Origin: Campylobacterales bacterium
Lineage (GTDB): Bacteria; Campylobacterota; Campylobacteria; Campylobacterales; Sulfurospirillaceae
DNA length: 64,000 nt
Assembly (NCBI GenBank): GCA_024280575.1
Contig: JAJRPV010000044.1
Coordinates: forward strand, 38,798 to 102,797
Reading direction: 5' to 3'
Part shown: piece after piece, positions 1 through 64,000 of the stretch
Layout of the letters: every line of letters begins with the position of its first letter
Numbering within the stretch: the first letter of the stretch is position 1
Notes under the pieces: model-generated
Seen by the model: only the letters and a program-made list of their open reading frames with translations
Databases searched by the model: none
Told to the model about the DNA's origin: nothing
Program-made: the position numbers and the translations under genes

Positions 1-1
1 A

Positions 2-1069
2 AAACAAACTGTTAAACTGATAAAAAACTCAGAAACCGGCATATCTTCAAAAAGGATAGATGCAAACGGTGAAAAAGTAAAAATTCCATATTATTTACTT
101 GAAAATGAGGTAAAACAAAATCAAAAAGATATTTACGCTGTTTTGAAAAATTTGCTTAAAAAAATTGTAGCAAATATGGATAAAAACAAACGAAAATCAA
201 CCGCACTTTTGATTGGCACTTCACTTATAGATTGGTATCTTGTAGATGCCATAAACAGTTGTGCTTATGAATACAAAAAAACTCCATATCTTTCACAAAA
301 AAGAAGTATTGACTCTTATGCGAAACAACTCTCATCTGAGTTTGGATTAAGTGACTTTACAATGAGTATAAATACGGCCTGTACCTCCAGCGCAAATGCT
401 CTGCTTGAGGCAAAAAATCTTATAAATGCAGGTGTAACAGATTATGCTGTTGTTTTAGGATTGGAGATATTTTCACCCGTTATGAGCAGTGGTTTTTACT
501 CTATGGACCTCATCTCTGAGACTATGCCAAAACCTTTTGATGTAGATAGGGACGGACTTGTTTTAGGGGAAGCAGCGGCCGGGATTTTATTGGGAAAAGA
601 AAAAAGCAGTTGGACTTTGGAAGGCGGTTTTAGTAATTGCAATTCTCAAACCATAACTTCTGTCAGCTCAAGTGGTGACGAGTGTGTGGAGGTTATGCGA
701 AAAGCTTTAGAAGACTGTTCTTTACATGTAGAGGATATTACAGCCCTGAAAGCGCATGCCACAGGGTCAAACAGTAATGACGAGGCAGAGCTCAATGCTA
801 TAAGCAAAGTTTTTGATTCTTCTTTGATTTTCACAGCGCTTAAGCCCTATATTGGGCATACGATAGGTGCTTCAGGAGTGATTGAAATATCTATAATGAT
901 GAATGCAGTGGATGAGGGTTTTATACCAAAAACTCTTTTTTGTGAAGAGTCGATTATAGAAGATTTTGCGCCGATAAATGAGCACAAAGAGTGCAAAAGC
1001 GGTACATTTATGTGTAATTATTTTGGTTTTGGTGGAAACAATACATCATTGGTTATAAAAAAAACATGA
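2..1069 (+). CDS. beta-ketoacyl synthase (KS), 5'-truncated by the window edge; aryl-polyene-like cluster
   Basis: Frame is open from base 2. KS motifs: NTACTSSANA (Cys nucleophile), KAHATGSNSNDEAE, KPYIGHTIGASG, C-terminal FGFGGNNTSLV. Confidence 0.88.
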   Translation, partial: KQTVKLIKNSETGISSKRIDANGEKVKIPYYLLENEVKQNQKDIYAVLKNLLKKIVANMDKNKRKSTALLIGTSLIDWYLVDAINSCAYEYKKTPYLSQKRSIDSYAKQLSSEFGLSDFTMSINTACTSSANALLEAKNLINAGVTDYAVVLGLEIFSPVMSSGFYSMDLISETMPKPFDVDRDGLVLGEAAAGILLGKEKSSWTLEGGFSNCNSQTITSVSSSGDECVEVMRKALEDCSLHVEDITALKAHATGSNSNDEAELNAISKVFDSSLIFTALKPYIGHTIGASGVIEISIMMNAVDEGFIPKTLFCEESIIEDFAPINEHKECKSGTFMCNYFGFGGNNTSLVIKKT

Positions 1070-1842
1070 AATTATATATTCTAAATTTCAGCAGTTACAT
1101 TGGAAATAATGAGGCAGTAGAGCTAAAAAAAATTCTCAAGCAAAAATATGGATTAGATACCAGAAGACAAGACAGTTTTATACACTTGGCGCTATATGGC
1201 GGAATGCTGCTAAAAGACAAAATTGACATAGATAAAGATGATGAACTGTATGTGACCAGCGGTGTGGGCAATACAGATATAGTCCAAAAAACAAACACCT
1301 ACATGTATGAAGAAAATCAGCCTTTAAAGCTTTTTGATTTTATCAATTTACTTGGCAATACCACCAGTTATTATATCGCAAAAGCACTTGGAATGAAGGG
1401 CAAAAATATATTTCAAATTTCAGATAATTTTACATATATCAACAGTCTTATCTCGATTTACGCCTCACTTATGAATTCAGGAAAAAATGCTATAATATGC
1501 AATATAGATTTATCAAGCAAGCCGGATGAAATCACAAAAAGAGTTTTGGGAGTCAGTGAAAATCAAGAGATTAAAAGCAGTGTAAATTACCAAAAACTCT
1601 CTCTTGATCCCAAGGGTGCAATCGCAATGATAGAGTTTGATATAAATTGCAACAACAAAAGTAAAATCAAGGATATTTTGCCAAAAACCAAAATCCTAAC
1701 AAGGAAAAACTCTCATGAAGCTTTTTTTGAAACGATTTTGAGCTACAAGGTAAATGAAGCCATAAAAAACAAAGAAGATAAAATTTTTATAGAATCTTTT
1801 AAAGACAGATATAAAATATTAAAATTAAAGATATTAAAATGA
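1066..1842 (+). CDS. KS-like protein without catalytic residues (chain-length-factor-like or degenerate)
   Basis: ATGA overlap with the upstream KS; weak KS-fold-like pattern, no ACTSS Cys (ISDNFTYINS at that place), no HATG or GHT motif. Confidence 0.5.
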   Translation: MKLYILNFSSYIGNNEAVELKKILKQKYGLDTRRQDSFIHLALYGGMLLKDKIDIDKDDELYVTSGVGNTDIVQKTNTYMYEENQPLKLFDFINLLGNTTSYYIAKALGMKGKNIFQISDNFTYINSLISIYASLMNSGKNAIICNIDLSSKPDEITKRVLGVSENQEIKSSVNYQKLSLDPKGAIAMIEFDINCNNKSKIKDILPKTKILTRKNSHEAFFETILSYKVNEAIKNKEDKIFIESFKDRYKILKLKILK

Positions 1843-2050
1843 CATTACAAAATATAAAGCTTGTTGCAACAGTTGCAAGAAATTTAAGAAAATTTTTGCC
1901 CGACTTAAAGCGGGATAGCTACAAGAAATTTAAGAAAATTTTTGCCCGACTTAAAAGGAACAGCTGCACAAACAATACAGAAGTTTCACTTCGTGCTTCA
2001 GTCGCGAGGAATTTTTGCGGAATTTACTTCCTAAAAAAGGGGACAGTTAA
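1839..2050 (+). repeat. Locus A of the hairpin repeat family (one full copy at about 1975-2050 plus partial and tandem units upstream)
   Basis: TTGCAAC-A-GTTGCAA hairpin (1864-1878); imperfect tandem unit RCAAGAAATTTAAGAAAATTTTTGCCCGACTTAAA (about 1875-1910 and 1921-1956); GAAGTTTCACTTC hairpin (1980-1992), core GTGCTTCAGTCGCGAGGAATTT (from 1993), AAAAAAGGGGACA, then the ATG at 2051. The 71-aa ORF here (1839-2054) is repeat-derived. Confidence 0.8.
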
Positions 2051-3145
2051 ATGAAATCATACATAAATAATTATGAACTGTTATGTGATGCAGGCGATAC
2101 AAAAAGTTTGATGGAAGCAATATATGCCAAAAAATCTGCCATAACAGTCAGTGAAGATTATATCAAAGACCAAAAAGCAGGTTTAGGTATTATGCAGTAT
2201 GACAATATTTATGATTCATTAAAAGATGTGACCGGTAAGGTTTTGAAACAATCAAATCTTGAAAATTTTCACGATACACTGTTGATTCTTGGCTCTTCCG
2301 TAGGAGGGATGCAAGAGTGTGAAGAGATATTTTATGCCGAAAAAAGCTATAAGAACTTAGATCCAAATCGTTACTCTATGAATGCATTGACTGATTACAT
2401 GGAAAAAGAGTTTGGTTTTTACGACTCACGCGCAATATCTACCGCCTGTACTTCCAGCGCAAATGCATTTCTTTTGGCCAAAAGACTGATTGAAGTTGAT
2501 GCTTATGAAAATATACTCGTGGTTGGAGCTGATGGTTTGTGTAAATCAACCGTTATGGGTTTTTATGCACTAGGCGTGCTTTCAGACAGAGCTTGCACCC
2601 CTTTTGATAAAAATAGAAATGGTATGAATGTATCTGAAGCGGTCAGTGTAATTTTAGTCCAAAACAGTAAAAATAATCAATCCATAGAGATTAAGGGAGT
2701 GGGGGCAAGCAGCGATGCATACCATATGACCAACACTGATCCTGAGGCGGGTGGTGCTATAAGTTCTATGGAAAATGCCATAAATGATGCCAGACTTGAA
2801 CTAGATAAAATCGACTATATAAATGCACACGGAACAGCGACTATCGCAAATGACAGAGTGGAGTCTTTGGCAATAGAAAAACTTTTTGGAAAAAGCGTAT
2901 GTGTGAGTTCAACCAAAGCAATAACAGGCCATACCTTAGGAGCTGCCGGAGCAGTAGAGGCTATCATTTCTTGCGAAGTGATTAAGCATTCTTTGATTCC
3001 TCCTCAAACGGGCTTGAAAGAGTTGGAAAATCAAAATATAAAAGTACCCACTCAAAGTATCGAAATGAAAATAAAAAATGTATTAAGCAATTCTTTTGCC
3101 TTTGGCGGAAACAATACCTCTATACTGCTAGGAGTCTGCAAGTGA
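2051..3145 (+). CDS. beta-ketoacyl synthase (FabF-like)
   Basis: STACTSSANAF, NAHGTATIANDRVE, ITGHTLGAAGAVEA, FAFGGNNTSILL. Confidence 0.92.
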   Translation: MKSYINNYELLCDAGDTKSLMEAIYAKKSAITVSEDYIKDQKAGLGIMQYDNIYDSLKDVTGKVLKQSNLENFHDTLLILGSSVGGMQECEEIFYAEKSYKNLDPNRYSMNALTDYMEKEFGFYDSRAISTACTSSANAFLLAKRLIEVDAYENILVVGADGLCKSTVMGFYALGVLSDRACTPFDKNRNGMNVSEAVSVILVQNSKNNQSIEIKGVGASSDAYHMTNTDPEAGGAISSMENAINDARLELDKIDYINAHGTATIANDRVESLAIEKLFGKSVCVSSTKAITGHTLGAAGAVEAIISCEVIKHSLIPPQTGLKELENQNIKVPTQSIEMKIKNVLSNSFAFGGNNTSILLGVCK

Positions 3146-3789
3146 GAAAAGTTGCACTTAAAATTTCAAATGCTGCTAAGATTTTTACAGAAACCAAGAT
3201 AGAAAATTTGGAGGAAAAGAGACTCGTTCCAAATATGATGATGAGAAGACGCCTCACAAGAAATGCAAAAGTTATGCTCTACCTAAGCGATAAATGCAGC
3301 TTCAAAAGTGGAAAGATAGTCTATGGCAGTTGTTTCAGTGAACTAGAAGAGACAGCGAAAATCGCAAATGCCGTGCTTGAGGGAGGATTGCTTTCTCCTA
3401 CATCTTTTCAAAATAGTGTTTACAATACCGCTCCCTCTTATTTTTCATTGATAAATAGAGACAAAGATGAGATAATCACTATCTCCTCAGGTATGAAGAC
3501 TTCTAGAGAAACGATAAAAACTGCGGCTCTTCAAGCTTTGGTTTCAGGCGAAAAAGTTTTGTGTGTATGCGTCGAATGTATAAATATAAAAAATATAGAA
3601 GAGATAAACAAATGTGCAAAGTATTTGGAGGCAGGGGCAGCTTTTGTTTTGGAAACAACAGAAGATTTTAGTGGTGCCAAAGAGATAGAAGATAAAAGAG
3701 AAAAGGGCATGATGGACTCTTTGAAAGAGATTATGAGTGTTGTAGATATGTTTGAACAAGCAGACGATAAAATATTGGTGGAGCTTTAA
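3142..3789 (+). CDS. beta-ketoacyl synthase N-terminal-like / chain length factor (Ketoacyl-synt_2-like)
   Basis: About 215 aa with MMMRRRLTRNAKVMLYLSD and SPTSFQNSVYNTAPSYFSL, typical of the ApeC-type CLF family; ATGA overlap with the KS. Confidence 0.75.
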   Translation: MRKVALKISNAAKIFTETKIENLEEKRLVPNMMMRRRLTRNAKVMLYLSDKCSFKSGKIVYGSCFSELEETAKIANAVLEGGLLSPTSFQNSVYNTAPSYFSLINRDKDEIITISSGMKTSRETIKTAALQALVSGEKVLCVCVECINIKNIEEINKCAKYLEAGAAFVLETTEDFSGAKEIEDKREKGMMDSLKEIMSVVDMFEQADDKILVEL

Positions 3790-3791
3790 AA

Positions 3792-5306
3792 ATGACGATA
3801 GATGATGGTTTTATAGAATATAGAAACTTTACATGTAATGATGGAGTTAGGCTGAGTGATGACAAGAGATTTATAGATTTTATAGATGCAGGGCATGATT
3901 TTTTGTTGCAACAGATAAATTCAGGAAGACCGATATACGGCATAACAACAGGATACGGAGAATCCGGCGCAAATCCCACAGCCATAGAAGACGCGCAGGA
4001 ACTTCAAAAAAATCTATATAGATTTTGCGGTGTTGGAGTCGGTGAATATCTAAGCGCAGAAGTTTCAAAAATTATGCTCACGGTGAGACTTGCAAGTCTT
4101 AGTAAAGGTAAAAGTGGCGTGAGTTATGACTTGCTGAAAAGATTTGAACTTTTGCTGGAAAATGAAATTTATCCGCTTATCCCATCCCAAGGATCAGTCG
4201 GAGCAAGCGGTGATTTAGCACCTCTTTCATATATAGCTGCAGTGATTGCCGGAGAGAGAGAAGTTATATTTAAAGGTGAGAATAGAAAAACTATAGAAGT
4301 TTATAATGAATTGGGAATTACTCCTTATGTTTTTAAACCCAAAGAAGCACTTGGAGTGATAAACGGAACTGCTACTATGAGCGCCATCGCTATAAATGCT
4401 ATCAAAGAGTTTGAAATTTTGCTTAAAAGTACAGAGAGCTTTGTAGCGGCTATTTATGAAGTTCTTATCTGTGATACAACCGCACTAGAGCCTTTTGTAC
4501 ATGAGAGCAAGCCTTTTGACGGGCAGATACAAGTCGCTAAAAATATCTTACAAAAGTGTGAAGGTTCCAAACTGACCCAAAAAGCTTTCAGCAGATATGA
4601 AAATTTTCATTTGGAGAGAGAGCAAAATATTCAAGATAGATACTCTATAAGATGCGCACCTCAGGTCTTAGGGGTAGTTAGGGATAATCTCGAAATTGCA
4701 AAAAAATGGATAGAAACAGAAGTCAACGGAGTAAATGATAATCCATTGATAGACCATATCGGCAAGAGGATATATACTTCCGGCAATTTCTATGGCGGAT
4801 ACATCGCTCATGCTATGGATACGATGAGAATTTGTGTGGGAAATATGGCCGATTTAGTAGATAAAGAGTTTGCTTTATTGATAGACCATAAGTTTAATAA
4901 AGGTTTAGGGGAAAATTTAAAAATAAATAAAAAGCCGACTCATCACGCCTTTAAATTGGCTCAAATCACTCTAAGTTCTTTAAGTGCTGATATTTTGATG
5001 AATACAAATGCAGCCTCTTTATACTCAAGATCCACTGAGTCTTTAAATCAAGACAAAGTCAGTATGGGAACTACTTCGGCTAGAAATTTTGCCAAACAAC
5101 TGCCAGATTTGGCAAATATGCTTAGTATCGCATTTATGGGAATCGCACAGGCCGTGGATATAAGAGGGGTAGATAAATGCTCTGCCAAACTTCAAAATCT
5201 TCATAGCGAGATAAGAAAAGATGTGGCAAAACTTGTTGAAGACAGAAGATTGGATTTGGATATAAGAAGCATAAACAAGATGTTGATAGATGGAAAATTT
5301 ATATGA
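3792..5306 (+). CDS. aromatic amino acid ammonia-lyase (HAL/PAL/TAL family)
   Basis: MIO triad in GSVGASGDLAPLSY; YGITTGYG; GVNDNPLID; SMGTTSARN. Confidence 0.92.
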   Translation: MTIDDGFIEYRNFTCNDGVRLSDDKRFIDFIDAGHDFLLQQINSGRPIYGITTGYGESGANPTAIEDAQELQKNLYRFCGVGVGEYLSAEVSKIMLTVRLASLSKGKSGVSYDLLKRFELLLENEIYPLIPSQGSVGASGDLAPLSYIAAVIAGEREVIFKGENRKTIEVYNELGITPYVFKPKEALGVINGTATMSAIAINAIKEFEILLKSTESFVAAIYEVLICDTTALEPFVHESKPFDGQIQVAKNILQKCEGSKLTQKAFSRYENFHLEREQNIQDRYSIRCAPQVLGVVRDNLEIAKKWIETEVNGVNDNPLIDHIGKRIYTSGNFYGGYIAHAMDTMRICVGNMADLVDKEFALLIDHKFNKGLGENLKINKKPTHHAFKLAQITLSSLSADILMNTNAASLYSRSTESLNQDKVSMGTTSARNFAKQLPDLANMLSIAFMGIAQAVDIRGVDKCSAKLQNLHSEIRKDVAKLVEDRRLDLDIRSINKMLIDGKFI

Positions 5307-5994
5307 AAAAAGTATTAATAACAGGCTCAACCGGTGCTATAGGCGAAGCATGTGCAAAATATTTTCATGATAACGGATATTTTGTTTATCTCCATTACAG
5401 AAATAATAAGCAAAAAGCAAAAGCGTTAAATACGCAGTTACAAAATTCTGAAACTGTCTGTTTTGATATTTTAGACAAAAAAAATGTAATTGAAAAATTA
5501 GAAAATCTGGAACTTGATGTTTTGGTAAACAATGCCGGCATCACAAAAGACAAGCTCTTTTTCTGGATGGAAGACGATGACTGGAATGATGTTATCAACA
5601 CATCAATAAACGGAACATATAATGTAACAAAAGCAGTAATTAAAAATATGATTAGCCGTAAAAACTGTTCAATTGTAAATATAGCTTCTGTTTCAGGTTT
5701 GATTGGAAATATGGGGCAGACAAATTATTCTGCTGCAAAAGGAGCTGTGATAGCTTTTACAAAGGCACTTTCCATAGAAATGGGTCGATATAAAATTCGA
5801 GTAAATGCGATAGCTCCGGGATTGATAGAATCAGAGATGACAAAAAACCTGGATGTGAAAACAATAAAAAATGATATTTCGCTCAAGAGAATCGGCAAAC
5901 CCGAAGAGGTGGCGGAGTGCGTCTTTTTTTGGCTGACATTGCAACTTATGTTACCGGTGAGATATTGAGCGTAAGTGGTGGAATGGTGAGATAA
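5303..5994 (+). CDS. 3-oxoacyl-ACP reductase (SDR, FabG-like), apparent frameshift near 5923-5930
   Basis: TGSTGAIGEACAKYF, NNAGITKD, YSAAKGA. The listed ORF ends out of frame (FFWLTLQLMLPVRY), while the other frame gives LADIATYVTGEILSVSGGMVR*, the expected SDR C-terminus. Confidence 0.88.
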
Positions 5995-6005
5995 ACGGAG
6001 TAATT

Positions 6006-6554
6006 ATGTTGTCAAATTTTTTAACCGTCATCTTTGCTCCTATGTTTGTATTGCTGATACATTATTTTGAGTTTAGATTGGTTGTTTTGCTTTATCTTTT
6101 GATGGCAATTGTTTATTTTGTTTTTAGATATTTTAAGAAAAAGAGTTATAAAGATATGATTATTCCGAGCACAAATATTATAATCCTATCTATAGCATAC
6201 TATTTTTCATCATTTCAAACCGTGAAATATATACCGGTTACTCTTTCGACGATTTTTTTACTTCTTTTTTTAGATGCCCATTTTAATAAAAAATATATGA
6301 TTTTGGGATTCACAAAAAAATTTTATCCAAAAGAGTTGAAGGAAGAAGAGATAGAATTTGTAAAAAAAGGAGATGCCTACTGGGTTGTCGTAATGTTGAT
6401 AAATACTCTGATTCACCTATTCGTTGTGAATTTTTGCAGTGATGCTATCTGGGCATTTTACTCCTCGATCGGATGGTATATTTTATTTTTTACAGCTCTT
6501 ATAGGGCAAATTGTTTACGGAAAGGTTTATGGTGTTAAAGTGCATACTCGGTAG
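6006..6554 (+). CDS. membrane protein of the polyene cluster (COG4648-like)
   Basis: 182 aa, several hydrophobic segments, position between SDR and acyltransferase. Confidence 0.6.
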   Translation: MLSNFLTVIFAPMFVLLIHYFEFRLVVLLYLLMAIVYFVFRYFKKKSYKDMIIPSTNIIILSIAYYFSSFQTVKYIPVTLSTIFLLLFLDAHFNKKYMILGFTKKFYPKELKEEEIEFVKKGDAYWVVVMLINTLIHLFVVNFCSDAIWAFYSSIGWYILFFTALIGQIVYGKVYGVKVHTR

Positions 6555-7265
6555 TGTCGGACATTTTATCTTCTTTGGTTTACTAATAGGCATGATGATT
6601 CCCGGATTTTTGATATATTTTGTATTTAAGCCTTTCATTAAAGACTCACAAAACTTTTTTCAAAGAGGTTCGGCTCTGTCGTATAGACTTTTTTATTTTT
6701 TTGTGCCTTGTATTGTGTTGGAAGCAGATGTTTTGGAAGATATGCCAAAAGGCGCTGTTTATGTTTCCACACACCAGTCAATACTTGATTTTCCGGCATT
6801 TGCGATGTATATAAGAAATTATTTGATATTTGCAAATGTTAATCTTGGAAAATTTCCGATAGTGGAAAAAATTACACATGCAACCGGAGTCAGATATATA
6901 AAAGGAAAAACTTTAAGCGAAATTGCGAATATGCAAAAAGAGTTGGAAAAGCATCTGGATGATGGTAAAAATGTTATATATTTTCCGGAAGGAACAAGGC
7001 ATACAGGAGACAAACTATTGCCTTTTAAAAGAGGAGCTTTTAAATTGGCTATGAAAAAAACAGGCCTGTAGTTCCTATGATAGTAGAGGGTGCATATAAA
7101 TTTTTACCTAGAAAAAGCTGGTGTTTTAAAACCTCTAAAAGAGAGAAAATGTATTTAAAGATGCTTCCTCCCTTGTTTCCGAAAGATTTTAGCAATGAGA
7201 TAGAAATGATGAAGTGTGCTCAGGAAATTATGCAAAAAGAGAAGGAAAAGTTATGCGCCTTATGA
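6529..7265 (+). CDS. 1-acyl-glycerol-3-phosphate O-acyltransferase family, apparent frameshift near 7052-7060
   Basis: STHQSILDFP (HX4D) and YFPEGTRH; second fragment begins PVVPMIVEGAYKFLPRKSW in another frame. Confidence 0.82.
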
Positions 7266-7729
7266 TGATATTTTTTTTACATGTGGCACTGTTTGCTTAT
7301 TCCTATAATTTCACAGAATCAAAATTCGTTAGTGCAGTTTCTGTAAGTTTTGAAAAAGAAGGAAATATAAATATACAAAAAGATAAGGTAATTATCACTT
7401 ATAAAAAACCATCATATAAGAAAATTATCGAAAATGACAACAATGTATCTATCGAAGATTCCGAAGGGAAAATATATCACCTGAAAGGTAAGGCAAAATT
7501 TTACACAAAACTTTTTATAGATATTATGGTAAGACTCGGGGATTTTAAGGAGCTTAAATCAAATGAAGATTTTGATGTGCAAAAAGATGGTGATATATAT
7601 AATTTGTCATTTAAAGGAGATTTGGCCGATAGCATAGACAGAGCAGAAGTTCAAGTAAAAAATTCCAAAGTTTTGAGTTTTAAGATGTTTATGCCAAATG
7701 ACGATACTTTAAAAATTACTAAAAAATGA
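7253..7729 (+). CDS. LolA-like outer-membrane lipoprotein carrier domain protein
   Basis: Signal peptide-like start MRLMMIFFLHVALFAYS, then a beta-rich protein; cluster position between acyltransferase and MMPL exporter. Confidence 0.6.
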   Translation: MRLMMIFFLHVALFAYSYNFTESKFVSAVSVSFEKEGNINIQKDKVIITYKKPSYKKIIENDNNVSIEDSEGKIYHLKGKAKFYTKLFIDIMVRLGDFKELKSNEDFDVQKDGDIYNLSFKGDLADSIDRAEVQVKNSKVLSFKMFMPNDDTLKITKK

Positions 7730-9798
7730 AATATATAAATACGGTCATCTTTGCGGTCTTGGCTTTTTTATATCTTTCGTTTTCTTCACATATAAATTTT
7801 TCAACTAACTTCATAGAGATATTTTTTTCGCAAAAGAGTCTGAAACTGTTTGATATTGCCAAGAAATTTGGTCTTTCAAATGAAATACTCATATCAAAAA
7901 AAGGTTTTGATAAAAAATCTCTTGATGAATTAAAAATCATAGCAAAAGAGTTGAAAAAGATACCCCAAATCTCAAAAGTTGAAGTCTCTTTTGGTATTTC
8001 AAATAAGATGAAAAGATATTTGAGAGAAAATTTTTATCTATTGGCCGATTTTAATAACACAAAAATTGCAAATAGCGATATAGAAAAAAAACTGCGGAAA
8101 ATCAAAGAAAATATATACAACTCTTTTATATACGAACCTGTAAATTCATATGATCCTTTAAGTTTATTTAAAACAGATTTTAAGCCTGAGAGTAAGTTGT
8201 TAAAACTGAAAAATTATGGATATGTTATCAAGGCTACAACAACCGTGAACACTTCAGATGCAACTGAAGCAAAAGTCGTTTATGATAAAATAAATATAAT
8301 CTTAAAGAGATATCCTGATACTATTGCCTATGCACCTTTTTTCTTTTTAGTTGAGAATTCTGCTCACATAAGGGGAGATGCGCAGATAATTATGCTGATT
8401 TCAACTATACTGCTTTTGATATTATATTTTATAATTTTAAAAAATCATAAATTATTTTTGAACGCTATTCTTGCCATCGCTAGTTCAGTTTTAAGTGCTA
8501 TTTTGCTAACTTCTCTTATATTTAAAAGCATCAGTATTCTGGCTCTGGTTTTTGGTATCAGTATCACTACGATTTCCATTGATTATATGTTTCACTACTA
8601 TTTTCATGGAGATTTTTCCAAAAAAAAGTTTTTACTTCAAAAACGAGTTTTTTTTGGTTTTCTTACAACTGTCGGCGTTTTTTTGATATTTAGTTTTATC
8701 AATATTGATTTGTTTAAACAATTAGCAATCTTTAGCGTCATATCTTTGAGTGTGGCATATGCTCTTTTCACCTGGGTTTTTGTCTATCTTGGGATTTCCC
8801 CTCCGGTTATAAAGAAAAGTAAAAGAAAACTTAAAAGCTTTAATCCTCTACATGTAGTAATTTTTTCTTTCATATTTTTGGGTTTTGCATACCACAATCT
8901 ACACTTTGACAATAACCTGAAAAACCTTGATTATCAAAACGATAAGCTTTTGGATTTGTCTAAAAAGTTCAACAGTATATCCCAAAGAGACAGGTATAAA
9001 AGTATTATAATTAAAGCCAAAACAAAAGAGTTGCTTTTGGAAAAGTATGAAAAAGTTTTGCAAATATATCCATCTATGTTAGGAGTCGGAAAGTTCGTAT
9101 TTAGTGATAAAAAATGCAAACAAAAACTCAATAAACTGAAAAGATATGATTTTGTTAGAGTTAAAAAATATATAGAGATATACTCTAAAAAGTTAGGTTT
9201 TAATGATACATTTAAAAATGCCTATAAAGGTGTGGACAAGTTAAAATGCAACATGAAAGTTTTGGATGATATGTATTTTAAAATTATAAAAGATTCCGGC
9301 AATTACTATACTTTGGCTCTTATAAACAAAGATTTGATAAAACCAAGTAAGTTATTTGAGACGGTTGATTTGGCAAAAAGTCTCTCATCTGACACCAAAA
9401 AAATGAAAGATACTCTGGAAAAATATATGTTTATGTCAATTGCATTTATATTCGCAGTTTTGTTTTTCACATATGGCCACGAGATGTTTTATCCTGCTAT
9501 CTATCTTCTTTTTCCGGTGAGCGTTGTGCTTTTTTCCATCTCCTTGCTTGGGAAAATCAATATAATGCATATCTTTGCACTTGTTATTTTGATTGCAATC
9601 AGTATAGATTATGGGATATACATGTACAAAACTCCGACCGTAGATGAAACAAAAATGGCTATAAAATATGCCCTTCTAAGTACATTTTTTGGTTTGGGGA
9701 TTTTGATTTTTAGTAGCACTGTAGCCCTGTACTCCATAGGTCTTGTGATCACTTTGGGAGTGGCATCAATTTTTCTTTTACTTTATGCGAGTTTATGA
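7726..9798 (+). CDS. MMPL/RND-family exporter
   Basis: 690 aa, two sets of TM segments, SITTISIDYMFHYYFHG and ISIDYGIYMYKT motifs. Confidence 0.85.
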   Translation: MKYINTVIFAVLAFLYLSFSSHINFSTNFIEIFFSQKSLKLFDIAKKFGLSNEILISKKGFDKKSLDELKIIAKELKKIPQISKVEVSFGISNKMKRYLRENFYLLADFNNTKIANSDIEKKLRKIKENIYNSFIYEPVNSYDPLSLFKTDFKPESKLLKLKNYGYVIKATTTVNTSDATEAKVVYDKINIILKRYPDTIAYAPFFFLVENSAHIRGDAQIIMLISTILLLILYFIILKNHKLFLNAILAIASSVLSAILLTSLIFKSISILALVFGISITTISIDYMFHYYFHGDFSKKKFLLQKRVFFGFLTTVGVFLIFSFINIDLFKQLAIFSVISLSVAYALFTWVFVYLGISPPVIKKSKRKLKSFNPLHVVIFSFIFLGFAYHNLHFDNNLKNLDYQNDKLLDLSKKFNSISQRDRYKSIIIKAKTKELLLEKYEKVLQIYPSMLGVGKFVFSDKKCKQKLNKLKRYDFVRVKKYIEIYSKKLGFNDTFKNAYKGVDKLKCNMKVLDDMYFKIIKDSGNYYTLALINKDLIKPSKLFETVDLAKSLSSDTKKMKDTLEKYMFMSIAFIFAVLFFTYGHEMFYPAIYLLFPVSVVLFSISLLGKINIMHIFALVILIAISIDYGIYMYKTPTVDETKMAIKYALLSTFFGLGILIFSSTVALYSIGLVITLGVASIFLLLYASL

Positions 9799-9830
9799 TA
9801 AAATTAATTAAGATATAAAGAAGGCAATAA

Positions 9831-10979
9831 ATGAAGATATACGATATGGATAACAAGCGTTATATGGATATAAAAGAGGTAAAAAATCCCAAAACCAAAG
9901 TTGAGCAACTCTCACATGTACTGCACTGTTTTGAAAATGATATTTTTGAGATAGTCTATGACAAATCCCAGCCGGCATTAGTCAAGTATATCGAATCTCT
10001 AGATCAAAATATATTATATCAAGACGGTATGCAATTTTTATACTTTACATCAGGCACAACAGGTCTTCCAACAGGAGTTTTTAAAACAAAGAAAAATTCT
10101 ATTAAGCAAGCAGAAGCACTTTTGAAAACACTTGGAGATAGGAAATTTAACAGAGTTGTGACAACTGTTCCGTTTGTGCATATTTATGGTGTGGATATTG
10201 GAGCAGTGGTACCAAAATTTTTGGATATAGATGTCTGGACTAAAGAGAATTTTTTACCCGAAGAGTTAGCAATAGAGGCTGAAAAAGAGGGAACTTTAAT
10301 CGTTACGACTCCCGTATTTATAAAAGCACTTAACAGGATAAAAAAAGATACAGATTTAAGCGGATCATTTTTTTTGACTTCAACGGCTCCTGTACCTAAA
10401 GAAGACGGCAAAGAGTTTCATGAACGATACAAGACTTCCGTTTCGCAACTTTTTGCTTCGACAGAAACAGGATTGATGGCTCATAAGACAGATGATGAGC
10501 AGATATTAAACACTTACGAGGGAGTCAATATCAGTGAAAAATATAGTATGCTCAGAGTTTCATCTCCTTTTCTTGCCCAGAAAATTCTAAAAGACGGTGT
10601 CGTAGAAGATGTTAAACCTCCTTTTCAAACAGAAGATATCGTAGAAATCTTAGATGACAAGCAGTTTAAGCTTTTAGGTAGAAGTTCAAATTTGGCAAAG
10701 ATTGCAGGTAAGAGAATTTCAACTCAACAAATCGAAGGTATTATAGAGGCGATGGATGGTATAGATTGCGCTTTGATAAAAATCAGAAGAGATGACAGGG
10801 CTCTAAAAGACGAGATTTTAGATATATATGTGGAATCAAAAGAGGGACTTGATGCAAAAAATCTAAGGAAAATATTAAAAGAGCATTTTGGCTCTATGAA
10901 TATAGCATTTAAGATATTTAATAATATGAAAATAGTAAGAAGTTCAGTCGGCAAAAAGATTGGTTTTAAAGAGTTATAG
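9831..10979 (+). CDS. AMP-dependent acyl/aryl synthetase (ligase)
   Basis: YFTSGTTGLPTGVFKTKKN adenylation motif; FASTETGLMA; LLGRSSNLAKIAGKRIS. Confidence 0.88.
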   Translation: MKIYDMDNKRYMDIKEVKNPKTKVEQLSHVLHCFENDIFEIVYDKSQPALVKYIESLDQNILYQDGMQFLYFTSGTTGLPTGVFKTKKNSIKQAEALLKTLGDRKFNRVVTTVPFVHIYGVDIGAVVPKFLDIDVWTKENFLPEELAIEAEKEGTLIVTTPVFIKALNRIKKDTDLSGSFFLTSTAPVPKEDGKEFHERYKTSVSQLFASTETGLMAHKTDDEQILNTYEGVNISEKYSMLRVSSPFLAQKILKDGVVEDVKPPFQTEDIVEILDDKQFKLLGRSSNLAKIAGKRISTQQIEGIIEAMDGIDCALIKIRRDDRALKDEILDIYVESKEGLDAKNLRKILKEHFGSMNIAFKIFNNMKIVRSSVGKKIGFKEL

Positions 10980-11012
10980 TGTATAATACGAAAAAAATTA
11001 ACGGAGAATATT

Positions 11013-11279
11013 TTGATAACAACAGGTGAATTAAAAGAAAAACTTATAGCAGGTCTTGGACTTGAAGATATGGGCATAGACGAAATTGACGATGATATGG
11101 CACTTTTCGGAGACGATGGATTAGGGCTTGATAGTGTAGATGCGATAGAATTAACACTCATAATCGAGAAAGAGTTCGGAGTCAAGATAAAAGATATGAG
11201 TGAAAGTGAAAATATTTTTTCAAGTCCAAATACACTCGTTGCATATATAAATGAACAGCAAGAGTTGGATAAAAAATAG
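11013..11279 (+). CDS. acyl carrier protein
   Basis: 88 aa acidic, GLGLDSVDAIEL phosphopantetheine site. Confidence 0.93.
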   Translation: MITTGELKEKLIAGLGLEDMGIDEIDDDMALFGDDGLGLDSVDAIELTLIIEKEFGVKIKDMSESENIFSSPNTLVAYINEQQELDKK

Positions 11280-11282
11280 TAT

Positions 11283-11639
11283 ATGTCAGCATTTTTAATA
11301 CCACATTTAGCGCCTGTCAGATTTGTAAAAGCTCTTATTGACTCAGATGAAAAAAGTGCATCGGTAAAAATAGGTTTTGATGATATTCCAACTTTTGGTA
11401 TGCTTATCGAGGCGGCAGTGCAGAGTTCTTCAGGAATTATTGATGATAAAAATGATGGCAAGATGGGTTTCTTGGTCTCCCTTAAAAATGTAAAACTTCT
11501 AAAAAATATAGATTCAAATAAATACACTGTAAAAGTAGAATTAATTCATATGTTAGATAATTTTAAATCTCTTTCATTTCAAACTATTAAAGATGATGCA
11601 GTAGTGGCAAAAGGTATGTTTTCGATTATGCTCAGATAG
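11283..11639 (+). CDS. hotdog-fold 3-hydroxyacyl-ACP dehydratase-like protein
   Basis: 118 aa, MSAFLIPHLAPVRFVKAL..., MLIEAAVQSSSG; last gene of the cluster. Confidence 0.7.
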   Translation: MSAFLIPHLAPVRFVKALIDSDEKSASVKIGFDDIPTFGMLIEAAVQSSSGIIDDKNDGKMGFLVSLKNVKLLKNIDSNKYTVKVELIHMLDNFKSLSFQTIKDDAVVAKGMFSIMLR

Positions 11640-11664
11640 ATTTTAAAACTATCGGAGCATAAAA

Positions 11665-12609
11665 TTATCTTCTTATGAGCTGAGTATCCCCAAGTTTTGC
11701 ACCATCATAAGGGTTTTTTAGCCAAATTGCTACATCTTTTCCTAAGGCTTTTGCGATTCTGCCAAGAACTGAGCAAGAACTTCTATATGCTCCAAAATAT
11801 CCACCGCCAGATAATCTTGCCGCTTCAAAAGTATAATATACCTTTTTGCCTTTTACTATTGCTCCTGAGATAACTACAAATTTATTGTGTCCCGTGAAAG
11901 CATTGCCGGCGCTTACTGCTTCTTCTATTTGGACTTTTAGTTGGAGATTGTTTCTTTTGATTTTGCGCTTGACTCTGACATTAAGGCCATTATTTAGGGA
12001 GTTTTTCACTATATTATTTGACAATGCTTTAGGTAAAGTGCACTCTTCTTTGATATTTCTTGGAACATTTGATTTTGGTGAATAGTCAACCAAAGGTTTT
12101 ATGTATATGGTTTTACCGCTTAGATTTATGCCGGAATGTTTTTTATGTGCTCTCTTCTTTTTAGATTTTGCAGTCATCGCAACTGGTTTATTGTTTGAGG
12201 CATTTGACATACCGATATTTGATAACTCATAATTTATATTTTCCTGAAGTAGTCTTACCCATTTGTTGTAGCTTGGATGTATGGAATTGTCTGCGGGATT
12301 ATACTTCATATTTCGGCTGTTTTTATAACTGATTTTATAGCCATAAGCATTATAATTTATATTTACCGCAACAAAATATTTATTCCTTACCAATATAGTG
12401 GCAACCATCAAACCGTTTCTAATTTTTCTTATATCCCATCCTTTTCTTTGGGCACCGTCTCTGATGGCTCTGGCTATTTTGTTTGTTGACACTCTTTTTT
12501 GAAAATATCGAGAGTTATCAAAAGTTTGTATGGAGTTTGTTCTTGCACATCCTGTGATAAACAGACTAAAAATAGCAACGGAAACTATAAACTTTAAAAT
12601 TATTTTCAT
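11665..12609 (-). CDS. predicted lipoprotein of unknown function
   Basis: MKIILKFIVSVAIFSLFITGCARTNS lipobox; the ORF track extends the start to 12636. Confidence 0.65.
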   Translation of the reverse strand: MKIILKFIVSVAIFSLFITGCARTNSIQTFDNSRYFQKRVSTNKIARAIRDGAQRKGWDIRKIRNGLMVATILVRNKYFVAVNINYNAYGYKISYKNSRNMKYNPADNSIHPSYNKWVRLLQENINYELSNIGMSNASNNKPVAMTAKSKKKRAHKKHSGINLSGKTIYIKPLVDYSPKSNVPRNIKEECTLPKALSNNIVKNSLNNGLNVRVKRKIKRNNLQLKVQIEEAVSAGNAFTGHNKFVVISGAIVKGKKVYYTFEAARLSGGGYFGAYRSSCSVLGRIAKALGKDVAIWLKNPYDGAKLGDTQLIRR

Positions 12610-12636
12610 TATCCCACCTTTTAGAATTTTTATCAA

Positions 12637-13884
12637 TTATATTGAAAAATTAGTTAATATTTTATTATTGTAAGAATTTATCATATCCTTTTCCATCTCT
12701 TCGTTTGAGCTGTATTCATAACCGAATACATCTTTCCATAAGCTGTGGTCTTCCATGCAGAGATAAAAATAGACTTTTTTATGCCAAGGTTCAAATGCTT
12801 CATAAACCCCTTGGAACATCTCTACCTTTGTTTCGAGCGGATATGAAAATTTTCCACTTGCATCGATTAACGGCATTTGCAAAATTTTACTTTTAAAATT
12901 TCTCTGACGCAGCTTTTTTATGACAGGTTTTATGAAAGTAAGAGTTCCCATAGAGACTAAAACTACTTCTTTACTCTTAAAAGTTTTTATCAAAGTTTTC
13001 ACAATATCTTTATAATCATCTAAATAATTTTCATACACAACGATTGGATGAAAGTGAAAACCGACAAGCACACCTTTGTCTGCCAAAGCTCTGGCACTGC
13101 CAATTCGTTCATCAAGTGAAGCGCTTAAGTGTTCTTCGTTTTCTATGATAGTTGTGGGATTTAGTGACCAGGTGCAGAGTATATTTTTTGGCACATCATT
13201 TTCCAAAAGATATTTGATATTTTTAGACTTGCTTTTTAACTCCAGTATGACATTTGGATTATTGCTTGCAAAATCAAAAAGAGCTTCCATAATGCCTTCT
13301 TTGTTTCCCCAAAGAAGTGAATCAGAGCTCTGTCCTGTACCTATGTGATAGTTTTTATTTGGATCTAGCTTTAGATTTTTAAGTTTTTTGGCAAAATTAT
13401 TGTCAAATGTTATCTTGTTTTCATTGTAAAAAGATTGGATAGAACAGTAAGAACAATCAAATCCACAACTCTCAACAGCATCCAAAGTCATAAGATTGCA
13501 ACATCTGGTTTTTGGCGATGCCACGGGACATTTTCCAAGCCCAAGCTCTTTTTTGTCATTTTGGATAAAACTAATTTTCCTTGAATTGTCATACTTTGCG
13601 GAAGTAGCAAAACTCTTGTAGCTTTTAGGTCTGTTTTTGAGATTTTCCCAAATTTTCCTTACAAGTATAAAAGTTTTCTTCCTGTTTTCTTTGTCTTCCC
13701 ATATCTCATAAACTCTTTTTTCATCCCACATATCAAAGTCGATACTCATATCAATCAACTGTTTCAACTCTTGAAAAGAAAAGCCGAACCTCAAAGCCTT
13801 TTCTTTTATGAATTCTCGTGTTTTTGAGTCAAGTTGCAAGAAGTAGGTATTTTTTATATTTTTTTCAACTTTCTCTTTAAACAT
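12637..13884 (-). CDS. spore photoproduct lyase-family radical SAM protein
   Basis: ESCGFDCSYCSIQSFY (CX3CX2C), NYHIGTGQSSDSLLWGN, HFHPI. Confidence 0.75.
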   Translation of the reverse strand: MFKEKVEKNIKNTYFLQLDSKTREFIKEKALRFGFSFQELKQLIDMSIDFDMWDEKRVYEIWEDKENRKKTFILVRKIWENLKNRPKSYKSFATSAKYDNSRKISFIQNDKKELGLGKCPVASPKTRCCNLMTLDAVESCGFDCSYCSIQSFYNENKITFDNNFAKKLKNLKLDPNKNYHIGTGQSSDSLLWGNKEGIMEALFDFASNNPNVILELKSKSKNIKYLLENDVPKNILCTWSLNPTTIIENEEHLSASLDERIGSARALADKGVLVGFHFHPIVVYENYLDDYKDIVKTLIKTFKSKEVVLVSMGTLTFIKPVIKKLRQRNFKSKILQMPLIDASGKFSYPLETKVEMFQGVYEAFEPWHKKVYFYLCMEDHSLWKDVFGYEYSSNEEMEKDMINSYNNKILTNFSI

Positions 13885-13914
13885 ATTTTTCCCATTTTTT
13901 TATACTGTTTTTTA

Positions 13915-14397
13915 TCAAGTTTTCAACAAACTTTTTTCGGGTATAGTTGTATCCAAATAATCTGAAACTACCTTGAAGATGTAAATATTCTCAGCCCCCA
14001 ACGACTTTTTGCAAATCTCAAGAAAGCTGAATGATTCCATATCTACCAAAGTAGTATCAAGCTCATTCTTATCATCAAGCGATTTAGAAACAGAAGTTAT
14101 ATCCGTTGTATCTATATCGTCAAGCTTATGATTTATGCAAAACAGGGAGCCAATTTCAATTTTTTTATCTTTGCACCCTGCTATCCCTATATTCACAGCT
14201 TTTTCAATCCCAAATCTTTTTAAAATATCCCCTACATGTAGAGTATTTTTTGCTCCCATACCACTGACTATAAGAAGAATATGATTCTTGATATAAATTC
14301 TATAAGGCTTTTTCTGTAAGCACTGCATTTTAAAATATTCTATCAAAGGTTTAGCTTCGGCAAAAAGTGCAGTATGGATTAATGTGTATTTATTCAT
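13915..14397 (-). CDS. phosphorylase-superfamily nucleosidase-like protein
   Basis: ALFAEAKPLIEYF, VSGMGAKNT, NIGIAGC, VDMESFSFLE. Confidence 0.65.
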   Translation of the reverse strand: MNKYTLIHTALFAEAKPLIEYFKMQCLQKKPYRIYIKNHILLIVSGMGAKNTLHVGDILKRFGIEKAVNIGIAGCKDKKIEIGSLFCINHKLDDIDTTDITSVSKSLDDKNELDTTLVDMESFSFLEICKKSLGAENIYIFKVVSDYLDTTIPEKSLLKT

Positions 14398-14483
14398 ATA
14401 GAGATTATATCAATATTTTAATAAGAATTTCTATATAATACTTACGCCTTATCAACTTGAATCACAGGTTTTTTAACAAATCA

Positions 14484-14521
14484 AACTTTAAGAGACCGCT
14501 GCGCAGCGGTCTCTTAAAGTT
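14484..14521. terminator. 38-nt perfect palindrome, probable bidirectional terminator
   Basis: AACTTTAAGAGACCGCTGC|GCAGCGGTCTCTTAAAGTT. Confidence 0.75.
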
Positions 14522-14597
14522 GCAAGTTATTAAAATGCTTTCTTTAGCTATCTAAAAAAAATTAAAGTTTAACTCAGACTATTTTATCTGCTAAGCA

Positions 14598-15812
14598 CTA
14601 TATCTTTTTAAAATATGTAAATACAAATAATCCTATGATTGTTAATAATATAAAAATATTTGAAAATAGTAAAATTGTAAAAAATAGCAGAGCTAACAAT
14701 ACAGCACCATTTTTCAAAAAACCTTTTTCAAATAATATTATAGCTGTGATCAGTCCTATGATCGCATTTGCTATAAAAAAACCATCAGCAAAGGCTACCA
14801 GATTTTCTAAGCTTAAATAATCTATATAAACTAAAGCAAGAATTATAAAGTATATAAGTGATAAAGAATTCAGCGCTCCAATCGGTGTACCGTTTTTTGA
14901 ATGCTTTGATGTATAAGGCGTGAGATGTAAAGATGAGATAAGTCTGGCAACTCCTCCCACAAAGAGGATGAGAGTGCCGATACATAAGACCACGGATACA
15001 CTCGTAAGAATAATTTGTGAGTAGTCATTAAATATAGGCTCAATAAGCCATACTAATTTAAAAGATGAATTTTTCTCTCCAAAATCTCCAAAACATACTG
15101 CTAGTGCTATGAGAAAATAGACCAAAGAAACAATAACCGCAGAAAATATAACTGCTTTTGTCAGTGTTTTTGCATCTTTTACTTCATTTGAATAATTTCC
15201 TATAATCTCCCATCCGACTATAGCCCAAAAGACAAGCATAAAAGAGTGGCCAATCTCACCAATGTTTATGCTTGGAAGTACAAATTTAAAGCTCTCTACC
15301 TGTAGTAAAATATCTATACTGGATATCAGAAAAATGATAGTTATCGTAGAGGTAACGATAAGCATCAACTTGCCTAAAAAATCTATTTTTATCAAAAGCA
15401 TAATATATGTAAGAAGATATATAAAAAAACTTAGAGTGACAATCGAAGTATTTGGAAAATAATCGGTTATAAAGTTAGCGGCAACCAATAAAACAGCGAC
15501 AGGCCCGAAAAATACAGCACAGACAAGGTATAGTGAAGTTAATAATTGATACTTTTTACCCATAGCTGCTTTAGTAGCCAACTAAACGCCGCCATCGCCC
15601 GGGTATAAAATCGAAAGTTTCCCGAAAACTAACGCAAATATAAAACCAAGCACAAGAATACAAGACCATATAACCAAAGAGTAATTTCCGATGGCATTAT
15701 ATAAAAGAGGTGGAAGAAGAATCACTCCGGAGCCCAAAATAGGACCTATTATGAGCCCTGAGAGTGTAAGGGTGTTTAGTTTTGTGCTTTTTTTCAAAAA
15801 TATCCTTTCCAT
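14598..15812 (-). CDS. APC-family amino acid permease with in-frame TAG
   Basis: MERIFLKKSTKLNTLTLSGLIIGPILGSGVILLPP...ILYPGDGGV*LATKAAMGKKYQLL...; both halves in the same frame, interrupted at 15582-15584. Confidence 0.75.
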
Positions 15813-15846
15813 ATAGGAGGTATATTGTATCCAAAAGTATTTCAAA

Positions 15847-16155
15847 CTATTTTTTCTTACAAACTATCAACTTGGGCAGAGATGAAAGATTTTCTTTCAT
15901 CTCTTTTTCCCAACACTTCAAAACAGGGTCTGTCTTCCTAGATATAGAGTAATATACCCACTGTTTATTTTGAGTGGTTGTTAATATTTTGGCTTCTCTC
16001 ATTCGTTTTAAATGCCTTGATACTAATGGTTGCGATAGATTTAAGGTATCGCATATCTCGCAAACACACAACTCTTTATCTCTTAAAAGAAGGGCAAATA
16101 TATCAAGTCTGTTTTTATCACTGAATATTTTAGCTACTGTTACTAATCTTTGCAT
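15847..16155 (-). CDS. ArsR-family metalloregulator
   Basis: KIFSDKNRLDIFALLLRDKELCVCEICDTLNLSQPLVSRHLKRMREAKIL: winged HTH with a CxCxxC-type metal site. Confidence 0.88.
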   Translation of the reverse strand: MQRLVTVAKIFSDKNRLDIFALLLRDKELCVCEICDTLNLSQPLVSRHLKRMREAKILTTTQNKQWVYYSISRKTDPVLKCWEKEMKENLSSLPKLIVCKKK

Positions 16156-16186
16156 CAATTTAAGCTCCTTTAAAGCAAAGTTATAT

Positions 16187-16221
16187 AACAATTTAGTTAT
16201 ATAACAATATTGTTATATATT
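16187..16221. promoter_or_regulatory. probable ArsR operator in the divergent intergenic region
   Basis: Perfect palindrome ATATAACAATATTGTTATAT with a nearby GTTATATAAC palindrome, between the divergent arsR and permease genes. Confidence 0.65.
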
Positions 16222-16241
16222 TTAGCATAAAGGATAGAAAA

Positions 16242-17321
16242 TTGGAAATTTTTTATGATTTTTTTCACTCTCTTGTCGAATTAAGCAATGCTATGGCACC
16301 TTATATTCTTTTTGGACTAATTTTTGCAGGAATATTGCACGAACTTGTGCCACAAAGTTTGGTAACCAAACATCTTGGAAAAGGAGATGTAACATCAGTG
16401 ATAAAATCTACCCTTTTTGGTATTCCTCTTCCGGTTTGCTCCTGTGGCGTTATACCTCTTGCTGCAAGTATCAAAAAGAGTGGGGCTAGTAAAGGCTCGA
16501 CTCTTTCTTTTTTAATCTCAACACCAATAACGGGAGTTGATTCTATATTGGCAATATATGGGATGTTTGGCTGGATATTTACGATATACAGAATACTATC
16601 TTCTATGTTTATTGCTATGATAGCAGGTATATTGATAAATATATTTGATAAAGAAGAGGAAAAAACTGCAAAATTTTCACTCTCAGGCGGAGCTAATTTA
16701 CTCAAGCCAAAGATGAATTCTTTCATATCTTTTTCGTTGGAAGATGAGCTTAAACCAAAAGTTAAATCAAGAAACTTTTCATTAAAAAGAGTTCTCAAAT
16801 ATACATTTGTCACGCTTTTGGGAGATATAGCCAAGCCTCTTTTTTGGGGTTTATTGTTAGGTGCTGCCATAAGTGTAGCTATACCAGGAAACCTGAGTAA
16901 TATCTTGGGTGAATATACTTGGATTTCTTATATTATAGCAGTAGCGATAGCAGTTCCTATGTATGTTTGTGCCACTGCTTCACTTCCAATCGCAGCAGCT
17001 TTGATGCTATCGGGTGTGAGTGCGGGAGCCGCTTTTGTATTTTTAAGTGCAGGACCGGCTACGAATATAGTGACTATCAGCGTTGTTAAAAAGATGCTAG
17101 GTTCTCGATCTGTTTATATTTATCTAGGAAGTATAACAATCGGTAGTTTGCTTTTTGGCTTAGGACTTGATTATATATTTGATATTTCAAATATTAATCC
17201 AGCTTCTATAGTAAATATCGAGGAAAATTCGAGCATTATAACTATTTTAAGTAGTATTATTTTATGGGGGTTTATATTATACTTTTTGCTCGGAAAATAT
17301 TTGAGAAAAATAGCTAACTAA
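16242..17321 (+). CDS. permease (ArsP / SO_0444-like PF03773 family)
   Basis: GIPLPVCSCGVIPLAASIKKSGASKGSTLSFLISTP; divergent from arsR. Confidence 0.82.
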   Translation: MEIFYDFFHSLVELSNAMAPYILFGLIFAGILHELVPQSLVTKHLGKGDVTSVIKSTLFGIPLPVCSCGVIPLAASIKKSGASKGSTLSFLISTPITGVDSILAIYGMFGWIFTIYRILSSMFIAMIAGILINIFDKEEEKTAKFSLSGGANLLKPKMNSFISFSLEDELKPKVKSRNFSLKRVLKYTFVTLLGDIAKPLFWGLLLGAAISVAIPGNLSNILGEYTWISYIIAVAIAVPMYVCATASLPIAAALMLSGVSAGAAFVFLSAGPATNIVTISVVKKMLGSRSVYIYLGSITIGSLLFGLGLDYIFDISNINPASIVNIEENSSIITILSSIILWGFILYFLLGKYLRKIAN

Positions 17322-17556
17322 AGATAATAATCTATTTTTAAATAGTTTAAAATGATAAATATTATTATATTTATTAAATTTATATTTATTTATTAATTTT
17401 TTAAATTCTGTCCACCTAGTTACCAAAAATAGGGATATTTGGGAGATATATATTGAATTATATTTAATTTTGGTTTAGTTTTGTTAAATAATCTTTTAAT
17501 TTTATTTACTTTTTGAGGTGTAAGATTTCACAAATAAAAACCAAAAGGAGCCGTGA

Positions 17557-18527
17557 ATGAAAAAGGAATTAATTACCTCAATAGCTTTAGCCGCATTTAT
17601 GTTAAGTGTGCCTGCGCTTCAAGCATCAAAGGTTAATAGTATCAAAAAGGAGGTTAGCTTTCAAAATAAAAATTTTAAAGCTGCTTCGCAAGATATCCAA
17701 AAAGGATTAAATGATACTCTAAGCGCTATCAAAGCTTTAGAGAAAAATAATACAAAGGCAGCCAAGAAAAATCTTCAAGAAGCAACAAAGTATTTTGACA
17801 ATTCTTTGAAATCAGATCCAAAACTTGCCCTTGTTCCTATAGATGAGAGCGTGATTGCATATGAGTATAATGGATCTCCCAAAAATATAAAAGATGCTGT
17901 TGATATTGCAAAAAGTATGCTAGCTAAAAATAATTTACAGTTTGCAAGAGATATTCTTAAACCCTTAAAAGATGAAATTGTTATAACAACACATTATATA
18001 CCTATGGATATGTACCCAAATACGACAAAGATAGCTTCAAAATTATTAGCAAAAGGGAAAGCCAAAAAAGCCTTATTAGAGTTAAAACTAGGACTAAGTA
18101 CTATAGTAGGGGATCAAGTCACGATGCCAATCCCTCTTTTAGTGTCACAAGATTTGGTTACTTATGTATCTAAATTGATAAAACAAAGAAAAAAGAGGCT
18201 TTAGGTTTATTGACAAGAGCAAATATCGAGTTGGATAAGGCTGTTCTTTTAGGATATGCATCAAAACACTCAAGTGAGTACAAATCGTTAAAAAGTAAAA
18301 TTTTAGCTATACAAAAAGAGATAAAAGGCAAAAATAAAGTAGAGAAATTATATCGAGATATCAAAAAAGATTTTAAATCCCTAGTTCATAAAACAAGAGG
18401 GGAAAGAAAAAGTTTTGATCCAAATTCAGTTTGGAATAATACAAAAAAAGAGCATAAAAGTGCCGTAAAAGAAGAAGATAATGATGTAATTAATTACGCT
18501 CAAAAGTCAAAAGAAGATGCTTATTGA
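17557..18527 (+). CDS. YfdX-like periplasmic protein, apparent frameshift near 18188-18195
   Basis: Signal peptide, NTLSAIKALEKNNTKAAKKNLQEATK; the continuation KKEALGLLTRANIELDKAVLLGYASKHSSEYKSL lies in another frame. Confidence 0.65.
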
Positions 18528-18534
18528 TAGTTAA

Positions 18535-18571
18535 ATTTATGCCAAAGCAATCAAAATGCTTTGGCATAAAT
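18535..18571. terminator. hairpin terminator after the YfdX-like gene
   Basis: ATTTATGCCAAAGCA-atcaaaa-TGCTTTGGCATAAAT, 15-bp perfect stem. Confidence 0.8.
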
Positions 18572-18624
18572 ATGTTGCGAGATAAAAAACTTATAATATT
18601 TAATACTTCTTGATAATATTCTGA

Positions 18625-18719
18625 ACCTTGTATAGCTGTCTTAAGCCAAACTACCACATACTAGCGATTTTTGAAACGCACATTTGCTTCGTTTCAAAGT
18701 AGCTATATAGTGACAAGGT
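18625..18719. other. structured intergenic element (about 95 nt, nested helices)
   Basis: ACCTTGT/ACAAGGT outer helix, ATAGCT/AGCTAT second helix, TTTGAAACG/CGTTTCAAA inner hairpin. Confidence 0.5.
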
Positions 18720-18784
18720 CAATCAATAATTTTTCAGATCTAATTTTTAATAAAATTTCAGTAAACTTTAAATGACTATATATT

Positions 18785-18805
18785 ATGATATTGATTATCA
18801 AAATA
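18785..18805. promoter_or_regulatory. possible Fur box upstream of the FTR1-family gene
   Basis: ATGATATTGATTATCAAAATA resembles GATAATGATAATCATTATC; sits just upstream of an iron permease gene. Confidence 0.45.
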
Positions 18806-18818
18806 AAAAAGGAATGAT

Positions 18819-19622
18819 ATGGAAGAGTTTATTGTAACATTTAGAGAGTCGCTGGAAGCTGCTCTTATCATAGGTATAATATTTAGCTATTTAAAAAAAA
18901 CTGATAAAAGGCAATTTTATCAGTTTGTGTATTATGGAATTATATTTGGTATATTGGGAAGTATTCTGGTTGCTTTAGGCTTTTTTCATTTATTTGGAGG
19001 TTTTAGCGGTATTTCTGAGAAAATTTTTGAAGGTACAACTATGATTTTGGGTGCTGTGTTGATAGTTTATCTTATAATATGGATGGCTAGCAAAAAAGAG
19101 ACTTCAAAATTAATTAAAAATCAAGTTGATATGGCATTGAAAAATAGTGGTTTTGGCCTTATGTTTTTGGTTTTTATATCAGTTTTGAGAGAAGGCGTGG
19201 AAACTACACTATTTTTAAATGCTGTTGTGTCAAATCAAACAGGCATTTCACAGATATTTGCTTTTTCGGGAGTGATAGGAGGGCTGCTGGTTGGATATGT
19301 AGTGTATCTTGGCTTTAAAGGTATGAATTTAAAATATCTATTTGGCATTAGTAGTGCATTGTTGATACTATTTGCAGCAGGATTATTTGCTCATGGAGTC
19401 CATGAATTTCAAGAGGCTGGTTTAATTCCCACATTTTTTGAGCATATTTGGGATATAAATTACATAATTAATGAAAACAGTCTTGTCGGCGGTTTTATGA
19501 AGTCCTTATTCGGATATAACGCCAATCCTTCGCTGATAGAAGTTTTTGTTTATTGTACTTCTTTTGTTCTAATGATATTGCTTTATAATAGAAAAAATCA
19601 ATGTGCCAAATCTTTGATATAA
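18819..19622 (+). CDS. FTR1-family iron permease
   Basis: TFRESLEAALIIGII and LREGVETTLFLNAV (REXXE) motifs in a 7TM-like protein. Confidence 0.9.
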   Translation: MEEFIVTFRESLEAALIIGIIFSYLKKTDKRQFYQFVYYGIIFGILGSILVALGFFHLFGGFSGISEKIFEGTTMILGAVLIVYLIIWMASKKETSKLIKNQVDMALKNSGFGLMFLVFISVLREGVETTLFLNAVVSNQTGISQIFAFSGVIGGLLVGYVVYLGFKGMNLKYLFGISSALLILFAAGLFAHGVHEFQEAGLIPTFFEHIWDINYIINENSLVGGFMKSLFGYNANPSLIEVFVYCTSFVLMILLYNRKNQCAKSLI

Positions 19623-19710
19623 TTAACTAAAATTACTATATTTTGTCTTAGAAATATATGAAAAATGTGGTAAAATAGTAGAAAATAGATAAGTTACAAA
19701 GGAGGATTTT

Positions 19711-20259
19711 ATGAAAGATGTAGTTCTCAAATTAGCAAGAGCTGCCATAGGCGAAGCTGTTGGAATTTCTACGGATTTAAGTTTGGAAAAAATGCTAGAA
19801 ATAAATCCTTGGTTAGAAGATGAGGGAGCAGTTTTTGTAACAATTACAATAGATGGAAATCTTAGAGGCTGTATCGGCTCGCTTGTTGCACATCGAAAAC
19901 TATATGAAGATATAATTTACAATGCAAGAAGTGCAGCCTTGAACGACCCTCGTTTTAAATCACTAGACAAGGAAGAGTTTAAACTTATAAAAATAGAAGT
20001 ATCTATCTTATCGAAACCGGAACCTCTGATATATGACAGTATTGATATTTTAAGGGCAAGACTAAGAGTGGGAATTGATGGAGTAGTCCTGAAATTAGGT
20101 TTAAATCAAGCTACTTTTTTACCGCAAGTATGGGAGCAGTTGCCAACATTTGAACTCTTCTTTTCGCATTTATGTCAAAAAGCAGGATTGTCTGGAGATT
20201 GTTTGAAAAATCATCCGGATATCCTAACATACCAAGTGCAAGAGTATAGGGAAAATTAA
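19711..20259 (+). CDS. AMMECR1-domain protein (AmmeMemoRadiSam protein A-like)
   Basis: GNLRGCIGSLVAHRKLYEDIIYNARSAALNDPRF. Confidence 0.88.
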   Translation: MKDVVLKLARAAIGEAVGISTDLSLEKMLEINPWLEDEGAVFVTITIDGNLRGCIGSLVAHRKLYEDIIYNARSAALNDPRFKSLDKEEFKLIKIEVSILSKPEPLIYDSIDILRARLRVGIDGVVLKLGLNQATFLPQVWEQLPTFELFFSHLCQKAGLSGDCLKNHPDILTYQVQEYREN

Positions 20260-20311
20260 GTTGTTGGGGATAAGTTACATGGAAATAACCTATCCTCTTT
20301 TATTTAAAAAT

Positions 20312-20518
20312 TTAACCTTTTTTTACAACAAAAGATATTTTGGCATTAATACGGTATTTAAAAATTTTGTTTTTATTTACCTTTGCCTCCATATCTTTTA
20401 CATAAATAGATTTAATGTTTTTAACATTTTTTGATGCTTTTTTTATCGCATTTTTAGCCGCGTCATCCCAACTTTTTTCTGATTCCGCAATTACTTCAAT
20501 CACCTTTACAATTGACAT
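20312..20518 (-). CDS. dodecin family protein
   Basis: MSIVKVIEVIAESEKSWDDAAKNAIKKASKNVKNIKSIYVKDMEAKV. Confidence 0.88.
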   Translation of the reverse strand: MSIVKVIEVIAESEKSWDDAAKNAIKKASKNVKNIKSIYVKDMEAKVNKNKIFKYRINAKISFVVKKG

Positions 20519-20706
20519 TTTCGACTCCTTTTTTTGATGAATTTTATACATAATACTATTATGTTGAATAAAAAACAATTAATTTTGGCTGCTTGGAGCA
20601 TACTTTTTGATTTAAATCTTGAATTTAACTTAACTTAAAGTAAAATTTGCTACAATCCTCCTCTTAATTGAAAGATTATAAAACTCTCACAGAAAAGGAC
20701 ATACTC

Positions 20707-21015
20707 ATGTATGCAATTATTAAAAATGGTGGGAAGCAATACAAAGTTCAAGAGGGAGATTATCTAAATCTCGACAGACTTGACGCTTCGCCAAAAGAGA
20801 AGATTGAGGTTACTGAAGTTCTTGCAGTAAATGCAGGTGAACTAAAGGTTGGTGCTCCATTTGTGGATGGCGCAAAAGTTGAATTAGAAGTAGTAGCTAA
20901 CGGAAAAGACAAAAAAGTTATTATTTTCAAAAAAAGAAGAAGAAAAGATTCTAAACTCAAAAGAGGTTTTAGAAGACAATATACAAAAGTGAGAGTTTTA
21001 AGCATCACTGCTTAA
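20707..21015 (+). CDS. rplU: 50S ribosomal protein L21
   Basis: [18 protein letters not shown]... [18 protein letters not shown]. Confidence 0.97.
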
Positions 21016-21040
21016 TTCATCTTGTAACAGGAGTTAAAAA

Positions 21041-21295
21041 ATGGCACATAAAAAAGGTTAGGGTAGTACCCAAAATAATAGAGATTCAGCAGGTCGCAGA
21101 TTAGGTGTTAAAAAATTTGGCGGAGAGTTCGTAAGAGCCGGTAATATTATAATTCGCCAAAGAGGAACAAAAACACATCCCGGAGACAATGTAGGCATTG
21201 GAAATGATCATACTATATATGCTCTAGTAGATGGAAATGTAGAGTTTGGCAGATACGACAAACTAAGAAAAAAAGTTTCTGTAGTTCCCGCGTAA
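21041..21295 (+). CDS. rpmA: 50S ribosomal protein L27, in-frame TAG at codon 7
   Basis: [51 protein letters not shown]...; not in the ORF track because of the stop. Confidence 0.93.
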
Positions 21296-21306
21296 ATATA
21301 AATAAC

Positions 21307-21326
21307 AGGTGGAGTTATCTCCACCT
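21307..21326. terminator. hairpin terminator after rpmA
   Basis: AGGTGGAG-ttat-CTCCACCT followed by TCTTC. Confidence 0.75.
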
Positions 21327-21414
21327 TCTTCAAAATAAAATAGTCTCTTTAAGGGCTATTTATCCAAAATTATTCTAAAATCAATAAAATATTTATAAAA
21401 CTAAAGGTTATTAT

Positions 21415-22503
21415 ATGTTTACAGATAATGTCGAGCTGACATTGAGTTCAGGAAAAGGTGGCCCCGGAAGTGTCTCTTTTAGAAGAGAAAAACATGTCAT
21501 TCAGGGAGGTCCAGACGGAGGCGATGGAGGACGAGGTGGAGATGTTTATTTTAAAGTTGATAAAAATACACACACACTTTCACATTTTAGAAGGAAACAG
21601 CATATAAAAGCCAAAAACGGTCAAGATGGTATGGGAAGAAAGATGTATGGAAAATCCGGAGAGTCTGCAGATGTTATTGTTCCCCCAGGAACACAGGTAA
21701 TAGATGCACAAAGCGGAGAAATTCTGTTTGATTTGCTGGAAGACGGAGAAAGAGTTTTATTTTTAAAAGGCGGAAAAGGAGGTCTTGGAAATGTGCACTT
21801 TAAGAGCTCTACAAATCAAAAACCGGACTATGCACAGCCAGGACTTCCCGGAGAGACCAAAGAAGTAAAACTAGAATTAAAATTGATAGCAGATGTTGGA
21901 CTTGTCGGATTTCCAAATGTTGGAAAATCAACTCTTATTTCTATTATCTCAAACGCTACTCCACAAATTGCAAATTATGAATTTACTACTATTACACCAA
22001 AATTAGGTGTTGTAGATGTTGGAGATTATAGATCATTTGTTATGGCTGATATTCCCGGTATCATAGGGGGAGCAAGTGATGGAAAAGGACTAGGAATCCA
22101 ATTTCTCAAACATATAGAAAGGACAGAATTTCTTTTATATATGATTGATGTGACAAGTTATAGGAGCATTGAAGAGCAGTATGAAACACTTAAAGCAGAA
22201 TTGGATAATTTCTCTCATGCTCTTGCAAAAAGAGAGTATGCCATAGCTCTAACCAGATGTGATACGCTTGATGCTAAAAATACGAATAAGCTTGTCCAGG
22301 AGATGTTGGATATAAATGATTTAAAAGCAAGCATTGACGAAAATAGTGAAAAATATGAATTTTTTGTACAGGATATTTATGATAGAGACAAATCAAAACC
22401 ATATTTTATAATGCCAATATCTTCAATAGCAAAGATAAATATAGAAAAATTAAATTATGCCTTAGCAGATATAGTTTATAAGATAAAAGATGAAGATGAG
22501 TAG
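21415..22503 (+). CDS. obgE: GTPase ObgE
   Basis: Gly-rich Obg domain, [26 protein letters not shown]. Confidence 0.96.
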
Positions 22504-23278
22504 AATATCAAAAACTAGAGTTGTTGTCAAAGTAGGAACTCATGTATTGAGCGAGCAAAATAGACTTTCTAAAACCAGAATGCTAAATTTAGTAGAATTT
22601 TTAGTAAAGCTTATGGATAGATATGAAGTTATACTTGTTTCTTCAGCAGCGGTAGCAGCAGGCTATTCCTTTCTTAAGCTTGATAAAAACAGGCTTCATA
22701 ATCGTCAAGCAATCGCAGCTATTGGTCAACCTCAACTTATAGCTACTTATAATAAAAAACTAGAAAAGTTTGGAAAGATAGCAGCACAACTGCTTTTAAC
22801 TGCGGATGATTTTGACTCAAGAAAAAGGACTTATCATGCTAAATGTACAGTTGATACCTTGATAAAGCATGGTATTTTGCCAATTATAAACGAAAATGAC
22901 GCTACGGCAACAGAAGAGTTGGTATTTGGTGACAATGATCAACTCTCAGCTAGAGTTGCCCACTATTTTGACGCGAAATTGTTGATTTTACTTTCAGATA
23001 TAGATGGATATTATGATTCTGATCCAAATCAAAATCCAAATGCTCTTATAAAAAAAATAGTTAATAAAATAGATAAAGAAGAGTTGGAAATACAAAGTGA
23101 GACTCAGTTTGCATTTGCCACAGGCGGAATTGTAACAAAATTAAAATCTGCTGAATATTTGCTAAAAAGAGGAAAAGAGATGTTTATAGCGAGTGGATTT
23201 GATTTAAGTGACATAAAAAGTTATATGCTTGAGGATGTTCACAATGGTGGCACACTTTTTACAAATAAAAAGGTCTAA
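22490..23278 (+). CDS. proB: glutamate 5-kinase
   Basis: [45 protein letters not shown]. Confidence 0.95.
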
Positions 23279-23279
23279 T

Positions 23280-24194
23280 ATGCGTGTAGTATTTATGGGA
23301 ACTCCGGATTATGCAACAATAATATTAAAAGAGATGATAAATTCAGGTATAAAGATTCCTTTAGTGATAACTCAGCCAGATAAGCCTGTTGGCAGAAAAC
23401 AGATTCTCACACCTCCACATGTAAAAAAATGGGTGATTGAAAATGAAATTAATATAGACATATTTCAACCAAAAACATTAAGAAAAGACGAAGTAGAGGA
23501 AAGAATAGCTTCATATAATCCAGATTTTATCGTAGTTGCAGCTTTTGGTCAAATACTTCCAAAAAATATATTAAATATTGCTACTTGCATAAACTTACAC
23601 GCTTCTCTTTTACCAAAATACAGAGGTGCAAGTCCTATTCAAACTTCAATTTTAAACAATGATTTTTTTACCGGTGTAACGGCGATGCTTATGGAAGAAG
23701 GTTTAGATAGTGGTGATATTTTAGCATTTCGCTTTGTAGAGATTTTAAGTAAAAAGGTAGATACTCTTTTTGATGAACTTTCTTATGCAGCCGCAAATTT
23801 AACTATAAAGGTATTAGAAAATTTTAATCAAATAAAACCGATACAGCAATCAGACGCAGATGCTTCATATTGCGTTAAAATAAAAAAAGATAACGGACTT
23901 TTTAGTTTTTATGAAAGTTCAAATCAAATTTTTACCAAATATAGAGCCTATACTCCTTGGCCTGGAATTTTTTTAGATAATGGACTAAAAATAAAAGAAA
24001 TGAAATATATAGAAAACTTGGATATGCATGAAAAAACAGGAGTTATATCAGAGATTGGAAAAGATTTTATAGTTGTTACATGTAGAGTAGGTTTCATTGA
24101 GATTTTAAAAGTACAAGCACCGTCAAAAAAAGAGATAAGCGTTATTGATTATATAAGAGGAAAAAGGCTGGGCATTGGTAGTAAATTGGTTTAA
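23280..24194 (+). CDS. fmt: methionyl-tRNA formyltransferase
   Basis: MRVVFMGTPDYATIIL, NLHASLLPKYRGASPIQ. Confidence 0.95.
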   Translation: MRVVFMGTPDYATIILKEMINSGIKIPLVITQPDKPVGRKQILTPPHVKKWVIENEINIDIFQPKTLRKDEVEERIASYNPDFIVVAAFGQILPKNILNIATCINLHASLLPKYRGASPIQTSILNNDFFTGVTAMLMEEGLDSGDILAFRFVEILSKKVDTLFDELSYAAANLTIKVLENFNQIKPIQQSDADASYCVKIKKDNGLFSFYESSNQIFTKYRAYTPWPGIFLDNGLKIKEMKYIENLDMHEKTGVISEIGKDFIVVTCRVGFIEILKVQAPSKKEISVIDYIRGKRLGIGSKLV

Positions 24195-24810
24195 AGAACT
24201 AGACTCCACTCATAAATATATAATAAATGAGATAAAAATAGGAAATATTAAAGAACCAACTCTAATCGCCACAGATTATCAAAGTGCAGGAGTTGGAAGT
24301 CGTGGAAATTCCTGGGAAGGAAAATATGGTAACCTTTTTTGCTCATTTTGTGTAAAAAAGAAACACTTGCCAAAAGATTTGCGATTAGCTTCAATTTCCA
24401 TATATTTTTCTTATCTTTTGAAAGAAGTATTATCCTCGTATGGCTCGAAAATATGGATAAAGTGGCCGAATGATTTTTATATAAAAGACAAGAAAATCGG
24501 AGGGGTAATTACTACAAAGATAGGTGATAATATCATAGGTTCAATTGGACTAAATATCGTAGAATCGCCCCTGGAATTTGGTATTTTGGACTTACATGTA
24601 GAGCCCAAAAAAATTGTAAGTGACTTTTTGGGGATACTAGAAAAAAAAATTTCATGGAAGCAGGTTTTTAGCAAGTATAAGATAGAATTTCAAAACAGCA
24701 GAGATTTTACTTTTCACTTGGGTAGTGAAATAAAATCTTTAAAAAATGCTAAACTATGTGAAGATGGTTCGATAGAGTTAGATAAAAGAAGGGTGTACAG
24801 TCTAAGATGA
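24175..24810 (+). CDS. birA: biotin--protein ligase
   Basis: ELDSTHKYI, ATDYQSAGVGSRGNSWEG, IWIKWPNDFYIKDKKIGGVI; TTG start. Confidence 0.9.
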   Translation: MVVNWFKELDSTHKYIINEIKIGNIKEPTLIATDYQSAGVGSRGNSWEGKYGNLFCSFCVKKKHLPKDLRLASISIYFSYLLKEVLSSYGSKIWIKWPNDFYIKDKKIGGVITTKIGDNIIGSIGLNIVESPLEFGILDLHVEPKKIVSDFLGILEKKISWKQVFSKYKIEFQNSRDFTFHLGSEIKSLKNAKLCEDGSIELDKRRVYSLR

Positions 24811-24840
24811 TAAACTATAAAGCGATAACTCACGCAAAAG

Positions 24841-25044
24841 CAACAAGGAATTTTGCTTGGGCTCTGCCCAAACATAAAATGAATTTACAGAAACATCAGT
24901 TTTGTGCTTTAGTCGAGAGGAATTTTTTAGGAATTTACTTCCTGAAAAAGGGGACAGTTAAATGAAATATTACAGAGCGCCAGCTCGTGCTTTAGTCGCG
25001 AGGAATTTTTTAGGAATTTACTTCCTGAAAAAGGGGACAGTTAA
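24841..25044 (+). repeat. Locus B of the hairpin repeat family (two full tandem copies, 83-bp period, plus one partial copy)
   Basis: Partial: AAGGAATTTTGC-TTGGGC-tct-GCCCAA. Copies: AAAC-atca-GTTT and GAGC-gcca-GCTC hairpins, each followed by GTGCTTTAGTCGmGAGGAATTTTTT, AGGAA-tttac-TTCCT and GAAAAAGGGGACAGTTAAATG. Confidence 0.9.
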
Positions 25045-25830
25045 ATGAGTGAAATAATAGCTATAGCAAATCAAAAAGGTGGGGTTGGAAAAACTACGAC
25101 CGCAGTTAACCTTGCTGCTTCTTTAGCAGTTGCTGAGAAAAAAGTACTTTTGATAGATATTGACCCTCAGTCAAATGCTACTACGGGACTAGGTTTTCAT
25201 AGAAGTGATTATGAATACAATATATATCATGTCTTAATCGGAAGAAAAAAACTTTCTCAAGTTATACTTGAAACTACACTGCCAACACTTCATTTGGCTC
25301 CTTCTAATATTGGTTTAGTTGGGGTTGAAAAAGAGTTTTATGATGCAAAAACAAAAGGTAGGGAATTAATTTTAAAAAACAAAATCAAAGAGATTAAAGA
25401 TCAATATGATTATATTATCATAGATTCTCCACCTGCACTAGGAAGCATAACGATAAATGCATTAAGTGCTGCAAATTCGGTTATAATCCCTATACAGTGT
25501 GAATTTTTTGCATTAGAGGGTCTTGCGCAACTGTTAAATACTGTAAAATTAATCAAAAAAACTATAAATCCAAAACTTGAGATAAAAGGCTTTTTACCAA
25601 CAATGTATAGCACTCAAAATAATCTTTCAAAACAAGTTTTCGCAGATCTGAAGCAGCATTTTAAAGGAAAACTATTTAGAGATAAAAAATCTTCATCATA
25701 TGTTGTAATTCCAAGAAATATAAAATTGGCAGAATCCCCTAGTTTTGGAAAACCTATAATCTTATATGATATAAAGTCAGCAGGTTCTCTAGCATATCAA
25801 AATTTAGCAAACTCTATATTGGCCAGCTAA
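25045..25830 (+). CDS. parA: chromosome partitioning ATPase ParA/Soj
   Basis: IANQKGGVGKTTTAVNLAASLA; IDIDPQSNATTGLG. Confidence 0.96.
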   Translation: MSEIIAIANQKGGVGKTTTAVNLAASLAVAEKKVLLIDIDPQSNATTGLGFHRSDYEYNIYHVLIGRKKLSQVILETTLPTLHLAPSNIGLVGVEKEFYDAKTKGRELILKNKIKEIKDQYDYIIIDSPPALGSITINALSAANSVIIPIQCEFFALEGLAQLLNTVKLIKKTINPKLEIKGFLPTMYSTQNNLSKQVFADLKQHFKGKLFRDKKSSSYVVIPRNIKLAESPSFGKPIILYDIKSAGSLAYQNLANSILAS

Positions 25831-25831
25831 T

Positions 25832-26686
25832 ATGTGTGCAAAAAAAGCTTTAGGTAGAGGACTTAGTGCCATCATAGATGATGTTGAAGATGCTTACAGA
25901 CAAGATTTGGATGATTCCAGCGAATTAATTAGAGAGATAGAAGTAGATTTAATTTCACCAAATCCATACCAACCAAGAACATATTTTAGTGAAGAGGCAC
26001 TTAATGAACTTAGTGAATCAATCAAAAAGCATGGTCTTCTCCAGCCAATTATAGTCATTGAAAAAGATGATAAATTTGTTTTATTGGCAGGTGAAAGAAG
26101 ATTAAGAGCTACTAAAATAGCTGGATTTAAAACAATAAGAGCAATAATTGCAGATATTGAATCTAAAAACCTGAGAGAATTAGCTTTAATAGAAAATATA
26201 CAAAGAGAAGATTTAAATCCAGTAGAATTAGCAGTTTCATACAAAGAGTTGATTGAAGAGTATAAAATTACTCAAGAAGGTCTTTCAGAAATTATCCATA
26301 AAAGCAGAACACAGATAACCAATACAATAAGATTGCTATCTTTAAGTGATGAAACAAAAAAACTTTTATCAAATGGTAGATTATCTCAAGGACATGCTAA
26401 AATCATAGTAGGGTTATCAAGCAAAGATGAAGAAAATATTGTAAACACAATTTTAGGGCAAAAATTAAGTGTAAGAGATACTGAAATTTTAGTGAAAAAA
26501 ATTAAATCCAACAGTATTCCCCATAAAACACAAGAGAAAAAAAATGAGCCGTTTCGAGATAATCTTAAAAGCATCAAGATTAAGTTAAATGAAATAGGTT
26601 TCAAAAGTAAAATAGGTAAAAATAGTATAACTGTTGTATTGGATGATCAAGAAAAAATAGATAAATTTTTTGATAAATTGTTATAA
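25832..26686 (+). CDS. parB: chromosome partitioning protein ParB
   Basis: KKALGRGLSAIIDD, NPYQPRTYF, LLAGERRLRATKIAG, ENIQREDLNPVE. Confidence 0.96.
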   Translation: MCAKKALGRGLSAIIDDVEDAYRQDLDDSSELIREIEVDLISPNPYQPRTYFSEEALNELSESIKKHGLLQPIIVIEKDDKFVLLAGERRLRATKIAGFKTIRAIIADIESKNLRELALIENIQREDLNPVELAVSYKELIEEYKITQEGLSEIIHKSRTQITNTIRLLSLSDETKKLLSNGRLSQGHAKIIVGLSSKDEENIVNTILGQKLSVRDTEILVKKIKSNSIPHKTQEKKNEPFRDNLKSIKIKLNEIGFKSKIGKNSITVVLDDQEKIDKFFDKLL

Positions 26687-26779
26687 TTTTCTTAATTTAA
26701 TGAAATAATATAAATATTTATGTTAAAATCTTAGCGTTTTTGAATTATATGAAAAATATTTGAGAAAAGGAGAAAGAAT

Positions 26780-27202
26780 ATGTTAGATATTATACCAGCA
26801 CTTTTATTAGTAACTGGTGTTATTTTTTTAGTCTTAATTGTTATTTTAAATAAGACATTATACAAACCACTCTTGGGCTTTATGGAAAATAGAGAAAAAT
26901 CCATAAAGAGAGATTTGGATAATGCAGGGAAGAATGATGATGAGGTTGCAACTTTTAAAAAAGATGCTGAGAGTATTGTTTTAAAAGCTAAAACGGAAGC
27001 CAATGAATTAAAAGAATCTGCTTTGATGATTGTGAAAGATGAAGCCTTAAAACAGCTAGAAGATAAAAAGAATGAGCTAGAGAGTAAATATTCTCAGTTT
27101 TTGAGAGAATTAGATATGCAAAAAATAGAGTTAAAAAAAGCTTTACAAGAACAAATGCCAGAATTTCGTGCTACCGTTAAAGCAAAACTTGAACAAATTT
27201 AG
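26780..27202 (+). CDS. atpF': F0F1 ATP synthase subunit B'
   Basis: Single N-terminal TM plus long charged helix; first gene of the atp operon. Confidence 0.9.
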   Translation: MLDIIPALLLVTGVIFLVLIVILNKTLYKPLLGFMENREKSIKRDLDNAGKNDDEVATFKKDAESIVLKAKTEANELKESALMIVKDEALKQLEDKKNELESKYSQFLRELDMQKIELKKALQEQMPEFRATVKAKLEQI

Positions 27203-27212
27203 GAGAATAAAA

Positions 27213-27734
27213 ATGAAAAAACTATTATACATATTACTTTTGATTTTACCTGCTTTTGTTTATGCATCAGGCGGGAGCGAAGGTGCTGAAAGTACGGATA
27301 TTATTCCAAGAACAGTAAACTTTTTGATTTTTGCAGCCATTTTATACTACTTTGTTGCAAATCCCGTAAAAGATTTTTTTAATGGAAGAAAAAATTCTAT
27401 AGCAGATAGATTAAATTCCATCCAAGAGAAGTTAAAAGAATCCAGTAATCAAAAAAACAGAGCAAAAGAATTGATTGAAAAAGCAAAGATTGAAGCTATT
27501 TCAATTATGGAAGTATCTAAAAATGAGACAGAGATTTTAAAAGCTAAGATTTTAGAAAATCATAAAATGGATATAGAAAATTTAGAAAAAAGTTTTGATG
27601 ATCAGATATCTATCGAAAGAAGAAAAATGACCAGAGCAGTTATTTCCGAAGTTTTAGATGATGTATTTGCAAAAGATTCATCATTGTTAAAAAAAGATGA
27701 GTTGTTAGATATCGTCATGAAAAAGGTTGCATAA
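27213..27734 (+). CDS. atpF: F0F1 ATP synthase subunit B
   Basis: N-terminal signal/TM, FFNGRKNSIADRLNSIQEKL; operon position. Confidence 0.93.
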   Translation: MKKLLYILLLILPAFVYASGGSEGAESTDIIPRTVNFLIFAAILYYFVANPVKDFFNGRKNSIADRLNSIQEKLKESSNQKNRAKELIEKAKIEAISIMEVSKNETEILKAKILENHKMDIENLEKSFDDQISIERRKMTRAVISEVLDDVFAKDSSLLKKDELLDIVMKKVA

Positions 27735-28264
27735 TGAGTAATCAATTAGCAAGAAAATATGTAAAAGCACTAATAAAAAGTTTTGATGAAACTGAACTAA
27801 AAAAGATTCATATAAGTCTAGAAGAGCTTTCAAGCGCCTGTAAAGTAAAAAAGTTTACAAATATCATAAATTCACCTGATATTGATTCAGCCAAGAGAGA
27901 AGAGTTTATTTTATCTTTAAATGTAAACAGCAATGTAAAATTTATAAATTTTCTAAAATTACTTAGCGAAAATAATCGTCTAGAATTAATTCCTGAAATT
28001 TGTTATGAACTAAAATATCAAGAGGCAGTTAATAGTAATCAGTTTAATGGAGTTGTTATGTGTGATTTTGATATAAGTGAACAGAAAATAAAAATTTTGG
28101 AAGATAATTTTAGTAAAAAATTTAATTCTACTATCAAGTTACATAAATCAACCGCAGAGTATCCGGGTGTAAAAGTTAAGATTGATGATTTAGGTTTAGA
28201 AGTGAGCTTTTCGCTAGAGCGATTAAAAGCACAAATGTCTGAGTACATTTTAAAAGCAATATAA
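27734..28264 (+). CDS. atpH: F0F1 ATP synthase subunit delta
   Basis: ARKYVKALIKSFDE; position between atpF and atpA. Confidence 0.92.
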   Translation: MSNQLARKYVKALIKSFDETELKKIHISLEELSSACKVKKFTNIINSPDIDSAKREEFILSLNVNSNVKFINFLKLLSENNRLELIPEICYELKYQEAVNSNQFNGVVMCDFDISEQKIKILEDNFSKKFNSTIKLHKSTAEYPGVKVKIDDLGLEVSFSLERLKAQMSEYILKAI

Positions 28265-28302
28265 ATAAAAAAGAAGTTAAGGAGTAATTTGTGGGAGCAA
28301 AA

Positions 28303-29808
28303 ATGAAAGCTGATGAGATCAGTTCGATCATTAAAGAGCGTATTGAAAATTTTGAATTAAATGTGGATGTTGAAGAGACAGGTAAGGTTATATCTATAGC
28401 CGATGGTGTTGCAAATGTCTATGGACTTAAAAATGTTATGGCTGGAGAGATGGTTGAATTTGAAACAGGTGAAAGAGCAATAGCGCTAAACCTTGATGAA
28501 TCAAGTGTCGGTGTGGTTATTATGGGAAATTCAACTGATGTAAAAGAGGGAACTTCTGTAAAAAGACTAGGTAAGCTTTTGAGTGTTCCTGTGGGGGATG
28601 CACTTATTGGGCGTGTTGTTAATCCATTGGGTGATCCGATAGATGGGAAAGGACCTATTGAAACGGTAGAAACTAGATTTGTTGAAGAAAAAGCACCTGG
28701 TATTATGGCAAGAAAATCAGTTCATGAGCCACTTCAAACAGGAATTAAAGCAATTGATGCATTGGTTCCTATTGGAAGAGGCCAAAGAGAGCTTATTATT
28801 GGTGATAGGCAAACCGGTAAAACGACAGTTGCAATTGATACTATTATAAATCAAAAGGGACAGGATGTTATTTGTATTTATGTAGCAATCGGGCAAAAAG
28901 AATCGACCGTAGCTCAAGTAGTTAAAAAACTTGAAGAGCATGGTGCTATGGAATATACTATAATCGTAGCTGCTGGTGCTGCTGATTCTGCAACTCTACA
29001 ATATCTTGCGCCTTATGCCGGTGTGACAATGGGTGAATATTTTAGAGATAGTGCAAGACACGGATTAATTATATATGATGATTTAAGCAAGCATGCTGTT
29101 GCTTATCGTGAAATGTCTTTGATTTTAAGAAGACCTCCTGGTCGTGAAGCTTATCCTGGTGATGTTTTTTATCTTCACTCAAGACTTCTTGAAAGAGCTG
29201 CAAAACTAAATGATGATTTAGGGGGTGGTAGTTTAACTGCACTTCCTATTATCGAGACTCAAGCGGGTGATGTTTCTGCATATATTCCGACAAATGTTAT
29301 TTCTATTACTGATGGACAGATATTCCTAGAAACAGATTTGTTTAACTCTGGAATTCGTCCGGCTATTAATGTTGGATTATCAGTTTCTAGGGTTGGTGGT
29401 TCTGCTCAAATTAAAGCTATAAAACAAGTAGCGGGAACACTAAGACTTGATTTGGCTCAATACCGTGAACTTCAAGCATTTGCTCAATTTGCAAGTGATT
29501 TGGATGAATTAAGTAGAAACCAGCTTGAACGAGGTCAAAGAATGGTTGAGATTTTAAAACAACCTCCTTATTCGCCACTTCCTGTTGAAAATGAAGTTGT
29601 AGCTATTTATGTGGGGGCAAAAGGCTTCTTGGATGATATAGATGTTAAACTAGTTACCAAATTTGAAGATGAACTGTTTCCTTTTATTGAAGCTAAATAT
29701 CCACAAATACTAGAACAAATAAGAACCAAAAAAGTTTTAGATAAAGACATTGAAGAATTGTTAAACAGCGCAATTGGTGAGTTCAAAGCAACATTTGCGA
29801 TTAAGTAA
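28303..29808 (+). CDS. atpA: F0F1 ATP synthase subunit alpha
   Basis: [33 protein letters not shown]. Confidence 0.98.
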
Positions 29809-29817
29809 GGATAAGCT

Positions 29818-30702
29818 ATGGCAAACCTTAAAGAGATAAAAAGAAAAATTAAAAGTGTTGAAAACACCAAAAAAACTACTAGAGCTATGAAGCTTGTCTC
29901 TACTGCAAAGTTAAAACGAGCAGAGTTAGCAGCTAAAAAATCTAGAGTTTATGCGGAAAAAATCAATGAAGTTTTATCTGATATTTCTCACAAAATAAAC
30001 AAATACAAAGTTGGTGGTATTGATAGCCACTATTTTGATATTAAAAATGATATAGAAAAAGTTGATATTGTTTTTGTAACAGCCGATAAGGGATTGTGTG
30101 GAGGTTTTAATATACAAACTATTAAACAAGTGCAAACTCTGATGAAAAAATACAAAGATAAAAAAGTCAAAGTTAGGCTAAGGGCAATAGGCAGAAAAGG
30201 AATTGATTTTTTTAAATTCCAGGGAATAGAGCTATTAACTAACAATGTTGGTGTTAGTTCATCTCCAACATATGAAAAAGCCAGTGAGATAATAAATGAA
30301 GCTATTAGTGATTTTGAAAACGGAGTCACCGATAAGGTTATTTTAGTTCATAACGGTTATAAAAATATGATTTCGCAAGAACTAAGAGTAGTTGATGTAG
30401 TTCCGATAGAAGAACCAGATGGAAAAGAGAGTGAATCATTATCAATGATGGAGTTGGAACCTGCTGAAGATGAAACTATATTAAACTCATTGATGAAAAA
30501 ATATTTTGAGTACAATATGTATTATGCACTTATAGATTCACTTGCGGCAGAACATAGTGCAAGAATGCAAGCTATGGAAAATGCAACAAATAATGCAAGC
30601 GAAAGAGTGCATAAATTAACACTAGCATATAATAAAGCTAGACAAGAGTCAATCACTACTGAATTAATAGAGATTATCAGTGGTGTTGAATCAATGAAAT
30701 AA
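29818..30702 (+). CDS. atpG: F0F1 ATP synthase subunit gamma
   Basis: [32 protein letters not shown]. Confidence 0.97.
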
Positions 30703-30712
30703 ACTGTTTTAA

Positions 30713-32140
<1,428 letters not shown>

Positions 32141-32160
32141 GCTTTATATAAGGTATTATT

Positions 32161-32556
32161 ATGGAAACATTGAGATTAGAGATAGTCACGCCAGAGGGTC
32201 AAATATTTGCCAATAATGTTAAAAGCGTAACTCTTCCGGGAAGCGAAGGTGAGTTTGGAGTACTCCCTCACCATGCTTCCTTGGTATCATTATTAAAAAC
32301 AGGCGTAATTGATATAGAACTTACAAACGGTGAGCATGAAATTGTGGCAGTTGACTGGGGACATGCGGAGATAGATGAAACAAAAGTTACAATTTTAGCC
32401 GATGGTGCAGTGGCTATTGTAGGAGAGAATGAAAGTGAGATAGCAAAATCTATAGAGTCTGCTAAAAAACTTATAGATAGCATGAGTGACTCTGATGTTG
32501 CAATTGCGATGGCTGAAGCAAAAATAGATAATATCTTGAAAAGCAAGAAGTACTAA
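32161..32556 (+). CDS. atpC: F0F1 ATP synthase subunit epsilon
   Basis: LRLEIVTPEGQIF, LPGSEGEFGVLPHHASLVS. Confidence 0.96.
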   Translation: METLRLEIVTPEGQIFANNVKSVTLPGSEGEFGVLPHHASLVSLLKTGVIDIELTNGEHEIVAVDWGHAEIDETKVTILADGAVAIVGENESEIAKSIESAKKLIDSMSDSDVAIAMAEAKIDNILKSKKY

Positions 32557-32559
32557 AAT

Positions 32560-33159
32560 ATGTCTGCAGCTGATTTGTTGATAAATTATATATCAAGAAG
32601 TAGCTATATTACATTTTTTGTTTTAATATGGCTCTCTTTTTATTTTGTTACAACTTTTGGAATTTTAATTAGTAGATATTTTTATCTGAATTCTTGGTTA
32701 AAAACAGAAAGAAACTCTTTAGAATCTATGCTAATGGGTGCTAAAAATGTAAGAGACGACTCTATTTTAAGAAAATGTACAAGCAAAATAAATACTTCAT
32801 TAAATCTTTTAAATGTGTGTAAGAGTGTAGCAGAAAAGAATGCTACAAATGGATTATGGATGTTATCTATGATAGCGTCCACCTCTCCTTTTATTGGATT
32901 GTTCGGCACAGTTGTGTCAATTTTAGATACTTTTAGTGGCTTAGGACAGAGTGGAAGTGCCTCGTTAGGCATAATAGCACCGGCTATTAGTGAAGCATTG
33001 ATTGCAACTGCTGCAGGTATATTCGTGGCTATTCCGGCATATAGTACACATCTTTTTTTAAAGAGAAAATCTTACGAAGTTGTAGTTGCAGTTCAAAGAG
33101 AGATAGATTTGCTACTTAGTAACAATGAAAAGATTGTAAAAGATACGCAACAAGTATGA
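32560..33159 (+). CDS. tolQ: MotA/TolQ/ExbB proton channel family protein
   Basis: LFGTVVSILDTFSGLG, IAPAISEALIATAAGIFVAIPA. Confidence 0.88.
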   Translation: MSAADLLINYISRSSYITFFVLIWLSFYFVTTFGILISRYFYLNSWLKTERNSLESMLMGAKNVRDDSILRKCTSKINTSLNLLNVCKSVAEKNATNGLWMLSMIASTSPFIGLFGTVVSILDTFSGLGQSGSASLGIIAPAISEALIATAAGIFVAIPAYSTHLFLKRKSYEVVVAVQREIDLLLSNNEKIVKDTQQV

Positions 33160-33545
33160 TTGACTGGAATGACAATCCTGAATTAAATATCACGCCATTG
33201 GTTGATATTATGCTTGTTCTTCTCGCTATTTTAATGGTGACAACCCCCGCTATGGTCTATCAAGAGAAAATTACACTTCCTAATGGTACCAGATCAGCCA
33301 TAGTGAAAAAAGTACCTGAGCTTGAAATTCGTATCAGTAGTGACAGAAAAGTTTATATTAAAAAAGACACATTTTTACTTAGTGAATTTGCAGATAATTT
33401 TACTATGATGAAAGGCAAATATGATCCAAACTCACAGGTCTATATCAAAGCAGATGAATCATTAAAATACAAAGATGTAATGTATGTTTTAAAAAGTGTA
33501 AAAGAAGCTGGTTTTACTAAAGTATCTTTAGAAACAAATGGATAA
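33156..33545 (+). CDS. tolR: ExbD/TolR family protein
   Basis: LNITPLVDIMLVLLAILMVTTP. Confidence 0.9.
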   Translation: MIDWNDNPELNITPLVDIMLVLLAILMVTTPAMVYQEKITLPNGTRSAIVKKVPELEIRISSDRKVYIKKDTFLLSEFADNFTMMKGKYDPNSQVYIKADESLKYKDVMYVLKSVKEAGFTKVSLETNG

Positions 33546-33548
33546 AAT

Positions 33549-34313
33549 ATGCCAGATAGGTCTAATAAATATAACTTAGTTGGCTTTATTCTCGCTTCAA
33601 TTCTTTATTTGACTGTATTGTTATTACTCGCTTTTTATCTCCAAGATAAAGCTAGAAAAAATGTTGACTATACGATAAAAAAAGATAATATATTGGATAT
33701 CACTCTAGTTGAGAGAAAACATAAAAAAAATATAAAACCACGAAAAAAAATAGTTAAGAAACAAAATATTGAAAAACCAAAACCTATAACTACAAAACCA
33801 AAACCTAAAAAAGTATCTCCTAAAGTGCAAAAAAAAGTATCACTTCAGGGTTTATTTAAAAAAATAGATACTAAAAAAATAATTGAGCAAAAAATTGATA
33901 TGGCACAGCAAAGTAGAAAAAAAGAAGTAAAATCTAAAGTAAACATTGAAAAACCTAAAAAGAGAGATATTGCAAAAAAGCTTGTAGAATCTTTAAGCTT
34001 TGAGAGTCCTCAAAATATAAAATCAAGCAAAAATGGTATCTATGATAAATTTCGTGGTAAAGTTCAGCAAATTTTGTATAAAAATTGGCAAAATACAATA
34101 GATACAGTATCAGGCAATAGTGCCACAGTTGAAATTTTTATAGATAAAATTGGAACTTTTAGTTATAAAATAGTAAAACTTTCATATAATGATGAATTCA
34201 ATTCTAAATTAGTAGATTTTTTAGAAGAGATGAAGGACAAAGAGTTTCCACCATTTACTGAGGGTGAGATATTTCAGCTACAAGTTGAATTTAAGGATAT
34301 AAGAAATGATTAA
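33549..34313 (+). CDS. tolA: TonB/TolA-like periplasm-spanning protein
   Basis: N-terminal TM, Lys-rich central region, C-terminal TolA/TonB-like domain; operon position. Confidence 0.8.
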   Translation: MPDRSNKYNLVGFILASILYLTVLLLLAFYLQDKARKNVDYTIKKDNILDITLVERKHKKNIKPRKKIVKKQNIEKPKPITTKPKPKKVSPKVQKKVSLQGLFKKIDTKKIIEQKIDMAQQSRKKEVKSKVNIEKPKKRDIAKKLVESLSFESPQNIKSSKNGIYDKFRGKVQQILYKNWQNTIDTVSGNSATVEIFIDKIGTFSYKIVKLSYNDEFNSKLVDFLEEMKDKEFPPFTEGEIFQLQVEFKDIRND

Positions 34314-35577
34314 AAAATTATTATTGTTGCTATTTGTTACTTATTCGCTTTTTGCATATGATGCAACTGTGGAGATTGTAAAAAAATTAGATACCCTACC
34401 TAAAATTGCAGTTCAAGATGCTAGTGATAGTAGTGAAGACATATACCTAAGGAAAAAATTTTATAAATTATTAGTTGGAGATTTGCGAGTCAGTGCTCAT
34501 TTTAGACCGTTAGATAAGTATATGACAAGTAGCTATAGCGGAGGTGTTGGTGAAAATTTTCTAAGTAAAGAGAGTGTTGATTTAATCTTAAGATTTAGAT
34601 TAGTAACAGTTGGTAATTCACTGATAGCAAATGTAAAATTAATCAATGCCAGTAGTGGTGAAGTTAGAAATGAAACAAATTATAAGATGCAACAAAGAAA
34701 AAGATTTCCATTTTTAGCTCATAGAATAATAGTGAATACGAATGATTTGATAGGGGCACCTAGTATAAAGTGGATGGAGCAATTTGTTCTTTTTGCAAAA
34801 TATACAGGTAAAAGAGAATCGGAAATAGTAGTTTCAGATTATACATTAAGTTTTCAAAAGACAATTGTAAAAGGCGGCTTAAATATTTTTCCAAAATGGG
34901 CAAATAAACTCCAAGATGCTTTTTATTACACATCTTACAGTGGTTACCTGCCAACTTTGTATAGAGTAGATTTAAATAGCGGTGAACGAAGAAAAATTAT
35001 AACAGGAAAAGGTATGTTAGTTTGTTCTGATGTTTCAAATGATGGAGAGAAACTGTTGCTGACAATGGCTCCGCAAGACCAGGCAGATATCTTTTTATAT
35101 GATCTTAGATTTAAACAATTAGAAAGAATTACAAAATATTCCGGAATTGATGTTAATGGCAATTTTATAGATAATGATAAAAAAATAATTTTTGTTCCAG
35201 ACAGACTAGGATATCCTAATATTTTTTCAAAAAAAATTGGTGGACATGGTGGTGTTGAACAAATGGTTTATCATGGAAAAAATAACAACTCAGTCTCTGC
35301 TATTGATAATTATATTGTTTATTCAAGTAGAGAAGGTGAGAGCGAATTTGGCAACAATGTTTTTAATTTATATCTCATATCTACTAAAACTGACTATATC
35401 AGACAACTAACAGCTAGCGGGAAAAATCTTTATCCTAGATTTGCAAAAGATAAAGATACGATTTTGTTTATAAAACACTTTAAGAATCAAAGTTCATTGG
35501 GAGTTATAAGGCTAAATTCAAATAAAAGCTTTCTTTTTCCATTGAAAGTAGGTAAAATTCAGTCAATTGATTGGTAA
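34306..35577 (+). CDS. tolB: Tol-Pal system protein TolB
   Basis: Beta-propeller repeats; between tolA and pal. Confidence 0.88.
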   Translation: MIKKLLLLLFVTYSLFAYDATVEIVKKLDTLPKIAVQDASDSSEDIYLRKKFYKLLVGDLRVSAHFRPLDKYMTSSYSGGVGENFLSKESVDLILRFRLVTVGNSLIANVKLINASSGEVRNETNYKMQQRKRFPFLAHRIIVNTNDLIGAPSIKWMEQFVLFAKYTGKRESEIVVSDYTLSFQKTIVKGGLNIFPKWANKLQDAFYYTSYSGYLPTLYRVDLNSGERRKIITGKGMLVCSDVSNDGEKLLLTMAPQDQADIFLYDLRFKQLERITKYSGIDVNGNFIDNDKKIIFVPDRLGYPNIFSKKIGGHGGVEQMVYHGKNNNSVSAIDNYIVYSSREGESEFGNNVFNLYLISTKTDYIRQLTASGKNLYPRFAKDKDTILFIKHFKNQSSLGVIRLNSNKSFLFPLKVGKIQSIDW

Positions 35578-35627
35578 TTTTAAAAAAATATGTTAAAATG
35601 TCGTGGAAAATAAAATAAAAGGCGGTA

Positions 35628-36200
35628 ATGATGAAAAAATTGGTTCTAGCTAGTATGAGTGTAGCTGTTTTGCTATTTACAGGATGTAGTCAAAAAAATC
35701 CTGATGTAGACATGACAACTAAAAATCAAAAAATGGAAAAAGTAAGTAATACAAATGCAAATGGTATGAATGCAAGTAACATGGATTCAAATAGTATGAG
35801 TAGCAATTCTATGGCTGAAAATAATGAAAATGCAGTTAAGTATTTAATTGCAAATTTGGAATCAAAGTTGAGACCAGTTAACTTTGATTTTGATAAATAT
35901 AATATCAGAGAAGATATGAAACCAGTTGTTGCAAGCAGTGCTACTATTTGGGATGGAGATAAAGCACAGAATTTATCAGTTAAGCTTGAAGGAAACTGTG
36001 ATGAATGGGGTACTGATGAGTATAATTATGCTTTAGGTTTGAAAAGAGCTAAAAGTGTTAAAGATGCATTGGGTGCTAGAGGCGTAGCAGTTGATAGAAT
36101 TATGCTTGTAAGTTATGGTGAAAGCAATCCTGTTTGTACAGAACACACAAAAGCTTGTTGGGCTGAAAATAGAAGAGTAGAATTTAAATTATTACCATAA
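35628..36200 (+). CDS. pal: peptidoglycan-associated lipoprotein
   Basis: Lipobox LLFTGCSQ; VNFDFDKYNI, GNCDEWGTDEYNYALGLKRAKSV. Confidence 0.95.
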   Translation: MMKKLVLASMSVAVLLFTGCSQKNPDVDMTTKNQKMEKVSNTNANGMNASNMDSNSMSSNSMAENNENAVKYLIANLESKLRPVNFDFDKYNIREDMKPVVASSATIWDGDKAQNLSVKLEGNCDEWGTDEYNYALGLKRAKSVKDALGARGVAVDRIMLVSYGESNPVCTEHTKACWAENRRVEFKLLP

Positions 36201-36214
36201 ATATAGACATATAG

Positions 36215-36237
36215 GGTCATGTAGTATTTGCATGACC
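36215..36237. terminator. hairpin between pal and cpoB
   Basis: GGTCATG-tagtatttg-CATGACC. Confidence 0.5.
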
Positions 36238-36288
36238 ACATCTCTCAAATACTTCGAAATATATCCCTTGTTTAAAGGAGAAGACTTA

Positions 36289-37153
36289 TGAATAAAATAT
36301 TAGCTTTTATAGTTTTGATACCTATTGTACTGTTTTCAGCTGAACCCTCCGTTTATGGAGCAGGCAACTTAGACAGTGATAATCCCTATGGCTTAAGCGC
36401 TAGTGAGAAAAAATTGTACAAAATAGTAAAAGTGTTAAATCGCTAGAAAAACAGATTAAGATAATGCAGCTTAATTATAATCAACTACAAGAAAAGCTTG
36501 ATGGAACTAGAACTGTTACGGAATCCATCAGTAATAAAATAGGAAGAATAGACAGCAGAATAAATGATGTAATTGGCAACGATAATAACAAAAGCAATAC
36601 GATAGAAAATCTACAAAATGAAATTGATGATCTTAAGCAACAACTAAGTGATAATATAACTTCGCAAAACGAAAATCAAGAAAAAATTAAAAGTGTATTA
36701 GCCGAACTAAGCTCTCTGATAGACTCTATAAATACAAATTATGTATCCAAAGATGAGTTTAATAAATTAGTTAAAAAACTAAGTCAAAAAAACTCCGTGT
36801 CTGGTAAAACTGGAGCACAATTATTTCGTGAGGCAGATAAGTTTTTTAAAAATAAATCATACGAAGAAGCCACTGTTAGATTTAAAAAATTAGTCAGTAT
36901 GAGATATAAACCAGCAAGAAGTAATTTTAAATTAGGTGAAATATCATATTTTCAAAAGAAGTATAACCAAGCTATAGTTTATTATAAAAGAAGCATCGCT
37001 TTATATGACAAAGCATCATACATACCAACACTTTTATATCATACTGGTATAAGTTTAAGTAAACTCAAAAAAAACAGAGAAGCCTCAAAATTTTTCAATG
37101 TATTAAAGAGTAATTATCCAACTTCGAAAGAAGCTAAAAGTCTAAAAAAATAG
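36289..37153 (+). CDS. cpoB: tol-pal system protein CpoB/YbgF, apparent frameshift near 36408-36413
   Basis: Signal peptide MNKILAFIVLIPIVLFSAEPSVYGAGNLDSDNPYGLSASEK in one frame; coiled coil plus TPR region (KTGAQLFREADKFFKNKSYEEATVRFKKL) in another. Confidence 0.82.
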
Positions 37154-37241
37154 TTAAGAGAGTCTCTAATATCTATATCTAAGGGAATATAAAAAAAGAT
37201 TATGCTAAAATCGTTCGTTGTATACAAGCTAAGGAGTTTTT

Positions 37242-37817
37242 ATGGCTATAAACGAAAATCAAGTTGTTTCTATTCAATATGAATTGAAAGATGCTAATAA
37301 CGGCGATATTTTAGATTCTAATATTGACGCTGCACCTCTTTCATTTATCGTAGGAAAAGGACAAATTATACCAGGTTTAGAGAGTGAAATTATGAAATTA
37401 TCTCTAAATGACAATGAGGAAGTAAGAGTTTCTGCTAAAGATGCATATGGTGAATATGACGAAAAGGCAGTACAAACCTTACCAAAAGAACAGTTTGCCG
37501 GATTAGAATTAAAAGAAGGTATGACTCTCTATGGACAAGGTGAAGATGGTGGAACAGTTCAAGTAACTGTAAAAAGTTTTGATGATGAAAATGTCAATGT
37601 AGATTTTAATCACCCGTTAGCCGGTAAAGATTTATTATTTGTTCTTAGTGTTACTGAAGTAAGAGATGCAACAGCACAAGAGTTGATACAAGGTTATGTA
37701 GGCGCACCAGAAGGTGGTGGTTGCGGATGTGGAACAGGTGACAGTTGTCACACTACAGAAGATTCACAAGCAGACACTTGTTGCTCAGACGAAGACAACG
37801 GCGGGTGTTGTGGCTGA
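37242..37817 (+). CDS. slyD: FKBP-type peptidyl-prolyl isomerase SlyD
   Basis: GKGQIIPGLESEIM; Cys/Gly-rich metal-binding tail GGGCGCGTGDSCHTTED...CCSDEDNGGCCG. Confidence 0.93.
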   Translation: MAINENQVVSIQYELKDANNGDILDSNIDAAPLSFIVGKGQIIPGLESEIMKLSLNDNEEVRVSAKDAYGEYDEKAVQTLPKEQFAGLELKEGMTLYGQGEDGGTVQVTVKSFDDENVNVDFNHPLAGKDLLFVLSVTEVRDATAQELIQGYVGAPEGGGCGCGTGDSCHTTEDSQADTCCSDEDNGGCCG

Positions 37818-38574
37818 TAATAGCTACATTGCTAAATCCAGGGCTTCGCTTGAAGCCCTAAAATCTGCTAATCTACTCAAAAGTTTAAGTTTAAATGTTC
37901 TTATTACCGGTGAAATTGGAGTTGGTAAGAAAAGCCTAGCAAAATATATATATGAAGACGGATATATAATAGATGGTTCAAATTATAAAGAATTAATTAG
38001 TGCAATAGATACAAATAAAAAATTAATTATCAAAAATTTTAGTGAAATAAATAATTTTGCTAAAATAAAAGATATTTTAAGTAACTCAAAAAATAAAATT
38101 ATAGCTACTAGCAGAAAAAATATAGATAGTAAAATTGAAGATGAATTTTTTAGTTTAAAAATTAATATTCCTCCTCTACGCGAGAGGTTGGAGGATGTAC
38201 AGATGCTTTCAAAGAAATTTTTTTCTGAAGCAAAAGAGATTTTTGGCAACTTATCTAAAGAATTCGATTTTAACAAAATTAAAATTGATTTGAGCAAAAA
38301 TTGTTATTCATTAAAGAAATCTATCTATAAAAGTTATTTTATGGATGAAATTGAGAAAGACGATATAATGGAGATGATGAAGAATTTTTTATTTAATAAA
38401 ATAGGTGGAGGAGATGACTATAGAGAATTATTGTATCTTTTTGACATTCCCTTAATTGAAAGTGGATTTGAAAAATTTGGCTCACAGCTTGCAATGAGCA
38501 AAGCATTTGGATTAAATAGAAACACACTTAGAAAAAAAATAAATAATTACAAGTTAGATGAAGGAAAAATATGA
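37810..38574 (+). CDS. sigma-54-activator-like / Fis-type HTH regulator
   Basis: GTG start overlapping the slyD stop; NVLITGEIGVGKKSLAKYIY Walker A-like; C-terminal SQLAMSKAFGLNRNTLRKKINNY. Confidence 0.7.
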   Translation: MADNSYIAKSRASLEALKSANLLKSLSLNVLITGEIGVGKKSLAKYIYEDGYIIDGSNYKELISAIDTNKKLIIKNFSEINNFAKIKDILSNSKNKIIATSRKNIDSKIEDEFFSLKINIPPLRERLEDVQMLSKKFFSEAKEIFGNLSKEFDFNKIKIDLSKNCYSLKKSIYKSYFMDEIEKDDIMEMMKNFLFNKIGGGDDYRELLYLFDIPLIESGFEKFGSQLAMSKAFGLNRNTLRKKINNYKLDEGKI

Positions 38575-39497
38575 GATATGCAGCTATATTTCCAGGGCAA
38601 GGTAGTCAAAAGATAGGCATGGGTAAAGATTTTTTTGATAATTCTACTCTTGCGAAAGAGATGGTTCAAGAAGCTAGTGCTAGGTTAAATATAGATTTTG
38701 AAAATTTGCTCTTTAGACATAATGATAAATTGGAACTTACTCAATTTGCACAACCGGCTATATTGCTTGTTAGTTGTATTGCGTATAAGTTATTTTCTCT
38801 TGAAGTCAAAGTAGAGCCAAAGTTTTTTTTAGGACACTCTTTAGGAGAATTTTCTGCTGTCTGTGCGAGTGGAGCGATAGACTATCTTGATGCAATAGAT
38901 TTAGTATATAGTCGAGGATTGCTTATGAGCGAGGCTTGTGAAGGCAAAAATGCTGGCATGATGGCACTTCTTGGTTTAAGCGACGAAGTTACTGAAAATC
39001 TTGTAAAAATTGCTCAAAATGAAGGAAAAAAGATATGGAGTGCAAATTATAATTGCGATGGGCAAATAGTATTGGCTGGTGATAAAAATGATTTAAAAGA
39101 TATGGAGAGTGTATTTAAAAACAAAGGTGCTAGAAGAGCTATTGTTTTAAATATGTCAGTTGCAAGCCATTGTCCTATTTTAGCAAGTGCCCAAGTAAAA
39201 CTTAGTGTTTGCCTGGATAAATTTATAGAAGATACTTTTAGTGCCCCTATTATTTCAAATGTTACAACTAAACCTTATAATACAAAAAGTGAAGCTATTA
39301 GACTTTTGTCTGATCAATTAGTAAAACCTGTTTTATATAAAAAATCTATTAAAAATATAGAAGATGAAGTGGATAAATTTATAGAATTTGGCGGAACGGT
39401 TTTAAAAGGAATAAACAGAAAAATAACCAAGAAAGAGACTATATCTATAATTGATATGAGTTCATTGGATAAAGCGATATTGGATTTCAGTAAATGA
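38571..39497 (+). CDS. fabD: malonyl CoA-ACP transacylase
   Basis: AAIFPGQGSQKIGMGKD, FLGHSLGEFSAVCASG. Confidence 0.96.
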   Translation: MRYAAIFPGQGSQKIGMGKDFFDNSTLAKEMVQEASARLNIDFENLLFRHNDKLELTQFAQPAILLVSCIAYKLFSLEVKVEPKFFLGHSLGEFSAVCASGAIDYLDAIDLVYSRGLLMSEACEGKNAGMMALLGLSDEVTENLVKIAQNEGKKIWSANYNCDGQIVLAGDKNDLKDMESVFKNKGARRAIVLNMSVASHCPILASAQVKLSVCLDKFIEDTFSAPIISNVTTKPYNTKSEAIRLLSDQLVKPVLYKKSIKNIEDEVDKFIEFGGTVLKGINRKITKKETISIIDMSSLDKAILDFSK

Positions 39498-40255
39498 AGT
39501 TAACTCTTTTGCAAATATCTCCAAAACTTAAAAAAATTACTCCTCAAGAATTTTCTGATTATTTTAATGGGATTGATAAAAAGAGTAATTTAATAATATT
39601 TCCCGAACTTGCATTAAATGGTTACCTGTTGAAAGATGCAGTTTTTGAAGACGCTTATAGTTTAAACGAGATAGAAGAATTTGCTAAATTTTCTGACTCT
39701 TGCGATTTGGTTTTTGGCGCTGTTTTAAAAGAGGAAAATAAATTTTACAATAGTGCATTTTACTGTTCAAGTGGTAAAATATTAAAAATTCATCGTAAAA
39801 CCGCACTTCCTAATTATGGCCTTTTCCAAGAAGCACGATTTTTCTTTAGAGGTGATGGAGTAGAATCATTTGACACAAAATTTGGAAAATCGTTTGTTGT
39901 GATATGCGAAGAGTTATATAATGCTTCAGTTATAGAAAAAATTGCAAGTTGTAAACCTGATATTGTGATAGTCATATCAAATTCGCCTGCAAGAGGATTT
40001 GAAGATGATGAACTTTTAATCCAAAAACAATGGGAATCCCTACTGTGTTCAACAGCGCTTTTAAGCGGTTCACATGTGGTATTTACAAATAGAGTTGGTT
40101 TTGAGGATGGTTTGGGTTTTTGGGGAGGTTCATGCGTTGTGAATCCAAAAGCACAAATTGTAAAAAAAGCCAAACTCTTTGAAGAAGAAAAAATAGAAAT
40201 CAGTATCAACAAAAAATTATCTGATACTCAGAAATATCTACTTAGACAATACTAA
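39494..40255 (+). CDS. carbon-nitrogen hydrolase (nitrilase superfamily)
   Basis: IIFPELALNGYLL, HRKTALPNYGLFQEARFF, VICEELYNASVI. Confidence 0.88.
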   Translation: MKLTLLQISPKLKKITPQEFSDYFNGIDKKSNLIIFPELALNGYLLKDAVFEDAYSLNEIEEFAKFSDSCDLVFGAVLKEENKFYNSAFYCSSGKILKIHRKTALPNYGLFQEARFFFRGDGVESFDTKFGKSFVVICEELYNASVIEKIASCKPDIVIVISNSPARGFEDDELLIQKQWESLLCSTALLSGSHVVFTNRVGFEDGLGFWGGSCVVNPKAQIVKKAKLFEEEKIEISINKKLSDTQKYLLRQY

Positions 40256-40275
40256 TTATTAGAAAGAAGAGTCAA

Positions 40276-40436
40276 ATGAAATTACAGAAGTTTACTTCGT
40301 GCTTTAGTCGCGAGGAATTTGATGGGAGCTTTGCTCTTATCAAAGGGGACAATAGAGTAAAATTACAGAAGTTTACTTCGTGCTTTAGTCGCGTGGAATT
40401 TGATGGGAGCTTTGCTCTTATCAAAGGGGACAATTT
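40276..40436 (+). repeat. Locus C of the hairpin repeat family (two tandem copies, 81-bp period)
   Basis: AAATTACA-GAAGT-tt-ACTTC-GTGCTTTAGTCGCGnGGAATTTGATGG-GAGC-ttt-GCTC-TTATCAAAGGGGACAAT twice; second copy abuts the mtnN ATG. Confidence 0.92.
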
Positions 40437-41141
40437 ATGAAATTAGCCATTATGGGGGCAATGCCCGAAGAGATAGAACCACTTTTGAAATATTATAAAA
40501 ATTATGAAACTATAGAATATGCAAAAAACAAATATTATCTGGTTTCATATAGAGACAATGAGATTGTTATAGCTTATAGCAAGATAGGTAAAGTAAATGC
40601 CACAATAACTGCAGCAACTATGATAGAAAAGTTTGCCTGTGAAAAACTCTTATTTAGTGGAGTAGCGGGAGCAATCGGTAATGATTTGAAAATAGGTGAT
40701 TTGGTGGTTGCAACTAAATTAGCCCAACATGATTTGGATATTTCTGCTTTTGGTCATCCTTATGGGTATGTACCGGAAGGGTCAGTATATGAAGAAGCGG
40801 ATAAAAATTTGATAAGTATAGCAAAATTTGTGGCTAGTAAAAAAAATATTCCATTAAAAGAAACTATCGTAGCAACAGGAGATCAGTTTATATGTGATGT
40901 TGCAAAAAAAGAGTGGATAGAGAAGACTTTTCATGCTGGTGCTCTAGAGATGGAAGGGGCAGCAGTTGCCCTTACATGTAGCGCTTTAAATGTTCCTTTT
41001 TTTATACTCCGCTCAATAAGTGATGCTGCTGATATGGATGCAAGTTTTAATTTTGATGAGTTTTTAGCATCTTCTGCAAAAATAAGTGCAGATTTTATAA
41101 TCTCAATGATAGATAAAGTGATAGATGACAAACTTAAGTAA
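40437..41141 (+). CDS. mtnN: MTA/SAH nucleosidase
   Basis: MKLAIMGAMPEEIEPLL, FSGVAGAIGNDLKIGD, LEMEGAAVALTC. Confidence 0.95.
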   Translation: MKLAIMGAMPEEIEPLLKYYKNYETIEYAKNKYYLVSYRDNEIVIAYSKIGKVNATITAATMIEKFACEKLLFSGVAGAIGNDLKIGDLVVATKLAQHDLDISAFGHPYGYVPEGSVYEEADKNLISIAKFVASKKNIPLKETIVATGDQFICDVAKKEWIEKTFHAGALEMEGAAVALTCSALNVPFFILRSISDAADMDASFNFDEFLASSAKISADFIISMIDKVIDDKLK

Positions 41142-41877
41142 AAAACTACTGAGAATCACCGGAAGAACAAATGCAAGATACGGTCTTATAAAAGAGGGAG
41201 ATAAGATACTCCTGGGTCTCAGCGGAGGAAAAGATTCGTTAACACTTGCACATGTGATAAAGCATATGCAGCGAGTTGCACCATTTAATTTTGAGTTTCA
41301 AACAGTCACTGTGTCTTATGGTATGGGTGAAAATTTAGAAATTCTTCAAGATTACTGCATAAAAGAAAACATACCTCATAAAATATATGACACAAAGATA
41401 TATGACTTGGCAAAAGAAAAGATAAGGCAAAACTCATCATTTTGTAGCTTTTTCTCACGAATGAGAAGAGGTGCTCTTTACACTTACGCTCTTGAAAACG
41501 GATATAATAAACTTGCCCTTGGTCATCATCTAGACGACGCAGTAGAAAGTTTTTTTATGAATTTTTCATATAATGGTGCTCTTCGCTCAATGCCACCAAT
41601 TTACAGTGCTAAAAATGGTTTAGTAGTAATTCGTCCACTGATACATGTAAGAGAAAGACAACTCATAGAGCAAGCCAAAGAAGCCAATATGCCTCTCATA
41701 ACAGATGAGGCATGTCCTAGCATGAGGTTTGATATAAAAATGCCAGTAGCTAGAGCTAAAACAAAAGAGATGTTGAGAAAAATGGAAGAAGAAAATCATT
41801 CCCTCTTCACATCCGTGAGAAAGTCTTTCGAAAATATAAATCTATCTAGTTTTTGCGAAGAAGAATATTTAGACTAA
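41125..41877 (+). CDS. ttcA: tRNA 2-thiocytidine biosynthesis protein TtcA
   Basis: LLGLSGGKDSLTLAHVIKHMQ, CSFFSRMRRGALYTYA, LGHHLDDAVESFFMN. Confidence 0.93.
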   Translation: MTNLSKKLLRITGRTNARYGLIKEGDKILLGLSGGKDSLTLAHVIKHMQRVAPFNFEFQTVTVSYGMGENLEILQDYCIKENIPHKIYDTKIYDLAKEKIRQNSSFCSFFSRMRRGALYTYALENGYNKLALGHHLDDAVESFFMNFSYNGALRSMPPIYSAKNGLVVIRPLIHVRERQLIEQAKEANMPLITDEACPSMRFDIKMPVARAKTKEMLRKMEEENHSLFTSVRKSFENINLSSFCEEEYLD

Positions 41878-41888
41878 TCAAATCTTCC

Positions 41889-41923
41889 TTTAAGAGACCA
41901 CTACTGTGCAGTGGTCTCTTAAA
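41889..41923. terminator. hairpin terminator after ttcA
   Basis: TTTAAGAGACCACT-actgtgc-AGTGGTCTCTTAAA. Confidence 0.75.
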
Positions 41924-41986
41924 ATGATAAACAAATAATAATTTAAGAAGAAATGTGCTATTGTAATAACATCATAGGTGCTTGTT

Positions 41987-43378
41987 ATGAAAAAAATAAG
42001 AGATTTTTGTGTTTATTTAGTTTTTGGTAACAAAAATATACAAGTTTTTAAGCATTTCAAAAGAACTTGCAAAGAAAACTTATGTCCACTAAATATAAAA
42101 ATTGATTCTATATCCATATTGTTTTTTCTGGGTAGATGGTTGCCTTATGCTATTGCAGTCGGTATAACTACGGGTGTAATCGCATCATTTATGGATTTGA
42201 TTGTCGTTGATATCAATAATTTTTTATCAATAAATATTATATACCTTTTTATTTATCCTCTGTTTGTAGCTATCATTGTAGGGCAAGCTATGAAAAGAAA
42301 TCCTGAAGTCGGCGGCCCTGGTATAGGTTTTTCCATATTGCACTTAAAAGGCAAAAAATATCTCAGGATTCAATCACTAATATATAAGTTAATTATATCT
42401 ATTCTTACACTTTCGGGTGGATTTATAGCTGGTCGTGAAGGACCTTCCTTTTTCTTGGGGATTGGTATTGGTGAATGGGTTGGCAAATCTGATGGATTTA
42501 GTAAAAAATTTAAAAATATGCTAGGACTCATAGGCGGCGGAGCATTTACAGGTGCACTTTTAAAGGCACCTTTAGGAAGTTCTATTTTTGCTATGGAGCT
42601 TGAAAATATGTATGATTTTAATTATCGCCCTTTTATTCCAATGATAGTAGCTTCCATTGTAAGTTATCTTACTTTTTCATTTTTTAGAGGCAGTCATGCC
42701 TTTATACAACTTACAAGCAGGGCTGTTTGGACACTAAGTAGCATACCTTACATCATAGCTATGGGTTTTTTTATATCTATTACGATATATATTTATACAC
42801 TTATGTTTCACTTTTCTGTAAAGATTGCAAGGATAATTCCAGCAAATAGAAAGCCGATTATTGGTACTTTGTTAGCACTTCCATTTATGGTAGGTCTTGT
42901 TTATCTGACAAATAATGTAGATGTTCTTTCAGCTCCTGTGCATATGAAAATTCTTTCAAACTTGGCACAAGTAAATTTTCCAATTTCTACGGATATGATA
43001 ATAATCACTTTCACTATTATGATTACATGTTTTACTTTGGGTTTTGGAATCCCCGGAGGATTAATTTTACCGGTATTGATTATAGGGGCAGCTCTTGGAA
43101 ATATATTTGGACACATGTTTTCAGGTCAGTTAGTGATGTTTACACTTGCCGGTATGGGAGCAGCACTTTCAGCAGCAGCTAAAACACCGCTTGCCGCTAT
43201 TGTTATGATTACAGAGATGAGCCATGATGATGTGGTTATACCAATGACAGCAGCCGTTATTACCAGCTATCTTACAAGTTTTGGATATAGTATGTATCTA
43301 GGGCAGGAAAATATTTTCGCAGGGAGTTTAAAAGATTTCAAATCACATATAATACAAAATACAGATAGTAAAAAATGA
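41987..43378 (+). CDS. ClC-family chloride channel/antiporter (no CBS domain)
   Basis: GREGPSFFLGIGIGEWVG, GIPGGLILPVLIIGAALG. Confidence 0.9.
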   Translation: MKKIRDFCVYLVFGNKNIQVFKHFKRTCKENLCPLNIKIDSISILFFLGRWLPYAIAVGITTGVIASFMDLIVVDINNFLSINIIYLFIYPLFVAIIVGQAMKRNPEVGGPGIGFSILHLKGKKYLRIQSLIYKLIISILTLSGGFIAGREGPSFFLGIGIGEWVGKSDGFSKKFKNMLGLIGGGAFTGALLKAPLGSSIFAMELENMYDFNYRPFIPMIVASIVSYLTFSFFRGSHAFIQLTSRAVWTLSSIPYIIAMGFFISITIYIYTLMFHFSVKIARIIPANRKPIIGTLLALPFMVGLVYLTNNVDVLSAPVHMKILSNLAQVNFPISTDMIIITFTIMITCFTLGFGIPGGLILPVLIIGAALGNIFGHMFSGQLVMFTLAGMGAALSAAAKTPLAAIVMITEMSHDDVVIPMTAAVITSYLTSFGYSMYLGQENIFAGSLKDFKSHIIQNTDSKK

Positions 43379-45023
43379 TATTAGAAGAGCTTTTACACTT
43401 TTTTATTATTCCTATGATAATTGGTATAATAGGAGGAGTTTCAGCTTTTTTATTTCGTTTTTTTGTTAAATTTTTTTCCTTTATATATAGTATGGTTGAT
43501 GTTTTTCACTCTAACTATTTTTACCTTTTAACTATGCCCTTTCTTTTTTATATTTCAAATTATCTGATAACAAAATTGTTGATAAATCAATCAAATGTAA
43601 CAATAGATGAAATAGCAAAAAAATATCTTTCATGACAGGGAAATTCTCTTTTTTCAAAGGATATTTGGTTTTAATTCTATCTTCTGTAAGTATCGGTTTT
43701 GGTGTGCCAATCGGGCGAGAGGGACCTATCGCGAAGTTGGGAGGATTGCTGTCTGAAGTGTTTTTACTGATAAGCAAAACTCAAAGAATTAATCTGCCTA
43801 TATACTTAAGTGCCGGTGTTTCAGCAGCTATTGCAGCAACATTTAATGCTCCCATAGCTGGTATTATATTCGGTATGGACATTATAATTGGAAAGATAAA
43901 CTCATATATTATAATTCCATTGATAGTCTCTTGTGCAACGGCTACTTTGATTTCAAGAGATCTAATAGGAGATTTTACGGCTTTTTATGTTCCTCATTTA
44001 ACTTATGACAATAAATATTTACTTTATGTGCCCATAGAAGCTCTATTTTTTAGTTTAATTTCCATAATCTTGATTTTTTCTTTTAAAAAGTTTAGATTTT
44101 TAAGAGTTAAATATAGATATAAGTGGCATTATGTTGTTGTAGTATTGGGGTTTTTAGTCGGATTAATTATCTTGTTGAGTCCAAATAGTAAAGGGGTAGG
44201 GTATGAGTTTATAACCGGAATTTTTGAAAATCATTATAGTACTGCCGATGCTTTTTCTGTTATGTTGGCAAAACTTTTAGGTATAATTTTAAGTATAGGC
44301 AGCGGTATATTTGGCGGATTAATGTCCCCTAGTATTTTCATAGGAGCCTTTGGCGGATATTGGCTCGGAGGAGAATTTTTGCAACATGGTATAGACCCTA
44401 GAGTCTTTGCTCTTGTAGGAAGTGCTGCTATGCTCTCAGGCGTCTCAAAAGCACCACTAAGAAGCTCAATTATCCTGACTGAACTCACACATTCATATCA
44501 ACTTTTATTGCCTATTTTAGTAGCTTCATCTATCACAGGGTATATTCTCTCGAAATTAGAGCCAGGATCATATTTTAAAAGAAGTTTGATACAAAAAGGC
44601 ATAGATAATGAAGTTATAGACAGGTATCTTGAAAATTGTAATTTATCTAAATTTATAGAAAATATTCAAGCTCTTAAGATTGATACGCCTCTTAAAAATA
44701 TCATTAAAAAATTCAAAAATACCCATGTTTCATATTTACCTGTTGTAGAGGATGGAATTTTGGTCGGTATTGTTTCTTTGAGAGATATTAGAAAAAGACA
44801 TTTTTTTCATAGAAAAAAACTATTTGCTAAAGATATTATGAGTGCTAAACCATTTTTTATCACGCAAGAGCATACAAAGGAGGATATATTTAAAGGATTA
44901 TCTATTTTAAATATTGGATATGTGCCTTATGTCACAAAAGAAAAAAGATACATAGGAATGTTAAATTTAAACAAACTTATAAAAGATATGACTTTTGCGC
45001 AAGGAGTATATAAAATTAGATAA
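43375..45023 (+). CDS. ClC-family channel with C-terminal CBS pair, apparent frameshift near 43616-43625
   Basis: IGREGPIAKLGG, GGLMSPSIFIGAFGG; CBS region TPLKNIIKKFKNTHVSYLPVVEDGILVGIVSLRDI; first 86 aa lie in another frame. Confidence 0.85.
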
Positions 45024-45054
45024 TGAGATCACTGTTACTTCGAAGTGGTCTCAT
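45023..45054. terminator. bidirectional hairpin terminator between convergent genes
   Basis: ATGAGATCACT...AGTGGTCTCAT, 11 bp with one wobble pair. Confidence 0.75.
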
Positions 45055-45056
45055 AA

Positions 45057-47366
45057 CTATTCTTTTAGCAAAAGTTTGAATTCTTCAAAAGCCATCGGTT
45101 TGTGGTCAAAAAAACCTTGATATGTATCACAGTTTGTTTTGCGCAGCAAATCAAGTGCCTCTTTTGTTTCCAATCCTTCTGCTACAACTTCCATATTGAA
45201 ATTTTTTGCTAACTCTATGATTGAGTAAACAAGTTTTCTGTCGCTTTCATTTTCAGCCATATCTCGTATAAAAGCCTGATCAACTTTAAGGCTGTTAAAA
45301 GGTAATTTACTTAAGTACGAAAGAGATGAATATCCGGTTCCAAAGTCATCCATAGACATTTTAAATCCAAATTCTTTTAAGCTATTCATCTTTTTGATTG
45401 CTTCATTAATATTTTGCATAACAACACCTTCTGTGATTTCAAGCTCTATGTATTTTGAGGGAACTTTATGCTTTTCTATCAAAACTTTTATCTCATCTTC
45501 GAATGAGGGAGATAAAAAGTGTATACTGTTTATATTAATGGCAATGTGCTTTATAGATAAAGAGTTTTCAACTGAGATTAGTTTTCTAACATCCTTTATA
45601 GTTTGCTCTATAATCCAATGACTTAGTTCTATTATGTAACCGCTTTCTTCCGCGATTGGGATAAAAATAGAAGGCGAGATCAGGCCTTTTTTTGGATGTT
45701 TCCACCTGATTAGTGCTTCTGCACTACAAATATTGCCATCTTGAACACTTGTTTGTGGTTGATAAAACATCATGAGTTCATTATTGTTTAGTGCCTGTCG
45801 TAACTCTCTGTTTATTATTGTATATTCTTGGATCTCTTTGCTCATGTCTTTTTGATAAAATGTAATAGAATTTTTCCCTATTTTTTTGGACTCATACATT
45901 GCAATTTCTGAACATTTTAAAATATCATAACTGTTTTCTTTGCTATTATGTGCGGGAAAGACATAAATGCCTATAGATATAGTAATGTAGAATTCTTCAG
46001 ACATAATAAAGAAAGGTGAAGAAAAAATGGATTGAATCTTTTTTGAATATTGAAGTATAAGATTATTTGATATATCCATATTGTCATCTAGTTTTGGCAC
46101 TAAAATTGCAAATTTATCTCCACCGATTCGTGCAAAGATATCATTTTCTCTCACTAATTGAAGCATGCGAGTTGCAACTTGTTTTATCGCTTGATCTCCT
46201 TTTTCGTGTCCGAAAGTTTCATTTATTTTTTTAAAATTATCAATATCCAAATATAAAACCGAGCCATAATATTTATTGGTTTTTGCAGAGTTGAGCGCAT
46301 CATTAAGGTTGTCCATAAAGAGCGTACGATTTGGAATATTTGTCAACATATCATAATAAGCGTTTCTTATCACTTTTTCTTTTGCACTAATTTCATCGGT
46401 TATATCTTTAAGTATGGCAATTCCTCCGCTAATTTCATTATTATTATTCAGTAAAGGAACAGTATTTAAATCCAGATAAAGCTGTTTGTCTCCAAGAATT
46501 GATGTTGCAGGGCCACGATAATCTCCTATTTTATTTTGAAAAACTTTTTTATAACTTTGTGTAAGTTCCTGATTGCTGTTTTCGGCTAGATTTTGTTGCA
46601 ATAAAATATTTTTACTCTCTTTATTATTAAGCTCAATAAATTTCTTATTGCAATCTTGGATCTTCAATTCTTTGTCAAAATACACAATTCCAACAGGAGC
46701 TCTTTCAAAAAGAGCAAAAAAGCGTTCTTGCAATACTTCATGGGAGTGTTTGATATCTAAATAATTTTGATGATCTTTAATAGAGGTATTAACTACGCTT
46801 CCAAGATATTTGCTAATAAGCACCATAATAATCATAAGTGCTATTACTATCAGTCCAAAATTTGTGAAATCTCCAAGTGTGCTAAAAAGAAGTCTTGATA
46901 TCAAAGGCACAAAGGTTACTAAACAATACAATAATAAAAGCTGGAAATTTGAAGCCAAATTTGTCATAGCAATGAAACTAGACATAAACATAAAAAGAAT
47001 TAAAGTCATTTGAAAATTTGATGTGTGTGGAAAAATCAATATGGCAGTGCTTCCCCAAAGTACACCACTTACAAGAGTATCTGCAAAAAAACGATGTTTC
47101 CAAATATTAATTTCTTTTAGTATTTTAACTTTATTGCTTTTTCTAAATAAATGAAAATGATAGTATCTATAAAAAAAGACTACGGTTGACAATAGCAGCC
47201 AAATGCCTAAAGCATATTTATCTACGGAATCAAAAATTACTACACTTAGAAACAGAGCACTTATCCACTGCCACACAAGAGTGATAGGCAAAGAAAGATA
47301 AAGGTAGCTCAAGCTATCATAAGATGTTTTTTCTAAATTTTGAGAAGTATTTGGATTGTTTTTCAT
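45057..47366 (-). CDS. membrane PAS-GGDEF-EAL cyclic-di-GMP protein
   Basis: RIGGDKFAILVP (degenerate GGDEF), AEALIRWKHP (EAL), MDDFGTGYSSLSYL. Confidence 0.92.
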   Translation of the reverse strand: MKNNPNTSQNLEKTSYDSLSYLYLSLPITLVWQWISALFLSVVIFDSVDKYALGIWLLLSTVVFFYRYYHFHLFRKSNKVKILKEINIWKHRFFADTLVSGVLWGSTAILIFPHTSNFQMTLILFMFMSSFIAMTNLASNFQLLLLYCLVTFVPLISRLLFSTLGDFTNFGLIVIALMIIMVLISKYLGSVVNTSIKDHQNYLDIKHSHEVLQERFFALFERAPVGIVYFDKELKIQDCNKKFIELNNKESKNILLQQNLAENSNQELTQSYKKVFQNKIGDYRGPATSILGDKQLYLDLNTVPLLNNNNEISGGIAILKDITDEISAKEKVIRNAYYDMLTNIPNRTLFMDNLNDALNSAKTNKYYGSVLYLDIDNFKKINETFGHEKGDQAIKQVATRMLQLVRENDIFARIGGDKFAILVPKLDDNMDISNNLILQYSKKIQSIFSSPFFIMSEEFYITISIGIYVFPAHNSKENSYDILKCSEIAMYESKKIGKNSITFYQKDMSKEIQEYTIINRELRQALNNNELMMFYQPQTSVQDGNICSAEALIRWKHPKKGLISPSIFIPIAEESGYIIELSHWIIEQTIKDVRKLISVENSLSIKHIAININSIHFLSPSFEDEIKVLIEKHKVPSKYIELEITEGVVMQNINEAIKKMNSLKEFGFKMSMDDFGTGYSSLSYLSKLPFNSLKVDQAFIRDMAENESDRKLVYSIIELAKNFNMEVVAEGLETKEALDLLRKTNCDTYQGFFDHKPMAFEEFKLLLKE

Positions 47367-47431
47367 CAGTTTCCCTATTTAATATATTTTAATTATTATA
47401 ATTATAGCAAAAGATATTTAAAACAGCGATT

Positions 47432-48085
47432 TCATAAACCTTCACATAGTATCTGCCATAGTTTTTCTATCTCTTGATCATTAAAAAAAAGAGTGCTTTG
47501 GTTATTAAACAATTCTCTTACATGTAGCAAATCAAAATCCTGCATATATACACACTCTTTATGTGCTGGCAAGAACGCTCTGATAAGCGCTACTCTTTTC
47601 TCTATTTTTTTTTCACACTCAAAACATATAAAGTTATCATGCAATCTTCCCTCAAAGGAAAGCAATTCTATGTATTGCTCAATCGCGACTCTTTTTGAAT
47701 TTTGTTGATTCCATATTTGATATGATTTTTCAAGTAAGTCAAAATAAAATTCATTTATATCTTCAATATCTTTTAAGTGATTAAAAAAAAGTTTGATATA
47801 CTGTTGCCATATATACATTCTGTCTCGTTTCAAATTCCATTTTGTTGCTAAATGCAAAATATTTCTAAGTTGAGGTATAGCTGATTTATATGAATGTTGT
47901 AGTTCAAAATCTATTTTATAGCCTAGATTTATAGTGGAGTGCCTTGCTCCATAAAATCTATATGTTGTATATTTTTTATTGTTAGATAAAATTGTGACGA
48001 TTAAATCTTCGTCTCTTGCTTTGTTGATATTTATTATATAACCTTGCATGAGTGAAATTTTAGCGAAATTAGCTTTAAACTTCAT
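47432..48085 (-). CDS. recO: DNA repair protein RecO
   Basis: MQGYIININKARDEDLIVTILSNNKKYTTYRFYGARHSTINLGYKIDFELQ; epsilonproteobacterial RecO-like. Confidence 0.75.
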   Translation of the reverse strand: MKFKANFAKISLMQGYIININKARDEDLIVTILSNNKKYTTYRFYGARHSTINLGYKIDFELQHSYKSAIPQLRNILHLATKWNLKRDRMYIWQQYIKLFFNHLKDIEDINEFYFDLLEKSYQIWNQQNSKRVAIEQYIELLSFEGRLHDNFICFECEKKIEKRVALIRAFLPAHKECVYMQDFDLLHVRELFNNQSTLFFNDQEIEKLWQILCEGL

Positions 48086-48216
48086 TGGTATCGAATTTAT
48101 TGAATATTAAGCATAAAAAAGATAATTAAAAATAAGAAATAGCCTATTTACTCTCATTTATCATATATTAAGTAGATTTATTGTATATTCATGACCTTAA
48201 TTTAATATAATAAAAG

Positions 48217-51200
48217 GTGGCTATTTTGGATCTTATAACTAGCTTTAAAGATAATTGTGGTTTTGGGTTACTTGCTAATATAGATAATATTGAAACTTAT
48301 GGAAACACAACGAATGCTATAAAGGCATTGGAGCGTATGATGCACAGAGGTGCAATCGCAGCTGATGGCAAGAGTGGGGATGGAAGTGGATTGCTTCTTT
48401 CTTTACCAAAAAAGTTTATGAAAACTGAGGCAAAAAAACTTGGTGTTGATTTGCCTAGGCAGTTTGCAGTTGGTATGTTGTTTATGCAAAATGATAAACA
48501 AAAAGATATTATCAATGACATATGTGACAAAAATGACCTTCGTGTCGTGCTTTACAGAGATGTTCCTATAGACACTGATGCACTCGGCAAGCAAGCTTTT
48601 GATCTTTTGCCTAAAATTGTTCAGGTTTTTGTAGAACCGTCCTCTTTAGTTGCTACAAAGAAATTTAGATCACTTTTATATTTGGCAAGAAAAGAGATTG
48701 AGAATAGACTAAAAAAAGATAAAGATTTTTATATAGCTTCTTTTTCAGATAAAGTTATATCGTATAAGGGTTTGGTGATGCCTACTTATATAAAAGAATT
48801 CTATTTGGATTTAAATGATGAAAATTTCAAAACAAAATTTGCTTTATTTCATCAAAGATTTTCTACAAATACATTGCCACAATGGAAATTAGCACAACCT
48901 TTCAGAACTTTGGCGCATAATGGCGAGATAAATTCCATTTCGGCAAATAGAGCAAATATCAGAGCTAGATATAGTTCTTTAAAAAGTACGGTTTTCTCTG
49001 ATATTGAACTTAAAAAATTATTTCCAATTACAAGTAATGATGTGAGCGATAGTGCGAGCTTAGATAATCAGTTTGAATTTATGATAGCAAATGGATATGA
49101 TTTTTTTAAATCAATAAGATCTCTAATACCAATGCCTTGGCAAAATGCTCCTTATATAGATAGTGAACTTAGATCTTTTTATGAATATTCTAGTATAAAT
49201 TTTGATCCATGGGATGGTCCAGCGGCCGTCTCTTTTACTGATGGAAGATATATAGCTTGTGTGCTTGATAGAAATGGCCTAAGACCGGCAAAATATATAA
49301 TAACTAAAGATAATAGAATAGTAGTATCTAGTGAATACGGTGTTTTGGATATATCAGACGATAATATCCAAGAGCAAGGAAGACTTCAAAGTGGTCAAAT
49401 GATAGGTTTGGATTTAAAGTACAATAAGGTTTTAAAGAGTAAAGATATAGATGATTATATAAAATCATCCAAGCCTTACGGTACTTGGCTAAATGAAAAG
49501 CTAATATATCTACAGGAATATGTAGATACACCTTTTGAAAAAATCAGTGATTATGAAAGAGAAGATATAATTCACGAGCAGAGATTTTTTAATGTTACTC
49601 AAGAGTTTTTAAATATGGTAGTTAGCCCTATGATGAAAGACGGTAAAGAAGGTGTTGGCTCCATGGGTGATGATACTCCAATAGCAGCTTTTAGTAAAAA
49701 ACAGAGAAATTTCAATGATTTTTTTAAGCAAAAATTTGCACAAGTAACAAATCCTCCGATAGATCCGATAAGAGAAAAAATTGTAATGAGCTTAAATACC
49801 GGCTTTGGGATACTCGGTAATGTGCTAGATGAAACGCCAGAACACGCAATTAGAATAAAAACTATATCTCCTATTATAATGCAAGAAAAGTTTGAAGTTT
49901 TGATCTCTTTTGGAGACCCTAGCAGACCTAGGTATATGAAAGAATACAAAGCTCAGATTTTTTCAACTCTTTTTGAAGATAATCTAAAAGGAAGCTTGGA
50001 AGATTTGGCTTATGATGTCGTTGATGCTGTGAGAAATTGTGGTGTTACTATGGTTTATTTGGATGACAGAGGTATGGACAAAAGCAAAAAACCAATCCCC
50101 ATGTCTATGTGTATAGGGAAAATACATGAAATCTTACTTGATGAAAAATTAAGAGATATTGTTAGTATTATAGCAATTTCTGCTGAAGCATTGGATTCTC
50201 ACTCTTGTGCCTGTATGATTGGTTTTGGTGCAAGTGCTATATATCCTTATATGCTTTATGCAAGTGTTTTAGAAGAGGCAAAAAGAAGAGAATCAAGCAA
50301 ATATGAGATAAAAACAAGTCTTAAAAATGTAAACCTTGCTATAAATCAAGGATTATTGAAAATTATGTCAAAAATGGGAATAGCCACTATATCCTCATAT
50401 AGAAATTCTGCTCTTTTTGATAGTATAGGACTCTCTCGTGAGATAGTTGAAGATTGTTTCGCAGGAACGCATGCTTTATTGCCGGGACTTGGATACGAAG
50501 ATATAGAGAAGAAAATACACTTTAACCATGCAAAAGCATATAATATAGATATAAATAGAAGACTTTTCCCACTTGAAATCGGAGGTTTTTATAAATATTT
50601 AGACGGCAATGAATATCATGCCTTTAACCCAAAGGTAGTGCATGCCGTGCATAAGCTAGCAAATAGTGGCAAAAAAGAAGATTATGATGATTTTGCAAAT
50701 ATAGTAAATAGCAGAGATAAAAAAATGATTCGAGATTTTCTAGAACTAAATTCAGATAGAGAGCCAATTGATATAAGTGAAGTTGAGCCGATAAAAGATA
50801 TATTTGCCAGGTTTAACACTGCTGCTATGAGTTTAGGTTCTATTTCTCCCGAAGCCCATGAAGCTTTGGCGGAAGCTATGAATAGGCTCGGTGGGATGTC
50901 AAATTCCGGCTAGGGTGGTGAGGCGCTTGAGCGATTAAAGACTAATAAGAGATCTAAAATTAAACAAATAGCAAGTGGAAGATTTGGAGTAACACCGGAA
51001 TACTTAAGGAGTGCAGAAGAGATACAGATAAAAGTGGCTCAAGGAGCAAAACCAGGCGAGGGAGGACAGCTTCCAGGACATACAGTCTCTCCATTAATTG
51101 CAAGTTTGAGATACACAATTCCCGGGGTTACACTTATATCTCCACCTCCTCATCATGATATTTACTCAATTGAGGATTTGGCACAACTTATATTTGATTT

Positions 51201-52650
51201 AAAGCAGATTAACCCCGATGCAATTATAACTGTAAAATTAGTTTCAACTGCCGGAGTAGGAACGATAGCAGCCGGAGTCGCAAAGGCTTATGCTGATAAG
51301 ATTATCATCTCAGGCGGTGATGGCGGAACAGGAGCTGCACCTCTTAGTTCTATAAAATTTGCAGGTAATCCTTGGGAATTAGGGCTTAGTGAAGCTCATA
51401 ATGCTTTGAAAGCAAATCACTTAAGAAGTAAAGTTCATTTGCAAACCGACGGCGGTTTAAAAACCGGCCTAGATGTTATAAAAGCTTCTCTTTTGGGAGC
51501 AGAAAGTTATGCATTTGGTACTCTAGCTTTGACGATGCTTGGATGTAAAATCTTAAGAATATGTCATCTAAACAGATGTTCTGTAGGGGTTGCCACACAA
51601 GATAAAAGATTAAGAGAGTATTTTATAGGGAATGTTGATAAATTGATTAACTTTTTTACATTTCTTGCTGAGGATATAAGAAAAATACTAGCTCATCTTG
51701 GATATAAAAGTATTGAAGAGATTGTGGGCAGAAGTGATTTACTCAAAGTGATAGATGATGAGATGGCAAAGAAGTTTGATTTTTCTTCAGTTCTCATGAG
51801 AATAGAGGGAGAAGATACTCACTCAAAACTTAAAAATGAGCCTTTTGATAAAAATGAGTATGAGAAAGAAATTTTAAAAGAAGTCTATAAGGCGATAAAA
51901 AATCCGGAACAAAAAGTTGTTGTGCATAAAACTATAAAAAATGTCAATAGAAGTTTTGGAACACTGATAAGTGGCGAGATAGCAAAATATTATGGAAACA
52001 AAGGACTTAAAGAAGACAGTATAGTATTTAAGTTGACTGGTACTGCAGGTCAGTCTCTTGGGGCATTTTTAACAAATGGTATAAGTATAGATTTGGTGGG
52101 TTCCGCAAATGATTATGTTGGAAAAGGAATGAACGGTGGAAAGATTGTGATAACACCAACTTTTCAAAAAGAAGATTATGCATGTGCCGGAAATACTTGT
52201 CTTTATGGAGCAACAGGAGGTAAATTGTATGTTGCCGGAATTGTAGGCGAGAGGTTTTGTGTCAGAAACTCAGGAGCCACTGTAGTAGTTGAGGGCACAG
52301 GTGATCATGCTTGCGAATATATGACAGGCGGAATTGTGGCAATTTTAGGGAATACCGGAGTAAATTTTGGTGCTGGGATGACAGGGGGAATTGCTTTTGT
52401 TTATGATAAAAACAGAGAATTTATAGATAAGCTAAATCAAGAACTAGTTGTGGCTGTGAGAGTTGATATAGACGAAATGGATGAAGCAAAACACTTTTTA
52501 AAAAAATTGCTTAGAGCCCATATAAATGAAACGGACAGCATCAAAGCAAAATCTATATTAGATGACTTTAGACACAATGTAAGAGACTTTTGGATGGTTA
52601 TGCCAAAAGATATGACGAAGATACCTTTGAATCCAGAAGAGGGAGATTAA
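48217..52650 (+). CDS. gltB: glutamate synthase large subunit, in-frame TAG at codon 899
   Basis: DNCGFGLLANID, HRGAIAADGKSGDGSG, MSNSG*GGEALERLK, VAQGAKPGEGGQLPGHTVS, ISGGDGGTGAAPLSS; GTG start. Confidence 0.95.
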
Positions 52651-52651
52651 T

Positions 52652-54034
52652 ATGCAAGAATTTATAAATGTAGAAAGAATCAGTGCAAAACAGAGAGAAA
52701 GCAGTGATAGAATAGATGACTTTAGAGAGATATATGATATTTTAGGCACCGAGGATGCTTCTATTCAAGCGAGTAGATGTATCCAATGTGGAGACCCATA
52801 TTGTCATAATAAATGTCCTTTACATAATTATATTCCGTATTGGCTCAAATCAACTGCTAACATTGATTTGAAATTATCATTTAAGCTATCAAACGAATCA
52901 AATCCTTTTCCAGAGATAACAGGAAGAATTTGTCCTCAAGGAAGACTATGTGAGGGTGATTGTACACTAAATGATGGGCATGGAGCAATTACAATAGGAA
53001 ATATAGAAACTTATATTTCAGAAGAGGGTTTCAAAAAAGGTATGAGACCAGAGTTTCCGGGAATCACAACTGATAAAAAAGTAGCTATAATTGGAAGTGG
53101 ACCGGCTGGAATAGCAGCTGCTACTTATCTTCTTAGAGCTGGAATTAAGGTTGATATGTATGAAAAAGATAATCGCGCCGGAGGACTTTTGACTTATGGG
53201 ATTCCCGGATTTAAACTTGACAAAAGCATAGTCGAGCGAAGAATTAAATGGTTGATAGAAGCAGGCATGACTCTATATGCAAATATGAAAGTTGGGGATA
53301 ATATCACATTTGACGAAATAGTAAATTCACATGATGCTGTTTTTGTAGGAATTGGTGCCCAAAAATCAAGAAAAGCAAAGATAAATAATGAAAAAGCTGA
53401 TAGTGTTTATATGGCTATTGATTATTTAAGATCAGCTCAAAAAAGATTATTTAACTAAGAGTACGATAAAAAATTTGATGTTGAAAATAAAAGTGTAGTA
53501 GTTATTGGCGGTGGAGATACTGCTATGGATTGTGTGAGAACAGCTGTTCGGCAAGGGGCTAAAAAAGTAACATGCCTATACAGGAGAGACAAATATAATA
53601 TGCCCGGAAGTAAAAAAGAGTTTAAAAATGCGAGAGACGAGGGGGTCAGGTTTATTTATAATGTTAGCCCAAAAGAGATAATTGTAAATCAAGACAATAA
53701 AGCTATCGGAATAATTATGCAAAAAACACTTTTAGGCGAAAAAGATAGCAGTGGAAGAAGTAGTGTCGAAATCATAAAAGGAAGTGATTTTAAAGTAGAT
53801 GCAAATGTTATAATTTTTGCATTGGGTTTTACGCCAACAAAACCTGATTTTTTGGCTGCAAATGGTATAGATATAAATAAATGGGGAGAGATAATTGTCG
53901 GAGATGATTATCAGACAACAAAACTTGGTGTTTATGCCGGAGGGGATTGCAAAAGAGGAAGTGATTTAGTAGTTACTGCAGCCAAAGAGGGTAAAGATGC
54001 AGCTGAAAATATTATAAAAAGTTTGCTCGGTTGA
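52652..54034 (+). CDS. gltD: glutamate synthase small subunit, in-frame TAA at 53456-53458
   Basis: ASRCIQCGDPYCHNKCPLHNYIP, IGSGPAGIAAATYLLRAG, RLFN*EYDKKFDVENKSVVVIGGGDTAMDCVRTA. Confidence 0.94.
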
Positions 54035-54045
54035 GTGAATTTTAA

Positions 54046-54780
54046 ATGAAAGATTTTTTAAAGGCTACAGTAGATGCGAACAAAGAAATATCGAAACTTA
54101 TAGAAGAAAAGAGACATGATTTTCTTTGTGAAAGCATATCTGTAGGCGCTGGAGGAGATATCAGTAAAAGAGTTGATTTATTGGCAGAAAGTATTTTTAT
54201 AAAACACTTGCTACAATTTGGAGATATTTATTCTGAAGAGCGTGGTTTTTTGAAAGGCAATGGGAAATTTGATATTATTATAGATCCGATTGATGGGAGT
54301 GATAATTTTGTCTCTAAATTTCCTTACTTTGGTACATCAGTAGCATTAAGAGAGGAAGGCAAATATAGAGCAGCAGTTATAACTAACCTTGCAAATGGAG
54401 ATATTTTTTTAAAAGATGACACAAAATTTCAAAAGGCTAATTTAAAATCTCTTGTTTTTAAGAATCTGGGAAAAAACGGATTTTCCAAAATTGGTATCTT
54501 TGAAAGATCTTATTGTTCAAAAAAAATCTTTCAAATTTTAAAATCTTCTAATATAAAATACCGTTCTCCAGGAGCTTTTGCCCTGTCATTGGCTTATGCC
54601 AGAGATGTTGATTTCGTAATTTATGAGGGTAGCATGAGAATATATGATATAGCCGCTGGTCTTTACATGTGCGAAGATTTATATACTTTTAATGAAAATG
54701 ATATTTTACTTATAAGTAAAGATAAGGAAATTTTCGATAAAATATCTCAATTATTTAAAAAGGGAGAAAAAGAAGTATGA
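54046..54780 (+). CDS. inositol monophosphatase / CysQ-like phosphatase
   Basis: IIDPIDGSDNFVSKFPYFGTSVAL. Confidence 0.82.
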   Translation: MKDFLKATVDANKEISKLIEEKRHDFLCESISVGAGGDISKRVDLLAESIFIKHLLQFGDIYSEERGFLKGNGKFDIIIDPIDGSDNFVSKFPYFGTSVALREEGKYRAAVITNLANGDIFLKDDTKFQKANLKSLVFKNLGKNGFSKIGIFERSYCSKKIFQILKSSNIKYRSPGAFALSLAYARDVDFVIYEGSMRIYDIAAGLYMCEDLYTFNENDILLISKDKEIFDKISQLFKKGEKEV

Positions 54781-55661
54781 ATTTCGGTGAATTCTTTGGA
54801 AATTTTCGCAAGACACAGCCCTCCCCAAATGAAGCCCCTAGTCATTGGGTAAAATGCAAAAATTGTCAATCACTTATGTACTGCAAAGAAGTTGAAAATC
54901 AGCTAAATGTATGTCCAAAATGTGGTTTTCATTTAAGAATAGATATCAAAGAAAGAATCAAGCAAATTACGGATGTTGGAACTTTTACTGAATTAGATTC
55001 AAATCTAGCTCCAGTTGATCCTCTGAAATTTGTGGATAAAAAATCATATAAAAAGAGAATTCAAGAAGCAGGGAAAAGAACAGGCAGAACCTCTTCTGCG
55101 ATAGCAGGAGAATGCAAAATAGATGGATTGGATGTCCAGCTTGTAGTATTTGATTTTAGTTTCATGGGCGGTAGTTTAGGCTCAGTTGAGGGAGAGAAAA
55201 TAGTTAGAGCGGTAAGAAGAGCTATAGAAAAAGAGCAAGGTTTGGTGATAGTAAGTGCCAGCGGAGGAGCAAGGATGCAAGAAAGCACTTATTCTCTTTT
55301 ACAGATGTCCAAGACAGCTGCTGCTATAAAAATGCTTGCAAATCACAAGTTACCGTACATCTCTATTTTAACTGATCCCACTATGGGAGGAGTAAGTGCT
55401 TCTTTTGCATGGCTTGGCGACATAATTATAGCGGAACCTGGCGCTCTAATAGGGTTTGCCGGACAAAGAGTCATCAAGCAAACTATAGGTACAGAGCTTC
55501 CGGAAGGATTTCAAAGATCTGAATTTTTGTTAGAGCATGGCTTAATAGACATGATAGTAAAAAGAAGCGAGATGAAAAAAACGATAGCAGATATGTTGAG
55601 ATTTTTACAAAATGACAAGGAAACTTTTAAACTGAAATTAAAAAAAGAGGTAGAAAATTAA
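54777..55661 (+). CDS. accD: acetyl-CoA carboxylase carboxyltransferase subunit beta
   Basis: Zn ribbon CKNCQSLMYCKEVENQLNVCPKCGFH; SASGGARMQESTYSLLQM. Confidence 0.96.
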   Translation: MNFGEFFGNFRKTQPSPNEAPSHWVKCKNCQSLMYCKEVENQLNVCPKCGFHLRIDIKERIKQITDVGTFTELDSNLAPVDPLKFVDKKSYKKRIQEAGKRTGRTSSAIAGECKIDGLDVQLVVFDFSFMGGSLGSVEGEKIVRAVRRAIEKEQGLVIVSASGGARMQESTYSLLQMSKTAAAIKMLANHKLPYISILTDPTMGGVSASFAWLGDIIIAEPGALIGFAGQRVIKQTIGTELPEGFQRSEFLLEHGLIDMIVKRSEMKKTIADMLRFLQNDKETFKLKLKKEVEN

Positions 55662-56112
55662 TATTTCTGTTTTCACTATAGAAAAGAGCAAGGATAGCGC
55701 TATAGAATCCTTAGTTTTAGAATATAGTAAAATGATAAAAAGATTTGCTAGATTAGAAGATAAAACACTTTTCAGCAAAGATATAGCGATATCTCAAACA
55801 AAAGGGGAAAAAGAGAGTAAAAAATCTTATAGTAGAGCTTATGAACCTTATCTGAAAGGGTATAATGTCTCTTTAGATGTAAAAGGTTTAAAACTAGATA
55901 GTTTTGAATTTAGTAAAATATTTGAAGAGGGTGCAAATATCAATTTTTTTATTGGAGGGGCTTATGGCTTTGAGGAAGAATTTTTAAATAAAACGCAAAA
56001 AGTGATTAGTTTAAGTAGTTTGACTTATGCACATAAGATTGCTAAAATAGTATTATTTGAGCAAATTTATAGAGGATTTTGTATAAAAGCAAATCATCCT
56101 TATCATAAATAG
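55657..56112 (+). CDS. rlmH: 23S rRNA (pseudouridine1915-N3)-methyltransferase RlmH; start codon uncertain
   Basis: In-frame INISVFTIEKSKDSAIESLVLEYSKMIKRFARLED upstream of the listed ATG; FFIGGAYGFEEEF; SSLTYAHKIAKIVLFEQIYRGFCIKANHPYHK. Confidence 0.88.
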   Translation: MNISVFTIEKSKDSAIESLVLEYSKMIKRFARLEDKTLFSKDIAISQTKGEKESKKSYSRAYEPYLKGYNVSLDVKGLKLDSFEFSKIFEEGANINFFIGGAYGFEEEFLNKTQKVISLSSLTYAHKIAKIVLFEQIYRGFCIKANHPYHK

Positions 56113-56147
56113 TTTATATAATATTATTATAATTAGGTGGAAATTAA

Positions 56148-56507
56148 ATGAGAAAAAACGAAGTAAAATTTTTTGAAGATATGTTAGTGGAAAGAAAAAA
56201 ACAGATTTCAAAAAATATAAAAGAATCTATAAAAGATATATCTTTATTAAAACATGATGATGTAGGCGATGAGGCAGATCATGCTGCAGTTAGTACAGAT
56301 AGGATGATAGAAGAGGCTATAAACAAGCAATTAACAAAAGAGTTGCATGAAATTGATTATGCACTTGGCAAAATATATACAGGTACATACGGAATCTGTG
56401 AAATGTGTGAAGAAGATATAAGCTTTCAAAGACTAAAGGTAAAGCCACAGGCAAAATATTGTATAGCTTGCAGAGAAATAATAGAAAAATCAGTAAATAA
56501 CAAATAA
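56148..56507 (+). CDS. dksA: DksA/TraR-family regulator
   Basis: GTYGICEMCEEDISFQRLKVKPQAKYCIACRE zinc finger. Confidence 0.9.
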   Translation: MRKNEVKFFEDMLVERKKQISKNIKESIKDISLLKHDDVGDEADHAAVSTDRMIEEAINKQLTKELHEIDYALGKIYTGTYGICEMCEEDISFQRLKVKPQAKYCIACREIIEKSVNNK

Positions 56508-56518
56508 GGTAGGATAAA

Positions 56519-57535
56519 ATGGGAATAAAACGATATGTGTTGTTATCAATCGTGTATATGTTGGCAGTTGGACTTTATGTGTATAGTTTTAATGGAGATA
56601 ATTATACTTTAAAAATTTACACACTATCATTGACACTTCCAATTGCTATATGGATAGTAATGCCTGCGATTATTCTATTTTTAGCATCTATTTCTCATTT
56701 GGCGTATTATGGGTTTAAAGACTTTTTCTATAAAAGAGCTCTTAAAAAAGATTTAGATACATTTATAAAGGTATCTAAAAAGATTATTTTAGGTGAAGAA
56801 AGTGGATTGAAATTTAAAACAGAATTTTTTAAACTACCAAGTTTTATAATAAAAACATTAAAATATTCGAAAAAAGCCAATTTGGAAAATCTTGAAAATG
56901 AAGAATTAAAAGAGTGTTATACTTTGGTAGATAATATAAAAGATGGAAAATATGAGGATTTGAAAAAATTTAAACTCTCACCTACAAATGAATTATATAT
57001 TTTAAATGAAATAAATAGATTAAAAGATGAACCAAAATATGCATACACAATTTTAAAAGGATGCGAAAATTTAGATACTGATTTATGTCAAAAAGCATAT
57101 AATGAACTTTTAAATATAGGAACTTTCAGCGAAATAAAGAAATATAAATTTCCAATAGATAAAAATATTTTCAGAAAAATGATGGAAAGATATCTAGATG
57201 ATGAAGATAGCTTTGATATGGACATAAACTCTATCAAGGAGATATTGGAAACATTTAATGCTACTAGTGAAGATTACCTTGAACTTGCCCAAGAAATAAA
57301 AGTTAAGTTAAATCCGGATGAATTAATAGATCTTTTTAAGAAACTTTACAACGAGAAAGGTCATGTGGCAGCGAATGCATATCTATATACTCTATTTGAC
57401 TTAGAAATGATTGATAAAGTTAGAGATATTTTAGAAAATTCAGAAGAAGAGGATTTCTTAAAGTTTAAAACTCTGCTTTTTTTGAGAGATCATGGAAAAA
57501 ATATTGATATTATAAAATACCTTAGAGAATGCTAG
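56519..57535 (+). CDS. membrane-anchored helical-repeat protein of unknown function
   Basis: Two N-terminal TM segments then an alpha-helical charged region; between dksA-like and dus. Confidence 0.6.
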   Translation: MGIKRYVLLSIVYMLAVGLYVYSFNGDNYTLKIYTLSLTLPIAIWIVMPAIILFLASISHLAYYGFKDFFYKRALKKDLDTFIKVSKKIILGEESGLKFKTEFFKLPSFIIKTLKYSKKANLENLENEELKECYTLVDNIKDGKYEDLKKFKLSPTNELYILNEINRLKDEPKYAYTILKGCENLDTDLCQKAYNELLNIGTFSEIKKYKFPIDKNIFRKMMERYLDDEDSFDMDINSIKEILETFNATSEDYLELAQEIKVKLNPDELIDLFKKLYNEKGHVAANAYLYTLFDLEMIDKVRDILENSEEEDFLKFKTLLFLRDHGKNIDIIKYLREC

Positions 57536-58455
57536 ACTTTAACCAAGGTGTATATGCCTTGGCCCCACTCGCCGGCTACACTGACTTGCCGTTTAGAACA
57601 CTTGTTAAAAAGTTTGGTGCAGATTTGACTATATCAGAGATGATTAGTGCTAATGCTCTTGTATATAATTCAAAAAAAACTTTTAAAATGATAAAAAAAT
57701 CTCCTTTAGAAACACCATACATTGTTCAAATAGCAGGATATGATCCTGAAGTGATTAAAAAAGCTGTAGAAATATTAAATCGAATAGACGGTGTAGACGG
57801 TATAGATCTTAATTGTGGATGTCCCGTGCCGAAAGTGGTTTGCCAAAAAGCAGGTTCGTCTCTGTTGCAGGATTTATCAGGTCTTCAAAGAGTCATTGAA
57901 ACTATTAAAAAATATTCCAATAAAAGATATACCAGCGCTAAAGTTAGATTAGGATTTAATGAAAAAATTCCAGATAAAATTGCTGTTGCGTGCGAAAGAG
58001 CCGGTGCTGATTTTATAAGTATTCATGGACGCACAAGAGCAGGTAGATATAAAGCCGAAGTTGATTATGCAGCGATAAAAATAGCAAAAAAATCTGTAAA
58101 TATCCCAGTTATTGCCAATGGAGATATAACTACTTTAGAAAAAGCAAATGAAGTTAAAAAAATAACAGGTTGCAAGTCTTTGATGATAGGAAGAGGTGCA
58201 GTGGGTAACCCCTGGATATTCTATCAGCTAAAAAACAATCTAGAAGTGGTAAGTAAAGATAAAATAAAGGAAATTGTTCTAGAGCATTATAATGGCATGA
58301 TAGATTTCTATGGTAAAAAAGGAGCTACTATTTTCAGGAAGCATTTACATACCTATTCGAAGGGTTTTCCAGAAGCAGCAGCTTTCAGGGACAGGGTAAA
58401 CAGAATTGAAAATATAGATGAAATGCAAAGAATTATAGAAAAATTTTTCTCTTAA
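57529..58455 (+). CDS. dus: tRNA-dihydrouridine synthase
   Basis: LAPLAGYTDLPFRTL, GIDLNCGCPVPKV, IHGRTRAGRYKAEVDY, IGRGAVGNPWIF. Confidence 0.94.
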   Translation: MLDFNQGVYALAPLAGYTDLPFRTLVKKFGADLTISEMISANALVYNSKKTFKMIKKSPLETPYIVQIAGYDPEVIKKAVEILNRIDGVDGIDLNCGCPVPKVVCQKAGSSLLQDLSGLQRVIETIKKYSNKRYTSAKVRLGFNEKIPDKIAVACERAGADFISIHGRTRAGRYKAEVDYAAIKIAKKSVNIPVIANGDITTLEKANEVKKITGCKSLMIGRGAVGNPWIFYQLKNNLEVVSKDKIKEIVLEHYNGMIDFYGKKGATIFRKHLHTYSKGFPEAAAFRDRVNRIENIDEMQRIIEKFFS

Positions 58456-58802
58456 TCATCTTCGCTTACATGCTTTTTTCTTTTATATAATTTTTTATTT
58501 TTCTGTTTTTGTATTAGATTTGCTTCTTTTAGGAGGATTTCTTTTTTTTCTTCAATTTTAAGTCTATCATTTTGGAGTGTTCTTTTAAGCAACTCGCTAA
58601 AGTTTTTTAGGGAATTAAGATAGGAAGAATCAGTTTTAACTCCCGATATGTTATCTATCTTTGTAAGTATTTTCAAGATTTTTTTTTGAAAAAGTTCATA
58701 GTTAAAATTTTCTAGTTTTAAAATAGTTGCTGAGCTTTGTAATAACTTTTCTTGAAGCCTCATATATTTTACTCTTAAAGCTTTTTCATGACCTAGATTC
58801 AT
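58452..58802 (-). CDS. coiled-coil protein of unknown function (flagellar neighbourhood)
   Basis: 116 aa, highly charged; overlaps the upstream ORF in a four-gene operon. Confidence 0.55.
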   Translation of the reverse strand: MNLGHEKALRVKYMRLQEKLLQSSATILKLENFNYELFQKKILKILTKIDNISGVKTDSSYLNSLKNFSELLKRTLQNDRLKIEEKKEILLKEANLIQKQKNKKLYKRKKHVSEDD

Positions 58803-59665
58803 TTGTAAAATTCAAAATCTTTTTGAAAATCATTTGAAGCTTTTTCTTTGTAGTTTTGAAGTTTATTGTCTTGTATCTTAAGATAGTCATCAAGTTTTTT
58901 TCGGTTGTCTTCAAAAGCCTTTTCGAATTCACCTTTATTTTGCAATTCTTTACCCCCAAATGTATCTAAAAGTAAATTAGAACCGCCACTCATCACTAAA
59001 TATTTTATATTTTCAAATTCCAATAAAAGTACGGAATTATTAGCATCTATCTGCTTTTTATGCAAAATTTTTATATCTTGATTATTAATATTGGAAGCTT
59101 TAAAAAGCCAAGAGTTTTTAGCAAATGAGCTATTTTTTAATGGCATTTTTTTTCTAATCCAAAACATTAAAACTAGTAGTATAAATAGAATTACAACTAC
59201 CATAATATATCTCATATCGAGTGAATTTTCATTTTGATATGGAAGATTTGAATTTTTATTATTTAGTGATTTATGTGGTGCAAAATTATTCTTTTTGTTT
59301 TGATTTTTTATATTTTTGACTCTAATTCTAAGACCGAAACCATCAGTTGTTTTTGATACAATTACTGCTGTAGAAGTTTTGCTTTTTATTACAATTTTTA
59401 GAAAATCTTTATTTGGTATTATCATCATATTCTGAAGAATTTTAGAATCAATATCTTTTTTGACGATCTTATTGTAGTTTAAGTCACTTAATTTTAATAT
59501 GATAGTATTATTTTGTTTTTCTTGGTAAATTTGACCATCATAAGGAGAGTCAAAAGAGAGCATAAGATCAACTCTGTCGCTTCTGTCATAAATATTATAT
59601 GTGAGTAAATTTGTAGCCATTATATAAGATGACATAAATATAAATAGTAAGATTTTATTCATCAT
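58799..59665 (-). CDS. fliO: candidate FliO-type flagellar export protein
   Basis: N-terminal signal, periplasmic AMIN-like region, central TM (YIMVVVILFILLVLMFWI), then FliO-like SVLLLEFENIKYLVMSGGSNLLLD; directly downstream of fliN. Confidence 0.55.
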   Translation of the reverse strand: MMNKILLFIFMSSYIMATNLLTYNIYDRSDRVDLMLSFDSPYDGQIYQEKQNNTIILKLSDLNYNKIVKKDIDSKILQNMMIIPNKDFLKIVIKSKTSTAVIVSKTTDGFGLRIRVKNIKNQNKKNNFAPHKSLNNKNSNLPYQNENSLDMRYIMVVVILFILLVLMFWIRKKMPLKNSSFAKNSWLFKASNINNQDIKILHKKQIDANNSVLLLEFENIKYLVMSGGSNLLLDTFGGKELQNKGEFEKAFEDNRKKLDDYLKIQDNKLQNYKEKASNDFQKDFEFYK

Positions 59666-59991
59666 ATCTCTTTTTTAAAATACTGAATTACGCTTTTTGA
59701 ATCTAAGATTTCATTTATTCTAATCGCGAGATTTTTTTCATAAACCATTACCTCGCCTTTTCCAAAAATTTTTTTATTTATAAAAAGTTCAACACTTTCA
59801 CCGGCAGGTTTTTCCAAATCTACAACAGAGCCTTTTTCAAGTTTTAGTATTTTGTCAATGCTTATAAATGTTGTTCCAAGTTCAGCTATAAAATCTACAT
59901 TTATATCAAGTAAATTTTCATATCCAGAAAGTAGTTTTTCTTCTAAATATTTTTTATCGTTTTGATTCATTTTGGTCCGATCCATTTTCAT
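59662..59991 (-). CDS. fliN: flagellar motor switch protein FliN
   Basis: NVDFIAELGTTFISIDKILKLEKGSVVDLEKPAGESVELFINKKIFGKGEVMVYEKNLAIRI. Confidence 0.9.
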   Translation of the reverse strand: MKMDRTKMNQNDKKYLEEKLLSGYENLLDINVDFIAELGTTFISIDKILKLEKGSVVDLEKPAGESVELFINKKIFGKGEVMVYEKNLAIRINEILDSKSVIQYFKKEI

Positions 59992-60424
59992 CTTGACTAT
60001 TTTGAGTTTCTTGGGCTATTAAAAATGTTCTATTTTTTATCTTATATAATAATTTGTTTTCAAATTTGACCGGAATTGGCACAGAGATGTGTCCCAAAAA
60101 TTTTGGAGTACCTAATTTGTAAACTATGTTTTGATTTTTTTCTTCGAGTCTTACTTTTGCTATGCCTATTACTTGATTTGAGACTTCTTTGATTAAGTCA
60201 TCATAATCTTCTTCACTTAAATTATCCTCAAACAACAGAATCTGGGCTATCTTTTTCAGAGTATCTTTTTTAAACAGAAGAATCCAGTTTAGCTCCGTAC
60301 CATTTTCGTAAATTGGGATTGAAGCACCATAAAAATTATCTCCAAGAACTGTTGCTGTGCTTGGCTCTAAATCAAGTATATCTTTACAAAAAATATTTAT
60401 GCCATATTCGACTGCTTCTTTCAT
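59954..60424 (-). CDS. CheX-like chemotaxis protein
   Basis: About 156 aa acidic, DLIKEVSNQVIGIAKVRLEEK-type CheC/CheX helix; upstream of fliN. Confidence 0.5.
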   Translation of the reverse strand: MKEAVEYGINIFCKDILDLEPSTATVLGDNFYGASIPIYENGTELNWILLFKKDTLKKIAQILLFEDNLSEEDYDDLIKEVSNQVIGIAKVRLEEKNQNIVYKLGTPKFLGHISVPIPVKFENKLLYKIKNRTFLIAQETQNSQDENGSDQNESKR

Positions 60425-60513
60425 GAAACCTCTTTTATTTAATAAGTGTATTATAGTTTAAATTGTTTATTAAGAGCTTAAATAGTAGAATACCGTTTTT
60501 AAAAGAGGAAAAA

Positions 60514-61251
60514 ATGATTACAATTTTAATATTTCTAGGTATGTTCGTTGGATTTGCTTCAGGTTTTTTTGGTATAGGCGGAGGCACGGTTTTAGTACCT
60601 AGCCTTATCTATTTAGGTTATGATGTAAAAACTGCGATTGGTATATCTATTATTTTGATGGTTTTTAGCTCTATATTTGGTTCTTTTGTAAATTATAAGA
60701 ACCAAATGTTAAGGCTTGAGCATGGTATAGTTTTAGGGCTCGGTGGATTTATAGGTGCCCAATTTAGTGGTTTGATAGTCTCTCATCTTCCATCGTGGGC
60801 ACTGCTTCTACTTTTTGCACTTGCTCTTTTGGGCTCTTTGTATAAATTTTTTAAAGCTCCGGCAGAACCGCAAGAGCCACCAAATGAGTCAAAAGTTTTG
60901 CTTTTTTTTGTAGGATTATTTGTGGGTATGATAGCTATAAGCATTGGCATAGGAGGAGCTCTATTTTTAACTCCTATCATGGTTGGATTTTTACATTTTG
61001 ATATAAAAAGAGCTGTTTCTACTTCACTTCTTTTCGTAGTTTTTTCTTCAGTATCCGGATTAATCAGCTTTTCAATGCACGGTTTGATGGATTACAGATC
61101 AGGAATTATTTTAGGTTGTGGGTCACTTGTGGGGGTTTACTTTGGTGCAAAACGCTCACATGTAGTAAAGAGAGATTTGCAAAAAAAATTATTGATGATT
61201 TTATATGTGGTGCTTTTTCTGCTGACTTTAAATAAATTGATAGGTTTTTAA
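60514..61251 (+). CDS. TauE/SafE-family sulfite exporter-like permease
   Basis: GFASGFFGIGGGTVLVPSLIYLGYD and IGIGGALFLTPIMVGF. Confidence 0.9.
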   Translation: MITILIFLGMFVGFASGFFGIGGGTVLVPSLIYLGYDVKTAIGISIILMVFSSIFGSFVNYKNQMLRLEHGIVLGLGGFIGAQFSGLIVSHLPSWALLLLFALALLGSLYKFFKAPAEPQEPPNESKVLLFFVGLFVGMIAISIGIGGALFLTPIMVGFLHFDIKRAVSTSLLFVVFSSVSGLISFSMHGLMDYRSGIILGCGSLVGVYFGAKRSHVVKRDLQKKLLMILYVVLFLLTLNKLIGF

Positions 61252-64000
61252 TGATAAAAATATACGGTGCTCGCGAACATAATCTAAAAAATATAAATTT
61301 ACAAATTCCAAAAAATAAACTAGTAGTTTTTACAGGTCTTAGCGGAAGTGGAAAAAGTACACTGGCATTTGATACTCTTTATGCTGAAGGACAAAGAAGA
61401 TATATTGAATCTCTCTCTTCCTATGCAAGGCAGTTTTTAGACAGACTTGGAAAACCAGATGTTGATAAAATCGAAGGCCTTACGCCAGCTATCGCAATTG
61501 ACCAAAAAACGACCAGTAAAAATCCGAGATCTACTGTTGGTACAATTACAGAGATATATGATTATCTAAGGCTTTTGTATGCAAGAGTTGGTGATCAATA
61601 CTGTCATAAATGTGGTAAGCCAATATCTCAAATGAGTGGTGCTGATATCATAGAGCAGATCTTAAAACTACCAGAAAATTCAAAACTGGTACTGTTATCT
61701 CCTTTGGTTAGGGAGAAAAAGGGATCTTTTTCTGATCTTATAGAATCCCTCAGACACAAAGGCTATGTTCGTGCGATGGTGGATGGTGTGATGATTAGGC
61801 TTGATGAGGAAATTGAGCTTAGTAAAACTAAAAAGCATACACTAAAGGTCGTAATAGACAGGGTTGTTTTAAGGGAAGACAATAGGCAAAGAATAGCAAG
61901 TGATGTTGAAAAAGCACTGAAAGAAAGTTATGGAGAGATTGAAGTAGAGATTTTAAATAGTGAGGAAGTCGGATTGAAGTCATCATTTATACATTATAGT
62001 GAACACAGGGCTTGTTTTGATTGCAAGATTAGTTTTGATTTGCTTGAGCCACTCTCTTTTTCATTTAACTCACCAAAAGGAGCATGCCCTGTTTGTGATG
62101 GCCTTGGTATAAGATATACGCTTGACATGTCAAAAATCATAGATGAAGATTTAAGTATAGATAAGGGTGCTATAAAGATTTTTTATGGATTTAACAAAGG
62201 TTACTATGCAAAGTATTTAAAAGCATTTTGTGAAGCAAACAAAATAGATACAGCTATTCCTTATGGTGAACTTGAAGATTATCAAAAGAAAAGCATTTTG
62301 CATGGGGGCGTAGAAGATGCCGTATTTTTATGGAAAAGACATAAGATAAGAAAGAGATTCGACGGAATTGTAAAAATTGCTTACAATATGCTAAAAGACG
62401 AAAAAGATATAAGCGATTATATGAGTGAAAAAGTTTGCGATAATTGTGGAGGACACAGATTAAAACCAGAGCATTTGGCTGTAAAAGTAGGTAAAAAAGG
62501 CATAGGGCATATTCTTGATTTACCGATAGATAAAACACTTGAATTTTTTCAAAATGATAGTAATTTTGATTATTTTAATCCAAAACAAAAAATGATTTCC
62601 GAATCTATATTAAAAGAAATCAGAGAGAGATTGTATTTTTTATACAATGTCGGGCTTGGATATATTGCACTTGGGAGAGACGCTAGAAGTATAAGCGGAG
62701 GAGAAGCACAAAGGATAAGAATAGCATCTCAAATAGGAAGCGGATTGACGGGAGTCATGTATGTTTTGGATGAACCAAGTATTGGTTTGCACGAAAGAGA
62801 TACGCTAAAACTTATAAAAACACTCAGAGATTTACAGGAAAAAGGCAACAGTGTTATAGTTGTTGAACATGACAAAGAGACTATACAGGCTGCTGATTAT
62901 ATCGTAGATATCGGTCCAGCTGCAGGAAGAGACGGTGGCGAGATTATTTTTAGCGGAAATTATGAAAAACTAAAACATTGCAATACTCTTACTGCACAAT
63001 ATTTAAATGGAACAAAAAAGATAAATTATAAGCACAATAGACCACAAGAAAGATGGATTGAGCTAAAAAATGTCAATATAAATAATATAAAAAATTTAAA
63101 TGTCAAAATTCCTCTTGGAAATCTTGTAAGTATAACGGGGGTCAGTGGCAGTGGAAAAAGTTCTCTTATTTTACAAACTCTGCTTCCTGTTGCAAAAGAG
63201 TTGCTAAATCGAGCAAGAAAAGTAAAAAAAGTTTTAGGAGTTGAATGTCTAGGGCTTGAGCAGTTGGATAAAGTTATATACTTAGACCAAAGTCCGATAG
63301 GTAGAACTCCAAGAAGTAATCCAGCAACTTATACAGGTCTTATGGATGAGATAAGGAGTCTTTTTTCAAAGACAAAAGAGGCACAGCTTCGAGGATATAA
63401 GATAGGAAGATTTTCTTTTAATGTAAAAGGCGGAAGATGTGAAAAATGTCAAGGGGAAGGTGAAACAAAAATAGAGATGCATTTTTTGCCGGACATCATG
63501 ATCAAATGCGATACATGTGGAGGAAAAAGATACAATGCTCAAACGCTAGAGATACTATACCGTGGCAAATCCATCTCTGATGTGTTGAGTATGCCCGTAG
63601 ATGAGGCGTATGAATTTTTTAAGCCAATCCCAAAGATGAAACAAATACTCCAAACATTGCGTGATGTTGGATTAGGTTACATAACACTTGGGCAAAATGC
63701 CGTAACTCTTAGTGGAGGAGAGGCTCAAAGGATAAAATTATCAAAAGAATTAAGCAAAAGAGATACAGGAAATACACTATATATTTTAGATGAACCAACA
63801 ACAGGACTTCATTTTGCTGATATTGACAGGCTTACAAAAGTTCTGCATCATTTAGCACAATTGGGAAACAGTATATTGGTTATTGAGCATAATATGGATA
63901 TAATAAAAAACAGTGATTTTGTGATAGATATGGGACCAGAGGGAGGAAACTACGGTGGCAAAATAATAGCATCAGGAACTCCGGAAGAATTAGCAAAAAA
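61252..64000 (+). CDS. uvrA: excinuclease ABC subunit A, 3'-truncated by the window edge
   Basis: MIKIYGAREHNLKNINLQIPKNKLVVFTGLSGSGKSTLAFDTLYAEGQRRYIESLSSYARQFL; open to the window end, so absent from the ORF track. Confidence 0.97.

Follow-up and report, generated by a model that had tools for sequence, protein, structure and literature searches.

A dispersed two-hairpin repeat at gene starts of a Campylobacterales genome and its putative role in translational hand-over

In a Sulfurospirillum-like Campylobacterales bacterium (GenBank assembly GCA_024280575.1), the start codon of parA is preceded by stacked copies of a hairpin-rich repeat, each of which ends in an ATG. This arrangement raises the question of what the repeat is, why two neighbouring copies differ in one stem and agree almost everywhere else, and how parA could still be translated behind them. 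The locus lies in a window of 64,000 nt (contig JAJRPV010000044.1, positions 38,798 to 102,797); coordinates below are those of the window and all features named at this locus are on the forward strand. The preliminary description of the locus, which is partly supported by the present analysis, covered the parA leader and did not contain the dispersed, start-codon-tied family, the absence of the insert from relatives or the small open reading frame (ORF) at the first ATG.

Two full units with an exact 83-bp period (24879-24961 and 24962-25044) lie 5' of parA, and a decayed third unit (AAGGAATTTTGCTTGGGCTCTGCCCAAACATAAA, approximately 24845-24878) precedes them. The partial copy and two full copies proposed earlier are thus borne out; the partial copy retains, on inspection of the sequence, a hairpin-2 remnant (GCTTGGGCTCTGCCCAAAC) and has lost its tail. 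Both full units end in GGGGACAGTTAAATG, with exact matches at 24950-24964 and 25033-25047, and both are recognized by the covariance model of the family (R1 matches at 24886-24963, 85.9 bits, and 24971-25046, 96.7 bits, the latter being the best in the genome). A 22-nt core of the repeat was found three times in the window against none expected from shuffled sequences, which is far above chance. Hairpin 1 has the stem GAAAC/GTTTT in unit 1 (24890-24903) and GAGC/GCTC in unit 2 (24975-24986), whereas hairpin 2 is TTTTTTAGGA/TCCTGAAAAA in both (24923-24949 and 25006-25032); all four helices are supported by covariation. From linker to tail the two units are one base apart (GTCGAGAGG versus GTCGCGAGG). 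Each carries the class A tail described below with a Shine-Dalgarno (SD)-like AAGGGG (24948-24953 and 25031-25036), the second of which is located 8 nt 5' of the parA ATG.

As described previously, ATGs occur at 24962 and 25045 and it is the last one that opens parA (261 aa, 25045-25830), which begins ATGAGT as in most relatives. The first ATG is indeed start-codon-like, but it is not idle as had been implied: it opens an ORF of 28 codons (MKYYRAPARALVARNFLGIYFLKKGTVK, 24962-25048) whose stop, TGA at 25046-25048, overlaps the parA start. The beginning of the leader, formerly placed at 24841, has to be moved to 24807, where the birA stop (TGA, 24808-24810) overlaps, as ATGA (24807-24810), the start of a first leader ORF of 52 aa (MINYKAITHAKATRNFAWALPKHKMNLQKHQFCALVERNFLGIYFLKKGTVK, 24807-24965). 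The stop of this ORF in turn overlaps the next ATG as ATGA. The result is a chain in which birA, ORF 1, ORF 2 and parA are joined by three successive ATGA overlaps.

Comparison with relatives identifies the leader as an insertion. In all eight relatives in which parA was retrieved beside birA, the two genes overlap directly as ATGA and the site is empty (AGTCTAAGATGA(A/G/C)TGAAAT). Here, 238 bp reside inside this overlap with ATGA on both sides, its left edge being the ATGA at 24807-24810, and both genes keep their ends. Similarly, trpA and lepB have no insert at their start in any relative retrieved, and several uninserted relatives each were found for argF, aroC, a hemN-like gene and a nucleosidase gene. 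The left edge of the insertions retains the stop of the upstream gene, or the native SD and ATG.

The repeat is not confined to parA. A covariance model built from 28 units gave 107 matches in this genome, which was analysed as stretches around repeat copies, and a DNA query found 46 places. The unit, of about 80 nt, consists of hairpin 1, a conserved linker (GCTTTAGTCGCGAGGAATTT), hairpin 2, the tail AAAGGGGACA, a spacer of 4-8 nt and the ATG. It precedes dozens of unrelated genes, among them trpA, purE, a hemN-like gene, argF, lepB, rpe and aroC. Within the window, further copies occur at 1976-2052 and 40283-40438. The former lies in a 71-codon ORF (1839-2054, + strand) joined by ATGA overlaps to a gene at 1066-1842 (through its stop) and to a ketosynthase-like gene at 2051 (through its start). 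At the latter, two units precede an MTA/SAH nucleosidase-like gene (40437) and together form a single ORF of 54 codons (40276-40440, + strand) in a different repeat frame, with a stop overlapping the gene ATG. All 10 genomes of the genus contain the repeat (16-107 model matches each). Two other genera of the family have 6-54 model matches, Sulfurospirillum-type genomes (g3) have 0-2, and matches also occur in scattered genomes from other families of the order. An exact-pattern scan of contigs returned at least 79 stretches and, among the matches listed, only Campylobacterota (Sulfurospirillum, Campylobacteraceae, Campylobacterota bacterium). Rfam gave no match at the gathering score and no meaningful match below it, and a literature search for a described Campylobacterota start-codon repeat found nothing relevant. 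The evidence for the family, for its structure and for its position is firm, and this real and widespread family is apparently undescribed so far.

The two helices are well supported by compensatory change. Over all 107 matches of this genome (101 distinct), 96.6% of the cells were paired and the covariation score was 0.729, compared with 0.202 +/- 0.010 for shuffled and at most 0.16 for slid partners, all of these figures for the real helices being upper bounds because the alignment was fitted to the model and its rows are related. Both sides change at 16 of the 17 pairs. Departures from Watson-Crick pairing comprised 92 G-U and 26 A-C; a strand-indifferent DNA palindrome would give the two equally, and the excess of G-U therefore indicates selection on the sense strand. 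The covariation thus suggests a structure that acts as RNA, probably mRNA.

Terminal units were classed by their linker and tail. Class A (GAGGAATT ... AAAGGGGACA or AAAGGAGACA) has an SD-like tail, while class B (GTGAATT ... GATGACA) and class C (AATGAATT ... GAAAACA) are without SD. Of the 50 arrays with an SD-like tail in this genome, 49 lie directly against a start codon, compared with none of the 16 non-SD-tailed arrays (Fisher p = 2e-14), an association that is partly expected from the need for a ribosome-binding site (RBS) alone, because the classes are defined by the tail; as arrays share descent, this p-value and that of the frame comparison below overstate independence. Class B and C copies are located 7-80 nt upstream of genes with their own SD, e.g. 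dnaK, infA, tuf, rplL and rplK. Differential exposure of the SD by predicted folding was rejected as a basis for the distinction, the classes being alike: the SD had a predicted unpaired probability of about 0.6, not better than that of non-SD tails. One unclassified unit, the only one of its kind in the genome, is positioned antisense beside a tRNA gene (contig C4, 232-302) instead of preceding a protein gene.

A second regularity concerns the reading frame. The frame was followed in 51 arrays that have an ATG close to their left edge. With restarts allowed only within 8 nt of a stop, the ORF chain from the nearest left ATG ends no more than 8 nt from the gene start in 40 of them, and the insertion of 1 or 2 nt ahead of the first unit lowers this number to 13 and 9, respectively (p = 1.5e-11), although a repeat of 83 nt that already contains an ORF would be expected to score highly even if individual sites were not under selection. 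Random 1-nt indels reduced the count from 45 of 62 arrays to 20.6 +/- 3.1. An ATG near the left edge is absent in 28 of 90 arrays, and in 11 of the 51 no chain is formed. The spans of single units (83/80, 82/79 and 81 nt) fall into three different residues modulo 3, and the stop meets the start codon differently in each: TGA at +1 for 83/80, TAA, TAG or TGA at -4 for 82/79 and TAA at -3 for 81. The aroC, lepB and nucleosidase arrays form one end-to-end ORF in other repeat frames, with the stop at the gene ATG. This use of different frames at different genes led us to reject a conserved leader peptide, and an in-frame protein extension was likewise rejected, none of the 51 arrays being fused in frame to the downstream gene. 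The geometry by which coupled gene pairs are recognized, namely a stop/start overlap or few-nt spacing with an open upstream frame, is present.

Taken with the paired stems, the position at start codons and the gain at parA, all read from the sequences, this preserved frame suggests that a dispersed and presumably mobile, REP/MITE-like repeat has invaded gene starts and probably keeps genes on by a hand-over through termination and reinitiation. The repeat separates the coding sequence, now displaced, from the native SD and start region. A ribosome would initiate at the old start, or arrive from the upstream gene via the ATGA overlap, and translate the unit, and this translation would melt hairpin 2. 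The ribosome would then terminate at the stop that overlaps or touches the real start and reinitiate with the help of the SD-like tail of the unit. With hairpin 2 melted and reinitiation served by the tail, an insertion would therefore be near silent and stackable. Coupling at ATGA overlaps, partly SD-dependent, is established experimentally elsewhere (PMC6728339). We infer both the translation of the mini-ORFs and the reinitiation at displaced starts in this genome.

The main competitor to the hand-over reading is a neutral or selfish repeat that survives mainly at starts since its tail is a usable RBS, with mini-ORFs as by-products and no coupling. Inspection shows few stops in at least two forward frames of the element, class B and C copies lie harmlessly 7-80 nt upstream of genes, and copies are tolerated in P12 of RNase P RNA and just before 16S rRNA. 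Against this, the frame of the arrays relative to the left ATG is kept (40/51 versus 22/102 when shifted), a matching stop is carried by lengths in all three residues modulo 3, and there are essentially no SD-tailed copies away from starts; we consider a purely neutral repeat unlikely, without dismissing it. Far less credible is a cis-regulatory RNA specific for parA, such as a riboswitch, attenuator or leader peptide. The position before parA, the two stable hairpins and the leader ORF would each agree with such a regulator, but the same element is found before dozens of unrelated genes, it is absent at parA in all eight relatives and without an Rfam match, and the leader peptide is unconserved, with repeat frames that differ between genes. 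A regulator of this type is highly improbable.

The contrast in hairpin 1 between adjacent copies with near-identical flanks, to which the preliminary description drew attention, is genuine and recurs elsewhere. In an automatic, script-based parse of 33 adjacent unit pairs of this genome, both hairpins were the same in 9, only hairpin 2 in 8 (parA included) and only hairpin 1 in 2, while both differed in 14. Plain recent tandem duplication, already doubted in that description, is an incomplete account. Of the two explanations then offered, stem turnover is well founded, being extensive, with the same hairpin-1 positions paired as GC, AU, CG or UA; independent insertion is not required, as recombination or gene conversion in the near-identical block of linker and hairpin 2 would also swap hairpin 1. 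Direct evidence of recombination between units is provided by the hemN array (L029), in which one unit is a chimera with the left arm of hairpin 2 from one neighbour and the right arm from the other. The preliminary description had named read errors as what would undo the contrast. The assembly is fragmented and repeats occur at several contig ends, which would suit a sequencing or assembly artefact; yet each stem is self-complementary, 8 of the 33 adjacent pairs show the pattern, as do other genomes, and unit 2 alone has the best model score in the genome. An artefact is accordingly so improbable that it can practically be set aside, and recombination or separate insertion explains the contrast better than read error. 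Because of the adjacent-pair pattern and the L029 chimera, we favour a combination of mosaic recombination and separate insertions, to which compensatory changes in the stems are added over longer times.

Some copies of the unit lie in or before RNA genes. A unit occurs in the P12 region of RNase P RNA (rnpB) in some g2 and g3 genomes (loci L241, L246 and L251 of genomes G012, G010 and G013, respectively), whereas a short hairpin is present at P12 in this genome and in G020 (g3). P12 was rejected as the ancestral origin of the family: of the genomes in which P12 could be read, most have a short hairpin there and only three the element. In two g3 genomes (L215 and L217), a variant unit (GTGTAATGAATTC ... 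GAAGAAACA) is located upstream of an rRNA-type locus, and that of L215 ends immediately before the 5' end of 16S rRNA (AATGGAGAGTTTGATCC). The tails of the copies in RNase P RNA and at rRNA loci are of the non-SD type. The family is thus an insertion that RNA tolerates and that takes a special form at start codons. Coupling cannot operate for class B and C copies, nor for copies in RNase P RNA or before 16S rRNA.

How the repeat spreads is a separate matter, and the route considered here is compatible with the hand-over reading. This possible though doubtful route is that of a REP/BIME- or PATE-like element moved by a RAYT- or IS200/IS605-type HUH (Y1) transposase, with the hairpins as subterminal structures of a minimal non-autonomous element and TCAT (ATGA on the sense strand) as target. 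HEARO/IsrB and IS200/IS605-type elements have insertion sites associated with ATGA and are much longer than the repeat here. Two Y1_Tnp genes are present in this genome, and Y1_Tnp occurs in 8 of 10 genomes of the genus. The fixed orientation to ATG(A) and the ATGA at both edges of the parA insert would fit cleavage at TCAT, and at L187 (G004:C140, about 885-950) several AAAGGGGACA-type motifs precede a RAYT-like Y1_Tnp gene. Against an HUH transposase, a scan of 21 Y1_Tnp loci for flanking units identified no mobilising enzyme: none had a recognisable unit flanking the gene, and the one match (L184) was the atpE leader. Y1_Tnp was not detected in two genomes that have 45 and 49 model matches, the class A consensus is without GTAG and several displaced starts read ATGG, not ATGA. 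A RAYT as the obvious mover was therefore rejected, the Y1 genes being present but not unit-flanked. Terminal inverted repeats, as in a MITE of a DDE transposon, were not found, the edges TACAG/TTCT and GGGGACA not being mutually inverted. A target-site duplication is at best weakly indicated: the gene-specific likeness of left and right flanks gave p = 0.017 and 0.024, or 0.09 with the first base left out, although at single loci such as L098 it extends to about 20 nt.

Several known systems share features with the repeat. The SAS/ESAS of Cluster K mycobacteriophages are also present in many copies, in one orientation, directly before start codons and with an SD (AGGAG); according to the passages on SAS available to us, about half have inverted repeats just upstream and their function is unproved (PMC3203893). 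These passages give a 13-bp SAS and 17-bp inverted repeats in phage genomes, with little support for RNA pairing of the latter, whereas the stems covary strongly here, and they describe no tandem stacking, mini-ORF chain or cellular spread, all of which are present here (PMC3203893). The 13-bp GGGATAGGAGCCC quoted in them is absent from the repeat, whose tail is AAAGGGGACA or AAAGGAGACA; the likeness is positional only. REP/BIME sequences and their RAYTs resemble the family in being short palindromic repeats in tens to about 100 copies with heterogeneous stems, dimers and clusters (PMC3733652, PMC2817692). They differ in their conserved unpaired tags (GTAG or CGTC, at the foot of the palindrome), neither of which is in the class A consensus, and in being typically extragenic without start-codon or strand restriction, in contrast to the start-codon-bound repeat described here (PMC3733652, PMC2817692). 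GTAG is confined to the linker of class B units. In REP systems the RAYT gene is flanked by repeat copies, unlike here, where no RAYT is flanked by a unit. Rickettsia palindromic elements are likewise dispersed palindromic repeats that keep an open frame in a host gene that works, but they fuse in frame into proteins (reviewed in PMC10969869), whereas in this genome the frame stops at the start codon and none of 51 arrays is fused. Known termination-reinitiation coupling at ATGA has the same stop/start overlap and an SD before the second start and involves pairs of real genes (PMC6728339, PMC10666635), while here the upstream partner is the repeat body.

Repeats entering gene starts are expected to break genes, and here about 50 starts (trpA, aroC, argF and parA among them) are occupied, apparently without loss, possibly owing to the RBS that the repeat supplies and to the hand-over of the ribosome. 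If this is so, a selfish repeat would have an easy means of persisting at essential genes, translation level would have a source of heritable variation, and the arrays, with 1-5 stacked units and many stem sequences, would be a natural leader library for testing termination-reinitiation. A wider reading is plausible but falls short of being probable, namely that of a mobile Campylobacterota repeat family that specifically invades translation starts and stays silent through the stop/start bridge and its own RBS. Such a family would amount to a translation-initiation region that is able to transpose, form stacks, recombine and adjust gene output, with relatives in RNase P RNA and before 16S rRNA. 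For annotation, the ORFs of 28-71 codons before these genes should be read as repeat bodies and the last ATG as the true start.

Some further observations concern neighbouring elements and genes. The ketosynthase, ammonia-lyase-like and reductase genes at 143-5968 of the window resemble an aryl-polyene-type cluster, and a repeat unit interrupts one of the junctions (1839-2051). Elsewhere in this genome (L032, contig C70, around 726-780), a distinct palindromic repeat (AAAAGTGGCGGGTCGGAGGTTTACTTTT) is found in tandem close to a RAYT-like Y1_Tnp gene. In some units (L122, L152, L153, L164, L165 and L026), hairpin 2 is replaced by a second inverted-repeat element (TGCCCATA ... TATGGGCA), which is also found in the P12 region of RNase P RNA of two other genomes (rnpB in L243 and L256). 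The tail of this second element again leads into AGGGGACA ... ATG.
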